Source of the DNA: Eggerthellaceae bacterium
GTDB lineage: Bacteria; Actinomycetota; Coriobacteriia; Coriobacteriales; Eggerthellaceae
Direction of reading: 5' to 3'
NCBI GenBank assembly: GCA_009782605.1
Contig: WRIR01000007.1
Location: 1 to 64,000, forward strand
Length of the DNA: 64,000 nt
Shown here: in pieces, positions 1 to 64,000 of the stretch
Layout: each line of letters opens with the position of its first letter
How positions within the stretch are numbered: position 1 is the first letter of the stretch
Position numbers and translations under genes: made by a program
Notes under the pieces: generated by a model
Seen by the model: only the letters and a program-made list of their open reading frames with translations
Told to the model about the DNA's origin: nothing
The model's database searches: none

Positions 1-1
1 T

Positions 2-92
2 CCTGTGATACCCGATCTTGCACCTTTTGCGCTTGCCTTCGCGTACCCAAGTACGCTCAGCCGCGCAACGGCACAATCTCGGGCATCACAGA
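2..92. repeat. Long nested inverted repeat (hairpin)
   Basis: The outer arms begin CTGTGAT (3-9) and end ATCACAG (85-91). Pairing continues imperfectly through CCCGAT/CTCGGG and TTGCACC/GGCACAA, and a central GCGTAC-CCAA-GTACGC hairpin lies at 41-56. It could be the terminator of a gene upstream of the window or a dispersed palindromic element. No coding frame in 1-292 looks real. Confidence 0.55.
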
Positions 93-292
93 AACCCTCG
101 CTGACTGGTGTGGATCTGGGAGGTGGGGACAAAACACCCCTGCAGGCCCTGGGCGGCGGCATCCCCTGTTGCCGTCTGCCTATCCTGTGAGCACAAAGAC
201 AAAGGGGGTTCTTCGTGCTATTTTGTTAGCGACGGAAAGAAACAGCGGCAGGCGCAAAGGGCGACACAAAGGATTTCACCAGGGAACAACCT

Positions 293-868
293 ATGAATCG
301 GATCGAGGCATTACGGATATTGGGGCTTGACGAGGACGCTACGGCAGAGGATGTCAGGACGGCCTACAAGGAAGTGGCGCAGATACTGCACCCCGACCGC
401 TTCGCTTCAAGCAGGAAGCTGCAAGACCGCGCGACCGAGCAGTTCAAGAACCTCCAGGAGGCCTACGACTTCCTGGACAAGGGAAAGGCGGCCAAGGCCG
501 GCCGCTCGTCGTCCGGCGGGCGCTCGCCCTCGCCTGCGGCCTCTGCCCGCCAGGGCCGTGCAGCTGCTAGCGAGTACGAGGCGCGCCTTGCCGGTATCTC
601 TGCGGCGCGGGCACAGCTCGTCGCACAGCGGGACACCGTGCTCGACGAGCGGCGCAACGGGCTCATCCTCATAGTCTTCGGCTTCGTCGTGTGCCTGCTG
701 CTCCGAAGGCTGCCTCCCGCGCTGGCCCTGGGCAGCACTGCCGTCGTGTGGGGCATCGTCCAGTCGGTGTCAAACTTCTCGACCCTGAAGAACCTCGACG
801 GGCATATACGGGAGCTCAACCAGGAGCAAAGGCGCCTTGCCCGCGAGCTCGAAGACCTGGAAACATAG
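293..868 (+). CDS. J-domain membrane protein
   Basis: A 191-residue protein with an N-terminal J domain. The HPD tripeptide that stimulates Hsp70/DnaK ATPase activity is intact at about residues 33-35, followed by the usual third helix. A low-complexity Ser/Ala/Gly/Arg stretch follows (about 66-90), then a charged helix, a hydrophobic segment of one or two membrane spans (about 122-155), and a charged C-terminal helix likely to form a coiled coil. It lacks the Gly/Phe and zinc-finger regions of DnaJ, so it is a type III J protein that probably recruits DnaK to the membrane. It lies 53 nt before typA on the same strand. The client is unknown. Confidence 0.8.
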   Translation: MNRIEALRILGLDEDATAEDVRTAYKEVAQILHPDRFASSRKLQDRATEQFKNLQEAYDFLDKGKAAKAGRSSSGGRSPSPAASARQGRAAASEYEARLAGISAARAQLVAQRDTVLDERRNGLILIVFGFVVCLLLRRLPPALALGSTAVVWGIVQSVSNFSTLKNLDGHIRELNQEQRRLARELEDLET

Positions 869-921
869 GGCACGAACGAAATACGGACACGACAAAAGAC
901 ACGACAAAAGAACGAGGAAGC

Positions 922-2730
922 ATGAGACAAGAAAACATCCGCAACGTGGCGATTATCGCCCACGTCGATCACGGGAAGACGACCCTGGTCGACCGCCTCC
1001 TGTACACGGCAGGCGTATTCCGCGAGAACCAGCAGGTCGAAGAGAGGGTGCTCGACTCCAACGACCAGGAGCGGGAGCGCGGCATCACGATCCTGGCAAA
1101 GAACATCTCCGTTCGCTACAAGGACGTGAAAGTCAACGTGATAGACACCCCCGGCCACGCCGACTTCGGCGGCGAGGTCGAACGGGTGCTCAACATGGCA
1201 GACGGGGCCCTGCTCATCGTCGACGCATTTGAAGGTCCCATGCCGCAGACGCGCTTCGTGTTGCGCCACGCGCTCGGCCTCGGCCTGCGCATCATCGTCG
1301 TTGTCAACAAGATAGACCGCCCGGGTGCCCGTCCCGAGGAAGTGGTCGACGAGGTGTTCGACCTCATGGTCGAGCTTGAGGCGTCCGACACGCAGCTGGA
1401 CTTCCCCGTCGTCTACACAAGCGCGGTCAACGGCTATGCCCGCTTTGAGCCGGATGATGCGAACTCCACGATGCTGCCGCTGCTTGAGACCATCCTTGAG
1501 CACGTCCCCGCCCCCGACTGCGACGTGCATGGGCCGCTTGCCTTGCAGATCTGTACCATCGACCATTCGAGCTTCGTCGGCCGCATCGGCGTCGGCCGCC
1601 TGTTCTCGGGCACCATCCACAAGGCCGAGCCCGTCCTGGTGATAAAAAACGACGGCACGCGCTACAATGCCACGCTCAAAGACGTGTTCTCTTTCGAGGA
1701 ATTGGGGAAGACGAAGCAAAAGGAGGTGAGTGCCGGCGACATCGTCGCGATTGTCGGCATCGAGGACGCGGACATCGGTGACATGGTCACCAGCCGGGAG
1801 AACCCGGTGCGGCTCGACCCGATAGCGGTGGAGGAGCCGACCATGGCCGTGGTGTTCGAGGCCTCGACGAGCCCGCTCGTGGGGCGCGAGGGAGAGATCG
1901 TCGGTGCCCGCCAGCTGAAGGAGCGCCTCATGCGCGAGGCGGAGAGCAACATCTCGATGCGCATCGCCGAGCTTGCGGACAAGAGCGGCATCGAGGTCGC
2001 GGGGCGCGGGGTGCTCCACCTGTCGGTGCTGATGGAGACCATGCGCCGCGAAGGCTTCGAGTTCCAGGTGGGCCGCCCGCGGGTGATAATCAAGAAGGAC
2101 GAGCAGGGCAACAAGACCGAGCCCATCGAAGAGGCCACCGTGGACGTGCCGAGCGAGTACGCCGGCAAGGTGATAGAGGCCTTCGGCAGCGTCGGCGGCG
2201 AGATGACCGACATGTTCCAGCGCGGCGACCAGACCCACCTCGTGTTCCGCATCCCCTCACGCGGCACCATGGGGCTGCGTACCCGCCTGCTGAACGCCAC
2301 GCGCGGCGAGGCGAACATGTTCCACCATTTTTCCGACTACGGCGCCTATCGGGGCGACCTGAGCAAGCGGAAGAGCGGCTCGATGATCTCGATGTCGACG
2401 GAAAAGAGCGTCGCCTACGCGCTCGACACCCTGCAGGAGCGCGGCCGCCTGTTCATCGGGCCGGGCGAGGAATGCTACGAGGGCATGATCGTGGGCGAGT
2501 CCGCGAAAGAGGGCGACATGGTCGTCAACATCGCGAAGAGCAAGCACCTCGGCAACCAGCGGGCATCCGGCTCTGACAAGGCGATTCAGCTGACCCCGCC
2601 CCTCGTCTTCACACTCGAAGAGGCGCTCGAATACATCGAGGACGACGAGCTGGTGGAGATCACGCCGAAGACCATCCGCCTGCGCAAGCGCGTCCTTTCG
2701 GCGATCGAGCGCAAGAAGGCGCACAAGTAA
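922..2730 (+). CDS. typA: TypA/BipA ribosome-associated GTPase
   Basis: A 602-residue translational GTPase that binds ribosomes and helps 50S assembly and stress adaptation. G motifs are all visible: [10 protein letters not shown] near residue 13, the switch region [15 protein letters not shown] and NKIDRPG. These are followed by EF-G-like domains II, III and V and the BipA-specific C-terminal domain ending in basic residues. The length is normal for the family. The frame stays open further upstream, but ATG at 922 is chosen because it matches the family N-terminus ([20 protein letters not shown]) and follows a GAGGAAG ribosome-binding site. It follows the J-domain gene and ends just before a palindrome. 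Confidence 0.97.
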
Positions 2731-2739
2731 GCGTGTTGC

Positions 2740-2772
2740 GGGGTGGACGGGGGACGGTCCCCTGTCAACCCC
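2740..2772. repeat. GGGGAC-type palindrome after typA
   Basis: An imperfect palindrome, GGGGTGGACGGGGGAC followed by GGTCCCCTGTCAACCCC, starting 9 bp after the typA stop. It can act as a transcript-end hairpin, though no T-run follows. It resembles elements near 11.7, 43.6, 49.85 and 61.3 kb. Confidence 0.6.
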
Positions 2773-2895
2773 CAACCGAAGATGGGCTTATTGTGCAGCT
2801 TTCTCAGGCTTTTTGCTCCTGTGAGAGAATACAGGGATTGAAAAAAAATTTCCAGGCTTGAACACGTACCCAAACACGTATCCAAGGAAGGCCCT

Positions 2896-4116
2896 ATGAA
2901 AGCTATGAAACTGATAAAAGCCCTCTGCGTGCTCGGTCTTGCCACGGCAGGCCTCTGCATGCTTTCGGCATGCACGGACACGGGCAGCAACGGAAAGGGG
3001 ACATCCGGTGCAGACGGGCTCACCGGCGGCGTGGCCGCAACAGTGAACGGCGTCGAGATAGCCGAAGACGATGTCACCGTCTACATCCAGGAGTACCGCA
3101 CGTCATACGGCATGACCGACGAGGACTCGTGGGGGGAATACCTTGCGGACTCCGGAACGACGCCCGAGGCATTCCGTGAGGACACCATCGGCACCTTCAT
3201 CGAGGACGAGCTGACCAGGCAGGCGATGGCCGAGAAGGGCATCGAGGTCGACACCGCCGAGGTTGACGAGCGAATCAACGCCATGAGGGTCAATTACGAG
3301 AGCGAGGAGGCCTGGAACCAGGCCTTGCAGGGCGCGGGCTGGACCGAGGAGGCCTATCGTGAGGAAATCGGGCTGAGGTTGCAGCTGATGAGGCTGATCG
3401 AAGAGGTTGCCCCTGCCGAAGAGCCCGCAGAAGAAGACGTCTTGAACTACATCCAGATGTATATGAGCATGTTTGACGGCGCAAAGCGCTCGTCGCACAT
3501 CCTCTTCGAGAGCGCCGACGAGAAAACTGCCCAGGAAGCGCTCGACAAGATCAATGCGGGCGAGCTGGACTTTGCCGAGGCTGCGAAGCAGCACTCGAAG
3601 GACGGATCTGCCGAGAACGGCGGCGATGTGGGCTGGGACAAGCTGAGCCAGTTCGTCACCGCCTACCAGGAGGCCCTTGACGAGCTTGAGCTCGACCAGG
3701 TGAGTGGCCTGGTCACGAGCGAGTACGGCATCCATGTCATCAAGTGCACCGACCTGTTCACCGCTCCCGAGGAAGTGACCGACCCGAACCAGGTCCCCGT
3801 GGAGTACGCGGACACGATACGGAACATGATCCGGGGCTGGAACCAGGAAGAGGCCTACAACGAATGGCTTGAGAAGTACCGGGAAGCGGCGGATATCGTC
3901 ATCAACCCCATGCCGGCCAAGGTTCCCTACAACCTCAACATCGACAAGTATATTATCTGGGATGACGAGGGCGACGAGGATGCCGAGGACGAGGAAGCAG
4001 AATACGAGGACCTGATGGACGAAGAGGCCGACGACGGCGACGGAGCACAAGACGCTGAAACCGGAGAAGGCGACACGGAAGGCGACGAGGCACAGGCGCC
4101 TCCCGCAGCAAGCTAA
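2896..4116 (+). CDS. Parvulin-type peptidyl-prolyl isomerase lipoprotein (SurA/PrsA-like)
   Basis: A 406-residue predicted exported foldase. It has a basic N-terminus, a hydrophobic h-region and a lipobox LSAC near residue 26, so it should be lipid-anchored outside the membrane. A SurA_N-like helical domain (about 50-175) is followed by a rotamase/parvulin core (about 200-285) with the family signatures SSHILF, FAEAAKQHSKDGSAENGGDVGW and YGIHVIK. The last 50 residues are strongly acidic (Asp/Glu-rich). It is monocistronic between typA and the tRNA-Ser genes. By family it assists folding of secreted proteins; whether the acidic tail is functional is not known. Confidence 0.9.
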   Translation: MKAMKLIKALCVLGLATAGLCMLSACTDTGSNGKGTSGADGLTGGVAATVNGVEIAEDDVTVYIQEYRTSYGMTDEDSWGEYLADSGTTPEAFREDTIGTFIEDELTRQAMAEKGIEVDTAEVDERINAMRVNYESEEAWNQALQGAGWTEEAYREEIGLRLQLMRLIEEVAPAEEPAEEDVLNYIQMYMSMFDGAKRSSHILFESADEKTAQEALDKINAGELDFAEAAKQHSKDGSAENGGDVGWDKLSQFVTAYQEALDELELDQVSGLVTSEYGIHVIKCTDLFTAPEEVTDPNQVPVEYADTIRNMIRGWNQEEAYNEWLEKYREAADIVINPMPAKVPYNLNIDKYIIWDDEGDEDAEDEEAEYEDLMDEEADDGDGAQDAETGEGDTEGDEAQAPPAAS

Positions 4117-4189
4117 GCCCCACTGGATGCCACGCGCGCCGAATGTGTTGCAAAGTGCTGCACGCCGGTGCCAGGCAGGGTAATAAAAA

Positions 4190-4282
4190 GGAGAGATGTC
4201 CGAGCTTGGTCGAAGGAGCACGATTGGAAATCGTGTATACGCCAAAAGCGTATCTGGGGTTCGAATCCCCATCTCTCCGCCA
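4190..4282 (+). tRNA. tRNA-Ser (anticodon GGA)
   Basis: A class II tRNA with a long variable arm. The acceptor GGAGAGA pairs with TCTCTCC, the anticodon loop is TTGGAAA (anticodon GGA), the T arm is GGTTCGAATCC, and CCA is encoded at 4280-4282. The trailer (TTGAAAACTAAGAG...) is nearly repeated after the next tRNA. Confidence 0.97.
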
Positions 4283-4332
4283 TTTGAAAACTAAGAGTTA
4301 TGGTACACTTTTTATCCCAACACACCCCATGC

Positions 4333-4425
4333 GGAGGGGTGGCAGAGTGGTTGAATGCGGCGGTCTCGAAAACCGTTTCACCGGCATTCCCGGTGACGAG
4401 GGTTCGAATCCCTCCTCCTCCGCCA
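4333..4425 (+). tRNA. tRNA-Ser (anticodon CGA)
   Basis: A class II tRNA 50 bp after the first tRNA-Ser. The acceptor GGAGGGG pairs with CTCCTCC with one G-T wobble, the anticodon loop is CTCGAAA (anticodon CGA), and there is a long variable arm, a T arm GGTTCGAATCC and encoded CCA. The two serine tRNAs are probably cotranscribed. Confidence 0.97.
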
Positions 4426-4535
4426 TTGAAAAACTAAGAGCATGGTACACTTTTGAGTCCGGCGGCCTACGGAGCCCGAAGGGATTCGAACCCGACGGGA
4501 AGCCCCCTGTCCGTTCACCGAGAGAAGAGGCATCG

Positions 4536-6359
4536 TTGCAGGCAATCATTCTTGCAGCTGGCATGGGAAAAAGACTTGGCGAGCTGACCAGCAACAACAC
4601 AAAATGCATGGTCGAGGTCAACGGGGTGACGCTGATAGAGAGGATGCTCTCCCAGCTGGACTCCCTACAGCCGCCCCTGTCCCGAATCATCATTGTTATT
4701 GGCTATGAGGGCGAAAAGCTCAAGGCCCATGTCGCCTCGCTTCCCCTTGAAACCGCTGTCGAATATATAACAAACGAAGACTTTGCGACGACTAACAATA
4801 TTGTCTCCCTGGCTTTGACAAAGGACTGGCTCGCCAAGGAAGACACCCTCCTTCTTGAGTCGGACCTGATATTCGAAGACGGCATCCTCGAAGAGCTCGT
4901 CAACGACGAACGCCCGACACTGGCACTTGTCGACAAATACGCAAGCTGGATGGACGGCGCCGTGGTGAAGATCGACGCAAAGGACAACATCCTCGCCTTT
5001 GTCCCCGGAACGAAGTTCGCGCTTGAGGACATCCCCCACTATTACAAAACGGTCAACATATACAAGTTCGGCAAAGAGTTCTCCGAGTCGCACTACCTGC
5101 CGTTCCTGGAAGCCTACTCGAAGGCTTACGGCGACAACGAATACTACGAACAGGTGCTCCGTGTGCTCATAATGCTCGACGACTCGGAGGTCAAGGCAAA
5201 ACGGCTCGACGGCCATCAGTGGTACGAGATCGACGACATCCAGGACCTGGACATCGCGTCGTCCATGTTCCACGCGGACCCGGAAGAGCACCTCAAGAAG
5301 ATCATGGAAAGATACGGCGGGTATTGGCGCTATCCGAAGCTGCTGGATTTCTGCTACCTGGTCAACCCCTACTACCCCCCCAAACGCCTGTGCGACGAAA
5401 TAAAGGCCGAGTTCGACAGGCTTGTCACCGAATACCCCTCGGGATTCGGGGTCAACTCCTTGCTGGCAGCGAAGAACTTCTCCCTGAACAGGGATTACGT
5501 CCTTGTGGGAAACGGGGCTGCCGAGCTTATTGCCTCCCTGCTCCGTTTCGTCGCTACCCCGGTCGGCATGATCAAGCCGACTTTCGACGAATATCCCAAC
5601 AGGGCGCGTCGTATGGATGTTGAAACCTTCATCCCCCAAACAAGCGACCTGTCGTACAGCGCCCGCGATGTGATCGAGCATTTTGACGAAACAAGCATCC
5701 AGAGCCTCGTTCTCATCAACCCGGACAACCCCAGCGGCAACTACCTCCCACGCGGGGACCTGCAGGCCATACTCGAATGGGCACAGCAAAAATCCATCAC
5801 CCTTATCCTCGACGAGTCCTTTTCCGACTTCTCTGACGAGCCCGACAACTCGTGCCTGAAGGACAGCCTGCTGGAAGCATACCCGAACCTCGTTGTGGTG
5901 AAGTCGATATCAAAGTCATACGGTATCCCCGGGCTGCGGCTCGGGATCATGGCCTCTGCGAACCAAGAGACGGTGTCTTCGGTGAGAAGGGACGTGGCAA
6001 TCTGGAACGTCAACTCCTTCGGGGAGTTCTATCTACAGATAGCGGAAAAGTACAAGCCCGACTACGAGCAAGGGCTTGGGAGGTTTCGGGAAGAGCGGAA
6101 GCGCTTCTTGGGCGAGCTTGGAAGAATCGACGGCCTGTCGGTTGTCCCGACCCAGGCAAATTTCGTCATGGTCAAGACGCCGGAAAGCATGCCGTCAAAA
6201 GACCTTGCCGTTCGGCTGCTGTCGGAATGGGGCATCCTCATCAAGGACCTCTCCGGCAAGGCGGTTCCCTCGGCGCACTACATCAGGCTCGCAATCCGGA
6301 GCAGCGAGGACAACGACAGGCTGCTGGCAGCGCTTCGCAGCATCCTCGACAGGGCATAA
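4536..6359 (+). CDS. Nucleotidyltransferase fused to class I/II PLP aminotransferase (CobD/HisC-like)
   Basis: A 607-residue two-domain protein. Residues 1 to about 240 are a nucleotidyltransferase of the LicC/sugar-phosphate type, with the signature AIILAAGMGKRLGEL, a conserved Lys in NTKCMVEVNG and acidic LLLESDLIFED. Residues about 255-607 are a PLP enzyme resembling threonine-phosphate decarboxylase CobD and HisC, with GNGAAELI, NPDNPSG, LDESFSDF, the Schiff-base lysine in SISKSYGIPGLRLG and a C-terminal IRLAIR arginine. TTG at 4536 is chosen because AGAAGAGG lies just upstream and the NTase motif starts at once. A plausible product is a CDP-amino-alcohol, the PLP domain making the phosphorylated amino alcohol (or aminophosphonate) and the NTase activating it. 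The substrate is inferred, not shown. Confidence 0.8.
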   Translation: MQAIILAAGMGKRLGELTSNNTKCMVEVNGVTLIERMLSQLDSLQPPLSRIIIVIGYEGEKLKAHVASLPLETAVEYITNEDFATTNNIVSLALTKDWLAKEDTLLLESDLIFEDGILEELVNDERPTLALVDKYASWMDGAVVKIDAKDNILAFVPGTKFALEDIPHYYKTVNIYKFGKEFSESHYLPFLEAYSKAYGDNEYYEQVLRVLIMLDDSEVKAKRLDGHQWYEIDDIQDLDIASSMFHADPEEHLKKIMERYGGYWRYPKLLDFCYLVNPYYPPKRLCDEIKAEFDRLVTEYPSGFGVNSLLAAKNFSLNRDYVLVGNGAAELIASLLRFVATPVGMIKPTFDEYPNRARRMDVETFIPQTSDLSYSARDVIEHFDETSIQSLVLINPDNPSGNYLPRGDLQAILEWAQQKSITLILDESFSDFSDEPDNSCLKDSLLEAYPNLVVVKSISKSYGIPGLRLGIMASANQETVSSVRRDVAIWNVNSFGEFYLQIAEKYKPDYEQGLGRFREERKRFLGELGRIDGLSVVPTQANFVMVKTPESMPSKDLAVRLLSEWGILIKDLSGKAVPSAHYIRLAIRSSEDNDRLLAALRSILDRA

Positions 6360-6482
6360 TAGAAGCATCCCCATTATCCCCGTCCTTCCGCGTGTAGGTA
6401 GGATGGATATATGGTGCGTGTGGGGTTGTTACGGTAGAATGAGGGCACAGATATGAGCTCGTTGATGAATTGAGGGAGACAG

Positions 6483-6899
6483 ATGAAAAGGAAAATTGCC
6501 GCTTTGTTCTTGTCCGTGGCGTTGACCTTCGGTGCAGGGGTTGCCTTGGTCGGCTGTACTGGTGGAAGTGCTGCGGAGAAGATTCCCGACGGAGTCAAGG
6601 ATATCGCCACTTCACGACAGACTTCCGGTAATGTGAACTTCACAAACTACCAGGTGGTTATTGCGGAAGACCTTGACTGGAACAACCTGTCAATCGAGGA
6701 AAGGCAAAAGATTGTCGACTATGGTTACCGGGAAAGTCGCAGGCAGGCACAGGAAAACGGCGTGAACAACTTCAACATCATCGGCGTGAGGGAGGATAGC
6801 GTGGTTCTGTTCATGTACGACCGCGAGAACAAGGAAATGAAAATCTATGAGGACGGGCAGCCTGTAGACAGCCTCCCTGTCCCGGAAATCGAAGAATAA
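6483..6899 (+). CDS. Small secreted lipoprotein, function unknown
   Basis: A 138-residue predicted lipoprotein. It has a short basic start (MKRKIAA), a hydrophobic segment and lipobox LVGC near residue 25, followed by a polar mature domain of about 110 residues with no family I recognise. The start follows a GAGGGAG ribosome-binding site. A strong hairpin terminator follows, so it is probably its own transcription unit. Confidence 0.75.
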   Translation: MKRKIAALFLSVALTFGAGVALVGCTGGSAAEKIPDGVKDIATSRQTSGNVNFTNYQVVIAEDLDWNNLSIEERQKIVDYGYRESRRQAQENGVNNFNIIGVREDSVVLFMYDRENKEMKIYEDGQPVDSLPVPEIEE

Positions 6900-6925
6900 A
6901 GCACCGTAAAAGAGCGTTCAACGAA

Positions 6926-6964
6926 CCGGGCGGGCATCAACCCTGATGCCCGCCCGGCTTTTGT
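6926..6964 (+). terminator. Rho-independent terminator
   Basis: A perfect GC-rich stem (CCGGGCGGGCATCA / TGATGCCCGCCCGG) with a short loop is followed by CTTTTGTT. It ends the small lipoprotein transcript. Confidence 0.85.
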
Positions 6965-7004
6965 TGCGCCTTCTGCGCCGCTCGGTCCCCGAGCAGCTGC
7001 CCCG

Positions 7005-7077
7005 CGTCATTGCGGGCTTGACCCGCAATCTTTCAGTAGAGGCTTCAATAGGATTGCGGGTCAAGCCCGCAATGACG
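7005..7077. repeat. Inverted repeat with 26-bp arms
   Basis: The arm CGTCATTGCGGGCTTGACCC (7005-7024, continuing GCAATC to 7030) is repeated exactly in inverted orientation at 7052-7077, with a 21-bp spacer. The arm resembles a short repeat seen in many unrelated bacterial genomes. It lies just beyond the end of the DUF3887-like gene. A half-arm-like sequence (TGACCCGCAATCCTG) occurs near 23850. Confidence 0.8.
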
Positions 7078-7088
7078 TTTCCGTGCCT

Positions 7089-7502
7089 TTAGAGCCACAG
7101 CCCCCTTAAGACATTGCCTTCGGAAAAGGACATGTTGTAGGTCACGGTGCTGTTCTCGTAATGGGCTTCTTGGCGTACCGTCACGAACTCGATGCCGTTT
7201 TCTGTCGCATCCTCGCAGACGGAGTCCCCGAGGCTGTCGAAGGCGCCGAAGCTTTCCAGGCTTCCCCCAAAGACCTCCCTCAGCTGATCCCCGGTGAAAG
7301 CCTCCTCGGACAGGGCTGCTACAGCATCGAAGTCCTGCGCGTTTATCAGCTCGACGACCTCGCGTGCCTGCTGGGCAAGCGGCTCTTCCTCGGCCCATGC
7401 GGGAAGCGTGGGCTCTTCTTCGGTCTGGGCTGGGGTCCGCGTGCAGCCGGTGAAGGCCAGGGCCAACAGGCAGCAGAGCAATGCGAGGGCAACTTTCTTC
7501 AT
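7089..7502 (-). CDS. DUF3887-like lipoprotein
   Basis: A 137-residue predicted lipoprotein with a signal peptide MKKVALALLCCLLALAFTGC (lipobox FTGC, Cys at 20). The mature part has an NTF2-like/DUF3887 appearance: a helix with ELINAQDFDAVAALS, then strands including VTVRQEAHYENSTVTYNM and ending just after RGLWL. It lies 38 bp downstream of the opp operon on the same strand. Its role is unknown. Confidence 0.75.
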   Translation of the reverse strand: MKKVALALLCCLLALAFTGCTRTPAQTEEEPTLPAWAEEEPLAQQAREVVELINAQDFDAVAALSEEAFTGDQLREVFGGSLESFGAFDSLGDSVCEDATENGIEFVTVRQEAHYENSTVTYNMSFSEGNVLRGLWL

Positions 7503-7540
7503 GGCGGTAAAAACCTTTCTTGTGGGTATCTGAGGGCGTT

Positions 7541-8530
7541 TTAAGGGGTTGTGGGCGACGGGAAATGACAGGCACAGAAATGTCCGGGCTCGATCTCATG
7601 CAGGTCGGGGCGTTCTTGCGAGCAGCGGGCTTGTGCAACGGGGCAGCGGGTGGAAAAACGGCATCCGCTGGGAGGGTCGATGGGAGAGGGGACCTCGCCT
7701 CTGAGGATGATGCGCGAACGGGTGCGCTGCACCTTGGGGTCGGGGACGGGAATGGCAGAAAGCAGGCTTTGCGTGTAGGGATGGCGGGGCGCTGAGTACA
7801 GCAGGTTGACCGGGGCCGTCTCAACGATAGTGCCCAGGTACATGACGGCGACCGTGTCCGAGATGTGCTGCACCACGCCAAGGTCGTGGGCGATGAAGAG
7901 ATAGGTCAGCCCCAGTTCCGCCTGGAGGCTGTCGAGCAGGTTGAGCACCTGGGCTTGGATGGACACGTCAAGCGCGGACACCGGCTCGTCACAGACAATG
8001 AGCTTGGGTTTGAGGGCCAGGGCGCGGGCGATGCCGATACGCTGGCGTTGCCCCCCGGAAAACTCGTGGGGGTAGCGATTGATGTGCTCGGGGTTGAGCC
8101 CCACGGTCTCAAGCAGGCCCTTCACGGCGGCAATGCGCTCGGCCTTGGTTCCTGTCCGGTGGATCACCAAAGGCTCGCTGACCACCTCGCCGATGGTCAT
8201 ACGGGGGTTCAAGGATGCCTGCGGGTCCTGGAAGACGATCTGCGCTTCGCGCCTGAAGTTGAAGAGGTCCCTGCCCTTCAGGGAGGCGACATCGTGCCCG
8301 TCGAAATCGATGGTCCCGCTGGTCGGGTTGATGAGCCGGATGATGCAGCGCCCAATGGTGGACTTGCCGCTGCCGGATTCGCCCACCAGCCCCATGGTCT
8401 GGCCGCGCTCGATGGTAAAGCTCACGTCACTCACGGCCGAGACAAAGCGTTTCCTGTGGCCCTGGAGCAGGCTGCGGTTGACCGCGAAGTCCTTGTGCAG
8501 GTGGGAGAGTTTGAGAAGGGTATCAGCCAT
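7541..8530 (-). CDS. oppF: Oligopeptide ABC transporter ATP-binding protein OppF
   Basis: A 329-residue cytoplasmic ATPase of a peptide importer. Walker A is GESGSGKST, the signature is [15 protein letters not shown], Walker B is [12 protein letters not shown], and the H-loop is FIAHDL. The oligopeptide/dipeptide C-terminal domain carries the Cys-rich end ([15 protein letters not shown]), which suggests an iron-sulfur or metal site. ATG at 8530 is preferred because GAAGGGGG precedes it and the family N-terminus starts there; upstream residues are low complexity. It overlaps oppD by 8 nt, so translation is probably coupled. Confidence 0.93.
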
Positions 8531-9749
8531 CGCTGTGCCCCCTTCGTGTATCTGCGCCTTCGGGTGCGGCCATTCCTGCGACGGCGCCCGGCGCCACCGT
8601 ATCTGCATCTTCGTCGTCGTGAAGAGGCGAGTTCTCCAAGAACGCGGGGTCGTCTGAGAAGTGGCAGGCCGAGGCATGGGCTCCGGCAAGCTTGACCAGG
8701 ACAGGGCCTTCCTCGTGACAGCGTGGCTGCGCATAGGGGCAGCGCGGCGAGAACGCACATCCTGCGGGCAGGTTGATGAGGCTCGGCGGGTTGCCCTTGA
8801 TGGGCGTGAGGGGTTCCTTGTCCCCGGCGGTACGTTTGGGAATCGAACGCATAAGGCCCCAGGTGTAGGGGTGCAGGGGCTGGTAGAATATCTCGTCGGT
8901 GGTACCGTATTCCACTGGCCTGCCGGCATACATGACCAAGATGCGGTCGGCCATGTCGGCCACGACGCCGAGGTCGTGGGTGATCATGATAATGGCCGAG
9001 CCGGTACGCTTTTGAAGGCTCTGCATAAGTTCGAGTATCTGTGCCTGGATGGTCACGTCGAGCGCGGTCGTCGGCTCGTCGGCGATGAGTATTTCCGGGT
9101 CGCAGGCAAGCGCCATGGCAATCATCGCACGCTGGCGCATGCCGCCGGAGAACTGGTGGGGGTAGTCCCGGGCACGCTCGGCCGCATTGGGAATGCCGAC
9201 CAGGTCAAGGAGCTCGATCGCCCGTGCAAAGGCCTGTTTCTTCTTATAGCCCTTGTGGATGGTCAGGCCTTCCCCCACCTGCTTTCCCACCCGGTACACC
9301 GGGTTCAGGGAAGAGAGGGGGTCTTGGAAGATCATGGCGATGTTGTTGCCGCGAATCTTCTGGAAGTCCTTTTCGGATATGGTGATGAGCGACTGGCCCT
9401 TGAACAAGACGTTGCCACCGTGAATCTTGCCGGGGGGCATGGGGACAAGCCCCATGATGGACATGGCCGTGACCGACTTGCCGCTGCCCGACTCGCCGAC
9501 CACGCCTAAGGTCTCACCGAGGTTGAGCGTGAAGGAGACACCGTCAACGGCCTTGACAAGCCCGTCGGGGGTGTCGAAGTACATCTTCAGGTTCTCCACC
9601 TTGAGCAAGTCGGCCGTGCCAGCTGTGCCAGCCGCGTCGGCCGGGTCCGTCGGGGCACCGTCCGCTCTGACAGCTGGGGCACCTTTCACGGTCTCGGCCG
9701 CCCTGCCGCCCATGCCGCCGTCTTCCCTGTCGGTCATCTTCCCGTCCAT
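8523..9749 (-). CDS. oppD: Oligopeptide ABC transporter ATP-binding protein OppD
   Basis: A 408-residue ATPase, partner of OppF. Walker A is GESGSGKSV, the signature is [15 protein letters not shown], Walker B is [12 protein letters not shown], and the H-loop is MITHDL. The C-terminal oligopeptide domain has the Cys motif [14 protein letters not shown]. An Ala/Gly/Asp-rich stretch of about 45 residues precedes the ABC domain, so the true start could be later than the first Met. Only one nucleotide separates its ATG from the oppC stop. Confidence 0.93.
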
Positions 9750-9750
9750 G

Positions 9751-10632
9751 TCAGTCCGTCACCTTCACGTCCATCGCGTCGCGCAGCCCGTCGCCGAGAA
9801 GGGTGAAGGAGAGCACGGTGAGCAGTATCGCCAGCCCGGGACAGAGCACGAGCCACGGGGCGACGACCAGGTATTGCTGGGCCTCGGCTATCATCAGGCC
9901 CCACGAAGGCGTGGGAGGCTGTATCCCCAGCCCCAGAAAGCTCAGGGCCGCCTCGGATATGATGGCGGTGCCGATGCTCATGGTGGCGTACACGATCACC
10001 GGCGCAAGGGAGTTCGGGAGGACATGGCGCATGATGATGCGGAAGTCGCTGGCACCCAGGGCACGCGCCGCGGAAACGTAGTCGCTCTCCTTGACCTGGA
10101 GGATGATGCTTCGGATGACCCGGGCGATGGCGGTCCACCCGATGATCCCGATGGCAATGAACATGTTGACGAAGCTCGGCCCGAGGGCGGCGAGCAGGGC
10201 GATGGCGAAGAGGATGTAGGGGAAGGCCATGAAGATGTCGGTCGCGCGCATGATGATGCTGTCCCACACGCCGCCGAAGTAGGCTGCGGTCGTGCCGAGG
10301 ACCAGGCCGATGATCAGCGATATCGACATGGCTAGCACGCCGACGGAAAGCGAGACACGTGCGCCGTAGATGACGCGCACCAGTTCGTCACGACCGAGGC
10401 TGTCGGTGCCGAAGGGGTGTTGGAGCGACGGGGGCATCTTCGACATAGTCGCCGTCATGGTGGTGTCGACGAAGGTGGGGGAGCCCAAAAGCTGGGGGGC
10501 CCACAAGTCTGCGCTCAGGGCCACCAGCACCATGAAGGCTATCCAGCAAAAGCCGCAGACTGCGAGCTTGTTCTTCCGCAGGCGCCTCCAGGCGTCGCCC
10601 CACAGCGTGCGGTTCTGCTTGTTGGGCGCCAT
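9751..10632 (-). CDS. oppC: Oligopeptide ABC transporter permease OppC
   Basis: A 293-residue inner-membrane permease. It has an OppC_N segment with the first transmembrane helix, a periplasmic loop containing the family motif HPFGTDSLGRDELVRVIYG, then about five more helices. The cytoplasmic EAA loop is recognisable (ARALGASDFRIIMRHVLPNS). It pairs with OppB to form the channel. Its start directly abuts the oppB stop. Confidence 0.94.
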   Translation of the reverse strand: MAPNKQNRTLWGDAWRRLRKNKLAVCGFCWIAFMVLVALSADLWAPQLLGSPTFVDTTMTATMSKMPPSLQHPFGTDSLGRDELVRVIYGARVSLSVGVLAMSISLIIGLVLGTTAAYFGGVWDSIIMRATDIFMAFPYILFAIALLAALGPSFVNMFIAIGIIGWTAIARVIRSIILQVKESDYVSAARALGASDFRIIMRHVLPNSLAPVIVYATMSIGTAIISEAALSFLGLGIQPPTPSWGLMIAEAQQYLVVAPWLVLCPGLAILLTVLSFTLLGDGLRDAMDVKVTD

Positions 10633-11616
10633 CTATTCGTCACCCGCCTTCTTGCCGTAGCGGATGCGTGGGTCGAAAAGCGCGTAGCTGACGTCGATGA
10701 TGAGGTTGATGAGCATGATAAGGATGACTACCAGGATAACGCCGCCCATGACGATGGGCCAGTCGCGCTGCCCGATGGCGCGGAATATCTCGTAGCCGAC
10801 ACCCGGCCAGTTGAAGATGGTCTCGGTGAGGATGGCGCTCGACATCATGACACCGAAGTCGATGCCGATGAAAGTGATAACGGGGATCATGGCGTTTTTC
10901 AGGGCGTGCTTCACGATAACGGCCCCGCGCGAGAGGCCTTTTGCCCGCGCGGTGCGGATGTAGTCCGCGTTCAGGACCTCAAGAAGCTGGGAGCGCATGA
11001 CGCGTGCGGTGTAGGCAAGCGAGACCGACGCCAGGGCCACCGCCGGCAGGATGTAGTGCATCCAGGTCGGATAGCTGCTGATGGGCCCGCCCGCCCCCGA
11101 GATGGGCAGGGAGAAGGCGCCTCCCGTGGCGTCTTTCAAGAAGACGCCGAAGAACATCTGCAACAGCATGCCCAGCCAAAACACGGGCACCGAGATAAGG
11201 ATAGACGTCGAGACGGTGACCAATGCGTCAACGAAGGAGTAGCGCTTCACGGCAGAGACGATGCCGGCAGATATCCCGATGAGTATCTCGATCAGTATGG
11301 CGCAGAGTGCCAGGCGTGCGGTGTAGGGGAACTTTTCGGCGAAGATGTCGATAACCGGGGTCTTGCGCTGGTACGAGGTCCCCAGGTCGCCGTGGAGCAG
11401 GTCGTTCATGTAGTAGCCGTACTGGACGTAGAGGGGCTCGTCGAGGTGGTTCGCCTTGACGATCTGCTCGTAGATGGCGTCAGGCATCGCTTTCTCGCCT
11501 GCGAGCAGCTTGATAGGGTCGCCCGGTATGACCGCACGGAAGAAGAACAGTATCAAGGTGATGCCGATGAATACGGGGATGAACTGCAGTATGCGTTTTC
11601 CGATATAGGCTAACAT
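10633..11616 (-). CDS. oppB: Oligopeptide ABC transporter permease OppB
   Basis: A 327-residue permease with six predicted transmembrane helices and a full BPD_transp_1 domain. The EAA loop is TARAKGLSRGAVIVKHALKN. The N-terminus (YIGKRILQFIPVFIGITLILF) is typical of the family. It is preceded by a 187-bp gap holding paired palindromes that separates it from oppA, which could let oppA be expressed more than the membrane genes. Confidence 0.94.
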   Translation of the reverse strand: MLAYIGKRILQFIPVFIGITLILFFFRAVIPGDPIKLLAGEKAMPDAIYEQIVKANHLDEPLYVQYGYYMNDLLHGDLGTSYQRKTPVIDIFAEKFPYTARLALCAILIEILIGISAGIVSAVKRYSFVDALVTVSTSILISVPVFWLGMLLQMFFGVFLKDATGGAFSLPISGAGGPISSYPTWMHYILPAVALASVSLAYTARVMRSQLLEVLNADYIRTARAKGLSRGAVIVKHALKNAMIPVITFIGIDFGVMMSSAILTETIFNWPGVGYEIFRAIGQRDWPIVMGGVILVVILIMLINLIIDVSYALFDPRIRYGKKAGDE

Positions 11617-11650
11617 CGTGGTCTTTCTCTACTTTGGCTCGCTCAGTATT

Positions 11651-11672
11651 GTACACGATTGGTACACGATTG
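11651..11672. repeat. 11-bp direct repeat upstream of oppB
   Basis: GTACACGATTG is repeated twice in tandem, just upstream of the oppB start. Function unknown; it could be a regulator site or chance. Confidence 0.4.
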
Positions 11673-11700
11673 GAGCTCGATGTCCACGAAAAAGCAGAAG

Positions 11701-11788
11701 GGCCAGCACAAAGGGGACGTTCCTTTTTGTGCTGGCCCCAGTCTCTCGCCTGGCCAGCACAAAAAGGAACGTCCCCTTTGTGCTGGCC
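11701..11788. repeat. Paired 37-bp palindromes between oppA and oppB
   Basis: A 37-bp unit (11701-11737; GGCCAGCACAAA at one end, TTTGTGCTGGCC at the other, GGGGACGTTCC in the middle) is followed after 14 bp by its exact reverse complement (11752-11788). Each unit is itself largely palindromic. The pair begins 16 bp after the oppA stop, so the mRNA can form one long or two short hairpins, suited to attenuation or 3'-end protection. It is related to the element at 43627-43691. Confidence 0.85.
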
Positions 11789-11803
11789 TCCGGGAGGCTT
11801 CCT

Positions 11804-13453
11804 TTAGACGAGCTCTGCCTGGGCGAGCGCAGTTATGCGGTTCGGGCCGTAGAAGAGGTTCTTCACCCTGTCCGAGGCGACGTCGTGGTGGCAGTAGTAC
11901 ATGACCGGGACCACGACGGCGTCCTCGCCGAGGATGTCGTCAACCTCCTGGTAGAGCTTGATGCGCTCCGCCGTGTCGGTGATGGCGCGCGCCGCGATGA
12001 TCTTCTCGTCCACCTCTTTGTTGGAATACCCCGAGCGGTTGTCGCCGTTGTCGGTGTAGAACAGCGGGTAGAGGAAGTTGTCCATGATGGGGTAGTCGGC
12101 TATCCAGCCGAGGCGCCCTATCTGGTAGTTCCCGTTTTGCAGGGCCGACAGGTAGCTTGCCCACTCCATCGAGTCGAGCTCGGCCTTGATGCCGATTGCG
12201 GCGAGGTCGGCCTGGACCATCTGCATGATCTCCTCGTGGCCGCCGCCGGAGTTGCAGGAGAGCTTGATGGGGGGAAGCCCCTCGCCTCCGGGGAAGCCGG
12301 CATCGGCGAGCGCCTGCCGCGCCGCCTCGATGTCGTACTTTGCGTAGGGCCAGGCATCCGGGCGGTAGCCCTCGATGCCGGGAGGTACGATACCCGTGGC
12401 GGGGGTGCGGCTGCCCTCGAAGATGGTGTCGCAGATGGCCTGCCGGTTGATGGCCAAACTGACAGCCCGGCGGACGTCCTTGCTCGCAAAGAATTTATCT
12501 TCGAGGTTGATGACGAAGTAGTAGGTCGATGATTCGGCGCCCATGAGGGTCTGTGCGCCCGGGTTGGCCGTATAGCCGTCGACGGAGTTGCCGTATGCTG
12601 CCTTCGTCGACTCGATCTGGCCGTTCGCAATCATGGAAAGGTCGAGGTTCCCGGCCTGGAACTCGGTGAAGGCGGTGTCAGGCGACTTGAAGATCAGGAA
12701 GTCGCAGCCGTCTATCTTGGCCTTTTCGCCGTAATAGTCGTCGAAGCGCTTGACCTGGATGTACTGGTCGTCCACCCAAGTGCCGTCCATCATGAAGGGG
12801 CCGTTGCCGATGGGCGCGCGGGAGAAGGTTGCAAAGTCGTCGGCCGCCCCGCCTGAGGGGATGGGCCCGAGGGCGGGATGCGATGCCACGTAGACGAAGT
12901 CGGCGAAGGGCTCGGAGAGGGTGACCTCGAAGGTGAGCTCGTCGAGGGTTTTGAGGCCCACAAGCTCGGTGGCTGTGCCTTCGAGCATAGCGTCGTAGCC
13001 CACGACTTTGTCGATGTGGTAAGAGATGACCGAGGGCTCGTCAGCGGTGTTGGGGTTGCACATGCGCTCCCAAGAGAACTTGAAGTCCTGCGCCGTTACC
13101 GGTTCTCCGTTGTGGAACAGGGCGCCTTCGCGCAGCTTGAAGGTGAAGACGGTGGCGTCGTCGGAAACCTCCCAGCTCTCAGCGGCAGCGCCGACGAGCT
13201 CCTGGGCCCGGTAGTCGTAGTAGGTAAGCGAGTCGAAGAGGTTCGCGGACACCGCGGTGCCCTCGGACTCCTGCAGGTCGAAGGGGTCGATGCAGGCCGG
13301 TTGGTTGATGTAGTAGCGGAGGGTGCCGCCCCTGCCGCCGCCGACGCCGCAGCCCGACAGGGCCGGGGCCGCAAGCGCGGCAACGCCTACTGCCGCCGCG
13401 CCCTTGACAAAGGTGCGCCTGTCCAGCTTGATGCGTGGTTCTTTTGTGTTCAT
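11804..13453 (-). CDS. oppA: Oligopeptide ABC transporter substrate-binding lipoprotein OppA
   Basis: A 549-residue solute receptor of the SBP_bac_5 family. The N-terminus has a twin-arginine motif (DRRTFVKGAA), a hydrophobic region and lipobox LSGC, so it is probably Tat-exported and lipid-anchored. Family hallmarks include LRYYINQP, the early segment ANLFDSLTYYD, FTFKLREGALFHNGEPVTAQDF, and the C-terminal hinge around GRLGWIADYP. It is the first gene of the oppABCDF operon. The peptide preference cannot be read from sequence. Confidence 0.93.
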   Translation of the reverse strand: MNTKEPRIKLDRRTFVKGAAAVGVAALAAPALSGCGVGGGRGGTLRYYINQPACIDPFDLQESEGTAVSANLFDSLTYYDYRAQELVGAAAESWEVSDDATVFTFKLREGALFHNGEPVTAQDFKFSWERMCNPNTADEPSVISYHIDKVVGYDAMLEGTATELVGLKTLDELTFEVTLSEPFADFVYVASHPALGPIPSGGAADDFATFSRAPIGNGPFMMDGTWVDDQYIQVKRFDDYYGEKAKIDGCDFLIFKSPDTAFTEFQAGNLDLSMIANGQIESTKAAYGNSVDGYTANPGAQTLMGAESSTYYFVINLEDKFFASKDVRRAVSLAINRQAICDTIFEGSRTPATGIVPPGIEGYRPDAWPYAKYDIEAARQALADAGFPGGEGLPPIKLSCNSGGGHEEIMQMVQADLAAIGIKAELDSMEWASYLSALQNGNYQIGRLGWIADYPIMDNFLYPLFYTDNGDNRSGYSNKEVDEKIIAARAITDTAERIKLYQEVDDILGEDAVVVPVMYYCHHDVASDRVKNLFYGPNRITALAQAELV

Positions 13454-13801
13454 GATATCCTCCTTGTGAGTGCGGGTCGTGCTTCTCTGCTTCTTCTTTC
13501 CTCTAGCCTATCCTCTAGCCGCTGCCTTCCCCTCTTTTCATCGTGTGCAACGGGTGCCCTGAAAAGAACCGCGAAAGAAGAAGGCTTGATTATAGGCGAA
13601 CCACCGGGAAAAGTACATCGCGGCGGCCACGCAGCGGCCAGCGGCCTAGTCCTTGTCGGCATGGAGGGGAAGGCGGGCGGCGGGTGTGAGCGGGGTGCGG
13701 AGGGGGAAGGCAGGCAGGGGCGAGTGGGACAGGAGAAGGGGGGTCGCAAGGCACAGCCTCGGACCCCCCTCCGGTAAAACCTTGTCGACAGCTTTGTGTG
13801 C
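13454..13801. other. Intergenic region upstream of oppA
   Basis: About 350 bp without a convincing gene. It should hold the oppA promoter, but I see no consensus -35/-10 pair or riboswitch. A GGAGG-like ribosome-binding site lies just before oppA. Confidence 0.5.
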
Positions 13802-14779
13802 TTACGGCATCGGCTCCCCGGTCGGCGGCGCGGGCATGCGGTTAGGGTTTTCTTGCGAGGATTTGAAGAGCTCCCCGGCGGCACCCATGACGTTGGCGAG
13901 CCCCTGCATCTCGAGGGGCATGAATATCTTGGTGGCGTTGCCGTTGGCCACTTCTTTCAGGGTTTCGAGGTAGCGCACCGCGAGCAGGTCCTCGGTGGGG
14001 TTGCCCACGTGGATGGCATCGAACACGTTGCGGATGGCCTGGGACTCGCCTTCGGCGATGAGTATCTTCTGCGACCGTTCGGCGTCGGCTATCTCCCTGA
14101 TGGCGGTTGCGCGGCCCTCGGCCTCAAGGATGGCGGCCTGTTTGGTGCCCTCGGCGCGGGCGATGGCGGCGGCCTTGTCGCCCTCGGCCTCGAGGATCAT
14201 CGCACGGCGGTCGCGCTCGGCCTTCATCTGGCGGTGCATCGCCTGGGTCACGTCGGCCGGGGGCTCGATACGCTGGAGCTCGACGCGCACGACGCGCACG
14301 CCCCATTTGTCTGTTGCGTCGTCGAGGATGTTGCGCAGGGTGATGTTGATCTTCTCGCGGCTGGTCAGCGACTCGTCCAGCTGCATCTCGCCGACCACGT
14401 TACGCAGGTTGGTCTGCGCGAGCTTGGTTGCGGCAAGGTAGAAGTTCGTCACGTTGTAGATGAGCTTGAAGGGGTCGGTGGCCTCGTAGTATACGACCGC
14501 GTCGACGGTCACCGCGACGTTGTCCTTCGTGATGACCTCTTGCGGCGGGACGTCCACGACGTTCTCGCGCATGTCGACGTTCGTCACCCGGTCGATGAAG
14601 GGTATGAGCAGGTGCAGGCCCGGCTCCCAAGTGCACTGGTATTTGCCGAGGCGTTCGACGACGCCCTTCTCGTAGGGGCGGATGATGCGGATCGCGCGTA
14701 CTGCGAAAATCAGCAGGACGAGGACGATGATGGCTCCGAGAACCCAAACCCCTGTGAAAAAATTGCCTAAGGTATCCAT
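13802..14779 (-). CDS. SPFH/Band 7 membrane scaffold protein (QmcA/stomatin-like)
   Basis: A 325-residue protein with one N-terminal transmembrane helix (about residues 10-28) and a Band 7 domain starting [17 protein letters not shown]. After it comes an Ala/Glu/Arg-rich coiled coil (about 195-250; [20 protein letters not shown]) that drives oligomerisation. Such proteins form membrane microdomain cages and can modulate membrane proteases. The immediately upstream gene encodes an NfeD protein, the standard partner. The tail is Pro/Asn-rich. Confidence 0.9.
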
Positions 14780-14898
14780 CTGGTTCTTCCTTTCTTCGAC
14801 GACGGGGTGCGGTTCCGCCGTCTTCCTTCTCTGGTCGTCCTTTTCCGTTCGACCGTTCCTGTTGTGTGCGTTCGGGCTTTAGCGGGCCTGTAGGCCGG

Positions 14899-15339
14899 CT
14901 ACCCCTGCTTTTCCTTGACGATGAGGCGCGTGCCCTCTATCGCAACCACTTCGACAAGCGAGCCGATGACGGGCAAGGCCCCGCTTTCCGTGCCCGCGTT
15001 CCATTCCTCACGCTCGACGCGTATGCGGACGAGGCCTCCGGGCGCCTGGCCGTCGATGACCTCGCCCACCGAGCCGATCAGCCTCTCGACCCCGCTCTTG
15101 ACGCCGGAGTTCTTGCTGATGCGGTTCGCAAGCGGCCTCAGCGCAATGAGCGCGACGAGTGAAACGGCGATGAAGAGCAGCCACTGGGCGACAAGGCCGC
15201 CGCCGAGGGCGTAGGTAATGGCCGCAACGCCGGCGCCCACCGCAAAGGGCAGCAGGAAAAACGAGGCGGTCAGCATCTCGCCGACGCACAGGGCCGCCGC
15301 AAGGACCACCCAAATCCAAAACCAAGGCAATGCTTCCAT
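14899..15339 (-). CDS. NfeD-like membrane protein
   Basis: A 146-residue short NfeD. Two to three transmembrane helices occupy the first 75 residues or so (VLAAALCVGEMLTASFFLLPF, then LVAQWLLFIAVSLVALIAL), followed by an OB-fold domain (GSVGEVIDGQAPGGLVRIRVEREEW). ATG at 15339 is chosen because TAAGGAGG lies at ideal spacing, better than the slightly longer alternative. It should act with the SPFH protein encoded about 120 bp downstream. The serine-protease domain of long NfeD proteins is absent. Confidence 0.88.
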   Translation of the reverse strand: MEALPWFWIWVVLAAALCVGEMLTASFFLLPFAVGAGVAAITYALGGGLVAQWLLFIAVSLVALIALRPLANRISKNSGVKSGVERLIGSVGEVIDGQAPGGLVRIRVEREEWNAGTESGALPVIGSLVEVVAIEGTRLIVKEKQG

Positions 15340-15581
15340 ACTAAACCTCCTTAACCGCAATCATTATACCCGCTCCTCCAAAGCCACGCAGACGCACTCT
15401 TCGATAACAGGAATATCAACATCAAAACCTCCTGTGGAGAGTCCGTGTTGCCGCTATGCCCCTTCTCGGCCTGAAGAGGGCTTCAGGATTTTTCGTCGAT
15501 ACCTGGGTGATTGCCCGGTTGCCGAGGCGGAAAGGAAGCGCCCGGGGGAAGCCGAAGGGGCTATGGGGCTTTCGGCGGGCA

Positions 15582-16217
15582 TCACCTGCGTAGGTCGGGG
15601 AATTCCTGCAGGAGCTTCCTCACTGGCAGGCCGATGACGGTGTCCAGGTCGCCCTCGACCTTCGCGATGAGGTCGGCGCCGGCACCCTGGGCGGCATAGG
15701 CGCCCGCCTTGTCGAAGGACTCGCCTTTCCGCAGGTAGTCGGCGATCTCGTCGTCGGTGAGAGGCTTGAAGGACACAGCGCTCGTGTCCGCGAAGGTCTT
15801 GCGCCCTATCGAGACCTTCTCCGGCTCGGGAGCCGCGATAATCCAGACCGACACTGCCGTGATAACCTGGTGGGTGTTGCCCGAGAGCCTGCGGAGCATC
15901 CTCTTTGCGTCCGAGAGGCTGCGGGGCTTGCCGAATATCTCTCCTTCGAGGACGACGATGGTGTCCGCCCCGATGACGACGGTCGTGCCCTGGGGTTTTT
16001 GGACGAGTATCTCCTGGACGGCGGCCCCCGCCTTCTTTTCGGCAAGCGCCTTCGCAGCCTCTTCGGGGCATGACGCCGCGTCGGGCCCCAGCGTCTCGTC
16101 GACCGGGCAGGCCTGCACCCTGAATCGCACCCCGGCCTCTTCAAGGAGCTGCTTGCGGCGGGGGCTGGCACTTGCTAAGACGATGTCGATGTTCTCGGTG
16201 CTGTCCATGGGCATCAA
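15582..16217 (-). CDS. maf: Maf-type nucleoside triphosphate pyrophosphatase
   Basis: A 211-residue Maf/HAM1-fold enzyme that hydrolyses dTTP/UTP or modified nucleotides to monophosphates. It has the N-terminal signature ASASPRRKQLLEEAG, then VIGADTIVVLEGEIFGKP with the catalytic Asp and, further on, YAAQGAGADLI and VEGDLDTVIGLPV. Three Met codons cluster at the N-terminus (MMPMDS), so the start could be 16217, 16214 or 16208. It follows tilS by 37 bp and is probably cotranscribed. Confidence 0.93.
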   Translation of the reverse strand: MMPMDSTENIDIVLASASPRRKQLLEEAGVRFRVQACPVDETLGPDAASCPEEAAKALAEKKAGAAVQEILVQKPQGTTVVIGADTIVVLEGEIFGKPRSLSDAKRMLRRLSGNTHQVITAVSVWIIAAPEPEKVSIGRKTFADTSAVSFKPLTDDEIADYLRKGESFDKAGAYAAQGAGADLIAKVEGDLDTVIGLPVRKLLQEFPDLRR

Positions 16218-16254
16218 TAATAGCGGAGCGCAGGGGCGCGGGCAGGGGGAGCGC

Positions 16255-17418
16255 TCAGCTTTTCTTCCGGCGGGCGCGATAGCTGCCCATCGGCTCGACG
16301 AGCACGCCGCGCTTGTTCGCGCTCACCGCGAGGTCGCCTTGGACGTTGGCCGTGTAGCCGCTTATCGGCCCCGTATCCCGGAACCCGGCAAGCAGGGCCT
16401 CCACCGAGGCGGTCTCCACGCGGGCGTCGGGGCCGAGCATCCTTTGCAGCACGTTGACGGCCACGCGGCGTTTCAGGGGCAGCGGCACCTCGGCGAAGCC
16501 CGGTGCAAAGGTGCACCCGGCCGGGTAGTCGGGGGCGAAGCCCTCGACCGACTCGGTCCAGGCCACGAACGCGCCTTCGAGCTCTGCCGCCTGCTGCTCA
16601 AGCATGTCGGCCTCGTCGCCGATGAGGTTCATCACGCGGCAGAGCGTTTCGAGCAGCTGCGGGTTGCGCTCCTTGGCCCGGGGGACTATCTCGTGGCGGA
16701 CGAAGGCGCGGAAGCGGTCGGTGTGGGCGTTCGTCGCGTCCTCGCGCCACAGGTTCCCCTCGGCGTCGCAGGCGGCCTTGTTGCCGGATTCCTCGTACCG
16801 GACGATGAAGTTGCGCAGGTCGTCACGGGAAGTGTCGAGCAGGGGCCTGACCACCGGGCCGTTCGCGTAGAGCATCGAGCGGAAGCCGCCCGGCCCGGTG
16901 CCGACGATCGAGCGCATATAGAAGCTCTCGACGCGGTCGTCTTGGGTGTGCGCCGTGAAGATGCGGCCCTCTGCAAGTGGGGTGGCAGTGTGGCGGCACA
17001 GGCTTTCAAGGGCCTCGTGGGCGGCAAGGTAGCGCTCCCTGCGCGCGACCGCCTCTTCGTTGTCCCCCGTCCGCCTCACTTCGGCGGGCACGTCTATCTC
17101 GCAGACGAACACGGGGATGTCGAGTTTTTCGGCGAGGCCTTGCACGAATACCTGGTCGGCATCGGATGCCTCGCTCCTGGTCTGGTGGTTCACATGGAGG
17201 ATGGCGAGCGGGCCGATGCAGCCCTGCCGGTGCAGCTCGGCCGCGATATAGGCCAGGGCCGTGGAGTCCGATCCCCCCGACACCATGAGCAGCACGGTGG
17301 ACTCGGCATCGGCAAGCCCCCGTTCCTGCATGGTCTGCCTGACGCGGCCCAGGAGCTCGTTCTTGCTTTTCGTGCCCCGGCCTTTTTCTGCGCTTTCGTG
17401 CATCCTGCCCTCGTGCAT
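16255..17418 (-). CDS. tilS: tRNA(Ile)-lysidine synthase TilS
   Basis: A 387-residue ATP-dependent enzyme that converts C34 of the AUA-decoding tRNA-Ile to lysidine, an essential step. The PP-loop motif VSGGSDSTAL is at about residues 48-57. The N-type ATPase domain continues through HVNHQTR and HTQDDRVESFYMR, followed by a helical linker and a reduced C-terminal part. The N-terminus is about 25 residues longer than usual and low in complexity, so a later start is possible. In related genomes tilS often sits next to hpt-ftsH; here those genes are about 40 kb away. Confidence 0.93.
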   Translation of the reverse strand: MHEGRMHESAEKGRGTKSKNELLGRVRQTMQERGLADAESTVLLMVSGGSDSTALAYIAAELHRQGCIGPLAILHVNHQTRSEASDADQVFVQGLAEKLDIPVFVCEIDVPAEVRRTGDNEEAVARRERYLAAHEALESLCRHTATPLAEGRIFTAHTQDDRVESFYMRSIVGTGPGGFRSMLYANGPVVRPLLDTSRDDLRNFIVRYEESGNKAACDAEGNLWREDATNAHTDRFRAFVRHEIVPRAKERNPQLLETLCRVMNLIGDEADMLEQQAAELEGAFVAWTESVEGFAPDYPAGCTFAPGFAEVPLPLKRRVAVNVLQRMLGPDARVETASVEALLAGFRDTGPISGYTANVQGDLAVSANKRGVLVEPMGSYRARRKKS

Positions 17419-17642
17419 CCGTTCCCCCGTCTTCCTTATACCCGCCCGCCGCCCGGTGTGTGTGACCGTGCATGAGCGTAAAGTCGATTCCAGTATAGCC
17501 GCCCCTTTGCCGCCGTTTTGAGAAAAAGGCGCAACACCACAGAAGTTCGGGGGAGTTCGTGGGATAATGCTTTGCGGTACCCGACGGTTGTGGACTGCGG
17601 CTCGTGGCGTTGTCGCGTTGCCGCAAGACTTAAAGGAGCATC

Positions 17643-18014
17643 ATGAAGCTTGTTATCCGTTACCTGGCGACCGCGGTCGCGGTGGTGGCCGCTATATGGA
17701 TAGTCCCGGGGATAGAAATTCTCGGCGGTCTTGAGGACTGGGGGGCGATCGCGCTGTTCAGCCTGATTCTGGCGCTTGCCAACATGGTCGTCAAGCCCAT
17801 CCTCAAAGTGCTGAGCTTCCCGATCACCGTCCTTACGTTGGGGCTCTTCCTTTTGGTGATCAACGCCGCCATGCTCTACCTCGCCTCGTGGGTTGCGAGC
17901 AACGTCTTCCAGGTCGAGTTCATCATCGAAAACTTTGGGAGCGCCCTTTTGGCCGGGCTTGTCATCAGCATTATCGTGTCGGTCATCAACGCCGCTACCG
18001 GGGCCAACAAGTAG
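17643..18014 (+). CDS. Phage holin family 4 / YvlD-like membrane protein
   Basis: A 123-residue integral membrane protein with four predicted transmembrane helices. The family pattern is clear: IRYLATAVAVVAAIWIVPGI, LALANMVVKPILKVLSFPITVLTLGLF and a C-terminal helix LAGLVISIIVSVINAATG. The start follows AAAGGAGCATC. Despite the family name, such proteins are common chromosomal genes linked to envelope stress rather than phage lysis. It stands alone between divergent tilS and the convergent ferritin gene. Confidence 0.85.
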   Translation: MKLVIRYLATAVAVVAAIWIVPGIEILGGLEDWGAIALFSLILALANMVVKPILKVLSFPITVLTLGLFLLVINAAMLYLASWVASNVFQVEFIIENFGSALLAGLVISIIVSVINAATGANK

Positions 18015-18095
18015 GGGTTCGGCAGCGGCGTCTGTCGTATCGGCGCCTATTCGGTTTTGCGCGGCTGTGCGCCCCGCGTGGCGTCCCGTGTGCGG

Positions 18096-18614
18096 CTAGC
18101 CGGCCTGGGCAAGCGGGGAGGGCATGACATAGGTCCGCGTCCCGAACTCGTTGTTGAGCTCGTAGAGCGCGTTGGCATCCGCCCCAAACAGGCTCATCCG
18201 GGTAATCATATCGCGGGCGATATCTTCTTCTTCGGCCTGCTCCTTGATGAACCAGTCGAGGAACTGCATGGTGCGGAAGTCGCGCACCTCAAAGGCAGCC
18301 TCATAGATGGCGTTGATGTTCGCCGTGATCTTCTGCTCGTGCTCCAGGCTGAACTCCAAGGGGTCGATGAACTTCTTGATAGCCTTGTCCGGCTGGGGGA
18401 TGGCCTGCAGCTCGACCTTGCAGTTGTTCAGAATCAGGTAGTTGCGGAAAATGAGGGCATGGTCGCGCTCTTCCTGGGCCTGGACCATGAACCAGTTCGC
18501 AAAGCCGCTCAAAGACTCGTCGGCGTAGTAGTTCGCGAAATCCATGTAGAGGTATGCAGAATAGAACTCGTTCTTGACCTGCTCGTTGAGAAGCTCGTAT
18601 ACTTTTTTGTCCAT
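18096..18614 (-). CDS. ftnA: Non-heme ferritin
   Basis: A 172-residue iron-storage ferritin. The four-helix bundle carries the ferroxidase ligands: E in LLNEQVKNEFYSAYLY (helix A), E/H in QAQEERDHALIFRNYL (helix B), and EEEDIARDMITR (helix D) after FLDWFIKEQ. ATG at 18614 is chosen because GGAAGGGA lies upstream and the family starts MDKKVYELLNEQ; the open frame extends 35 codons further without support. It has no obvious operon partners. Confidence 0.95.
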   Translation of the reverse strand: MDKKVYELLNEQVKNEFYSAYLYMDFANYYADESLSGFANWFMVQAQEERDHALIFRNYLILNNCKVELQAIPQPDKAIKKFIDPLEFSLEHEQKITANINAIYEAAFEVRDFRTMQFLDWFIKEQAEEEDIARDMITRMSLFGADANALYELNNEFGTRTYVMPSPLAQAG

Positions 18615-18855
18615 AACAATCCCTTCCTCATCCAGATTTTTGCCAATTATTAGGCTTTTCCGAGGGGCAAGGCCCTTACACGGCAACGTCTTTGGGCGCT
18701 GCTGTGCCACCATGCCCATGATACCGCTTTTTGGAGACGCGGTTTGTGGCAGTTTGCGGTTTATCCGGAAAACCGTATTTGCTACAACCCATTGACAGCG
18801 CCAGGGCCTTCAAGCAAGCTATAGAGATACGGAATAAAGGAAGGAAACAAGGACA

Positions 18856-19881
18856 ATGTTGCATTTCGACAGTGATTACATGGAGGGCGCCCATCCGAGA
18901 ATCCTTGAACGTCTGGTCGAGACGAACCTTGAACAGACCCCGGGGTACGGCAACGACGACTACTGCGCGAGCGCGCGCAAGAAGATCAAGCGCGCCTGCA
19001 ACGCCCCCTATGCGCAGGTTTTTTTCCTTGTGGGCGGGACCCAGACGAACGCCACCGTCATCGACGCGATCCTCAAGCCCTGGGAGGGCGTCCTTGCGGC
19101 CCAGTCCGGGCATATCAACACGCATGAGGCCGGGGCGATCGAGGCCACCGGGCACAAGATACTCGAACTGCCGCACGACCACGGGAAGGTCACCCTCGAT
19201 GCCGCGCGGTCCTACCTGGAGACCTTCCACGACGACTTCACGAACGACCATATGGTGCGCCCGGGCATGATCTATATCTCACACCCCACCGAGTACGGCA
19301 CCCTGTACACGAAAAAAGAGCTGGCGGCTTTGAGGAACCTGTGCCACCAGTACAACATGGCCCTCTACCTTGACGGGGCCCGCCTCGGATACGGCCTTGC
19401 CGCACGGGGCAACAAGATAGGCCTTGAGGACATCGCCCGCTTCTGCGACGCTTTTTATATCGGCGGAACGAAGGTGGGAGCCCTTTTCGGGGAGGCGGTG
19501 GTGCTGACGCGGGCGGACCTGTGCGAGCATTTCTTCACGCTCATGAAGCAGCATGGCGCGGTGTTGGCGAAGGGCCGCCTACTGGGAATCCAGTTCGACA
19601 CGCTGTTCACCGAGAAGCTGTACTACCATGTGTCCCTGCATGCCGTCGCCATGGCCGAGAAGCTGAGGAATGGCTTTGTGGCAGCGGGGCACTCCCTCTA
19701 CCTTGAGTCGCCAACCAACCAGCAGTTCATCATTTTGGAGAACAGCAAGATGGAGGAGCTTGCCCACAGCGCCACCTTCGAGTTCTGGGAGCTGTTCGAC
19801 GAGAACCGCTCGGTCGTGCGTTTCGTGACCAGTTGGGCGACGCGGGAAGAGGATGTCGACGCGCTTATCGCGCTGCTGTAG
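18856..19881 (+). CDS. Threonine aldolase family PLP enzyme
   Basis: A 341-residue fold-type I PLP enzyme resembling low-specificity L-threonine aldolase, which cleaves threonine or allo-threonine to glycine and acetaldehyde. Features are FDSDYMEGAHPRI, the Gly-rich FFLVGGTQTNA, HPTEYGTLYTKKEL, the cofactor-binding LDGARLGYGLAA and the lysine in YIGGTKVGALFGEAV. Related beta-eliminating lyases act on other amino acids, so the substrate is probable rather than certain. AAAGGAAGGAAA precedes the start. Confidence 0.85.
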   Translation: MLHFDSDYMEGAHPRILERLVETNLEQTPGYGNDDYCASARKKIKRACNAPYAQVFFLVGGTQTNATVIDAILKPWEGVLAAQSGHINTHEAGAIEATGHKILELPHDHGKVTLDAARSYLETFHDDFTNDHMVRPGMIYISHPTEYGTLYTKKELAALRNLCHQYNMALYLDGARLGYGLAARGNKIGLEDIARFCDAFYIGGTKVGALFGEAVVLTRADLCEHFFTLMKQHGAVLAKGRLLGIQFDTLFTEKLYYHVSLHAVAMAEKLRNGFVAAGHSLYLESPTNQQFIILENSKMEELAHSATFEFWELFDENRSVVRFVTSWATREEDVDALIALL

Positions 19882-20035
19882 GGCGGCGTTTCGGGGCCGG
19901 GCCGGGGGCTGGAGCCCTGGTGCGTGCGGCCTGCGGGGGTCTTGTGGGCGACACCGCGCTCTCCTACCAGGTAATCCAGGCTTGGCGCCTGGCGCCTGGG
20001 GCCCGGTGCGTGCGGTCGGCGCTTCTGCCTGGCGG

Positions 20036-21229
20036 TTACGCCCCGCCCGCCCGGTACTCGCCCATAAGCGCCTCGAATGCCGGCATGGCGCCCTCGATGG
20101 TCTGCCTGCCCACGCAGTAGCCGATGCGCACCCAGCCCTCGCAGCCGAAGCTGGTGGAGGGCACCAGCAGGAGCTCATGGGACTTCGCGCGCTCGGCGAA
20201 GGCCTCCGCATCCGGTTCGAGCGCCCTCACCCACAGGTAGAAGGCCCCCTCAGGTTCGACGAACTCGTATCCGAGCCGCGAGAGCCCGGCGGTGAGCGCC
20301 GCGCGGTTTTCCGCATAGGCCGCGATGTCGGGCACCTCGTCGACGCAGCGCTCGATGACGTGCTGGAAGAGCGAGGGCGCGCAGACGAACCCGAGCGCAC
20401 GCCCGGCGCCGCAGACGGCGGTGTAGACCTCTTGGGCGTCGGGCATCCTCTCGCAGACGTAGATGTAGCCGATGCGCTCGCCCGGCAGGCTGAGCGACTT
20501 TGAGTAGGAATAGCACACGATGGTGTTGTCGTAGAGCGCCGGGATGAAGGGCACCTCGGTTTTGCCATAGACGATCTCGCGGTAGGGCTCGTCGCTGATG
20601 ATGGTGACCGTGCGGCCGCACTTTTCCTGGTGGGCGGCAAGCGCTCGGGCAAGGCCGGCCAGGGCCTCTTTCGGGTACACCGCGCCAGTCGGGTTGTTGG
20701 GCGAGTTGATGATGATGCCGCGCGTCTTGTCGGTAAGGGCGGCCCCGATCGCCGCGTTGTCAAGCTGGAAGTCGCCGGCGCGTGCCGCGACCTCGATGCA
20801 GGTGCCCCCGGCCTGCTCGACCCAGACCCTGTATTCAGGGAAGGCGGGGGTGACCACGATGAACTCGTCCCCCGGCTCTGCAAGGGCCGCGAGCGAGATG
20901 GTGAGGGAGGCGGCTGCGCCAACGGTCATGTAGATGTTCTCTGCGGCGGCCTCCATGCCGAAGCGGCGGTTGAGCGAACCGGCGACGGCCCTCCGCACGC
21001 CCGGGGCGCCCTGCCCGGGGGTATAGCCGTGGACGGCGCCTGAGGGCATCTCCAGGAGGTCGGCGATCGCCTGGTTGACGGCAGCGGGGGCGGGGATGTT
21101 GGGGTTTCCCAGGCTGAAATCGAAGACCCGGTCTTCGCCTATCTCCGCCTTGCGCGCAAGTCCGTAGGCATACAGCGCCCTGATGGCGCTCGGCTCGCTG
21201 CCCAGCTGGTACATCCTGCTGTTCGTCAT
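20036..21229 (-). CDS. Class I/II PLP aminotransferase (aspartate aminotransferase-like)
   Basis: A 397-residue aminotransferase from ATG 21229; an in-frame ATG at 21283 would add 18 polar residues that look non-conserved. Motifs are FSLGNPNIPAP, PGQGAPGVR, NSPNNPTGAVYPKE, SDEPYREIVYG and the PLP lysine in CYSYSKSLSLPGERIGYI. It lies downstream of the small alarmone synthetase, mazG and a DUF1905-like gene on the same strand. Amino-group donor and acceptor are not determinable from sequence. Confidence 0.9.
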   Translation of the reverse strand: MTNSRMYQLGSEPSAIRALYAYGLARKAEIGEDRVFDFSLGNPNIPAPAAVNQAIADLLEMPSGAVHGYTPGQGAPGVRRAVAGSLNRRFGMEAAAENIYMTVGAAASLTISLAALAEPGDEFIVVTPAFPEYRVWVEQAGGTCIEVAARAGDFQLDNAAIGAALTDKTRGIIINSPNNPTGAVYPKEALAGLARALAAHQEKCGRTVTIISDEPYREIVYGKTEVPFIPALYDNTIVCYSYSKSLSLPGERIGYIYVCERMPDAQEVYTAVCGAGRALGFVCAPSLFQHVIERCVDEVPDIAAYAENRAALTAGLSRLGYEFVEPEGAFYLWVRALEPDAEAFAERAKSHELLLVPSTSFGCEGWVRIGYCVGRQTIEGAMPAFEALMGEYRAGGA

Positions 21230-21352
21230 GGCGGCCTTCGTCCCCCTCGTGTTCTTCGTTTTCTCCGTGTCCTGGGTGTCCATGTGCGGGCCCCGCTTCC
21301 TGTTCCGGCTTGCTGTGGTCCTTCGGTCGTTTGGGTCGTTCGGGTGTTTCGG

Positions 21353-22027
21353 CTATTCCGATTCAAGCGCGTGGGCGAGAATCTGCATGCGGGCCTCCAC
21401 GTCCTCGATGACGCGGCTGCATATCCGCAGCTCGTCAACCGTGTTGATGCCCTTGATGTCGCGGACTGCCTTGTACTTCAGGTCGTGTTCGAGGCTTGCC
21501 CAGAAGTTCATCGCGATGGTGCGGAGCTGTATCTCGACGGGGATCTCCTCCTTTTCGTCGATGAAGTATACGGCTATCTTCACGATGATGTGCAGGCAGC
21601 GGTATCCGTTGGGCTTGGGCTCGGCGATGTAGTCCTTGACTGCCACGATGGTCAGGTCGTCTTGCTTTTGCAGGCACTCGAAGATGTTGTAGACGTCTTG
21701 GACGTATGAGCAGATGACCCGCAGGCCGGCGACGTCCATTACGTGGTCGCGCATGTTCTGTATGGTGACCTGCTTGCCGTAGCGCTCAAGTTTCTCGAAT
21801 ACGCTCAGCGGGGTTTTCAGGCGCGACTCGATGTGGTGGATGGGGCTTCGGTGCCGCCTGCTCTTCATGTCCTGGTCAAGTATCTTGAGGCGCACCTCCA
21901 TCTGCTGCATGGCGGCCTGGTACTTGGGAAGCGTCCCCAGGGCGAGCTTCTCGAAGGCGCGGTACTTCTTCAGGTTTTTGGCGGTCAGTTTCCCGCTGAT
22001 CTCGTCGAACGAGGTTTCTTCATCCAT
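21353..22027 (-). CDS. Small alarmone synthetase (RelA/SpoT synthetase domain)
   Basis: A 224-residue stand-alone (p)ppGpp synthetase with no hydrolase, TGS or ACT domain. Motifs are HHIESRLKTPLSVFEKL, VMDVAGLRVICSYVQDVYNI, the substrate loop AEPKPNGYRCLHIIVK, and EIQLRTIAMNFWASLEHDLKYK with the catalytic Glu. It should transfer pyrophosphate from ATP to GDP/GTP. GGAAGAGA precedes the start, 42 bp after the mazG stop; the two are likely cotranscribed. Confidence 0.92.
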   Translation of the reverse strand: MDEETSFDEISGKLTAKNLKKYRAFEKLALGTLPKYQAAMQQMEVRLKILDQDMKSRRHRSPIHHIESRLKTPLSVFEKLERYGKQVTIQNMRDHVMDVAGLRVICSYVQDVYNIFECLQKQDDLTIVAVKDYIAEPKPNGYRCLHIIVKIAVYFIDEKEEIPVEIQLRTIAMNFWASLEHDLKYKAVRDIKGINTVDELRICSRVIEDVEARMQILAHALESE

Positions 22028-22069
22028 GGGGATTGTCTCTTCCTGTTTCTCTTCCGGGTTTCTCCCCGG

Positions 22070-23020
22070 TCATTTCTCGGTTTCTTCGGGCTTTTCAGGT
22101 TTTCGGAGGCCCTTCCCGGCCTCTTCGGGTCTTGGGGGCTTTGGATGCTCGTGCAGCTTCGCCTCTTTCCAAAGCGCCTCCATTTCGTCGAGGGAGAGCT
22201 CCTCGACCTCTTTTCCCTGTGCCCAGGCAGCGCCTTCGATGAAGGCCCAGCGGCGGCGGAACTTGGCGCAGCCTGCACGCAGCGCGCTTTCGGCGTCGAG
22301 GCCCATCTTGCGCGCCACGTTGACCAGGGTGAACAGCACGTCGCCCATCTCCAGCTCGACCGCGTCTTTTTCGAGGGCCCTGCCTTTCGCGTCTTTCGGC
22401 GCCGCCTCGTAAGCTGCCTTGAGCTCGTCGATCTCTAGGAAGACCTGCTTCCACACGTCGTCGACCCGCCCCCACTCGAAGCCGGCCGATACCGCCTTGC
22501 GCGAGATTTTCTGCGCCTGCATCAGCGCGGGAAGCGATGTGGGCACCCCGTGGAGCAGGCCTTGCCGCGACACGGTTGCGGCAGTCTCGCCGTGTTCGTC
22601 TTTGCTGTGCCCCTTGCTGTTGCGGCTGTCCCCGCCGAGGCTGCTTTTTTCCGCAAGCTTGATGCTGTCCCAAAGCTCAAGCACCTCGTTTGCGTTCCCG
22701 GCTTCGGCCTGCCCGAAGACGTGGGGATGGCGGCGGACTATCTTGTCGTTGATGTCTGCGATTACCTCGTCGATATCGAACTCGCCTGCGTCCCGGGCAA
22801 TCTGGCTTTGCAGCACCACCTGCAACAGCACGTCGCCCAGCTCTTCGCGCAGATGGGCGATGTCGTGTGCCTCGATTGCGTCGACCGCCTCATAGGCCTC
22901 TTCCAGCATGTTGTGTGCGATGCTCTCGTGGGTCTGCTCGCGGTCCCAGGGACAGCCGTCCGGCGCACGCAGGGCTGCGATGGTGTCGACGAACTCGTCA
23001 AAGGCGGGGTGTTGTGCCAT
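22070..23020 (-). CDS. mazG: MazG nucleoside triphosphate pyrophosphohydrolase
   Basis: A 316-residue two-domain MazG. The N-terminal domain has CPWDREQTHESIAHN and the metal-binding EEAYEAVDAIE...REELGDVLLQVV. The C-terminal domain has WKQVFLEIDELKAA and ELEMGDVLFTLVNVAR. A Ser/Gly/Asn/Lys-rich insert of about 35 residues lies between them. ATG at 23020 is chosen because AAAGGAAA lies upstream and the family starts here; the open frame runs upstream through low-complexity duplicated sequence. MazG is known to hydrolyse NTPs and in E. coli to influence ppGpp levels, which fits the adjacent alarmone synthetase. Confidence 0.93.
   Translation of the reverse strand: MAQHPAFDEFVDTIAALRAPDGCPWDREQTHESIAHNMLEEAYEAVDAIEAHDIAHLREELGDVLLQVVLQSQIARDAGEFDIDEVIADINDKIVRRHPHVFGQAEAGNANEVLELWDSIKLAEKSSLGGDSRNSKGHSKDEHGETAATVSRQGLLHGVPTSLPALMQAQKISRKAVSAGFEWGRVDDVWKQVFLEIDELKAAYEAAPKDAKGRALEKDAVELEMGDVLFTLVNVARKMGLDAESALRAGCAKFRRRWAFIEGAAWAQGKEVEELSLDEMEALWKEAKLHEHPKPPRPEEAGKGLRKPEKPEETEK
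22176..22200. repeat. 25-bp repeat, copy inside mazG
   Basis: GCCTCCATTTCGTCGAGGGA plus GAGCT, encoding SLDEMEA near the MazG C-terminus. An identical copy lies upstream of the mazG start at 23058-23082. Confidence 0.85.
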
Positions 23021-23021
23021 A

Positions 23022-23109
23022 GGGTTTCCTTTCCGGGCTGGGGGGAGGGGCCAGGGTGCCTCCATTTCGTCGAGGGAGAGCTTCGGGTTTCCTTTCCGGG
23101 TTGGGGGAG
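23022..23109. repeat. Duplicated segment upstream of mazG
   Basis: GGGTTTCCTTTCCGGG occurs at 23022 and again at 23085, each followed by a G-rich run. Between them at 23058-23082 lies an exact 25-bp copy of mazG coding sequence. The arrangement suggests a small duplication that also copied the ribosome-binding region. Confidence 0.75.
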
Positions 23110-23229
23110 GGGGCTGCCTCGTTCGGGGCCTGTTGCCCTGCTCGGCCGGAGCGGCGCCCCGCCCGTCCGGAGGCCTTGCGTGGCCGGGATGGGCGCAACC
23201 CCCCTCGGGGCTTCCGTCTTCCAAACGGG

Positions 23230-23667
23230 TTACTTCCTAAGGAGCTCGATCATCTTCCCAATGCGGCGTTGCCGCGTTTCCTGCTTCTTCGCCTCGTCGA
23301 TCCACAGCATGTGCTCGCGCTGGTGCGAGTAGGACTGCTTGTTCCAGGCCTCAAGCATGCCTGCGTCGGCGAGGGTGTCTCTCACGTCTTCTGCCAGCTC
23401 GACCACGCGCTCTTCGGTATCGAGCTCGATAGAGACTTCCACGGTATCGCCCGGCTGCTTGCCGATCTCGCTGCGAATCGCCTTGGTGATGCCGACGAGC
23501 GGCCGGCCCCCCATCGGCGTGATAGAGCCTCGGTAGGCAACGCCGTCGAAGGTGGCCTTTACCTTCACCCGCTTCGCCCCAAAGACTTCCTGCGGGTCGA
23601 AGGGCACCTCAACATAGGCCCCGTCGACCTTGGGGGCCTTCTCTATCGTGGCAGTAAAGGTAATCAT
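23230..23667 (-). CDS. DUF1905/YdeI-like protein
   Basis: A 145-residue protein whose N-terminal part (about 1-90) is a DUF1905 beta-barrel (FTATIEKAPK, YVEVPFDPQEVFG, VKATFDGVAYRGSI, GDTVEVSIELD). The C-terminal helical part (about 90-145) resembles the YdeI/OmpD-associated region (FEAW-like LEAWNKQSYSHQREHMLWIDEAKKQETR...IGKMIELL). Proteins of this kind are widespread and poorly understood. It is the first gene of the minus-strand run with mazG. Confidence 0.8.
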   Translation of the reverse strand: MITFTATIEKAPKVDGAYVEVPFDPQEVFGAKRVKVKATFDGVAYRGSITPMGGRPLVGITKAIRSEIGKQPGDTVEVSIELDTEERVVELAEDVRDTLADAGMLEAWNKQSYSHQREHMLWIDEAKKQETRQRRIGKMIELLRK

Positions 23668-23973
23668 AGCAGGTCAGTTCCTTCTCTTAGAACGTCCAAC
23701 CCTCTCCCCAAAGTATAACGCGATGTCCTACCGCTGTGCGTGTTGATGCTGTGGAGTCTAAACAGGGGCCTGAATAGGAAAAGCGCGAGTAAAGATTGAT
23801 CTGGGAGCACACCCCCGCCCGCCGCCCATCGCCCGCCCCCTTTGTCATCGCCTGACCCGCAATCCTGTCCTAGCGGCAGCAGGGCAAATTAGACAAATAG
23901 GAAACATATGCCTTGCATACCTGCATTCATTCAGGTAATATGCTCTTCTACCGTGTAACGGTACCGCTCATAG
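23668..23973. other. Intergenic region before tRNA-Met
   Basis: About 300 bp with no gene. It includes TGACCCGCAATCCTG near 23850, a partial match to the inverted-repeat arm at 7005-7077. Composition becomes AT-richer toward the tRNA. Confidence 0.4.
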
Positions 23974-24050
23974 TGCGGGGTGGAGCAGTCTGGTAGCTCG
24001 CCGGGCTCATAACCCGGAGGTCATTGGTTCAAATCCAATCCCCGCGACCA
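23974..24050 (+). tRNA. Initiator tRNA-fMet (anticodon CAT)
   Basis: Body GGAGCAG...GGTAGCTCG, anticodon stem with three consecutive G-C pairs (GGG CTCATAA CCC), which marks initiator tRNAs, T arm GGTTCAAATCC and encoded CCA. Position 1 is T and position 72 is G, a weak pair in place of the usual C1-A72 mismatch; this is consistent with initiator function. Confidence 0.93.
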
Positions 24051-24059
24051 AAACTTATG

Positions 24060-24102
24060 ATCCTGTAACAACCCCGCGACAGAGGCAGGGTTGTTACAGG
24101 AT
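24060..24102 (+). terminator. Hairpin after tRNA-fMet
   Basis: A perfect 15-bp stem (ATCCTGTAACAACCC / GGGTTGTTACAGGAT) with a 13-base loop, followed by TTATCGTTTT. It probably ends the tRNA transcript and may also serve the convergent RhuM-Fic gene. Confidence 0.8.
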
Positions 24103-24137
24103 TTATCGTTTTCCGCGGCAATAACAGATTGACTGCC

Positions 24138-25085
24138 CTAAGTAAGAAGATTCATCACCAACGAAATCAACGATTCCTTGTCTTCTGTTCTGGAATCAGC
24201 AATCATGATTGTTATCGCTACCAGTGTTTCATCAGTGATGCGTTTTGCTCCCTTGATAAACAGGGCACCATTCTTGTCCAAAAAATAGAGGAACAGAGCC
24301 GCAGCAATCCTCTTGTTGCCATCAACAAAAGAATGGTTCTTTGTCACAAAGTACAAGAGATTTGCTGCTTTCTCTTCAAGTGAAGTATAGAGTTCTTCAC
24401 CATCAAAGCTTTGGTAGATTGTTCCAATGCTGCTCTTGAAAGAATCATCCTTTTCCTGTCCAAACAAATTGCTCTCGGCTTGGTAGTGCATGCTTCTGAT
24501 AACCGCAAAGCATTCTTCATAGCTCAACACATAAGTCGAGTACGTGCCTGGTGGTTTTTGAAGTGTCTGGTGGTCATAGTCGTCTAGAAGATCGAGCGCA
24601 ACCATATAGCTCTTGATAATATGCAGGATTTGCCTTGAATCCAGCTCTTGGGGCAGCCGCTCGATTATCTCTGTGATCGTGTTAAGCTGGTGAAGCCTCT
24701 TGGCATTCTCGGCGCGTCCTTGCATAAGGTAACGGTGGAGCACGTCATTCGCCCAGCGTCTGAACTCTGCGCCACGCTGTGATTTTACACGGTACCCAAC
24801 CGACAAAACGACATCGAGGTTGTAGTGCTCGATCTGTCGCGCGACTTCTCTGTTTCCTTCAATTTGAACTGTCGCAAATTTTGCGACAGTTGAATCTTGC
24901 ATACCTAAAAGTTCTTCATTCAGAGCATTGTTCACATGCTTGCCGATAGTCTTGACATCGCGGCTATACAACTCTGCGATCTGACTCCTGTTGAGCCATA
25001 CTTCCTCGTGGGTCTTGTCAAAACTTATGGGCAGCGACACAGCACCGTCAGATGATTGGAACAACACAATGTCTGTTTGATTCAT
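24138..25085 (-). CDS. RhuM family protein fused to a Fic/Doc domain
   Basis: A 315-residue protein. Residues 1-120 resemble the RhuM N-terminal DNA-binding-like region (VWLNRSQIAELYSRDVKTIGKHV, then GYRVKSQRGAEFRRWAND). The C-terminal half is a Fic/Doc fold with the motif HSFVDGNKRIAAA near residue 252, carrying the catalytic His and, like Doc, Lys in the GNKR position. Fic enzymes modify target proteins with AMP or, in Doc, phosphate. No antitoxin-sized gene adjoins it. Start 25085 (MNQTDIVLF) is preferred over 25130. Its AT-rich composition against GC-rich surroundings suggests transfer. Confidence 0.85.
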   Translation of the reverse strand: MNQTDIVLFQSSDGAVSLPISFDKTHEEVWLNRSQIAELYSRDVKTIGKHVNNALNEELLGMQDSTVAKFATVQIEGNREVARQIEHYNLDVVLSVGYRVKSQRGAEFRRWANDVLHRYLMQGRAENAKRLHQLNTITEIIERLPQELDSRQILHIIKSYMVALDLLDDYDHQTLQKPPGTYSTYVLSYEECFAVIRSMHYQAESNLFGQEKDDSFKSSIGTIYQSFDGEELYTSLEEKAANLLYFVTKNHSFVDGNKRIAAALFLYFLDKNGALFIKGAKRITDETLVAITIMIADSRTEDKESLISLVMNLLT

Positions 25086-25138
25086 CTTCCTGCTGCCTTT
25101 CGATGAACTGTCAAATGACTTGTAAAGCATTCTAGCAC

Positions 25139-25366
25139 TTATGATACTGTGCTTCGAATTACCTTCCTTATGTATCGCTGAAAAGCAGTAACCAGCCTAT
25201 TGGAATATCCTTGTTTGAGATAGTAGGAATCCTTCCCGTGGAAATCAAGCCTACACTGCCCCCGAAAGAAGAAATTGAATCGACCCATAAAACGAGCAAC
25301 GTACTGTTCAGCTATATGCTGCTTTGATTGTCTGTTAATTTGCTTGTGTCTGCACTTTTGCGGTTA
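25139..25366 (-). pseudogene. Possible gene 3' remnant, unknown family
   Basis: A minus-strand reading frame of about 75 codons with no start codon runs into a TAA at 25139-25141. The residues look protein-like (QHIAEQYVARFMGRF, KQGYSNRLVTAFQRY). It lies just upstream of the RhuM-Fic gene in the same AT-rich stretch. I cannot assign a family; it may be a truncated 3' end. Confidence 0.35.
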
Positions 25367-25419
25367 TCACTTATGAATTTTTGTCCTATAGGTCCTTTTT
25401 GTCCTATAAGCCACAAATT

Positions 25420-25446
25420 AAGCCACCTTCCGGTGGCTTTGTTTGT
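25420..25446 (+). terminator. Hairpin with T-rich tail
   Basis: The stem AAGCCACC / GGTGGCTT with loop TTCC is followed by TGTTTG. Just upstream TTTTTGTCCTATA occurs twice. It is not clearly attached to an intact gene. Confidence 0.55.
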
Positions 25447-25461
25447 ATGATAGTCGAGATA

Positions 25462-25909
25462 CTATAGCGCATGCATTAGGGCGCGGAGCACCTCTTCGTG
25501 CACTTGCGTCCAAGAGCCGTACAGGGCAAGCACGTCAGAGACTGTGGCATCCTCATAGCTCAGAATAACGGTGTAAAACTCTCGGGGGTCAACGTCGCCC
25601 GCTTAGGCCCGAGTCCTGTGCCGCCTCGCGCGTGATCCTGAAACTCCACTCCCCATCCTGGTACGACCCGTAGTCATACTCAAAAGAGAGCGGGATATCC
25701 CCCCGCTCGGACTAGGGCGGCGAACCATCTCCGCTGCCTGAAAAGCCGCCAATCAGTCCGCACCCGCAAGAGAAAGCCCCGCTGCCGCCAGGATCGCCGA
25801 TAGAGCCACTGGAAAAAAAGCGCTTTGGCATGACTCGATCCCCCAATCTGCCCGACCGGCCATCCCCCGCCGTGGGGGCATGAAACATCCTCTCCGCTGA
25901 TTCCTCCAT
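25462..25909 (-). pseudogene. Disrupted gene with in-frame stop and frameshift
   Basis: Reading on the minus strand, a Gly/Ser-rich N-terminal part (probably from ATG 25831, MPKRFFSSGS) reaches a TAG at 25712-25714. The same frame then continues with good protein-like sequence (IPLSFEYDYGSYQDGEWSF) and a frameshift near 25605 leads into a second frame (DPREFYTVILSYEDATVSDV) that ends at TAG 25462. The span is not a multiple of three, consistent with a single-base shift. The family is unknown. One stop plus one shift points to decay or, less likely, sequencing error. Confidence 0.55.
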
Positions 25910-26218
25910 ATCAACCTAGGGGAACGCACCAATCATACAATAATTCATCGCCGGGAAAAATAGCACGGAGTGTTTTTTGGCTTTGATTGGGTTGTCCCTG
26001 GTGCAAACCCTTATACTACCCTGGTATGAAAATACCACGTTAGACTGGGGCACCATATCGGCACAGAATTTGTGATAGGGGGTGCGGAAGCGAGGCACTA
26101 TTACACGACATTGACCACCCATTACTCTTCTTCAGCGTGAGGTAAAAAAGCTTCATACTATAAAAAATGCACTCTTTGAAAAAATGTTTGTGTAAAAACC
26201 GTTTGTGAGGACTGGGAC
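25910..26218. other. AT-rich gap before the second RhuM gene
   Basis: About 300 bp. A 68-codon minus-strand frame exists but has no recognisable features. The final 60 bp is AT-rich and probably holds the promoter of the RhuM gene, whose ribosome-binding site is GTGAGGA. Confidence 0.4.
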
Positions 26219-27247
26219 ATGACAGAAAAAGGTTTAGAAAGCAGTATTGTTCTTTACGAAATGGAGGGCAGCAAGGTCATCGTTTCGGTTCGCTACCAGG
26301 ATGAGGACTTTTGGTTAACCCAAAAAGCTATTGCTGAGATGTTTGACACTACGGTGCAAAATATCAATATGCATATCAAGAACATCCTTGACGACGGTGA
26401 ACTAGAAGAAGATTCAACTATTAAGGATTTCTTAATAGTTCAAACCGAAGGTACGCGCACTGTTCAGCGCACTGTTCAATTCTGCAATCTAGACATGGTC
26501 ATCGCAGTGGGATATCGGATTAACTCGAAGCAAGCAACTCGTTTTCGCCGGTGGGCAACAAAAACTTTGCATGAATACATAGAAAAAGGCTACGTACTTA
26601 ACGATGAGATGCTTAAAAACGGCAGACCTTTTGGCAAGGACTACTTTGATGAGCTGTTGGAGCGCATACGTGAAATCCGAGCGAGCGAACGCCGCGCTTA
26701 TCAAAAGATTGCCGATATATTTGAGCAAGCCAGTTACGACTATGATAAAAGCAGTCAAACTACGAAGGATTTCTATGCCTTTGTGCAAAACAAGCTGCAC
26801 TATGCCATAACGGGCAAAACAGCAGCAGAACTACTATATGAAAGAGCAAGTGTCGATCATCCTACCATGGGTCTCACCAACTGGAAGGGCTCTCCCGAAG
26901 GCAAGATATTCAAAAGCGATGTCGTTGTTGCAAAGAATTATCTCAACGAAAAAGAACTCGGTCGTCTAAATCGGATTGTTACCATGTTCATCGATCATGC
27001 AGAGCTGATGGCAGAAGACCAGGTGCCCATGAGTATGGAAGACTGGCTTATCGAAACAGACAGTTTTCTCAAAGGAGTGAGACGCCAGGTTTTAGAAAGT
27101 AAAGGACTGGTATCTCACGCCAAGGCTGTTGGCAAAGTGGAAGCTATCTACAACGAATTTCGCGTCAGGCAAGACTCCCAATATATCTCCGAGTTTGACA
27201 AAGACATGGCAAAATACCTTACCGGCAACAACAATGAGGGGTTGTAA
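26219..27247 (+). CDS. RhuM family protein
   Basis: A 342-residue full-length RhuM-family protein. Core motifs are VRYQDEDFWLTQKAIAEMFDTTVQNIN, EGTRTVQRTVQFCNLDMVIAVGYRINS and ATRFRRWATKTLHEYI. The C-terminal part (about 150-340) is helical and includes YDYDKSSQTTKDFYAFVQNKLHYAITGKTAAEL. The family was named from a Salmonella pathogenicity island gene; its biochemical role is not established, though the N-terminal part looks DNA-binding. It shares the N-terminal module with the RhuM-Fic gene 1.1 kb away, but not the Fic domain. AT-rich, so probably acquired. Confidence 0.88.
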   Translation: MTEKGLESSIVLYEMEGSKVIVSVRYQDEDFWLTQKAIAEMFDTTVQNINMHIKNILDDGELEEDSTIKDFLIVQTEGTRTVQRTVQFCNLDMVIAVGYRINSKQATRFRRWATKTLHEYIEKGYVLNDEMLKNGRPFGKDYFDELLERIREIRASERRAYQKIADIFEQASYDYDKSSQTTKDFYAFVQNKLHYAITGKTAAELLYERASVDHPTMGLTNWKGSPEGKIFKSDVVVAKNYLNEKELGRLNRIVTMFIDHAELMAEDQVPMSMEDWLIETDSFLKGVRRQVLESKGLVSHAKAVGKVEAIYNEFRVRQDSQYISEFDKDMAKYLTGNNNEGL

Positions 27248-27519
27248 AAACATAAAGACAGCAAGTTGGCTAGCGGTACTAACCAACTGAACGGTGACGG
27301 TGGTGAATAAATGAACACATTCAACAAGGAAGCTGATTTTGAAAATGCTTCCATGAGCAACAGTTAAACGAAAATGTATCACCTCCAAAAGTTAACATTT
27401 TGATTAATAAAGAATTGCGGCATTTCTTGCTTGAGGGCGGTTTTGATTGATAGGGGAGGGAGTAACGTATATTCCTGATGCAGCAGGTCTGATGGGCGGC
27501 GGGGCGGGGCGGTTCACCC
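27248..27519. other. Intergenic region, end of the AT-rich island
   Basis: About 270 bp between RhuM and mntP. I see no gene, terminator or attachment repeat. Composition returns to GC-rich by about 27490. Confidence 0.4.
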
Positions 27520-28089
27520 TCAAGACAGCAGGTGCTCGACGAGTATCTTGATGCCGATTCCTATCAGTATCGCGCCACCCAGCCTGCTGGCATTCCTCTG
27601 GAAGCGGGCACCGATCTTTTTGCCAGCCACAACACCGAAAAACGAGAACGCGAAGGCCACCGCGCCGATCACAAGGGCGGAAACCCAGATGTTCCAGCCG
27701 GTCAGGGCGATGCTGACACCGACAGCCAGGGCATCTATGCTGGTGGCGATGCCCAGCAGGAAAAGCCTGCCAAGCGAAGGAGGCTCTGTGCCCGCAGCGG
27801 TCGGGCCCTCACCCGGGGCACGAAACGACTCCGACAGCATCTTGCCGCCGATAAGCACGAGCAGGGCGAACGCGACCCAAGGACCGATGCCCCCGATAGA
27901 GGCGCTGAACGAGCTGCCAAGCAGATAGCCTGCTATCGGCATGAGGAATTGAAGGCCGCCGAACATGAGCCCGAACGCCAGAGCATGACGGACCCCCGCG
28001 CCCCTCATCGTCATCCCGTTCCCAATCGAAACGGCAAAGGCGTCCATCGCCAGGCTGACGGCAACAAGCATCAAAGCCAAGTAGTCCAC
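27520..28089 (-). CDS. mntP: Manganese efflux pump MntP
   Basis: A 189-residue membrane protein with six predicted helices. Family hallmarks are VAVSLAMDAFAVSIGNGM near the N-terminus and the duplicated SIDALAVGVSIAL with its conserved Asp. GTG at 28089 is chosen because AAAGGAGG precedes it and the length then matches the family (about 190). It exports Mn(II). A structured leader upstream may be a manganese riboswitch. Confidence 0.92.
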   Translation of the reverse strand: MDYLALMLVAVSLAMDAFAVSIGNGMTMRGAGVRHALAFGLMFGGLQFLMPIAGYLLGSSFSASIGGIGPWVAFALLVLIGGKMLSESFRAPGEGPTAAGTEPPSLGRLFLLGIATSIDALAVGVSIALTGWNIWVSALVIGAVAFAFSFFGVVAGKKIGARFQRNASRLGGAILIGIGIKILVEHLLS

Positions 28090-28104
28090 GTAAGCCCGTC
28101 CTCC

Positions 28105-28258
28105 TTTCGCCCTGCATACTGCCCCGTAAACACTAGGGCTGGTTTCAGCAACCGTACCACACATCCGCTCATGACAGCCGACCAACGTCGCCGAAACCGA
28201 GTCTTCTGCACTCAATCACTGTTTCGGCATGGCGTCCTACTGCCCCTTGTTTCCCCAA
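28105..28258 (-). promoter_or_regulatory. Candidate yybP-ykoY-type (Mn2+) riboswitch leader of mntP
   Basis: Upstream of mntP on its strand, GGGGCAGTAGG is followed by a perfect 8-bp hairpin (GCCGAAAC / GTTTCGGC), then CTGTCATGAGC and AACCAGCCC. The order of a GGGGAGTAG-like box, a stem and a GTCAT element resembles the yybP-ykoY class, which commonly precedes mntP. The match is partial and the closing stem is not convincing by eye. Confidence 0.35.
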
Positions 28259-28465
28259 TGATGCTACGTTCCGGGGAAAGAACCGCTCAAATTTCGTAAT
28301 TTTCGATAATCCTGAATTTGGGCTCTTTTCTTCAGGGCTTCTCGGCGATTTCTCCTGCTGCAAAAACTTGCTCCTGTTTTCCGCTGCGTCTCCTTTCCTA
28401 TAATGGCCACCAACAAGCTGCAGATTGTTACTTTGACAGAATTGGTAGATTGAAGGGGGACCTTT

Positions 28466-31174
28466 ATGAAAGAAGAGACCTTGCCAGACAAGCCAGAACA
28501 ACTTCATCAAACATCAGTTTCTCGCCGCTCGTTCCTCAAGTGGAGCTCGATCATCGCCGGGGGCTCTCTGGTCGCCGGAGTCACGGGATGCACTTTGGAG
28601 CAGGCGCCCAAGGCCGATGGCCCGTCGGGCGCAAGTGCGGGCGAGGGCGAATGGATTCCGGCCCAGTGTTGGTCGGACTGCGGGAGCCGGGGCTTCAACA
28701 AAGTCTATGTCGTCGATGGGAAGCCGCGGCGCATGGGCACCGACGAGACCGTCGAGGACACGCCGAACTGTCCGCGCGTCCGGTCGTGTGCGCGAGGCCG
28801 CGCCAGCCGGGCCCACATCTTCAGCGCCGACAGGCTGAAGTACCCGATGAAGCGCAAGCACTGGGAGCCCGGCGGAGGAAACCGGGAGCTTCGCGGAAGG
28901 GACGAATGGGAGCGCATAACCTGGGACGAGGCGCTTGACTACGTTGCCGGCGAGATAAAGCGCATCACCGAGACCTACGGGAACGAGGCCATCCTCGTCC
29001 CGGGCTTTGTCGCATCGCTGTTCGGGCAATGGGACATCGGGCGCACCATGGCGCTGTACGGCGGGTACATGGACAACTGGGGCGCCTGCTCAAGCGGTGC
29101 CTGGGGCTCCATCGCGCCCTACACCGGGCTGCTTGAGGACGCCAACGACCGCTTCGACATCCGCGGCACCGACCTGGTTGTGCTCTGGGGCTCGAACCTG
29201 GCCTGGAGCAGGGCCGGGCTGCCCACGTACTACTACCTCCAGGCAAAGAACAACGGCGCGAAGTTCATATCGATCGACATCTTCAGGAACGCGACGGCAG
29301 AAGCCCTGGCCGACGAATGGGTGCCGGTTCGACCCGGGACCGATGTCGCCTTGGCCATGGCCATGGCCTATGTGCTGCTCACCGAGGACGAGGCCCGCAA
29401 CAAAGAGCTTATCGACTGGGACTTCCTCGACCGCTGCACGATAGGGTTTGACGCCGACCACCTGCCGCAGGGCGCCGACCCGCAAGACAACTTCAAGGAC
29501 TACGTGCTCGGGACCTTCGACGGGCTCCCCAAGACGCCCGCCTGGGCAGCCGAGATATGCGGGGTCCCGGAAGACATAATCGAGAAGGTCGCCCTTGAGA
29601 TCGCCGAGACGGAGAAAGTGGTGATCTACATGTCGCCGGCGCCCTCGCGGACGACCAACGGCCACACGCTGCCGCAGGCCATCCTCGCCCTCGGCGCCAT
29701 GGCAGGCTGCATCGGGAAGCCGGGCTGCATGACGGGAAGCGACGCCGGGCACACCTGGCTCATGGAGGGCAAGACCCTGGCGTTCGGCGGCAACATACAG
29801 GGGGATCCCACCTGGTTCACCCCCGGCGGCAAGGACATGATCGAAAACCCGATAGGGGGGATATCGCCCTCGCGCTTCACCAACACCCCGAACGGCATGT
29901 ACACCCGGCCCCTGCCGCCCTTTACCCGGATCAACGTCAACGAGATATGGACCTCCGTGCTTGAGGGGACCTACAAGGCCGGCAAGGACGACGACCGCGA
30001 ATGCCCCATCCAGATGTATTACCACACGCACTCGAACCTCATGAATCAGACGCCGGGGACGATGAAGGCGATAGAGGCCCACCGGAAGGTGGAGTTCGTG
30101 GTGACCCAGAACATCGTCATGACGACCACCGCGAAGTATTCCGACATCGTCCTGCCCATCACCACCCAGTGGGAGCGCAAGGGCGACCTCACCCAGGGGT
30201 ATCGCGAGCAGATCCTCTACACGCGCCAGGTCACCGAGCCCCTGTTCGAGGCAAAGGACGACATATGGGTCGCGGAACAGCTCGCCGAGCGCCTTGGCAT
30301 CGACCCGAAGGAGGTCACCCCCTTCCCGCACGAGCAGGAGATGTTCAACCAGCTTTCGGCGGCGACCGTCATCAAGGAGAACGGCACGGACTACGAGCCC
30401 CTTCTCACCATCACAAAAGACGACATCAAGGAGATGGGAGTCGAGGGCGAGCCCCAGGAAGGTCGCATCACCTACCAGCAGTTCATGAAGGACGGCATCT
30501 ACCAGGTGCCGCGCCACGAGGGGGACAACTACGGGCACGTCTGCCACGCCGACTTCCGGAAGGACCCCGAGAAGAACCCCCTGAACACTGTCAGCGGGAA
30601 GTTCGAGATCCATTCCCAGGCGCTTGCCGAGGACCTTCTTGCCTGCGGGTGGACGAAGGAAGTGTCGCCGATCCCGAAGTACGTCCCTGCCATCGAGGGC
30701 TATGAGGAAACCTTCTCGGACTGGGAGAACAAGGTCAAGGGTGAATACCCCCTCCAGCTGGTCAGCGTCCACTCGCTCCGCTTTGCCCACTCCACCTTCG
30801 GCAATGTCCCGATCCTCCGCGAGGCCTTCGACCATCCGCTCTGGATGAACCCGCTCGACGCCGAGTCCCTTGGCCTCAAGCACGGCGACACGGTGCTGGC
30901 CGCCTCGAAGTGGGGGAAGGTGCTCAGGCCCCTGTGCGTCTCTGACTGGATGACGCCGGGCGTGTGCGCGCTCGCGCAGGGTGCCTGGGTCGACATCGAC
31001 GAGGAGACCGGCATAGACAAGGCAGGCTGCACCAACGTCCTCAACGGCCCGAATGCCGTTGCCTTCGGGCACCAGGCCTGGAACAGCTGCCTGATCAAGG
31101 TAGAGAAATGGACGGGCGAAGCACTGCTCCCCGATGCACAATGGGCGCCTCGCGAGACCTTTGAGGAGGAATAA
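28466..31174 (+). CDS. DMSO reductase family molybdopterin oxidoreductase, catalytic subunit
   Basis: A 902-residue Tat-exported molybdoenzyme resembling DmsA. The twin-arginine motif is SRRSFLKWSS (residues about 19-28). The N-terminal iron-sulfur region has C68 and C72, but the third expected Cys is Gly76; C102 and C108 follow (NCPRVRSCARG). The pterin-binding core includes TWDEALDYVAGEI and GGYMDNWGACSSGAW, where the Ser aligned with the DmsA molybdenum ligand is present. The C-terminal molydopterin dinucleotide-binding domain includes NPLDAESLGLKHGD. It probably reduces an S-oxide, N-oxide or similar acceptor outside the membrane; the substrate is unknown. It is followed at once by an iron-sulfur subunit and a chaperone. 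Confidence 0.92.
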   Translation: MKEETLPDKPEQLHQTSVSRRSFLKWSSIIAGGSLVAGVTGCTLEQAPKADGPSGASAGEGEWIPAQCWSDCGSRGFNKVYVVDGKPRRMGTDETVEDTPNCPRVRSCARGRASRAHIFSADRLKYPMKRKHWEPGGGNRELRGRDEWERITWDEALDYVAGEIKRITETYGNEAILVPGFVASLFGQWDIGRTMALYGGYMDNWGACSSGAWGSIAPYTGLLEDANDRFDIRGTDLVVLWGSNLAWSRAGLPTYYYLQAKNNGAKFISIDIFRNATAEALADEWVPVRPGTDVALAMAMAYVLLTEDEARNKELIDWDFLDRCTIGFDADHLPQGADPQDNFKDYVLGTFDGLPKTPAWAAEICGVPEDIIEKVALEIAETEKVVIYMSPAPSRTTNGHTLPQAILALGAMAGCIGKPGCMTGSDAGHTWLMEGKTLAFGGNIQGDPTWFTPGGKDMIENPIGGISPSRFTNTPNGMYTRPLPPFTRINVNEIWTSVLEGTYKAGKDDDRECPIQMYYHTHSNLMNQTPGTMKAIEAHRKVEFVVTQNIVMTTTAKYSDIVLPITTQWERKGDLTQGYREQILYTRQVTEPLFEAKDDIWVAEQLAERLGIDPKEVTPFPHEQEMFNQLSAATVIKENGTDYEPLLTITKDDIKEMGVEGEPQEGRITYQQFMKDGIYQVPRHEGDNYGHVCHADFRKDPEKNPLNTVSGKFEIHSQALAEDLLACGWTKEVSPIPKYVPAIEGYEETFSDWENKVKGEYPLQLVSVHSLRFAHSTFGNVPILREAFDHPLWMNPLDAESLGLKHGDTVLAASKWGKVLRPLCVSDWMTPGVCALAQGAWVDIDEETGIDKAGCTNVLNGPNAVAFGHQAWNSCLIKVEKWTGEALLPDAQWAPRETFEEE

Positions 31175-31809
31175 TGAGTAAACAAATGGCATTTTATGTC
31201 GATACGAGCGTGTGCGTAGGGTGCAAGACCTGCGAAATCGCCTGCAAGGACGAGAAGAACCTCTCCGTCGGCCCCCGGCCCCGCTACGTCCGGGCCTTGA
31301 TGGGAGGCTCCTGGAAGGCCGACGAGAAGAACCCGACGGTGTTTCGCCAAGACATCCCGGTCTTCTCCTACCACGTGTCCATCTCGTGCAACCATTGCGC
31401 GAACCCCTTCTGCGTCGCCGTCTGTCCGGCTGGGTCGATGCAGAAGGACGAGGAAACGGGAATCGTGTCCAACGACCACGAGACCTGCATCGGGTGCGAG
31501 TCGTGCTATGAGGCCTGCCCCTACAAGGCCCCCCAGCTGGTTGTGGAAGACAACCTCGTGTACAAGTGCGACTTCTGCCGCGAGCTGCTCGACATGGGGA
31601 TGGCGCCCGCCTGCGTGGAGACCTGCCCCATGCGCGCCCTCAGCTACGGCGACTACGACGAGCTGGTGAAGAAGTACGGCGACATCCGGGACATCGAGTC
31701 CCTTCCCGACTCCAGCCAGACGCTTCCCTCCTTGGTGCTCAAGCCGCACCCCGACATCAAGGCCGGCACCCCGGTGTATTCGACGGACCTCTATGTCACG
31801 GACCGCTAG
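31174..31809 (+). CDS. DmsB-like 4Fe-4S electron-transfer subunit
   Basis: A 211-residue ferredoxin-like subunit with four Cys clusters for four [4Fe-4S] centres: CVGCKTCEIAC near residue 12, CNHCANPFCVAVC, CIGCESCYEAC, and CDFCRELL...CVETC. It has no signal peptide, as expected for a subunit exported with its Tat-bearing partner. Its ATG overlaps the stop of the catalytic subunit by one base. It passes electrons to the molybdoenzyme. The usual membrane anchor DmsC is not encoded next to it. Confidence 0.94.
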   Translation: MSKQMAFYVDTSVCVGCKTCEIACKDEKNLSVGPRPRYVRALMGGSWKADEKNPTVFRQDIPVFSYHVSISCNHCANPFCVAVCPAGSMQKDEETGIVSNDHETCIGCESCYEACPYKAPQLVVEDNLVYKCDFCRELLDMGMAPACVETCPMRALSYGDYDELVKKYGDIRDIESLPDSSQTLPSLVLKPHPDIKAGTPVYSTDLYVTDR

Positions 31810-31819
31810 GAGGTAGGCC

Positions 31820-32425
31820 ATGCGGGAAGAGTATCGGATATTCTTCAACCTCGTCGGAACGGTACTCTGCCAGTTCCCGTCGCGCGAGCTTTTCGGCACC
31901 CTGGTCGAAGAAGGTGTTTTCGAGGAGCTGCCGCTCACGGTCGACGACGAGGGCTTCCGGCAAGGCGCCGCCCTGCTGGCCGACTGGAACAGGAGCCTTG
32001 GCGGCAGGCTGGACGAGGACTCGTACCACAAGCTGGTCGCCGACAACACCTTCCTCTTTGCGGGGCTTCAAGAGATGTCGGTGCCGCCCTGGGAGTCGTT
32101 CTACTTCAACAAAGAGCGGATGATCTTCCAGAAAGAGACCATGGAGGTGCGGAACTGGTACAGGAAGCACGGCTTTCAGTCCAGCAAGCTGAACCATGAG
32201 CCGGACGACCATATCGGTTTGGAGCTATTGTTTATCGCACGCCTCTTGGAGACCTGCGATGAGGACCCCGCCGCCTTGGACGACGCGCGCGCCTTTGCTG
32301 TGGGCCATCCGGTCAAATGGGCCCATCTCTGGGCAGCCCGGGTGCTTGAGCACGCCCAGACCGACCTCTATCGGGGCCTTGCCCGGGTAATCCCTCCCTC
32401 GTTGAGGGCCTTCGCAGGGGAGTAG
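31820..32425 (+). CDS. TorD/DmsD family molybdoenzyme chaperone
   Basis: A 201-residue all-helical protein of the TorD/DmsD/NarJ group. It carries the family pattern around PWESFYFNKERMIFQ and the EPDDHIGLELLFIARLL segment. Such chaperones bind the Tat signal of the catalytic subunit and hold it back until the cofactor is inserted. It starts 10 bp after the iron-sulfur subunit with GAGGTAGG upstream. It is the last gene of the operon. Confidence 0.9.
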   Translation: MREEYRIFFNLVGTVLCQFPSRELFGTLVEEGVFEELPLTVDDEGFRQGAALLADWNRSLGGRLDEDSYHKLVADNTFLFAGLQEMSVPPWESFYFNKERMIFQKETMEVRNWYRKHGFQSSKLNHEPDDHIGLELLFIARLLETCDEDPAALDDARAFAVGHPVKWAHLWAARVLEHAQTDLYRGLARVIPPSLRAFAGE

Positions 32426-32548
32426 CACCAGGAACAACACCAGGAGCAGCACCACCACAAAGCGACACAATGCGCCCGAGTGGAACCGCGAGCAGAACCT
32501 TGAGCGGACCCTCGGGCGCAACCATGGGCGGAGTCCCGGGCGCAACCC

Positions 32549-33862
32549 TCAGAGGGTTTCGGTCACCTCCAGGACCGTGAAGAAGTTCTCCCGCTTGGGA
32601 GCGTCTTGGGGGAAGAACCGGTGGCCAGTCCTTTGGAGCACCTCGATCGCCTCGGGAGCCTTGAAGAGGCGGTTCCGCTTCCCGTCGCTGAAAGGGACGA
32701 GTATCCCTTCCTCGACAAGCCGGTTCACGCATTCGTTCGCCGTCTGGAACTTCTTTCCAGTAAGGCTGACGACGTCGGTGACGGTCAGGATAGGCGTTCC
32801 CGGCAGCTCCCGCAGCAGCAGGTCGAGTGCCGAGTTCCTGTGCAGGCCGGCAAGCTTCGAGCGCCACTTCTTCTCAAGGCTGCTTATCGCCTCCATGAAC
32901 TCGTAGGTAAGCTCGGTCGAGCGCCTGGTCGCACGTGAGCAGTGGGCGATCCAGTCGTCAAGCGCCTCCATGGCGGAGTGCCTCTCGAAGCCCCGCTTGG
33001 TCTTATAGGGCACCAAGAGCTCGGTATGCTTCTGGGTCTGCACGGAGGGTGTTATCGAAAAGGGCGGGAATATCACTTCGATGAGCCCGGCCTGCTTCCA
33101 CAGCAGGAAGGCAAGCAGGCGCCCCAGCCTGTCTATCCCCTCGGCAACCGGGCGGATGGCCTCCAGCTGGAAGTGCGCTATCGCCGAGCGGGTCAAGGGT
33201 GCAAGGTAGTCCCTGTTGCAGAAATCCATGAGGTCGTCCATGAGGTCGTCGATGCGGGAGGCATCGGGTGTGATATAGGTCACCCCGGCGACCCCGACCG
33301 CCTTCTCGCTCTTCCCCTTGTCGTCCCGTCTGAGCTGCGCGTTCTTTTCCCGGCGGGAGCCCCTCATGCATATTTGGTAGAGGTTCATAAGGTGGTCGGC
33401 GCTTATCCCCTCGTCGAGCGGCGTATAGTCCAGCACGCAATGCAATGCCTGAAAAGCACAGTAGGCCTCGTAGGAAGCCTCGTTGATCTCGACCGGGCTT
33501 GCGGGGAACCACTTCCTGAGAAAGTCCTTCTTCATGTGCGGAGCGGCCCTCCCACCCTTTTCTGCCGCTTCCAAGAGCAGCATCTGCATAAGGTCGGGCT
33601 TGATGCCGTCCGTCCGCACGGTTGCCATCGCCTCGACCCTCAGCACGGATGCGATCAGCGCTTTCGCATAGGGGTACGACCGGGTCTTCTCGTCGAGGCG
33701 GATCAGGGCAATCTCGGTCTTTGCCTCGCAGGCAAGCGTCTCGCCGCTCAGCGAGAAAGCCCGATGGGCAATAGGATGGGGGTTGTAGCACCCTCCCCGC
33801 TGGTTCTGGATGCCGTTTGCCCGTTTTGTAATCCTTCTTTTTGAAGCAACCGTATTAGTCAC
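32549..33862 (-). CDS. Fic-fold protein with degenerate active site
   Basis: A 437-residue protein laid out like class II Fic proteins: N-terminal helices, Fic core and C-terminal winged helix (LTVTDVVSLTGKKFQTANECVNRLVEEGI). The catalytic motif is altered. Where family members read HPFxxGNGR, this reads RPVAEGIDR (residues 237-245), so the catalytic His is Arg237 and the Asn is Ile243. The inhibitory-helix motif is also weak (VLRVEAM near 73-79). It is probably not an AMP transferase; a DNA-binding or regulatory role is an inference. The GTG start follows GGAGG. Confidence 0.75.
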   Translation of the reverse strand: MTNTVASKRRITKRANGIQNQRGGCYNPHPIAHRAFSLSGETLACEAKTEIALIRLDEKTRSYPYAKALIASVLRVEAMATVRTDGIKPDLMQMLLLEAAEKGGRAAPHMKKDFLRKWFPASPVEINEASYEAYCAFQALHCVLDYTPLDEGISADHLMNLYQICMRGSRREKNAQLRRDDKGKSEKAVGVAGVTYITPDASRIDDLMDDLMDFCNRDYLAPLTRSAIAHFQLEAIRPVAEGIDRLGRLLAFLLWKQAGLIEVIFPPFSITPSVQTQKHTELLVPYKTKRGFERHSAMEALDDWIAHCSRATRRSTELTYEFMEAISSLEKKWRSKLAGLHRNSALDLLLRELPGTPILTVTDVVSLTGKKFQTANECVNRLVEEGILVPFSDGKRNRLFKAPEAIEVLQRTGHRFFPQDAPKRENFFTVLEVTETL

Positions 33863-33940
33863 TTGAGACCGATCCTCCCTGTGCGCTCCCCCTCTTAATT
33901 ATAGCGTGAAGCCTTCAGAAAGGGCAGGGGGAACTCTTTC

Positions 33941-33988
33941 GTTTCGCCCATCATTTCGCCCATCGTTTCGCCTGTCGTTTCGTCTACC
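33941..33988. repeat. Four 12-bp tandem repeats
   Basis: GTTTCGCCCATC, ATTTCGCCCATC, GTTTCGCCTGTC and GTTTCGTCTACC follow each other with progressive divergence, in the gap upstream of the Fic-fold gene. Function unknown. Confidence 0.75.
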
Positions 33989-33996
33989 ACAGGTTT

Positions 33997-34156
33997 TTTC
34001 GAGTTATCGCATCAAAAACGAACTTGTGTATGGATTCTTAGCACAAGGCCGCGTAAATTCACGCCAAAACGGCATTTTGACGTGAATTTATGGCCCCTTC
34101 TGCGAAAAAGGCTCAAAATCCATACACAAGTTCGTTTTGATGCGATAACTATCGAA
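33997..34156. repeat. 160-bp nested palindrome (MITE-like)
   Basis: The arms GTTATCGCATCAAAAACGAA (34002-34021) continuing to GTATGGATT at 34036 return in inverted orientation at about 34117-34150, with one base difference. A second dyad lies inside (GTAAATTCACG / CGTGAATTTA), and CAAAACGGCATTTTG is at the centre. The outermost TTCGA also matches. It could fold into one long hairpin. Confidence 0.85.
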
Positions 34157-34197
34157 TTTGTCTCGCCATCAGTGGGTGTTCGCTTTGGCAACCGGCC

Positions 34198-34542
34198 TTA
34201 TCTCCCAAGGAGGTGCCTGATTGCGGCGACGGGGTGCTTGGCAAGCATACGTGGGCCGGCGTAGCGCATGACGGCCCGGATCGATTGGCGCATCGAGGGC
34301 TCGTAGCAGTGGTTGCCGCATTCCTCGCACGAGGTTTTCTCGTCCATTTTCCGGCACCGCTCGGTTCGCTCAACCGCATAGCTGTCGAGAAGCAGGCATT
34401 CAGGGCAGAGCAGCCCGCCGCAGTACGAGTGCTGTTCCCGTGCCGTGTCCGCATGGTGGGCCTCGCAATACATCACAAGCATCTGCGAAATCGTGCGCTT
34501 CTCACGCTGTCGCCTTTTAAAGGCCTTCAGGGAATCTTCCAT
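34198..34542 (-). CDS. YgbA-like nitrous-oxide-stimulated promoter family protein
   Basis: A 114-residue cytoplasmic protein with a Cys-rich core (HSYCGGLLCPECLLL, then CRKM...SCEECGNHCY) that looks metal-binding, and basic helices on each side. This matches the YgbA_NO family, found in E. coli under control of nitric-oxide-responsive regulation. Start 34542 (MEDSLKAFKRRQ) fits the family; an upstream Met at 34584 adds an unsupported segment. No operon partner. Confidence 0.8.
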   Translation of the reverse strand: MEDSLKAFKRRQREKRTISQMLVMYCEAHHADTAREQHSYCGGLLCPECLLLDSYAVERTERCRKMDEKTSCEECGNHCYEPSMRQSIRAVMRYAGPRMLAKHPVAAIRHLLGR

Positions 34543-34624
34543 ACAAGCAGAATACCACACCCCTTCAACAAGAACTCGTCCCACAACATACCCGTCCCTG
34601 GTTTTGACGCTTCCGATAGGTTTG

Positions 34625-34653
34625 TTGCCCGTCCCTCAACCATTGCTTATAAT
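34625..34653 (+). promoter_or_regulatory. Sigma-70-type promoter
   Basis: TTGCCC (34625-34630) and TATAAT (34648-34653) are separated by 17 bp, about 55 bp before the start of the flavin-binding-fold gene. Confidence 0.65.
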
Positions 34654-34708
34654 GTACTCTCGCGTAGCCTTTTTCTCATACCGGAAGCACCGCAAAGGAA
34701 GGGATATC

Positions 34709-35146
34709 ATGGACAAGCAGCAGATAATCGAGTTTTGCAACAGCAATCCTATCTTCTACCTGGCAACAACAGAGGGCAACGAGCCCCGCGTGAGGGCGAT
34801 GATGCTCTACAAGGCCGATACGGACGCCATCGTTTTCCACACGGGGCCGTTCAAGGAAGTGTACCGGCAAATCACAGAAAACCCAGCCGTCCAGCTGTGC
34901 TTTTACAACCCGGAGCAGAATGTCCAAATCCGTGTGCGCGGCACCCTGGAAATGACAAACGACCGTGCAGTCAAGGACGAGATCGCCAACCACCCCTCCC
35001 GTGCATTCATGCAGGGTTGGAAGGCGAGCTGTAAAACAGAGGAAGAGTTCTACAACATGTTCTCGGTGTTCCGCCTTTCCGGCGGCATTGCGAATATCTG
35101 GACATTCGAGTCAAACTTCAAGCCAAAAGAAGACATCGCACTCTAG
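34709..35146 (+). CDS. Pyridoxamine 5'-phosphate oxidase family flavin-binding protein
   Basis: A 145-residue split-barrel protein. Features include a start MDKQQIIEFCNSNPIFYLAT, EPRVRAMMLYKAD and the strand FHTGPFKEVYRQI, typical of small FMN-binding reductase or NimA-like proteins. ATG 34709 is preceded by AAAGGAAGG and a good promoter. Small members reduce nitroaromatics, F420 or other cofactors, so the substrate is unknown. A hairpin follows the gene. Confidence 0.85.
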   Translation: MDKQQIIEFCNSNPIFYLATTEGNEPRVRAMMLYKADTDAIVFHTGPFKEVYRQITENPAVQLCFYNPEQNVQIRVRGTLEMTNDRAVKDEIANHPSRAFMQGWKASCKTEEEFYNMFSVFRLSGGIANIWTFESNFKPKEDIAL

Positions 35147-35181
35147 CGTCCTGTCACCAGTGCCTCTTCCTTGATCGAGAG

Positions 35182-35217
35182 AACTGCTATCTCGCCTTTC
35201 CTGACGAGATAGCAGTT
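35182..35217. terminator. Bidirectional hairpin terminator
   Basis: AACTGCTATCTCG and CGAGATAGCAGTT form a perfect 13-bp stem between convergent genes. The following T-run is weak on both strands. Confidence 0.7.
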
Positions 35218-35310
35218 ACATCTTCAAGCCATCAGCCTGATGACTTCGATTTTGTTGCTATGGGCAATCCATTGTTTCATTAATAGCGCTTTCCAAGGTT
35301 TGTCAGGTGC

Positions 35311-36099
35311 TTATAGCGTCGAGCGTTTCTTTGCTACTAAAGCGATCAGTGCAAGATCGTTGTTTGTGTCGGCTTCGAGAAGTTTTGTGTCGAAATCTCC
35401 ACCGCCGCCACCGTCTCCGAATTCTTTCTCAAAGTTCTCTTGAGCCCAGTCTGCCCACGGCTGCCACAAGGCCTTTGTTTCGTCCAGGTTATAGCATGCG
35501 ACGATTTCGCACAGTCCTGTTTTTTCCCAAAGGGACCGCCACCATGCGCTACTATGCAGGGTAAACAATTCCGGAAACCATAACTCCTCCAGTGTTTCGG
35601 GATACCCCTTTTCAAATTCCCTCTTCAGCCCTGGAACAACAATCCCCCATTGCCCACCAGGCTTAATCAGCTTGGAAAAAACATCCGGAAAATAAGATTC
35701 GCTTGCTCCAAAATAGTGATAGCAATCAACTGCAAGGGCAGCGTCAAAAAACCCTTCTGCGTAAGGCAGTGCGTGCGCCTCCGCGTGAAGGGGAAAGACC
35801 TTGTCCGCGACACCCGCCTCTTCAAAGCGCTGTAAGTTATCGGTAGCGCTTATCCACAAGTCGGTGGCAAAAACACTGACTCCGTATTCTTTTGCTAGAA
35901 ATACGCTGGTAATTCCCTTCCCACAGCCCATATCCAAAACCTTCATGCCGGGGCCTAAGTCCATATGCCTGCATAAATCTTCAAGAAGCCAGAGCGGGTT
36001 TGGCCCCATCCAGTTCTTTTCAATCCAACTCGCGTCATATTTTTGCGTGCGGGGATACCTCTTTGCGAGGCCGTCTTTGTTTCCGTGCTTGATATTCAT
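35311..36099 (-). CDS. Class I SAM-dependent methyltransferase
   Basis: A 262-residue methyltransferase with the SAM motif VLDMGCGKGITSVFLAKEYG (about residues 54-73), motif II FATDLW, the post-II segment AEAHALPYAEGFFDAALAVDCYHYFG and motif IV-like IKPGGQWGIVVPG. A Gly stretch lies near the C-terminus. The substrate is unknown; small-molecule targets are usual for this group. It is monocistronic and convergent with the flavin-fold gene. Confidence 0.85.
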   Translation of the reverse strand: MNIKHGNKDGLAKRYPRTQKYDASWIEKNWMGPNPLWLLEDLCRHMDLGPGMKVLDMGCGKGITSVFLAKEYGVSVFATDLWISATDNLQRFEEAGVADKVFPLHAEAHALPYAEGFFDAALAVDCYHYFGASESYFPDVFSKLIKPGGQWGIVVPGLKREFEKGYPETLEELWFPELFTLHSSAWWRSLWEKTGLCEIVACYNLDETKALWQPWADWAQENFEKEFGDGGGGGDFDTKLLEADTNNDLALIALVAKKRSTL

Positions 36100-36354
36100 T
36101 TCTGTCCTCCTGATAGCTTGCTAGATGAAACCGTTCCGGAGGGTTTTACTGCCGAGCGGCTACTACCCCCCCTATTCAGGCAGGAACCACAAGACGCATT
36201 CTACTCATAAGTCAAATCTCCTTGATTGGAAAACTAAAGCCATTATACGCCTTATTGGGTGGTGAACTGAGCTACAATTCATGCTGCGAGAAAACCTTGC
36301 CCACGTGAAGCGAGACTCACGCACGCAGGGAAAACCAAAAGAAGGGACTTGAAA

Positions 36355-37224
36355 ATGCAATTACGTAAGAAGGTGCGCCGGGGATTCCTCATTGCAACCT
36401 TAACGACAACCTTAACGATTTTGGGAGCAGGCTTACTTTCGGCTTGCTCGAACCCGGCAAATAACGGAACCGGCAATAGCCAACAAGTCGGCGCGGAAAG
36501 AAAAACCTTGACTGTCGCCATGGAGCTTGCCTACCCGCCCTTTGAAACGAAAGACGAAGCAGGCAACCCTGCCGGGCTAAGTGTCGATCTTATCACCGAA
36601 TTTGCGAACGCCTATAACTATGATGTCGTTATCGAAAACACCGCTTGGGACGGGCTGATCCCCTCGCTGCAAACCGAATTGGCCGATTGCGTTATCAGTT
36701 CAATGACCATTACCGAAGAACGTGCCGAACAGGTTGATTTCAGCGACCCTTACGCTGTTGCACAGCTCGCTTTGTTGGTTAACAGCAATTCGGGCATAAG
36801 CTCGATCGACGACCTCAACCAAGAAGGCAGGAGTATCGCCGTAAAGACAGGGTCGACGGGTGACGTCTACGCGACAAAGAACATTCCCCGCGCTACGATT
36901 GTCCGTCTGGCTGACGAAAGCGCTTGCGTAACCGAAGTGGTGCAAGGCAAGGTTGACGCGTTCACCTACGACCAGCTGACCATATATCGCAATCAGCTGA
37001 ACAATCCCGAAACAACGGCAGCGGTATTTATACCGTTCCAAGACCCCGAACACTGGGGCATCGCCGTCCATAAGGGCAACAGCGAGCTTTTGGCCGAACT
37101 AAACGAGTTCATTACCACAAGCAAGACCGATGGCACCTTTGATGTCCTGACCGAAAAGCACCTTCCCTCAGAGAAAGCGACCTTTGATGAACTGGGCTTT
37201 AGGTGGTTCTTTGATTTCAGCTGA
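36355..37224 (+). CDS. Polar amino acid ABC transporter substrate-binding lipoprotein
   Basis: A 289-residue SBP_bac_3 receptor. The signal peptide ends in lipobox LSAC, followed by an Asn-rich linker. Hallmarks are VAMELAYPPFETKDEAGN, the Arg-type ligand region DCVISSMTITEERAEQVDFSDPY, and VKTGSTGDVYATKN. ATG 36355 is favoured by the spacing from AGAAGGGA; a TTG two codons earlier is less likely. First gene of a three-gene operon. Confidence 0.92.
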   Translation: MQLRKKVRRGFLIATLTTTLTILGAGLLSACSNPANNGTGNSQQVGAERKTLTVAMELAYPPFETKDEAGNPAGLSVDLITEFANAYNYDVVIENTAWDGLIPSLQTELADCVISSMTITEERAEQVDFSDPYAVAQLALLVNSNSGISSIDDLNQEGRSIAVKTGSTGDVYATKNIPRATIVRLADESACVTEVVQGKVDAFTYDQLTIYRNQLNNPETTAAVFIPFQDPEHWGIAVHKGNSELLAELNEFITTSKTDGTFDVLTEKHLPSEKATFDELGFRWFFDFS

Positions 37225-37271
37225 TTGGTTTGGCTGATTAGCTTCGTCTGAGCAACATCATCGGCGATGAG

Positions 37272-38075
37272 ATGAATCCCTTCAAGAACATATTCGGTCT
37301 TTTCCTTGCTCCGAAAAACAAGGCGGTGCCCCTTTTCAAGAGAGCACTGAACTACCTGTTGGTTTGCGTGCTCATCATCGTGGTTTTTTGGGCTTCGCTT
37401 TCAGTGCTCAGCATAAACTTTAGCTTTGGTTTTTTGAACCTGTACAAAACGCGAATCCTTGACGGGTTCATTCTCACTGTCCAGCTATCCCTCGTCAGCC
37501 TGATAATCAGTTTGCTGCTGGGAACCCTGGTCGCCGTCGGGCAGCGGTCGCGCATTCTGCCGATCCGCTACCTGTGCGATGTGTACGTCAAGATAATCAG
37601 GGGCACACCCCTTATCGTGCAAATCTACCTGTTCTTCTATATCATCGGCACGGCGTGGGGCATAAAGAATCGCTTTATCGCGGGAGTGCTTATCCTTTCC
37701 ATCTTTGAGGCCGCCTATATTGCCGAGATCATCCGCGGCAGCTTTCTTTCGCTTGACAAGACACAGTTGGAGGCAGCAAATTCACTTGGCTTCACACGCA
37801 GACAGGCGCTGCGCTACGTGGTTCTCCCTCAAATGATTGCACGAACCCTTCCCGCGCTCACGGGGCAATTCGCCAACGTGATCAAGGATTCGTCGCTGTT
37901 ATCCATCATCGCGGTCATAGAAATGACCCAAACCATGCGAGAAATCAGCGCTACGACCTTCCAGCTTTTTGAAAGCTACATACTTTTGGGCGCCCTCTAT
38001 CTGTGCCTCACCTTGCCCATTACCTTTGTCAGCCGCCTGTTTGAGGAAAGGTTCAATTATGCACCTAAGACTTGA
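37272..38075 (+). CDS. Polar amino acid ABC transporter permease
   Basis: A 267-residue HisM/GlnP-like permease with about five predicted transmembrane helices. The N-terminal membrane segment (LLVCVLIIVVFWASLSVLSI) precedes the core; the EAA loop is EAANSLGFTRRQALRYVVLPQM. KIIRGTPLIVQIYLFFY is typical of the family. It lies between the receptor and the ATPase, overlapping the latter by 17 nt. Confidence 0.93.
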   Translation: MNPFKNIFGLFLAPKNKAVPLFKRALNYLLVCVLIIVVFWASLSVLSINFSFGFLNLYKTRILDGFILTVQLSLVSLIISLLLGTLVAVGQRSRILPIRYLCDVYVKIIRGTPLIVQIYLFFYIIGTAWGIKNRFIAGVLILSIFEAAYIAEIIRGSFLSLDKTQLEAANSLGFTRRQALRYVVLPQMIARTLPALTGQFANVIKDSSLLSIIAVIEMTQTMREISATTFQLFESYILLGALYLCLTLPITFVSRLFEERFNYAPKT

Positions 38076-38793
38076 GGGCATCGACATGAGCTTCGGCGAG
38101 GCCGCCGTCTTAAAGCACGTAAGCCTTTCCGACCACATCGACAAACTTGCTATTATCGGTCCTTCGGGGGGCGGGAAAACCACCCTTCTACGCATCATCG
38201 GAGGCCTGTTGGTGCCAAGCGCCGGGCGTCTTTTCCTCGACGAGCAAGAGGTTGAGTATGTGGAAAACAAGCTGCCTGCGTACCGGGCACAACTTGGCTA
38301 CGTCTTTCAGCAAGGCGGGCTCTTCCACCACCTCAACGCCCGCAAAAACATTGCGCTCCCCTTGCAGGTGGTGCATGGCGCAGGCGAAGAGGAAGCCTTA
38401 GAACGCGCACAAGAATTATTGAATCGCTTTGGCTTGAGCAGCGAAGGCGACAAAATGCCTGCCCAATTGTCTGGAGGACAGCAGCAACGCGCCGCAATCG
38501 CACGAGCCATCGCTGCATCACCGAAGCTGGTTTTGCTTGACGAGCCAACCAGCGCACTTGACCCCGAATACACCAACGAGGTGCTTGACGTCATCAACGA
38601 CCTGGGAGAAACAGGGATACGCTTCATCATTGTCACCCACGAAATGGGCTTTGCCCGCCATGCGTGCGACAAGATAGCGTTCCTTTGCGACGGCATGCTC
38701 TTGGAGTACGGTTCGAGTTCGGCATTGTTCGAGAATCCGACAACTCCCGAATTACAGCGCTTCTTAGGAAAACTCTTGGAATGGCGCATATGA
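38059..38793 (+). CDS. Polar amino acid ABC transporter ATP-binding protein
   Basis: A 244-residue GlnQ/HisP-type ATPase. Walker A is GPSGGGKTT, the Q-loop region YVFQQGGLFHHLNA, the signature LSGGQQQRAAIARAI, Walker B LVLLDEPTSALD and the H-loop IVTHEM are all intact. ATG 38059 is chosen for the GAGGAAAGG upstream; it overlaps the permease gene by 17 nt, suggesting coupled translation. Confidence 0.94.
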   Translation: MHLRLEGIDMSFGEAAVLKHVSLSDHIDKLAIIGPSGGGKTTLLRIIGGLLVPSAGRLFLDEQEVEYVENKLPAYRAQLGYVFQQGGLFHHLNARKNIALPLQVVHGAGEEEALERAQELLNRFGLSSEGDKMPAQLSGGQQQRAAIARAIAASPKLVLLDEPTSALDPEYTNEVLDVINDLGETGIRFIIVTHEMGFARHACDKIAFLCDGMLLEYGSSSALFENPTTPELQRFLGKLLEWRI

Positions 38794-39136
38794 GAGGCAT
38801 ACCCTAAGAATCCAGCCCTCGCCGATGGGCAATGCGGCGGCGAACAGCTCTTTTGCCGCGATCGTTTCATCATCCTTTCCGCTTGATGTAAGCCTCGTCT
38901 GAACCATGGCGTGTCGAGGATGGTTCCTGTGTCGAGCCGCCTGGTTTAAAAGGCCGCGACCAGCCGCCGCGGGCCAGCCAACAAAGGGATAGTTGGTGCG
39001 GCGAGTTTTCACCCAAAAACCTCACTACCCATACTAAAGGGCGAATAGCCTTATTTTTCATCCCACGCCTTCTCAAGCTCTTTCGAAACAGTAAAGGCTT
39101 TTTACTATCCTTAGTTTAGCTTTCCGATTGGAAAAT
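38794..39136. other. Intergenic region with a weak minus-strand frame
   Basis: About 340 bp. A minus-strand frame in 38764-39012 reads partly protein-like (GKDDETIAAKELFAAALPIGEGW) but overlaps the ATPase gene end and has no recognised family. It may be a remnant. No regulatory motif is clear. Confidence 0.4.
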
Positions 39137-39739
39137 CTAAGTCGAGGTCGACCCAAGCTCTTCACTAGTTGATACCCTAGCCACCCCTTTGCTTCCATCC
39201 CGAAAAACACCAGGATTGCCTTTAGCGTACTCACTTGCAAGTCGTTTGACATAGAGCCATTCTTCTTCCGCAATACTCTTCTTGTGCCTTTCTATAGTCT
39301 CCGTATCAGTGGAAAACAGGTCGACTATGTGAGGGATGAACCCAATCCACCTGTTAAGGTAACCCGGCCCAACAGTGATATCTTCCGAAAACCCCGCGCC
39401 GAGATTTTTCCCAGAGGTATAGATATTAACGGAAATCATACGTTGACCATTTTTGATACCGTATTTCTTTACCAATTTTTCGTCAAAACGAACCATAACA
39501 ACGGCATCCATTTCATCAGAATATGCAGCTACCAGGAAAGGAGAGAGACTGTGGACGATAGCGGGCTGACTATCCCCTAACAACAGATATTCACTCATTT
39601 GCGCATAGGTGATCCGGTATTTTTGTTTTATTCCAAAGAGGCTGAACATATCAGGACAAGCTGTTTTGAGCATTTTTTTGGAGATCGCTATAGCTCCAGG
39701 TTTTTCTGCAAAAGTACTCGAATCCGTAAATCTACCCAT
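39137..39739 (-). CDS. Unrecognised protein, about 200 residues
   Basis: A 200-residue cytoplasmic-looking protein without signal or membrane segments. Start 39739 (MGRFTDSSTF) is chosen because GAAAGGAT precedes it. The middle part has alternating strands (VVMVRFDEKLV, MISVNIYT) and a basic, charged C-terminal helix followed by a Ser/Thr tail. I do not recognise a family. The AT-rich composition differs from its neighbours, so it may be acquired. Confidence 0.65.
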   Translation of the reverse strand: MGRFTDSSTFAEKPGAIAISKKMLKTACPDMFSLFGIKQKYRITYAQMSEYLLLGDSQPAIVHSLSPFLVAAYSDEMDAVVMVRFDEKLVKKYGIKNGQRMISVNIYTSGKNLGAGFSEDITVGPGYLNRWIGFIPHIVDLFSTDTETIERHKKSIAEEEWLYVKRLASEYAKGNPGVFRDGSKGVARVSTSEELGSTST

Positions 39740-39830
39740 GAAATATCCTTTCAATAACGTATTCTTTAGGGGTATATGCTCAATATATGTCTGTCAGCTT
39801 CAAAGCATAAAATTTACAGTAACCTAAAAG

Positions 39831-39933
39831 CTACTCGTACTTCTCGTAGCAAAAACAGCTCGTCACGTGGTCGTTTATGACCCCGATTGCCTGCAGATAG
39901 GCGTAGATAATCGTGGTTCCCACAAACTAAAAG
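39831..39933 (-). pseudogene. tag: 3' fragment of DNA-3-methyladenine glycosylase I
   Basis: On the minus strand the translation FVGTTIIYAYLQAIGVINDH followed by VTSC and a TAG at 39831 matches the conserved C-terminus of Tag, a base-excision repair glycosylase. Immediately upstream in the same frame is a TAG and no further Tag-like sequence, so only the last 30 or so codons survive. Confidence 0.7.
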
Positions 39934-40009
39934 AGAACCTGTTGCCAACCTATGATAAATCTGCCGCCTTCGTTTGTCGATACGGCGAAACCAGGAGACG
40001 ATAAATGAG

Positions 40010-40037
40010 AAAACCGGCCGAAGGGTCAGCCGGTTTT
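40010..40037 (-). terminator. Hairpin downstream of the flavoprotein gene
   Basis: The stem AAAACCGGC / GCCGGTTTT is followed on the minus strand by CTCATTT. A second GC-rich stem (GGCCCCGCC / GGCGGGGCC, 40091-40124) lies just after the flavoprotein stop. Confidence 0.65.
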
Positions 40038-40131
40038 CTTGGGAGGAGGGAGATGTTGGTTGGTGGGGCGGGCCCGCGCACGCGAAGGACGGCCCCGCCG
40101 CAGGATCGACCCTGGGGCGGGGCCCCGGGGC

Positions 40132-41775
40132 TTAGGGCCTTAGGTACTCTGCGGCATGGTTCGCGGCTTCGCGGCCGGAGTTCACCTGGTTGCCCATTGC
40201 GGTGCCGGGCATATTGATGGTATACACATGGCGGTAGTTCATGTTGCCGTCGTTCCCAATAGCGTAAAGACCGCCTATGGGCTGCCCGTCGTTGTCGAGC
40301 ACGCGGCGTTCCTTGTCGGTGGTAATGCCGCCCACCTCAAAGAAGAAGCTGTATCCCATCTGGGCCATGTAGAAGGGGCCGTTTTCGATGGCTATCATTT
40401 TGTCGGCAGGCTTGCCCAGGTCGTCGTCGGACCCGGCCGCGCAAAGCTCGTTGTAGCGGCCGACCGTTGCCGTGAATGCGGCAGGGTCAAGGCCGAAGGC
40501 CTGTGCAAGCCCCTCGATGCTGTCTGCCTTGACCAGCGTGCCCGTGCTGTCGTTGGCCAAGGAATCCTCGAACATGGCCCGGGTAGCCTCGTCAACCGCA
40601 AAATACCCGTCGAGGATAGCCTGGTCGAACACCGTGTAGTTGGCACGGTTGTCGCGCCCGGGGATGCACTGCAAGACGAGGTTGTCGTCGGTGAGGTTTT
40701 CTCGGGTGAAGCGCTCGCACTTCTCGTTCACCCACAGGACCGGGCCGCCGGCCGCAATTCCGAAATAGCCGTTGATGGGGTTCAGGGCATCGTTGTGGAA
40801 GTCGATGTTGGGGAAGGCCGGAATCATATACAGGATGCTTTGGGCTGAGTCGGATATAAAGTCCTTTGCGCCGATTTCCAGGGCCATCTTGTAGGCATCG
40901 CCCGCCGCGTTCGGAGACCCTACAACAAAGAGGTGCTCGATATTCCAGCCCTGCTTCTCGATGAGCTCAGGGTTGCCTCCGAAGCCGCCGGTGGCCAGGA
41001 CAACAGCCTTGGCATTGTACTGGACGGTGCCTTCGGCGCCTTTAGCGTAGGCACCGGCTATCGTGCCGTCCTCGACGATCAGCTGGAATGCTGCCGTGTC
41101 GAAGTGGACGTCGATACCGAGCTGTGCGACACGGTCGACCATGGGCTCAACGTAGCCCACCGAGGACTTTCCGTCCTTGAACCAATGGAAGGTCGGATGC
41201 AGGCCGCCATGATAGTTGTCGATAACGCCGTTGTAAAGAACGCCTTGCTCAAGGCACCACTCGATGTTTCCAGCCGACTTCTCGCAGAGGTCGACCCAGA
41301 AGGCGGCGTTTTGGCGGTGCTGGCCGCGCACCAGCTCGTCCTCGACTATCTGGGCAGTTGTTACATGGATGCCCTGCTCGGCGGCCATCTGCGAATCGAT
41401 GGCGAACATGCCTTCGACAAAGTTTGCGTTGCCGCCGAGAATGGTGTTCTTCTCCAGCACGATGAGGTCGGTGCCGTTGAGCGAGGCTTGCACGGCGCAG
41501 GAAAGCCCCGACCCGCCGCCGCCGACGATGAGCAGGTCGGTATCATAGGTGGCGTCGATCCGGCTGGGAGCCACAGGCCCTTGGGGCGCCGTCCCTTCCC
41601 CGCCTTTCGGGTCTGTCTGCGCCTCTTTGCCAGAGGGGCTGCAGGCAGCCATGCCTACCCCGGCCGCAACCGCCGTGGCAGCGCCGAAGCCCAAGAAGGC
41701 GCGGCGTGTGAGCCCCGTCCCTGTCGTCTCAGGCTGGGAAGAAGGGTTCTGTCTGTTCGGGTTTCTTGTTGTCAT
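40132..41775 (-). CDS. Tat-exported FAD-binding oxidoreductase (fumarate reductase/flavocytochrome c type)
   Basis: A 547-residue flavoprotein. A Tat signal (TRRAFLGFGAATAVAAG) leads to a Cys in MAACSPSG that could be a lipobox. The FAD_binding_2 domain starts DLLIVGGGGSGLSCAVQAS and includes VVLATGGFGGN and a C-terminal IGNDGNMNYRHVYTINMPGTAMG. No heme-binding CxxCH is present, so electrons must come from a separate donor. Such enzymes reduce fumarate, urocanate or other unsaturated acids; the substrate is unknown. A LuxR regulator is divergently encoded. Confidence 0.9.
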   Translation of the reverse strand: MTTRNPNRQNPSSQPETTGTGLTRRAFLGFGAATAVAAGVGMAACSPSGKEAQTDPKGGEGTAPQGPVAPSRIDATYDTDLLIVGGGGSGLSCAVQASLNGTDLIVLEKNTILGGNANFVEGMFAIDSQMAAEQGIHVTTAQIVEDELVRGQHRQNAAFWVDLCEKSAGNIEWCLEQGVLYNGVIDNYHGGLHPTFHWFKDGKSSVGYVEPMVDRVAQLGIDVHFDTAAFQLIVEDGTIAGAYAKGAEGTVQYNAKAVVLATGGFGGNPELIEKQGWNIEHLFVVGSPNAAGDAYKMALEIGAKDFISDSAQSILYMIPAFPNIDFHNDALNPINGYFGIAAGGPVLWVNEKCERFTRENLTDDNLVLQCIPGRDNRANYTVFDQAILDGYFAVDEATRAMFEDSLANDSTGTLVKADSIEGLAQAFGLDPAAFTATVGRYNELCAAGSDDDLGKPADKMIAIENGPFYMAQMGYSFFFEVGGITTDKERRVLDNDGQPIGGLYAIGNDGNMNYRHVYTINMPGTAMGNQVNSGREAANHAAEYLRP

Positions 41776-42120
41776 TGGTCCTCCTGTTGCTCGATTGTTT
41801 GCTGCGCCCTGCTACAGCTTCCGGATAGGTCCGGGTAGGAGCCCTTTCGGCGTCTGGAAGGAGCCCCCTGTGAAGACGCTATCCCGTGCTGTGCTTTTGT
41901 GGGCACATTCCCAAGACAAGTATGGAGGGGTTTTCAGTGATAATCTACACCAAGGTCGGGGGAGTTGGGAAAAACGACTCCAATCCCCCCGAAAAGGGGG
42001 AGTGACAGACTCCCTGAATGAGGGTAGCATTTTCAGAGGACCTCGCTACAACGCATGTGAAGGACGAGGCTCGGTTTTGCTCGCGGGTCTCAGGGGGAGA
42101 TAGCCTCAAGGGGGGATACG
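41776..42120. promoter_or_regulatory. Divergent promoter region of flavoprotein and LuxR gene
   Basis: About 345 bp between divergent starts. A short hairpin (CCCCC GAAAA GGGGG, 41985-42000) is present. No consensus sigma-70 promoter is clear by eye. The divergent arrangement suggests the LuxR protein regulates the flavoprotein gene. Confidence 0.4.
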
Positions 42121-43638
42121 ATGCCGAAAGCCAGCAGGCGCATCAACGAGCAGGTCGACCGGAAGAGGGTGCTCAAAGGCCTCGGCGGAAGCATTGCCGA
42201 GCGCCCCTTGCTGTGCGTTGCGCTCATGCTGTTCTGGACCTGGCTCAACTTGGCCTTCCAGGGTCCGCTCTTCTTTCCTCCCGTCGAGCTGGCGAACGGC
42301 TTCCTTTTGTCAACCTGGTTTGCCCCTGTCCTTGCCAGCGCGATTGCCTATTTCATTTTAGGGGTCTGGTTCAGGCGCACCAACCGGGCTATCAGGCAAA
42401 GATGGTATCTCGGCCTTGTTGCCGTGTTTATGACGGCGGGTGCGCTGCTTTGCTTTCTATGGATCAACGTATGCGGCGCCTCGCTCAGCCTCGGGGCTCC
42501 TCTCCTGCTCTACCTGGTCGGGTCGCTGGCCCTCGGCTTGGGGACTGCGCTGCTGATGGTCGAGTGGGGGCGCATCTTCGGCTACCTCGGCCCGCAACAG
42601 GTTCTCTACCACGGCATCGTCGCCATGTCGGGGTCGGCCCTCCTGGTGGTGGTGCTTTCGTTGATGCCGCGGTATGTGGGGCAGTTCACCCTCGTCCTCA
42701 TCCCGTTGCCCCTGGTGGCGTGCCTGTACAAGGTGTTCTTCTCCCTGCCCCTCAAAACGCTTTACTGCCACGGGCTCAATGCCGATTTGAAGACGCCCTA
42801 CAAGTTCTTGGCCACCGCCCTTCTCCACGGGCTGTCCCTGGGCGTGCTGATGGGGTGGCTGTTCCTTGTCGGCGGCCAGTCGAACATGAGCCTTCTGACG
42901 GCATCGAGCTTTATCGTGGCTGCCGCGCTGCTTCTGCTCACGGCGGTTTTCGTGAAGATGGACTTCAACCACCTCATCTACCAGGTAGGCTTCGGGATAA
43001 CGGCAACGGGGGCATTCCTGATAGCGGTTGTCGGGCCCCTCCCGACACTTGGTATCTCCTTCCAGCTGATAGGGTTTTGCTACGTCCACCTTGTCATGTG
43101 GGGCCTGTGCTCGTACCTCATCAAGAACTTCGGGCTTCCGGCGACCTGGGTGATCGCCTGGCCCACCTGCTGCCTGATGCTGGGCCAACTGTTGGGAGGC
43201 ATCACCAGCTCTGTCCTGGGGCAACAGGCACAGGCGGGCTTCTGGATTCAAATGATGGCTACGAGCATGGTGTTTGTGCTGCTCATGGCCTCCTTGACCC
43301 TGTTAAGCAGCCGGAACCTCTTGACCGGCTGGGGAATGGCCAGCCCGGCAAACCTCGTCCATGCGGGAGACGCGAACGACGCGGCCGTGGAGCAGCTGGC
43401 CGTCGAGAAGAGCCTGACTCCCCGCGAAGGCGAGATTTTTGCCATGATGGCACGCGGAAGGAACCGCAAGATCATCAGCGCCGAGCTGGTCATTTCCGAA
43501 GAGACGACAAAAAGCCACATCAACGGGCTCTATCGCAAGCTCGGCATCCATTCGCAGCAAGAGCTCCTGACGCTTGTCGAAGAACTGGCCGGCGAGCTCC
43601 AAAGCGAAGACGAGGGCATGGCCTTCGGAGCACAATAG
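42121..43638 (+). CDS. Membrane-bound LuxR-type regulator
   Basis: A 505-residue protein. About 12 hydrophobic helices occupy residues 30-410 (for example LLLYLVGSLALGLGTALLMV and FLIAVVGPLPTLGISFQLIG). A C-terminal LuxR-type helix-turn-helix follows (SLTPREGEIFAMMARGRNRK, SEETTKSHINGLYRKLGIHSQQEL). This combination is typical of Eggerthellaceae and their relatives, often beside Tat-exported flavoproteins. The membrane part could sense a small molecule. The stop codon lies inside a palindrome that follows. Confidence 0.92.
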   Translation: MPKASRRINEQVDRKRVLKGLGGSIAERPLLCVALMLFWTWLNLAFQGPLFFPPVELANGFLLSTWFAPVLASAIAYFILGVWFRRTNRAIRQRWYLGLVAVFMTAGALLCFLWINVCGASLSLGAPLLLYLVGSLALGLGTALLMVEWGRIFGYLGPQQVLYHGIVAMSGSALLVVVLSLMPRYVGQFTLVLIPLPLVACLYKVFFSLPLKTLYCHGLNADLKTPYKFLATALLHGLSLGVLMGWLFLVGGQSNMSLLTASSFIVAAALLLLTAVFVKMDFNHLIYQVGFGITATGAFLIAVVGPLPTLGISFQLIGFCYVHLVMWGLCSYLIKNFGLPATWVIAWPTCCLMLGQLLGGITSSVLGQQAQAGFWIQMMATSMVFVLLMASLTLLSSRNLLTGWGMASPANLVHAGDANDAAVEQLAVEKSLTPREGEIFAMMARGRNRKIISAELVISEETTKSHINGLYRKLGIHSQQELLTLVEELAGELQSEDEGMAFGAQ

Positions 43639-43691
43639 GGACGTACCTTTTTGTGCTGACAGCACAAAAAGGTACGTCCCTATTGTGCTCC
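43627..43691. repeat. Long palindrome overlapping the LuxR gene end
   Basis: GGAGCACAATAGGGACGTAC followed by CTTTTTGTGCTG, then its inverted copy after a short loop (AC between GCTG and CAGC), ending TTGTGCTCC. It contains the LuxR stop codon. It resembles the 37-bp units at 11701-11788 (GGGAC core, TTTTTGTGCTG flank). Can act as terminator. Confidence 0.85.
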
Positions 43692-43711
43692 ATGTGGTCA
43701 AAATTTTCTTA

Positions 43712-43774
43712 CGGTACCGGGAAAAATCTTCTTGACATTTTAACCGGTACCGTTTATATTACTATCCGGTACCG
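43712..43774 (+). promoter_or_regulatory. Promoter with three CGGTACCG operators
   Basis: TTGACA (43732-43737) and TATATT (43755-43760) are separated by exactly 17 bp. CGGTACCG palindromes lie at 43712-43719, 43745-43752 (between -35 and -10) and 43767-43774 (just after -10), the last two 22 bp apart. This fits repression by the MarR protein encoded next. Confidence 0.85.
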
Positions 43775-43801
43775 TTTAATAATGTATCAGGAGGCTTTCT
43801 T

Positions 43802-44437
43802 ATGAACAATGAACTTTACGAAAAGCTGACTAAGCTCCAATGGCTGTTACACAGGCAGCAAATACAGGGTTATCGCCAAGGTGAAAACCTTGCGGACGCC
43901 ACAAGGGGACAGGGGCGTATTTTGGCTGTGTTGAAACTGCGGGATGGAATCAGCACAAAGGATTTGGCCTATCTTCTTGGTGTGAGGGTGTCATCACTAA
44001 ACGAATTGCTTTCCAAACTCGAAAAAAGCGGCCATGTCACGCGGGAGCCGTCCGAGCATGATAAACGGGTAATGCTTGTGATGCTAACCGAAAAGGGCAA
44101 ATCTCAACAGGCACAAACAGATAACCCGACGAACGCCAGCGACATTTTCGATTGCCTTACAGAGGACGAGCAAGCGGCTTTCGGCGCATATCTTGACAAG
44201 GTTATCGATGCCCTTGGAGCAAAACTCGGCTTTGATGATGACGAGTTTGAGTGGCTGAAATCCGCACAGGACGAACGCAGCAGGCTGTTTGCCGAAATGA
44301 GCGAACACGGCCGTGGCTTCCACGATTTTCGCGGCGGTCTCAGAGGCATGGGCGGTTTCGGACGCAGGGGCTTCGAGCGGGGCGGTTTCGGACGCCCTAA
44401 CCAGAAGAAAGGCACCGGAAGCGAAGGGGGTGAATAA
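43802..44437 (+). CDS. MarR family transcriptional regulator
   Basis: A 211-residue regulator. The winged helix includes QGRILAVLKLRDGISTKDLAYLLGV, VSSLNELLSKLEKSGHVTREPSEHDKRVM and a dimerising C-terminal helix. An unusual Gly/Arg/Phe-rich tail (about 165-200; RGGLRGMGGFGRRGFERGG) extends beyond the normal end of the family. AGGAGGC precedes the start. It heads an operon with an ABC exporter and probably represses it through the upstream CGGTACCG sites. Confidence 0.9.
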   Translation: MNNELYEKLTKLQWLLHRQQIQGYRQGENLADATRGQGRILAVLKLRDGISTKDLAYLLGVRVSSLNELLSKLEKSGHVTREPSEHDKRVMLVMLTEKGKSQQAQTDNPTNASDIFDCLTEDEQAAFGAYLDKVIDALGAKLGFDDDEFEWLKSAQDERSRLFAEMSEHGRGFHDFRGGLRGMGGFGRRGFERGGFGRPNQKKGTGSEGGE

Positions 44438-44439
44438 TA

Positions 44440-45381
44440 GTGGGCATGATAGAAGTAAACAACTTAGTAAAACAATACAAGGGCGCAAAAACCCCATCGG
44501 TGGACGACATCAGTTTCAAGGTAGACAACGGAGAGTTCTTCGCCTTCCTCGGCCCCAACGGCGCAGGCAAGACGACTACAATCTCGATTTTGACCACGAC
44601 TCTTTCTAAAACATCAGGAGAAGTAAAGATAGCAGGTTTTGATGTAGAAAAAGACGCCCGGCAGGTGCGCGAAAAAGTCGGCATCATTTTCCAACAGCCA
44701 AGCCTTGACCCGCAATTGACAGCAGAGCAGAACATCCGATTCCATGCTTGTTTGTATGGTATGTGCGGTTATCGACCAACATTCAAAATGATGCCGGCCG
44801 CATACCGTAAAAAGGTTTTAGAGTTAGCCGAGATCGTTGGTATCCAAGATGTGCTATTCAGGCCGATCAAAAAATTATCAGGCGGGATGCAGCGGAAACT
44901 AGAAATCATCCGCAGTTTAATCCATACGCCTGATGTGCTGTTCCTTGACGAATCCACACAGGGCTTGGACGCGGTGAGCCGTCGAGGGTTATGGGATTAT
45001 ATCAATGATGTTCGCAATCAATACGGGACAACGATTTTCTTAACCACGCACTATATCGACGAAGCTGAAAATGTCGATAAAGTTTGCTTGATAAACCACG
45101 GGGAAATTGCTGCTTGCTGTTCGCCGGAGGAAATGAAACGGAGCCTGCTGAAACAGGAATTGGTGTTAGACGCAGAGGACAGGACAACGCTGACAAACGA
45201 ACTAACAGCATTGGGACTGACGTTCACGGTGAACGGCCGTGTTATCGTTCCGTACACAGAATCGGCACAGGAAATCATTTCACGTTTGCAAACAAAGCTG
45301 ACGGTGCTGAGAATACATGAGCCTTCATTAGAGGACGCATACGTTGAGTTTTTGAACAAGACAAGGAGGGGCGCGGCATGA
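44440..45381 (+). CDS. ABC transporter ATP-binding protein (ABC-2 export)
   Basis: A 313-residue ATPase. Walker A is GPNGAGKTT, the signature LSGGMQRKLEIIRSL, Walker B VLFLDESTQGLD and the H-loop LTTHYIDEAE are visible. The C-terminal region (about 220-313) is the DUF4162-like part of exporter ATPases. GTG 44440 is best placed relative to the AAGGGGGTG upstream, though ATG 44446 is possible. It lies 2 bp after marR and overlaps the permease by 4 nt. Confidence 0.9.
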   Translation: MGMIEVNNLVKQYKGAKTPSVDDISFKVDNGEFFAFLGPNGAGKTTTISILTTTLSKTSGEVKIAGFDVEKDARQVREKVGIIFQQPSLDPQLTAEQNIRFHACLYGMCGYRPTFKMMPAAYRKKVLELAEIVGIQDVLFRPIKKLSGGMQRKLEIIRSLIHTPDVLFLDESTQGLDAVSRRGLWDYINDVRNQYGTTIFLTTHYIDEAENVDKVCLINHGEIAACCSPEEMKRSLLKQELVLDAEDRTTLTNELTALGLTFTVNGRVIVPYTESAQEIISRLQTKLTVLRIHEPSLEDAYVEFLNKTRRGAA

Positions 45382-46196
45382 GTGAATTAGCATTGACAAG
45401 GAAAAAATCCCGGATATTTCGAGAACTCAATACAGTTCTGACTGTGGCGGCACGGGAAATCACGGTGTTCCTCAAATCTCCAGGAACGGCCATAATGAGC
45501 CTTGCTCTGCCTCTTGTGATGATGGGCATGATTGGCGGAAACCTCATGCAAAACATGGCAGGTGATCTGGGATTTGACTTCGGGCAGTTTATGTTGATCG
45601 GTATGCTTGTGACTATGTTGTTTATGATTACGACAATGGGCATGACGTCACTTGTGGATGACCACGACATTGACTTTAACCAGGAAATGCTGGTGTCGCC
45701 GGTATCCCGCTATTCTTTGGTTGTCGGTAAAATCCTCGGCGGCTCATTTGCTGCTATTGTAAGTATGGCGGGGACCTTGCTCGTGGGATTGTTGATGGGA
45801 ATTACATTGCCGCTTGGAAAATTGCTGTTGGTTTTGGCGCTGGCGCCTTTGATGTGCCTCTCCGGCGGGGCTCTTGCCATGATTTTTATCGGACTGATAA
45901 AAAACAAGAAGGCAGCAAATTTAGCGGTCATGCTCATCACTATGCCGCAGATGTTTTTGTCTGGCGCAATCATTCCCATAGCTAGTTCCAGTGGAGTGCT
46001 TCTTGTTTTAAGCAGGCTGATGCCCATGACCTATTGTCTTGACTTGACTCGTGCTGTTGTTTACTCGGGGAGTGCCGAATACTCAAGTGTAGTGATGTTT
46101 AATCCCCTAATCAATTTTGCCGTAATAATATCTTTAACGGTGGTCTGCTTAGTAATAGGCACGCTTTTCTTCGCAAGGTCGGAAAAGAACCTATAG
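45378..46196 (+). CDS. ABC-2 type exporter permease
   Basis: A 272-residue membrane protein with six predicted helices. Typical features are the cytoplasmic N-terminus leading into FLKSPGTAIMSLALPLVMMG, the segment SLVDDHDIDFNQEMLVSPVSR, and the helices MFLSGAIIPIASSS and IISLTVVCLVIGTLFF. It forms an exporter with the ATPase; a drug-type substrate is suggested by the MarR control. ATGA overlap couples it to the ATPase gene. Confidence 0.9.
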   Translation: MSELALTRKKSRIFRELNTVLTVAAREITVFLKSPGTAIMSLALPLVMMGMIGGNLMQNMAGDLGFDFGQFMLIGMLVTMLFMITTMGMTSLVDDHDIDFNQEMLVSPVSRYSLVVGKILGGSFAAIVSMAGTLLVGLLMGITLPLGKLLLVLALAPLMCLSGGALAMIFIGLIKNKKAANLAVMLITMPQMFLSGAIIPIASSSGVLLVLSRLMPMTYCLDLTRAVVYSGSAEYSSVVMFNPLINFAVIISLTVVCLVIGTLFFARSEKNL

Positions 46197-46293
46197 AAGA
46201 TCAAAGAGGAGAAGACAGAAGGAGACAAGGAGGAAAAGGCACCGTCAACTTCCGTCCCTTGTTTCCCCTTCAACCTCGACACCCGACGAGGGG

Positions 46294-46342
46294 CTAGGCC
46301 GACAAGCGGTTAGGCCGACCTGGGACTAGGCCGACCTGGGGC
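46294..46342. repeat. Three tandem 16-bp repeats at the focA end
   Basis: Units beginning TAGGCCGAC at 46295, 46311 and 46327, the last two nearly identical (CTGGGAC / CTGGGGC). They span the stop codon of the formate/nitrite channel gene. Confidence 0.6.
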
Positions 46343-47147
46343 GGGAGTGGGTGTAGTAGAGCAGCAGGCCGACAAGGAGGCCGCCGACGATGTTGCCCAG
46401 GGTCACAGGGACGAGGTTCGCGGTGAAGAAGGTGGCGAAGTCGAGCACCGCCGCATCCACGCCCGCCTCGGCGATGAGCGGCGTGTAGGCCGGGTTCAAA
46501 TTGGCAAGGATGCCCGCCGGGATGTAGTACATGTTGGCGACGCAGTGCTCGAAGCCCGACACCACGAAGGCCATGATAGGCAGGTAAAGGCCGAGTATCT
46601 TGCCCGCGGTGTCCTGCGCTGAGCTGCCCATGTAGATGGCGAGGCATACGAGGGTGTTGCAGAAGATGCCCAGCACGAAGGCGTTCGCCCAGGGCAGGCT
46701 GCTCTTGGCGGCCGCGACCTTGGCCGTGTAGACCGCCAGCGCCTTGGCTCCTATGTCCATCTGCCCGAAGAAGGCCATGAGCGCGGCGATGGTCACCGCC
46801 CCCAGGAAATTGCCGACGTAGACGAGCGCCCAGTTGCGGGCGAGCCCCGCCCAGCTTATCTTCTTCTCGATGACCGCGGTGACCATGAGCACGTTGCCGG
46901 TGAAGAGCTCGGTGCCTAAGATAATTACCATGCAGATTCCCACCGGGAACACGAGCGCCGTCACCAGCCGGACCAGGCCGACGTTGTCCAGGGCGTGGAC
47001 CGCCGTTGACGAGGCAACCGCGCCGAAGGCGATGAAGGCCCCCGCCGCGAAGCCCAAGACAAGCAGGCGCCACGCGGGGGAGTTCGCCTTGCCGACCGAG
47101 GCCTCCATGTAGTTGTCACAGATCTGAATCGGGTTGAACATCGCCAT
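46326..47147 (-). CDS. Formate/nitrite transporter family channel (FocA/NirC)
   Basis: A 273-residue membrane channel with six predicted helices. The family pattern is clear from VVSSTAVHALDN-like regions (AVASSTAVHALDNVG), FPVGICMVIILGTELFTGN and NMYYIPAGILAN. FocA moves formate, NirC nitrite, and other members hydrosulfide; the ion is not settled from sequence. Its ATG overlaps the coaX stop by one base (TAATG), so the two are translationally coupled. Confidence 0.9.
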   Translation of the reverse strand: MAMFNPIQICDNYMEASVGKANSPAWRLLVLGFAAGAFIAFGAVASSTAVHALDNVGLVRLVTALVFPVGICMVIILGTELFTGNVLMVTAVIEKKISWAGLARNWALVYVGNFLGAVTIAALMAFFGQMDIGAKALAVYTAKVAAAKSSLPWANAFVLGIFCNTLVCLAIYMGSSAQDTAGKILGLYLPIMAFVVSGFEHCVANMYYIPAGILANLNPAYTPLIAEAGVDAAVLDFATFFTANLVPVTLGNIVGGLLVGLLLYYTHSRPRSA

Positions 47148-47950
47148 TACTCCACGTTCCCTTCTCTTGAGGCCTTCCGGCCCGCGCCGCAGCTGTGATA
47201 GATAAGCCTCAAGCCCTCAAGTGTCAGTTCCGGGTTGACGTCGGATATGGTCGTGGAGGCCTTCGCCACCGTCGAGGACAGCCCCCCGGTCGCTATGACC
47301 GGAGCCTCGTAGCCCAGCTCGGCGAAGACCCGCCGGACGAGCCCGTCTGCGCGGTCGGCCTCGCCGTAGACGATGCCGGAACGCACCGCCTCTTCCGTGG
47401 TGCGGCCGATGGCGTTTGACGGGCCGGTCAGCTCGGTTGCGGAAAGCCGTGACGCATGTGTGAACAGGGCTGCGGCAGAGGTCTCCATGCCCGGCGCAAT
47501 GATGCCGCCGACAAGGAAGCCCTCCTTGTCGATTATCTCGATGTTGGTGGCGGTGCCGAAATCCACCACGACGACCGGCGCACCGTAGCGGGCGACCGCC
47601 GCAACCGCGTCGGCCACCCGGTCGGCGCCGATCTCGGCAGGGTTGCGGTAGCTCGTCTTGAACAGGGGGCTGGCCGTCTCGGCGTTCACCACCAGGGTCT
47701 CGTACCCCAGCATGCTTGAGCAGGCCTCCAGCCACGAGGCCGTGAGGCGCGGCACCACCGAGGCGAGCGCCGCCCCGCAGACCGCATCCTCTGCCAGGCC
47801 CTCGGCCCGGAAATAGGCGAGCAGCTTTATCCGTACCTCGTCAGCCGTGTAGGTCTTGTTCGTGGTCATGCGCCATTTGTGGCGCAGCGCCTCCCCCTCG
47901 TACAGGCCGAGGGCCGTCTGCGTGTTCCCGACATCAACAGTAAGTAACAT
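47147..47950 (-). CDS. coaX: Type III pantothenate kinase
   Basis: A 267-residue CoaX enzyme that phosphorylates pantothenate in the first step of CoA synthesis and is not feedback-inhibited. Motifs are DVGNTQTALGLYEG at the N-terminus, GADRVADAVAA, VVVDFGTATNIEIID and GGIIAPGMETSA. It is cotranscribed with the formate/nitrite channel gene downstream. Confidence 0.95.
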   Translation of the reverse strand: MLLTVDVGNTQTALGLYEGEALRHKWRMTTNKTYTADEVRIKLLAYFRAEGLAEDAVCGAALASVVPRLTASWLEACSSMLGYETLVVNAETASPLFKTSYRNPAEIGADRVADAVAAVARYGAPVVVVDFGTATNIEIIDKEGFLVGGIIAPGMETSAAALFTHASRLSATELTGPSNAIGRTTEEAVRSGIVYGEADRADGLVRRVFAELGYEAPVIATGGLSSTVAKASTTISDVNPELTLEGLRLIYHSCGAGRKASREGNVE

Positions 47951-48096
47951 ATTCCTGACAATCCTTCCCGGGAGATTTCATTGCCCTTCTTCACCGGGCT
48001 CCTGAATGCTATCATAAGACCGCTTGGCGCTACAGGACCACTCAGGCTACCGAGCGATTTTTTTGCCGAACAACGAGCCACACCGAAAGGTCGACC

Positions 48097-48795
48097 ATGA
48101 GCGAAACGCCGAACCGCATCCTTGTCGTTGACGACGAGCCCTCTATCACCGAATTTGTCAGCTACGCACTGAAGCGGGAAGGCTTCTCGGTCGACGTGGT
48201 CGACAACGGCGAGGACGCCTTTGCGCTTGCGATGGCGAACCCCTACGACCTGTTTGTGCTCGACATCATGCTTCCAGGCATGGACGGCTACGACCTGTGC
48301 CGCCGGCTCCGTGCGAAGACCACCGCACCGGTCCTGTTCCTTTCTGCCCGCGACACAGAGCTTGACAAGGTCGTCGGCCTTGAGATAGGCGGCGACGACT
48401 ACCTGGCGAAGCCCTTCGGTGTCCGCGAGTTGATAGCCCGCGTCCGAGCCCTCTTGCGCCGCGGGTTTGGGAAGGATCCCCAGGGTTCCAGCAGCGCTAT
48501 CACCGCGAGCGGAATCACGCTTGACGAGGACGCCCATGTCGCAACGGGGGCCTCGGGGGACATCGACCTCACACCGCGCGAGTTCGAGCTGTTGGCGAGC
48601 CTCATGAGGAATGCCGGGAAGGTAGTCTCGCGCGAGGACCTGCTGCGCGATGCCTGGGGCTGGGAGTACCTCACCGAGACGAAGACGGTCGACACGCACA
48701 TCAAGCGCCTGCGCGACAAGATCGAGGCGGCCGGCTACCATTCGACGCTCGTCGAGACCGTCCGCGGCTACGGCTACCGCTTCAAGCAGCAATAG
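48097..48795 (+). CDS. OmpR-family response regulator
   Basis: A 232-residue regulator. The receiver domain has DDEPS, the phospho-acceptor Asp in LFVLDIMLPGMDG, LSARD and YLAKPFG. The C-terminal winged helix has LTPREFELLASLMRN and TVDTHIKRLRDKIE. It is followed after 8 bp by its sensor kinase. The signal and targets are unknown. Confidence 0.95.
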   Translation: MSETPNRILVVDDEPSITEFVSYALKREGFSVDVVDNGEDAFALAMANPYDLFVLDIMLPGMDGYDLCRRLRAKTTAPVLFLSARDTELDKVVGLEIGGDDYLAKPFGVRELIARVRALLRRGFGKDPQGSSSAITASGITLDEDAHVATGASGDIDLTPREFELLASLMRNAGKVVSREDLLRDAWGWEYLTETKTVDTHIKRLRDKIEAAGYHSTLVETVRGYGYRFKQQ

Positions 48796-48803
48796 CAGGG
48801 GGC

Positions 48804-49832
48804 GTGAAAAGGATACAGACATATTTCGCCCTCCTGTCAACCCTGCTTATGCTCTTTGCGGGGATAGCCGCCACGCTCCTTTCCATCCTCTTCTTCAACA
48901 CCGATCCGCGGGCCTTCCTCCTTCTGATTCCGGCAACCATCGTCGTCTTCTTCCTCAGCCTGGTGGTTGGATACTTCTTCACCGACCCCCTCCGCATCCT
49001 CGAACAGACGACCAGCGCCTTCATCAGCAGCGGCTCCCCCCTGCAGTTCACGGCAAAGGGCCAGCTTTTCGAGGCCGACCGCCTTTCGGAGAACTTCGAG
49101 GAACTGGCGGAAGTGGCCAAGGCCCAGCAGACGAACCTCATGCTCAAGGAGAAACGCCGGACGGCCTTCATCAGCGACGTCGCCCACGAGCTGCGCACCC
49201 CCCTCACGGCGATACACGGCAACGGCGAGATGCTGCTCGACCCAAACCTGCCTCCCGAGCTCCACGACAAGTTCTGTAACATCATCATCAACGAAAGCGA
49301 GCGCCTGGGGCGCTTGACGAACGATCTTCTGACCCTGCAGCAGATAGAGAACGACGCGGCCCTGACCCAGCTGGAACGCATCAACCTCCACAACCTTGCG
49401 CGGGAGGTGCTCGACATCCTGGCCCACACGCTGCGCGACCGCGGGGCGAACACGCAGGTCGTCGGCGAGGCCCCCGACGTCTTGGGCAATGCCGACCGCC
49501 TGAAGCAGGTCATCTCGAACCTCGTGGACAACGCAAGCCGCTTTATCGCCCCGGACGGGCACGTCACCGTCGAGCTGTTCGGCATGAAGGGGAACGCGAT
49601 CATCGCCGTGAAGGACGACGGCGAAGGCTTCGGGGACATAGACCCTCAGCTCCTGTTCGACCGCTTCTACCGCACCGACACCTCCCGCAGCCGCAACACG
49701 GGCGGCGCCGGGCTGGGGCTTTCCATCGTCAAGTCCATCGTCGAGGCCCACGACGGCACCGTCGAGGCTATCAACCTGCCCGATGGCGGCGCCTGCTTCA
49801 TCGTCGCCCTCCCCGCCATCCCCGCAGAATAA
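48804..49832 (+). CDS. Sensor histidine kinase
   Basis: A 342-residue membrane kinase. Two transmembrane helices (about 8-30 and 35-60) surround a very short loop, so it probably senses within the membrane. A HAMP-like linker leads to the HisKA motif FISDVAHELRTPL (His near residue 125) and the ATPase motifs QVISNLVDNASRF, DDGEGF and GGAGLGLSIVKSI. GTG 48804 is the start. It pairs with the preceding response regulator. Confidence 0.94.
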   Translation: MKRIQTYFALLSTLLMLFAGIAATLLSILFFNTDPRAFLLLIPATIVVFFLSLVVGYFFTDPLRILEQTTSAFISSGSPLQFTAKGQLFEADRLSENFEELAEVAKAQQTNLMLKEKRRTAFISDVAHELRTPLTAIHGNGEMLLDPNLPPELHDKFCNIIINESERLGRLTNDLLTLQQIENDAALTQLERINLHNLAREVLDILAHTLRDRGANTQVVGEAPDVLGNADRLKQVISNLVDNASRFIAPDGHVTVELFGMKGNAIIAVKDDGEGFGDIDPQLLFDRFYRTDTSRSRNTGGAGLGLSIVKSIVEAHDGTVEAINLPDGGACFIVALPAIPAE

Positions 49833-49835
49833 GCG

Positions 49836-49876
49836 GCGGGGACAACTCATGGCAACTCACGGGACCTGCCCCCAGG
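49836..49876. repeat. GGGAC-type imperfect palindrome
   Basis: AACTCACGGGACCTGCCCCC and AGGGGTTCCCGCG form a partial dyad between the convergent kinase and bioY genes. The AACTCACGGG...GTTCCCGCG pattern resembles the element at the recQ end. Confidence 0.5.
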
Positions 49877-49888
49877 GGTTCCCGCGTC

Positions 49889-50509
49889 TCACTTCAGGGC
49901 GCGGGCGACTGCTTGGGCGGTGAGGACTGCGGCGACCGTCTTGACGATGTCGATGACTATGAAGGGGGCGACGCCGACGGCGAAGGCGGCACTCGGGGCC
50001 ATGCCGGTGACGAAGACGAGCTGGAGCCAGCCGAAGAGGTACATGAAGGCCATGAAGACGAGCGCCGCCGTCACACTGAGGGCAAAGCCCCGCCTTCCCG
50101 AGAGGTACCGGACAGGCTGCGTGTCCCTGAAGCCCCGGGTGCCCGCCACCCGTCCCCGCCTTGCGCCCACAACCCTCAGAAGCACGAGGGCCCCGACCGC
50201 GCCTGCGAGGAAGCCCCACAGAAAGCCGCCGGTCGGGCCCGCTATGACCCCGAGCCCTCCCCGCATCGCGGAAAAGACGGGAAGCCCTATCGTGCCAAGA
50301 AGCAGGTAGACAACCAGCGACAGCAGGTATTGGCGGGGGGTGAGGAACAGCAGGGCGAAGACTAGCACGAAGACCTGCAGGGTGACCGGGACCACCCCGA
50401 TGGGTATGGTTATCCACGCCGAGACCGTCATCAGCGCGATGGTCAGGCCGCAAAACACGGCGGTTTGTGTGCGCGAAGACAGGCGCGAGTCCGTCCTATC
50501 AGCTATCAT
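49889..50509 (-). CDS. bioY: Biotin transporter substrate-binding subunit BioY
   Basis: A 206-residue membrane protein, the S component of an ECF biotin importer. Six hydrophobic segments are present, with the family patterns LTIALMTVSAWITIPIGVVPVTLQ, LLLGTIGLPVFSAMRGGLGVIAGPTGGFLWGFL and APFIVIDIVKTVAAVLTA. The shared energising ECF genes are not in this window. birA, for biotin attachment, lies about 2 kb away. Confidence 0.94.
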   Translation of the reverse strand: MIADRTDSRLSSRTQTAVFCGLTIALMTVSAWITIPIGVVPVTLQVFVLVFALLFLTPRQYLLSLVVYLLLGTIGLPVFSAMRGGLGVIAGPTGGFLWGFLAGAVGALVLLRVVGARRGRVAGTRGFRDTQPVRYLSGRRGFALSVTAALVFMAFMYLFGWLQLVFVTGMAPSAAFAVGVAPFIVIDIVKTVAAVLTAQAVARALK

Positions 50510-50606
50510 GGCAACCTCGATTCCCTGTGTTGGCGTCCTGCCTTTGTCGTGTCCCTATCTAGCCCCGCCCAGCTCTGCCCCCGCCTGCCCCTGCCTTTTC
50601 CCTCCC

Positions 50607-52106
50607 TTATGCGTCGTCATAGGAAAGGTATTTCGCCCTGACCTCGCCCCGCTCAAGCTTTTTGAGGCGCCTCATCTCGAAGGCCGTGAAGATGCCCGTT
50701 GTGAACACCGCGAGGAAGTCGGCGACCGGAGCGCCGAAGCAAAGCGCCTCCAAGCTGTTGAACTGCGGAAATGCCTGCGGTAGCAGCTCCGGCAAAAATA
50801 CCAGGAGCGGCAGGAGGAAGATGATCTGGCGCGTCAGGGTGAGCAGGACCGACTTCAGCGGCTGCCCCGTTGCCTGGAAGTAGTTCGACCCGACGACCTG
50901 GAAGCCGATAAAGGGCATCAGGAGCAGCTGCACCTTCAGGGCGAACACCGTGAAATCGACGAGGCCTTCATGCCGGATGCCGAAGACCCCCACGATCGCC
51001 TCGGGGAACAGGTGGACGAGGACCCACATGATAAGACACAGCACCGTCGAGCCCGCAACTCCGTACCAGAAGGTCTTCCGGACGCGGTCGATCAGCTGTG
51101 CTCCGTAGTTGAAGCCGATGAGCGGCTGGATCGCAACGGCGACCCCGAAGACGGGAAGCAGACAGAACATGCTGATGCGCTGCACCACGCCGAGAGACGC
51201 AAGCGCGTCGTCAGAGCCGAGCGGGCTTGCGGCGCCGTAGAGCACCAGGAGGTGGTTGAGGACGAAGCCGACGACCGCAACGCCCGCCTGGACGAAGAAG
51301 CTCGCCGTTCCCAGAGAGAGGATCATCCTCATGACCTGCGGGTGGGGCCTCATGTAGCGCAGGTGCAGGCGCAACGGCACGTTCTTGGTGACGGTGAAGT
51401 ACCACAGCACCGCCGCGCACGACGCCGCCTGCCCGCAGACTATCGCCCAGGCGCTCCCCTCGACCCCCCCGTCGAGGCGGACGACAAAGAGGTAGCTGAA
51501 ACAGATGCAGGCGGCCGCGCCGATGACCATCGTGCCCAAGGCGCGGTTCGGCGCGCCCGCGGTGCGGATGAAGTTGTTCACGCCCATGCCGATGCACTGG
51601 AAGACGAAGCCGAAGGATATGATGCGGATGAAGGAGGCCGCGTAGGGGCGGACCTCGTCGGTCGCGCTTGAGAGCGTAAGCAGGCCGTTCAAGATGAAGG
51701 GCGTTACGGCGCACACGACGATGATTGCCGAGACGGCCACACTCAGGGTCACCGTGTTGCCCAGGCTGACCTCTGCGTCGACGCGCTTCCCCTCTCCGAG
51801 GCGCAGGGCCGCCAGGGCGTTGCCTCCGACGCCGACGAGCATGGCAAGCGCGATGAAGACTATCATGATAGGGTTCGCCACCGTCATCGCGGAAAGGCCG
51901 ACCTCTCCCACGGCCTGCCCCAGGAAGATGGAGGCAATGACGTTGTAGGCCCCGTTGACGAGCATCCCGGCAATCGAGGGGATGGCGAATTCGGTGATGA
52001 GCCGGGGGATGGAGGCGGTGCCCATGCGGGTCACCTTGTCGTCACGCTGAGGGTTCTTTGGGTCGTGGCCCAAAGGAGCGCCGGTGCTTTCCCCGCCGAC
52101 CCTCAA
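50607..52106 (-). CDS. MATE family efflux transporter
   Basis: A 499-residue exporter with 12 predicted helices. The family pattern IPRLITEFAIPSIAGMLVNGAYNVIASIFLG is at the N-terminus, and both halves carry MATE repeats (VQRISMFCLLPVFGVAVAIQPLIGFNYGA). It probably exports cationic drugs in exchange for Na+ or H+. The start could be 52025 (AAGGTGA upstream), but KVTRMG before it fits the family. It lies downstream of birA in the same direction. Confidence 0.92.
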   Translation of the reverse strand: MRVGGESTGAPLGHDPKNPQRDDKVTRMGTASIPRLITEFAIPSIAGMLVNGAYNVIASIFLGQAVGEVGLSAMTVANPIMIVFIALAMLVGVGGNALAALRLGEGKRVDAEVSLGNTVTLSVAVSAIIVVCAVTPFILNGLLTLSSATDEVRPYAASFIRIISFGFVFQCIGMGVNNFIRTAGAPNRALGTMVIGAAACICFSYLFVVRLDGGVEGSAWAIVCGQAASCAAVLWYFTVTKNVPLRLHLRYMRPHPQVMRMILSLGTASFFVQAGVAVVGFVLNHLLVLYGAASPLGSDDALASLGVVQRISMFCLLPVFGVAVAIQPLIGFNYGAQLIDRVRKTFWYGVAGSTVLCLIMWVLVHLFPEAIVGVFGIRHEGLVDFTVFALKVQLLLMPFIGFQVVGSNYFQATGQPLKSVLLTLTRQIIFLLPLLVFLPELLPQAFPQFNSLEALCFGAPVADFLAVFTTGIFTAFEMRRLKKLERGEVRAKYLSYDDA

Positions 52107-52169
52107 GGACAGTTTCGCAGTTTTCAGAAATCACCTCCGAACCTTCATATATATGGCTTCGTATGGCCC

Positions 52170-53066
52170 TCATATAAGATGGACCTCTCCAGAATGCACA
52201 GGGGTCACGCTACCCCGGGCATCGAGCAGGGAGAGGCGTCCCTGCGCGTCAACGCCGCAGGCCCTTCCCTCATGCAAGACCCCGTCTGCCGGGGAAAGGA
52301 GCCGGACCGTCTGCCCCCGCAAGGCGGCATGGGCCTGGTACTCGTCCCTCACCGAGGCAAAGCCCCCGTCGAGCCATTGATGGTAGAGGCGAACGGTCTC
52401 AGAAAGCAGGGCTGCTGCTGCCTCCTCGTAAAAGGCCGCCTGGCTGGCAGTCAGGCCGTCCGGATGCGCGGAAGCCGGCAGGTCGTCCCTTTGCATGAGG
52501 GTTACAGCGTACGCCGGAATGTATCTCCCATCAAGGGCCTGCGCCTGGGCGGGTTGGAAAAGGTTGAGCCCGATGCCGACGCACAAGGCCCCGTCAACCG
52601 CCTCAAGCGATATGCCGCACAGCTTCCCCTGTGCGCAGACGACATCGTTGGGCCATTTCAACTGGATGGGGAAGGTGCAGCCCTGCGCGACGAGCGCGTT
52701 GCGGGCCGCCAGCGCAAGGACGAGGCTTAAGGTGGGGGTTTCCTGGAGCGGTTTTCCCCGGTCGAGCGGACGGAGCAGAAGCGACAGGTAGAGGCCTCCG
52801 GGAGGGCTTGCCCAAAAGCGCCCCTGCCGCCCATAGCCGTCCGTCTGCTCGAAGGCGATGACGGCCCGCCCCTCGGGCGCCTGCCCCCGGATGGCCTCCT
52901 TGACCACCTCGTTGGTCGAGGCGACGGAGTCGAGGCAGGCAAGGTCGAGGAAGCTGGCAGCCCGGGCGCCCAGCCTGCCTTCGATGGCGCGGGTGTCGGG
53001 GCGCACCCGGTTTTCCTGGTGCCCTGGGTGTGCCTGGTGCGTCTGATGTGCCTGGGGCCCCGACAT
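52170..53066 (-). CDS. birA: Biotin-[acetyl-CoA-carboxylase] ligase BirA
   Basis: A 298-residue biotin protein ligase without the N-terminal DNA-binding domain. The catalytic motif appears as GYGRQGRFWASPPGGLYLS, and LKWPNDVVCAQGKLCGISLE with the lysine is intact. A small C-terminal SH3-like domain follows. A His/Gln-rich leader of about 25 residues suggests the real start may be later. It abuts the folP-folK gene. Confidence 0.93.
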   Translation of the reverse strand: MSGPQAHQTHQAHPGHQENRVRPDTRAIEGRLGARAASFLDLACLDSVASTNEVVKEAIRGQAPEGRAVIAFEQTDGYGRQGRFWASPPGGLYLSLLLRPLDRGKPLQETPTLSLVLALAARNALVAQGCTFPIQLKWPNDVVCAQGKLCGISLEAVDGALCVGIGLNLFQPAQAQALDGRYIPAYAVTLMQRDDLPASAHPDGLTASQAAFYEEAAAALLSETVRLYHQWLDGGFASVRDEYQAHAALRGQTVRLLSPADGVLHEGRACGVDAQGRLSLLDARGSVTPVHSGEVHLI

Positions 53067-54370
53067 CTATATTCGCCGGGCCTTCCCCAGCCGCACCTGT
53101 GTCACGGTGACCGGCTCGTCGTTTGCGAGGATATGCCCCGGACGGATCTCAAGCAGCGGCTTCACCACGAAGTCGCGCTCCGCGATCCGGGGGTGCGGCA
53201 GGGTGAGCCTTTCGGTGTCGACGACGTATTGCTGGTAGTCGAGGATGTCGATGTCGCAGGTCCGCGGGCCGTTCTCGACGGTCCGGACGCGGCCGAGGCT
53301 GTTTTCGATGACATGGAGGCAGGTAAGGAGGTCTTTAGGGGGAAGCCCCGTGCGCAGCAGCGCCACCGCGTTGACAAAGGGCTCCTGGTCCTCAAGGTAG
53401 GCCGGCTCGCTCTCGTAAAAGCCCGACAGGTCGATCAGCTGGGAGTCAGGCAGGGTGCACAGCAGGCTGACGGCATTGTTCAGCTGGGCGACCTTGCCTT
53501 CCCGTCCCCCTCCCGGGTAGGACTCGGCGGCGATGTTGCAGCCGAGGCCGAGCAGGGCATAGGGGCGCAGGTCTTCGAGGGCCTTGGCCGTACAGGCGAT
53601 GTTGTGGGTGCGTATGACGCCTGCCCCCAGCTCACAGGCCTTCAAGGCCTCCGTTGCCGAGGCCTCGTCGCGGTCTTGGGGTCCTTCGAGGCGGTAGGCG
53701 TGTCCCAGATAGCCTTTGCGGGAAAGCGCCGCCATCACGGGGTACCCCAGCCGGACGAACTCGTGGAGGTTGCGCGTCAGCTCAAGCGTATGCTGGAAGG
53801 TCTTGCCGAAGCCGGGGCCGGGGTCTACGCAGATGCGGCCGGGGGAGACGCCTGCGGCCTCAAGGGCACTGGCCCGGGCGCGCAGGTAGTCGCGCACCTC
53901 GGTAACAACGTCGCCGTAGTGCGGGTCTTCCTGCATGGTCTCGGGCTCGCCTTGCATGTGCATGACAACGAGCCCGGTTTCGCTGCGAGTGGCGAGGTCG
54001 ATAAGGGCGGGGTCCTCGAAGCCCGAGACGTCGTTGATGATGGAGGCGCCGGCCTCGACGCAGGCCGAAGCCACCGTGGCGTGCCGGGTGTCGATGCTCA
54101 CGCATATCCCGTCGCGGGCGAGCTCGCCTACGACGTCGATGACCCGCGCAAGCTCTTCTTCGGCGGGGACGGCCTTCGACCCGGGGCGCGTTGACTCGCC
54201 CCCGACGTCGATGATCTGCGCACCCTGTCCGACCATGTTTTGCGCGTGGGCGATTGCTGATTTCCTATCCTGGTAAAGGCCGCCGTCCGAGAACGAGTCG
54301 GGCGTAACATTCAAGATGCCCATGAGTATGGGCATCCGTGTGTCGAACTCGTATGACGCGCAGTGCCACT

Positions 54371-54374
<4 letters not shown>
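53067..54374 (-). CDS. folP: Dihydropteroate synthase-HPPK fusion
   Basis: A 435-residue bifunctional folate enzyme. The N-terminal part (about 1-270) is dihydropteroate synthase with MGILNVTPDSFSDGG, DVGGESTRPGS, VSIDTRHATVA and a DPGPGFGKT loop. The C-terminal part (about 275-435) is HPPK with GLGCNIAA, FVNAVALLRT and the DIDILDYQ and LPHPRIAERDFV motifs. The order of reactions in the pathway is HPPK then DHPS, so the fusion channels sequential steps. It overlaps ftsH by 4 nt. Confidence 0.95.
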
Positions 54375-56797
<2,423 letters not shown>

Positions 56798-56816
56798 AAA
56801 CCTTGAGTCTTTCTTG

Positions 56817-57404
56817 TCAGTCGACCCGACGGGCATCGCCAAGCTGGTCGGCTTGGTGGTAGACCCCGGGTTCAAGGATACCGATATAGGGCAGATTGCG
56901 GTAACGTTCCGCATAGTCGAGCCCATAGCCGACGATGAACTGGTCGGGGCATTCGAACCCGATGTACTTACAGTCGATCTTTGCCTGCTGCAGCGTCTCT
57001 TTCCGCAGGAGCGTCACTACCTCGATAGAGGCCGGTCCCCGGGATGCGAGGTTTTTCAGGAGGTACTTCAAGGTGAGGCCGCTGTCGAGGATGTCCTCGA
57101 CGACGATGATGTGCTGCCCCTTGATGTCGGAGGTGAGGTCTTTCAGGATGCGCACCACGCCAGAGCTCTTCGTCCCGTTGCCATACGACGAGATAGCCAT
57201 GTAATCCATCTCTATCGGAAGGTCTATCCTGCGGGCTAGGTCGGCCATGAATATCGCAGCGCCCCGCAAGACGGACACCAGCATCACGCGCTCACCCCGC
57301 TCCACCATGTCGGCATAGTCCTGCGTGATAGCCGCGCCTATCTCCTCGATACGGCAGGCTATGGTCTTTTCCTCGAAAAGTATCTCCTGGATGTCTTTAT
57401 GCAC
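56817..57404 (-). CDS. hpt: Hypoxanthine-guanine phosphoribosyltransferase
   Basis: A 195-residue purine-salvage enzyme that converts hypoxanthine or guanine to IMP or GMP using PRPP. The PRPP motif VVEDILDSGLTLKYL, the active-site MLVSVLRGAAIF and FIVGYGLDYAERYRNLPYIG are present. It heads the hpt-ftsH-folPK-birA run, a common gene order in Gram-positive bacteria. Confidence 0.95.
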   Translation of the reverse strand: MHKDIQEILFEEKTIACRIEEIGAAITQDYADMVERGERVMLVSVLRGAAIFMADLARRIDLPIEMDYMAISSYGNGTKSSGVVRILKDLTSDIKGQHIIVVEDILDSGLTLKYLLKNLASRGPASIEVVTLLRKETLQQAKIDCKYIGFECPDQFIVGYGLDYAERYRNLPYIGILEPGVYHQADQLGDARRVD

Positions 57405-57610
57405 GCCATTCCTTTTCTGACCCGTGTGTCTGACTCTTCGGCAAAGCGCCGTGTTCTGCCTGTTTCTGTTGTTCCCTTATCACAAACGATTAGTGTAACA
57501 TTATGTGCTGGTCGTTGCCGTCCAATACGGCCACAGCGCACCCCTTTTCCCCGTGATTTTCACATTTGGCGCACGAAAGGATGTTTCTGTTGCGGACATG
57601 GCCGCACCTT

Positions 57611-57640
57611 TTGCGGTTTTACCCGGGTTTCTGGTATTAT
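57611..57640 (+). promoter_or_regulatory. Possible promoter upstream of the pentapeptide gene
   Basis: TTGCGG (57611-57616) and TATTAT (57635-57640) with 18-bp spacing, about 75 bp before the likely start. Confidence 0.4.
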
Positions 57641-57716
57641 AGGCGCTCAGTCTCTGATATGATTCAGGGTTTGTATATATGATTTGCCTCGGTTGGTAGG
57701 ATGCTGCTCTGCAAAC

Positions 57717-59354
57717 ATGATGAAAAAAAGCCTATACGAGAAGTTCAAAGCCCTGCTTATGGGGTTGCCCCTCGCCGCGTCGATACTGCTGTGGATAGCC
57801 ATTGCGCTCGTGGTTTTCGGCCTTTTTGCCTGGAGGTGGACCGGCTGGGTCATCCTGTCCCCCATGCCCCTTGACCATGTCGAGGGCAGTCTCGCCTCCT
57901 CCACGCTTGAGGCGATAAAGGTCACCCTGCTCATCATGGGCGGGCTGGGCCTGGTCGGCTACCTCGTCATCCGCTACCAGGAGGGGAACTCGTCTCGGCG
58001 GGAAGAGGTGAGGACGCTTGAGAACCGTGTCGAGGAACAGGCGCAGGTCCTGAGGGACCGCATCGAGAAGCAGGTGGACGCCGCCATTGCCATGCTGGGG
58101 GACAAGGACACCCCGTCGACGCGGATCGCGGGGGTGTGCAGCCTCACCGACATCGCCGACACGCACCACGGCGCCTACCAGCAGCGCGTGGTCGACATCC
58201 TGTGCGGGTACCTGAGGACCCTGCGCACGGAAGACGAGGCCGTCGAGTCGACCATCATAGGCACCATGAGGGCCCACCTCCAGAAGCACCGGGTGTCTTC
58301 CCGGGAGGAACGGGGCGTCGAGCAGCACCTGCCCGATGCCAAGCTCTGGTGCAACTGCTCATTCGACTTCCATGGGGTGGTCTTCACCGAGAAGATAGCC
58401 CTTTCCGACTCGACCTTCTCCAAGAACATCAATTTTAGGGGCGCGACCTTCCTGAGCTTCTCCGACTTCGGCAACACCGCCTTCGAGGACGAGGTCGACT
58501 TCCATTCCGCGACCTTCGGGGAGGGGACGAGCTTCCGCCACGCAATGTTCAAGGGGAACGCCGGCTTTGTGAAGGCGGCGTTCGGGGCCCGGACGAGCTT
58601 CCGCCACACGGTGTTCGAGCGCGAGACGAACTTCCAATCCGCCCTGTTCGGGGAGGGGACCTTCTTCGAGGGCGCGAAATTCGGCAACGGGACCTATTTC
58701 GTGGAGGCCGTCTTCGGCAACGAGGCTTCTTTCCGGAATGCGGAATTCAAAGAGGTGACCTTCTTCAAGAACGCGACCTTCGGGGAGAGGACCTTCTTTG
58801 AAAGCGCGAAGTTCGGCAACCGGGTCTACTTCGAGGGCGCGACCTTCGGCAACGGGACCTATTTCGGCGACGCCGAGTTCGGGGATGTTATCTTCTTCCA
58901 GAGCGCGACCTTCGAGGACGAGGCCTACTTCCAAAACGCACGCTTCGGCAACGGGATCCATTTCGAGGGCGCGAAGTTCGGCAACCGGGCCTTCTTCGGC
59001 GGCGTGACCTTCGGCAACGAGGCCTTTTTCACGGAGGCGGCTTTCGGCAACGAGGGCTTCTTTGTGGAATCGACCTTCGGCAACGAGGCCTCCTTCGGAA
59101 ATGTGGAGTTCGAGGGCGAGGCCCATTTCCAGAACGTGAAGTTTGGGGAAAAGGCCTTCTTCGGGAATGCCTCGTTCGGCAACGGAACCTATTTTTGGGG
59201 AGCGCGGTTCGGCAATGGGGCGTCCTTTGAGGGCGCGCGACTGCCTGGCACCTGCCCCCTGATGGAAAACGGGCTCCCGGAAGGCGTGCGGCAGACCGTG
59301 CTGCACGGCCCCCCCGAGGGAAGGCTGTACCTCCCCGGGCGCAGCTATGGGTGA
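57717..59354 (+). CDS. Membrane protein with C-terminal 11-residue pentapeptide-like repeats
   Basis: A 545-residue protein from ATG 57717. Two transmembrane helices (about 13-40 and 60-80) are followed by a coiled coil (about 95-125) and a helical segment (QRVVDILCGYLRTL). From about residue 225 to the end lies a long array of 11-residue units of the form xxFGNxxxFxx (e.g. AKFGNRAFFGG), with Phe spaced 6 and 5 apart. This matches the Pentapeptide_3-like solenoid, a right-handed beta helix. The function is unknown; the membrane placement suggests an adhesion or scaffold role. It overlaps recQ by 8 nt. Confidence 0.82.
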   Translation: MMKKSLYEKFKALLMGLPLAASILLWIAIALVVFGLFAWRWTGWVILSPMPLDHVEGSLASSTLEAIKVTLLIMGGLGLVGYLVIRYQEGNSSRREEVRTLENRVEEQAQVLRDRIEKQVDAAIAMLGDKDTPSTRIAGVCSLTDIADTHHGAYQQRVVDILCGYLRTLRTEDEAVESTIIGTMRAHLQKHRVSSREERGVEQHLPDAKLWCNCSFDFHGVVFTEKIALSDSTFSKNINFRGATFLSFSDFGNTAFEDEVDFHSATFGEGTSFRHAMFKGNAGFVKAAFGARTSFRHTVFERETNFQSALFGEGTFFEGAKFGNGTYFVEAVFGNEASFRNAEFKEVTFFKNATFGERTFFESAKFGNRVYFEGATFGNGTYFGDAEFGDVIFFQSATFEDEAYFQNARFGNGIHFEGAKFGNRAFFGGVTFGNEAFFTEAAFGNEGFFVESTFGNEASFGNVEFEGEAHFQNVKFGEKAFFGNASFGNGTYFWGARFGNGASFEGARLPGTCPLMENGLPEGVRQTVLHGPPEGRLYLPGRSYG

Positions 59355-61326
59355 GGCTGCTGTAGGTGAGGGCCCTGGCGGGGCCTCCAAGCTCGAGGTC
59401 CTTTCCGCCTGTTTCGGCTACGATGCCTTTCGTCCGGGACAAGAAGCCCTCATAGATGCCCTGCTCGCCAGGCGTGACGTGGTCGGCATCATGCCGACAG
59501 GGGCGGGCAAATCGCTGTGCTACCAGGTGCCTGCCCTGATGATGGAGGGCATCACGATCGTCGTCTCGCCTTTGATAGCGCTCATGAAAGACCAGGTCGG
59601 TGCCTTGACACAGGCAGGCGTGGCAGCAGCCTTCATCAACAGCTCCCTGCGCCCTCAAGAGGTGGGCGAGGTCATCCGCGACGCGAAGGCGGGGAAGTAC
59701 CGAATCATCTATGTGGCACCCGAGCGCTTGTCGAACCCCCTGTTCATGGGTTTTTGCACGGCGGCCGACATCGCTATGGTGACGGTGGACGAGGCTCATT
59801 GCGTCTCCCAGTGGGGACATGACTTCCGCCCGAGCTACCGCGAGATCGCGCGCTTTGTCGCCGCCTTGCCGGCCCGCCCGATAGTCGGTGCCTTCACAGC
59901 CACGGCAACCGCCCAGGTCAGGGCCGATATTGCCGAGCTCTTGGCCTTGCACGACGCCTATGTTTTGGTCTCGGGCTTCAACCGCGAGAACCTTTACTTC
60001 AGCGTAAAGCGCCCGAAGGACAAGATGGCAACGCTGCTGGAGTTCTTAGGCCAGCGCAGGGACGCCTGCGGGATAGTCTATTGTGCCACCCGTGCCGGCG
60101 TCGAAGAGGTGTGCGCCGAACTGGTGGAATGCGGGTATGCGGCGACACGCTACCATGCGGGGCTTGACGACGGCGAGCGGCTGGGAAACCAGGACGACTT
60201 CGTGTACGAGCGCAGTAGGATAATGGTGGCGACCAACGCCTTCGGCATGGGCATCGACAAGAGCAATCTCGCTTTTGTGGTGCACTACAACATGCCCAAG
60301 AACCTTGAGAGCTACTACCAGGAGGCCGGGCGGGCCGGGCGCGACGGCGAGCCGGCGGTCTGCCTGACGCTCTACAGCGCACAGGATGTCGAGACCGGCA
60401 AGTTCCTGATCTCGAAAAGCTACGAGGACGGCGACCACGACTGGGAGGCACGTCAGGCCCGACAGGCCAACGACCTCGACCTGCTCAAGAAGATGACCTG
60501 GTACTGCACGACCAGCGACTGCCTGCGCGGTTATATCCTCAAATACTTCGGTGAGCAGGCCCCGGTGTTTTGCGGCTGCTGCTCGAACTGCGACACGCAG
60601 TTCGAGGCGGTCGATGTGACTATCGACGCCCAGAAGGTCATCTCATGCGTCATGCGGCTTGAGCGGCAGAACAGGGCCTTCGGCAAGGCGCTTATCGCGA
60701 AGTCGCTCCATGGCAGCAAGGACAAGCAGGTTACCGGGCGCGGGCTGGACAAGCTGTCCACCTATGGCATCATGGCCGAGGTGCCGGTCAAGCGGATCAT
60801 GGACATCATCAACTACCTGGTGGAGAAGGGCTGGGTCAGCCAGTCAAACAGCGAGTACCCGACCCTGGGGCTGACCGAGAGGTCGCTTGAGGTGATCCGG
60901 GGCAAGGCGCAGGTTCTCATGCAGCTCCCCAAGCTCCCCAAGGCAGCCGAGTCGGAAGAGGGGTCGGAGGCGCAGGCCGGGACGCAGGCCGGCGGCCGGG
61001 CCGGAGTGGGCTCTGGGAGCCGGGCCGGCGGGAAGGACGGAGCGCCTGCGGGGACGCAGGCCGGGATGCACGGCCACCCCGAGCTCTACGAGCGCCTTGT
61101 CGCGCTGCGCAGGCAGCTGGCCGAGGAGGCGGGGATGCCCGCCTACATCGTGTTCAGCAACGCCGCCCTCAACGACATGTGCCGCAAGCTCCCGCGGACG
61201 CCCGAGGAGTTCCTTTCCGTGAACGGGGTGGGCCAGGCGAAAAAAGAAGCTTACAGCGCCCCCTTCACCCAGGCCATCCGCGACTACTGCAACAACTCAC
61301 AGGGACAGGCCCCGCGGGTTCCTTGA
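59347..61326 (+). CDS. recQ: ATP-dependent DNA helicase RecQ
   Basis: A 659-residue 3'-5' helicase for recombination and replication restart. Motif I is MPTGAGKSLCYQVPAL, motif II DEAHCVSQWGHDFRPSY, and motif VI QEAGRAGRDGEP. The RQC zinc site is formed by the Cys residues in YCTTSDC...CGCCSNCD. An Ala/Gly-rich linker (about 545-580; QAGTQAGGRAGVGSGSR) leads to an HRDC domain (LRRQLAEEAGMPAYIVFSN). Its start overlaps the repeat-protein gene, which suggests coupled translation. Its 3' end lies inside a palindrome. Confidence 0.95.
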   Translation: MGEAAVGEGPGGASKLEVLSACFGYDAFRPGQEALIDALLARRDVVGIMPTGAGKSLCYQVPALMMEGITIVVSPLIALMKDQVGALTQAGVAAAFINSSLRPQEVGEVIRDAKAGKYRIIYVAPERLSNPLFMGFCTAADIAMVTVDEAHCVSQWGHDFRPSYREIARFVAALPARPIVGAFTATATAQVRADIAELLALHDAYVLVSGFNRENLYFSVKRPKDKMATLLEFLGQRRDACGIVYCATRAGVEEVCAELVECGYAATRYHAGLDDGERLGNQDDFVYERSRIMVATNAFGMGIDKSNLAFVVHYNMPKNLESYYQEAGRAGRDGEPAVCLTLYSAQDVETGKFLISKSYEDGDHDWEARQARQANDLDLLKKMTWYCTTSDCLRGYILKYFGEQAPVFCGCCSNCDTQFEAVDVTIDAQKVISCVMRLERQNRAFGKALIAKSLHGSKDKQVTGRGLDKLSTYGIMAEVPVKRIMDIINYLVEKGWVSQSNSEYPTLGLTERSLEVIRGKAQVLMQLPKLPKAAESEEGSEAQAGTQAGGRAGVGSGSRAGGKDGAPAGTQAGMHGHPELYERLVALRRQLAEEAGMPAYIVFSNAALNDMCRKLPRTPEEFLSVNGVGQAKKEAYSAPFTQAIRDYCNNSQGQAPRVP

Positions 61327-61371
61327 GTGTGCTGCCTTTTGAAGAACCCGCGGGACCTGTCCCCGTGAGTT
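61294..61371. repeat. Inverted repeat spanning the recQ stop
   Basis: AACTCACAGGGACAGGCCCC continuing GCGGGTTCCTT is mirrored by AAGAACCCGCGGGACCTGTC continuing CCCGTGAGTT, with two mismatches. The recQ stop (61324-61326) is in the first arm. It resembles the elements at 49.85 kb and, more loosely, 2.74 and 43.6 kb. Confidence 0.8.
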
Positions 61372-61428
61372 CTCTGAGTTGTTGCGGGGCCCCGGACAGG
61401 CCAAAACGACAGGTACCCTGGCACAGGG

Positions 61429-61458
61429 AAGGGCGGACCGGGTAGGTCCGCCCTTCTT
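61429..61458 (+). terminator. Rho-independent-type terminator after recQ
   Basis: A perfect 11-bp stem AAGGGCGGACC / GGTCCGCCCTT with loop GGGTA followed by CTTGA. It is the second hairpin after recQ. Confidence 0.75.
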
Positions 61459-61597
61459 GACTCAGCCTCTATCGAGTGGGGGTTTTGTGCTCTGTTCCGG
61501 TCCTGTTTTGTGTGTGTCGTGCTGTGGCGCGAACGGTGCTGCGTGTTCGACAGGGCATGGCTTGGCTGGGCCGGTCTTCCTCAAAGGCGTCTATCCA

Positions 61598-61948
61598 TCA
61601 AGGCCCCTTCCGTACCTGTTTGTTGCGGATATCGGTGAGCGTGCGTGTCAGCGAATCCCATTCCCCTGACATCATGTCAAGGGAGCGGTTCCCTTCGTCG
61701 GTTATCGAATAATACTTCCTTGGGGGGAGGCCTTCGACGGTGTCTTGCCAAAACGAACCCAGGAGCCCTTCTTTCTGCAGCCTTTTGAGGAGGGGGTATA
61801 CCGTGCTTTCCTTCGCAGACACGATGGGCCACTCGCTGAGCTTGCTTACTATCTCGTAGCCATAACACGGTGTTTCTCGAATCAGCAGCAAGATACAATA
61901 CTCCAAAGTCCCTTTTTTAAGCTGGATTGTCCAGTCCTCGATTTTCAC
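61598..61948 (-). CDS. PadR family transcriptional regulator
   Basis: A 116-residue PadR protein, normal length. The winged helix reads TLEYCILLLIRETPCYGYEIVSKL, ESTVYPLLKRLQKEGLL and GLPPRKYYSITDEG. GTG 61948 (start VKIEDWTIQLKKG) is chosen because the family begins there; the longer frame is AT-rich and unsupported. It lies downstream of an HAAS-domain membrane protein on the same strand, the usual partner of this regulator group. Confidence 0.9.
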   Translation of the reverse strand: MKIEDWTIQLKKGTLEYCILLLIRETPCYGYEIVSKLSEWPIVSAKESTVYPLLKRLQKEGLLGSFWQDTVEGLPPRKYYSITDEGNRSLDMMSGEWDSLTRTLTDIRNKQVRKGP

Positions 61949-62068
61949 GTGTTTCGATTTGCCTTTGTTTGTGAATATAACGTATAACGTAATATAGCGC
62001 AATAAAAGATACTATGCAATACATAATATAGAAATAAAGCACCCCCGCCCCATGGTGAGCCGGAGCGT

Positions 62069-62095
62069 AGGGTGGACAGGGTGGACAGGGTGGAC
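62069..62095. repeat. Three 9-bp tandem repeats
   Basis: AGGGTGGAC is repeated three times and followed by AGGGGACGG, recalling the GGGGAC-type palindromes. It lies between the HAAS and PadR genes. Confidence 0.7.
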
Positions 62096-62146
62096 AGGGG
62101 ACGGCACTGTGTCCGCCCGGCTGCGGGCGCACCGGCCGACGGGGGC

Positions 62147-62701
62147 CTAGTTGAACTTCTGGTTATCGACGCCGACCGTCCGCAGGTACTTCACCATCAG
62201 GCGCCAGACGCTGACGCCGCCGGTAACGAACAGGCTGCCGAGTATCAAAGAGATAGGAAGCCTGAGATGGGCAAGGGGCCCGTTCAAGGGCAGCGTGGGG
62301 AGGACGGGTATGAGCTGGCCGGGGAGAAAGACTTCTGCCTGGATCAGGCTGAGGACTGCGACGGCGATCCCGGCCACGATGAGCCCGATGGACAAGACGC
62401 TCAGGCCCGGGACGACGATGAGGGACGAATGGCCCGACGACCGGCGCAGCGAGAGCTTCATGCGGAGCTTCCCTATGCTGGGGCCCTTCGTCTCGCTGAT
62501 TGCGGCCCTGAGATGGCGCTCGGCGACCTCGGCCGGGTTGCCTATCGACTCAAGGGCCTCCCGGGGGCTGAGCTTCTCGAAGTAGCACATCTCCGTGACC
62601 CGGCTCTCTATGAGGCTCAGCACGTCGGCGCGCTCCGATTTCGGCATCGCCTTCAAGTGCCGTTCGACCGTTTCGAGATAGCTCTCGACAAAGACATCCA
62701 T
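62147..62701 (-). CDS. HAAS-domain membrane protein
   Basis: A 184-residue protein. The first 70 residues form the HAAS/DUF1700 helical domain (FVESYLETVERHLKAMPKSERADVL, ESIGNPAEVAERHL). About three hydrophobic helices follow (LSVLSIGLIVAGIAVAVLSL, LPISLILGSLFVTGGVSVW). Such proteins are paired with PadR regulators and are thought to sense at the membrane. ATG 62701 (MDVFVESYLE) is chosen because GGAGGAA lies upstream. Confidence 0.82.
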   Translation of the reverse strand: MDVFVESYLETVERHLKAMPKSERADVLSLIESRVTEMCYFEKLSPREALESIGNPAEVAERHLRAAISETKGPSIGKLRMKLSLRRSSGHSSLIVVPGLSVLSIGLIVAGIAVAVLSLIQAEVFLPGQLIPVLPTLPLNGPLAHLRLPISLILGSLFVTGGVSVWRLMVKYLRTVGVDNQKFN

Positions 62702-62909
62702 GATCCCGGTGGTTCCTCCGTCATGAGAAAAGCGTTTTCGGCCCCTGTGGCCTGCTGCGACGAACCCGTGCTCCGTCCCCGCCATGCTGCGCACAGTATA
62801 GGCCTCTCCCTCCCAGATGGCAAGGAATCTCCTTGTTGCGTGGCATTGCACGTGGCATTGCGGGTGCCGCGCCTCGATTCCGAAGGGCATCTTCGTCTAT
62901 AATGCTCTC

Positions 62910-63647
62910 ATGAAGAAGAAACGCTTGGATACCCTTTTGGTCGAGCGGGGCTGCTTTCCCGACGATGCGGCGGCTCTGCGTGCGGTGCTTGCCCGGAAAG
63001 TCAAGGTGGGCGACGCCTATGCGACGAGCGCGGCCGTCCTTGTCCCGTCCGATGCCGAGGTTGCGGTCACGGGTCGCAAGCGCTTCGTTTCCCGGGGAGG
63101 ACATAAGCTGCAAGGCGCCCTCGATGCCTTTGGCCAGGATGTCACAGGGATGCGTTGCCTTGATATCGGTGCCTCGACGGGCGGCTTCGCCGATTGCCTT
63201 TTGCAGGCGGGTGCTGCCCATGTCACCTGCCTTGATGTGAACTATGGGCAGCTTGACTGGACGCTGCGGCAAGACGGGCGGGTGGCGGTCTTCGAGCGCA
63301 CCAACATCAGGCACGCCGATCCGACAGCCTTAGGCGGCCCCTTCGACCTACTTGTTGCCGACCTCAGCTTCATCGGCCTTGCCCGCCTCGCCCCGGTCTT
63401 TGCCCGTTTCGCACGGCGGGGCACCGTATTCATCGGCCTGGTGAAGCCGCAGTTCGAGTCGCGTCCGGGAGAGGCCGATTGCGGTGTGGTGCGCGACCCG
63501 CAGGTGCGCGAGCGCGTCGTCAAAGAGGTGGAAGCGGCGCTTAACCAGGCATCCTTCGCCCCGACCGGGGTGGAGGAATCCCCCCTTAAAGGAGCCGACG
63601 GCAACGTCGAGCTCTTCGTCCGCGCCGTCTTCGAGGCCGAGGGCTGA
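62910..63647 (+). CDS. tlyA: TlyA family rRNA 2'-O-methyltransferase
   Basis: A 245-residue protein. An S4 RNA-binding domain (about 1-60; RLDTLLVERGCFPDDAAALR) is joined to an FtsJ-like methyltransferase with GGHKLQGAL, CLDIGASTGGFADCLLQ, DLSFIGL and the KPQFE motif. TlyA methylates 16S and sometimes 23S rRNA, and its loss gives capreomycin resistance in mycobacteria. Start 62910 (MKKKRLDTLL) fits the family. Confidence 0.94.
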   Translation: MKKKRLDTLLVERGCFPDDAAALRAVLARKVKVGDAYATSAAVLVPSDAEVAVTGRKRFVSRGGHKLQGALDAFGQDVTGMRCLDIGASTGGFADCLLQAGAAHVTCLDVNYGQLDWTLRQDGRVAVFERTNIRHADPTALGGPFDLLVADLSFIGLARLAPVFARFARRGTVFIGLVKPQFESRPGEADCGVVRDPQVRERVVKEVEAALNQASFAPTGVEESPLKGADGNVELFVRAVFEAEG

Positions 63648-63759
63648 GGGCGCCCGCCAGGCCCGCCAGGCCTTGCACGGCAGGGGCGTCCGGCTGGGCA
63701 AGCCCACCGTCGTGCGCCGTCCGCCAGGTCGGGCAGGGCCGCCGCCGCCCGGGAAGCCC

Positions 63760-64000
63760 TCAGTTCTTCAAGCTGTTCAAAGGCGCGGGGAAGCGCCCGC
63801 CTCGGTGGGCGAACACGGTGCCCGCATGCTGGTTGACGGGCATGACCGGCGCAGACCCGAGCAGTCCGCCGTAGCTCACGCTGTCCCCGGCGACCTTGCC
63901 GATGGCGGGGATGAGGCGCACCGCGGTCGTCTTCGCGTTGATGACCCCGATGGCGCACTCGTCGGCGATGATGCCGAAGACGGTCTCGACCGTGCTGTCC
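63760..64000 (-). CDS. UPF0210/PFL family protein, 3' part only
   Basis: The C-terminal 80 codons of a gene that continues past the end of the window. The translation [20 protein letters not shown] followed by [21 protein letters not shown], and ending [11 protein letters not shown] matches the conserved end of the UPF0210 (PFL) family, which is large, cytosolic and uncharacterised. The missing start is beyond 64000. Confidence 0.85.

Follow-up and report, generated by a model that had tools for sequence, protein, structure and literature searches.

A single gene in the window, by which we mean the whole 64,000-nucleotide stretch of an Eggerthellaceae genome analysed here, encodes a nucleotidyltransferase (NTase) and a PLP-dependent enzyme on one chain. 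It raises the question of which compound the first domain activates, what the second domain does to it and where the product is used. The preliminary description of this DNA had read the gene as a LicC-like NTase fused to a CobD/HisC-like enzyme, a possible one-protein route to a CDP-amino-alcohol or an activated aminophosphonate. The domain types and key residues of that reading stood, whereas the precedent of FrbH and the association of the relatives with LicD, PF04464 proteins and amine-modifying enzymes had been missed.

The fusion gene and its distribution

The frame at 4536-6359 on the forward strand is open, without an internal stop, and encodes 607 amino acids in two domains. The first one (4536..5270, residues 1 to about 245) is a nucleotidyltransferase domain of the LicC/PntC type, with Pfam NTP_transf_3 at residues 3-124 and the structures 6pd1 and 1jyk as best PDB matches. 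It is followed on the same strand by a short linker (5271..5312, about residues 246-259), modelled as a helix at 249-258, after which the CobD-aligned region starts, and by a PLP decarboxylase-type domain of the SMUL_1544/CobD type (5313..6359, residues from about 260 to 607 plus the stop), with Aminotran_1_2 at residues 314-600 and the PLP lysine at K460. The TTG codon at 4536 is the right start, since the first residue of the relatives matches it, a likely ribosome-binding site (AAGAGG, 4525..4530, forward strand) can be read ahead of it and two tRNA-Ser genes lie directly upstream on the same strand (4190..4425; GGA at 4190-4282 and CGA at 4333-4425 according to ARAGORN). The longest form of the frame, from an ATG at 4143, was rejected because it would cross both tRNA genes. 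As had been noted for this protein, key residues are kept in both domains: K23, E108 and D110 of the NTase and K460, R468, W490 and R584 of the PLP part are invariant in 43 aligned members.

The gene stands alone and in a lone copy, with the tRNA-Ser genes on one side and an ORF for an unrelated, lipoprotein-like product on the other. The GC content of its region is 0.53-0.57 versus about 0.61-0.65 in the flanks, and a search for the att-like direct repeats that would flank a mobile island at tRNA-Ser found none. Between the tRNA-Ser genes and the fusion, positions 4480-4493 (AGGGATTCGAACCC) repeat the tRNA-Ser T-arm (4400-4413) perfectly over 14 nt in inverted orientation, with tRNA-like flanks and no complete tRNA, possibly a tRNA remnant. 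Farther downstream, between converging genes, positions 7005-7077 hold an inverted repeat (CGTCATTGCGGGCTTGACCCGCAATC) whose 26-nt arms match perfectly around a loop of 21 nt; it is unique in the window.

The same two-domain protein, with the same start residue, is carried by two other genomes of the window's family (69% and 62% identity), that is, by 3 of the 119 family genomes when the window's own is counted. A scan of species genomes, in which 485 candidates encode some relative, listed at least 80 loci with near-full-length relatives at 52-60% identity; among these matches are Bacillota, Bacteroidota, Actinomycetota, Spirochaetota and Verrucomicrobiota. Remoter full-length copies are found on plasmids, in Fusobacterium (48%), in Rahnella and Erwinia (35%) and in Gloeothece, Pseudonocardia and Priestia (31-32%). 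With relatives in the family's genomes and in so many other loci, the fusion cannot be due to chance, misassembly or a frame artefact. The joining of the two domains, as first described, is thus real, and the protein is old and horizontally spread rather than an accident of this genome. An origin in phages was rejected, as these give matches to the PLP domain only and none of full length.

Precedents and the two active sites

The closest functional precedent is FrbH, from the synthesis of FR-900098 in Streptomyces rubellomurinus, which carries a cytidylyltransferase and a PLP decarboxylase on one chain; CTP activates a phosphorus-bearing amino acid, which is then decarboxylated to a CMP-linked amine (PMC8976061, PMC8007912). 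The window protein has the same order of parts, an N-terminal LicC-type NTase joined to a C-terminal CobD-type PLP domain, and the corresponding lysines (K23 and K460, each the same in all 43 aligned members), the match being one of architecture and published reactions. The two differ in that the substrate of FrbH is a phosphonate and its gene lies in an antibiotic cluster, whereas the fusion family occurs in surface-glycan loci, mostly in genomes devoid of PEP mutase. Of 396 Actinomycetota genomes searched for FrbH itself, 4 matched at 1e-50, and an frb cluster was recognised in none of these. The architecture is already known; it is its wide use in surface-polysaccharide loci beside amine-modifying enzymes that appears to be undescribed.

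O-phosphoserine is 2-amino-4-phosphonobutyrate with a CH2 replaced by an oxygen, so that the chemistry of FrbH applied to it would yield CDP-ethanolamine. What the analysis establishes is the fusion itself, the identity of its domains, the conservation of catalytic residues, the clade of the PLP part, the gene neighbourhoods and the rarity of PEP mutase; the substrate, the product, the order of the steps and the acceptor are inferred. The protein is probably a bifunctional CTP:phospho-amino-acid (or phospho-amine) cytidylyltransferase and PLP decarboxylase, whose likeliest task is to turn phosphoserine into CDP-ethanolamine for surface glycans. The overall reaction would be O-phospho-L-serine + CTP -> CDP-ethanolamine + CO2 + PPi and, as in FrbH, cytidylylation to CDP-serine may precede decarboxylation. 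A LicD-type or CDP-glycerol-glycerophosphotransferase-like enzyme would then take the CDP-linked primary amine as donor and put phosphoethanolamine, or an N-modified derivative of it, on a cell-surface glycan. We found no measured activity for any member of the surface-glycan clade.

The NTase domain is LicC-like, as the preliminary description had it, its nearest solved structures being the PntC part of PntC-AEPT (6pd1) and LicC (1jyk). LicC, a CTP:phosphocholine cytidylyltransferase, has the same fold and signature, and relatives of the fusion adjoin licD genes; yet LicC is a single-domain enzyme that uses phosphocholine, whereas the fusion protein has the formation of the amine built in. 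The signature lysine, K23 in the window protein, corresponds to K25 in PntC and K38 in FrbH; by alignment, D110 is the aspartate of the metal site and E108 the counterpart of Glu104 of PntC. Alanine mutants of PntC K25 and FrbH K38 are inactive or nearly so, K38A of FrbH being dead, and Glu104 contacts the amine of aminoethylphosphonate, at a position where LicC has a smaller Asp (PMC6697681). Together with the signature match, E108 would favour a small substrate that is a primary amine or an amino acid.

The relationships of the PLP domain were studied in a tree of 64 domains (quick search without bootstrap, SH-aLRT supports). HisC is split from the rest (SH-aLRT 99), so the clustering with histidinol-phosphate transaminases that the preliminary description had named as fatal to its reading is not observed. 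All 34 fusions form a clade of 36 sequences (SH-aLRT 99) with the Sulfurospirillum enzyme and one stand-alone actinobacterial protein, CobD remaining outside; the domain is thus monophyletic with SMUL_1544, the Sulfurospirillum branch being a long one. The Sulfurospirillum sequence is a plasmid copy whose activity, 'norcobamide biosynthesis serine-O-phosphate decarboxylase', is that of its annotation. SMUL_1544 of Sulfurospirillum multivorans (6oux) is also nearest by sequence in the PDB (7.6e-45, before CobD 1lc5). The structure prediction that had been proposed as a check agrees: with the AlphaFold model (mean pLDDT 88.5, pTM 0.84) as query, 6oux ('SMUL_1544, a decarboxylase') is the best single-domain match, followed by CobD, and HisC mostly scores lower. 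SMUL_1544 itself differs from the fusions in being a stand-alone protein encoded in a cobamide operon. In NCBIfam, CobD comes first (177.7 bits, against a cut-off of 290.6 for TIGR01140) and hisC second (149.7 bits, against 276.6 for TIGR01141), neither reaching its threshold. The domain is thus not a member of CobD, outside whose clade it falls, and a HisC identity was ruled out by both score and tree; the genome's own HisC is encoded elsewhere (G000:C18, 323.7 bits). The early label of CobD-like is accurate for the fold and for the separation from HisC, but the nearest relative is a SMUL_1544-type decarboxylase rather than CobD.

It seems rather unlikely that the PLP domain is instead a transaminase whose substrate is a phosphorylated aldehyde or ketone, for instance turning dihydroxyacetone phosphate into CDP-serinol. 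The fold family consists mostly of transaminases, the CobD-fold enzymes including some, and PntC-AEPT of Treponema denticola (6pd1/6pd2) is a two-domain precedent with this chemistry, in which a homologous LicC-like NTase likewise lies N-terminal to a PLP enzyme. The PLP part of PntC-AEPT is, however, a class V (PhnW-type) domain, just as the preliminary description had it, whereas that of the window protein is an Aminotran_1_2 domain of the CobD type; PntC-AEPT aligns along both domains of the AlphaFold model, but the domains are placed differently, and the whole chains superpose poorly (rmsd about 22 A, TM 0.4). Moreover, the domain groups with decarboxylases, its best fold match is described as one, FrbH decarboxylates with the same architecture, and position 490 is Trp in all fusions, in 13/13 CobD and in the Sulfurospirillum enzyme, whereas it is Tyr in 12/14 HisC.

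Within decarboxylation, a CobD-like use of O-phospho-L-threonine, leading to CDP-1-amino-2-propanol, is an improbable alternative to phosphoserine. CobD, the L-threonine-O-3-phosphate decarboxylase (1lc5/1lc8), is the best NCBIfam match and shares the fold, the PLP lysine, Trp490 and Arg584, which aligns with its R337. Nevertheless, in the tree the domain falls with the serine-phosphate decarboxylase of Sulfurospirillum and apart from CobD, and two CobD positions are replaced: Tyr260 stands where the HGG motif of CobD has its His, and position 570, aligned with Arg323, is Lys in every fusion and Arg in 13/13 CobD, in 14/14 HisC and in the Sulfurospirillum enzyme. We take Arg323 (position 570) and His8 (position 260) of CobD to hold the phosphate of its substrate, and Arg337 the carboxylate. 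If this is right, the site for the carboxylate, and with it decarboxylation, has been kept in the fusions and the site for the phosphate altered; since K570 replaces a conserved Arg, the latter is not the same as in those relatives that are best characterised. A phosphate that already carries CMP would fit such a site. CDP-serine rather than phosphoserine could thus be what is decarboxylated, an order with which the Lys is consistent, or the substrate could be another one.

Gene neighbourhoods of the relatives

No CDP-alcohol transferase is adjacent to the gene in the window, as had been stated, but in the relatives transferases of CDP-donor-using families are neighbours. Among the matches listed, 36 of the 80 loci contain LicD and 21 PF04464, either of them being found in 54, and in Rahnella a CDP-alcohol phosphatidyltransferase stands beside the fusion. 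A second group of neighbours consists of two imine reductase-like proteins. An octopine-dehydrogenase-like gene (PF02317), whose nearest solved structures are octopine dehydrogenase and N-(1-D-carboxylethyl)-L-norvaline dehydrogenase, lies within three genes of the fusion in 30/80 of the listed loci; an ornithine-cyclodeaminase/mu-crystallin-like gene (PF02423), closest to pyrroline-2-carboxylate reductase and other imine reductases, does so in 15/80. They occur together in only one locus versus 5.6 expected (hypergeometric P = 0.005, relatedness ignored), and on a fusion tree of 43 loci they swap at least 13 times, so that they look like interchangeable modules. PF02317 is found in none of 14 control genomes, which places its adjacency to the fusion far from chance. 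Neither reductase is near the fusion in 36 of the 80 loci listed, so that N-modification is not universal. Other neighbours are a SAM methyltransferase followed by LicD in Gloeothece, methyltransferases in two more loci (L059 and L068), a formyltransferase-like gene in Fusobacterium and an AAC(3)-type acetyltransferase in Priestia. The main argument for a CDP-linked primary amine as the product of the fusion is guilt by association, the neighbours sharing either amine chemistry or the use of CDP donors.

That the two domains have separate activities in one pathway, the NTase using an unrelated sugar phosphate, has next to no probability: the NTase superfamily is broad and gives weak sugar-NTase matches (Arch_glmU), but PntC and LicC are its closest relatives of solved structure, the two domains constantly occur on one chain and LicD genes are their neighbours.

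Some loci have features of their own. A DUF1015 gene lies directly 3' of the fusion in a Lachnospiraceae genome (L028:7683-8939) and in Fusobacterium (L109:9820-10869); one such DUF1015 protein was searched against PDB and NCBIfam and gave no match. Free L-serine kinases have been reported in DUF1015, and such an enzyme would supply phosphoserine. Genome G003 has a divergent cluster near its fusion (L106, 7023-10356). Besides LicD, this cluster encodes a stand-alone PLP protein of CobD/HisC-like type, long-branched in the tree, and a protein in which a TagD-like cytidylyltransferase is joined to a GFO_IDH_MocA oxidoreductase; it may represent a second route of a split kind. On the Priestia megaterium plasmid pBM700 (L113, 3534-11638), the fusion and the acetyltransferase are accompanied by an additional DXR gene and by genes for two ATP-grasp proteins; this makes the locus a candidate for the synthesis of a fosfoxacin-type phosphate counterpart of fosmidomycin/FR-900098, in which DXR might confer self-resistance. 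On the Rahnella plasmid (L110), the fusion and the phosphatidyltransferase are followed by PhnX-like HAD, HAD-IIIC, MaoC, SDR, ATP-grasp and MFS genes, which suggests a cluster for a small molecule made with the CDP product; plasmids of Erwinia rhapontici carry a similar fusion.

The window's genome, which is 83% complete, gave no match for octopine dehydrogenase or OCD and has no LicD in linkage with the gene, whose role in this organism is thus deduced from the relatives. Candidate transferases are encoded elsewhere, namely two LicD domains in a phosphonate mega-protein and several PF04464 proteins on contigs C2 and C12. The simpler guess for this organism is unmodified phosphoethanolamine.

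Phosphonates, phosphate esters and surface decoration

A PEP mutase does exist in the window's genome; its gene belongs to a cluster on contig C2 that is not linked to the fusion (G000:C2:158000-177560, L105). This phosphonate-type cluster contains giant fusions: there are a PEP mutase with CTP_transf_like and a TPP-dependent decarboxylase, a protein of 1263 amino acids combines a PntC-like NTase with Fe-ADH and two LicD domains, and one of 1290 amino acids combines Fe-ADH, PF04464 and MptE-like parts; the cluster also encodes NeuB and a protein with CBS, cytidylyltransferase and HAD parts. A phosphonate role through this PEP mutase was rejected, as the cluster is unlinked and self-sufficient, having a PntC-like NTase of its own.

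Across the family, a strong PEP mutase match (186-200 bits) was found in 4 of 40 further genomes with the fusion; the other 36 have none or one of about 41 bits or less. No PEP mutase above the family cut-off was found in G003 (100% complete) or in the same-genus G011, both of which carry the fusion. It is thus very unlikely that the protein is a phosphonate enzyme, be it a true FrbH acting on 2-amino-4-phosphonobutyrate or a part of the C2 locus, despite its FrbH architecture and the PEP mutase cluster in its genome, a cluster that also has its own Fe-ADH and LicD domains. The aminophosphonate product that had been envisaged is accordingly unlikely for most of the family, whose substrates, given how few of these genomes have a strong PEP mutase, must mostly be phosphate esters. 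Most simply, O-phosphoserine would be the substrate and CDP-ethanolamine the product.

A broader version of the phosphoserine route is put forward tentatively. The family may feed CDP-ethanolamine into a pathway of surface decoration that is modular and has spread horizontally among gut and oral bacteria, decarboxylation taking place on CDP-serine; before transfer by LicD or PF04464 enzymes, the amine might be reductively N-carboxyalkylated in an opine-like manner (for instance with pyruvate) by either of the two unrelated imine reductases, or else methylated or formylated. Searches of the open-access literature for LicD with an opine dehydrogenase, for CDP-ethanolamine from a phosphoserine route together with LicD and for N-carboxyethyl-ethanolamine phosphate returned nothing relevant.

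If these proposals are true, the fusion would let bacteria make CDP-ethanolamine de novo with one protein and use it for zwitterionic modification of their surface, with no need to scavenge choline or ethanolamine. The way in which two non-homologous imine reductases alternate beside it would predict a definite modification that can be assayed, N-carboxyalkyl phosphoethanolamine, in the surface glycans of common gut anaerobes, and a function would be suggested for many genes that are now annotated just as 'aminotransferase class I/II-fold enzyme'.
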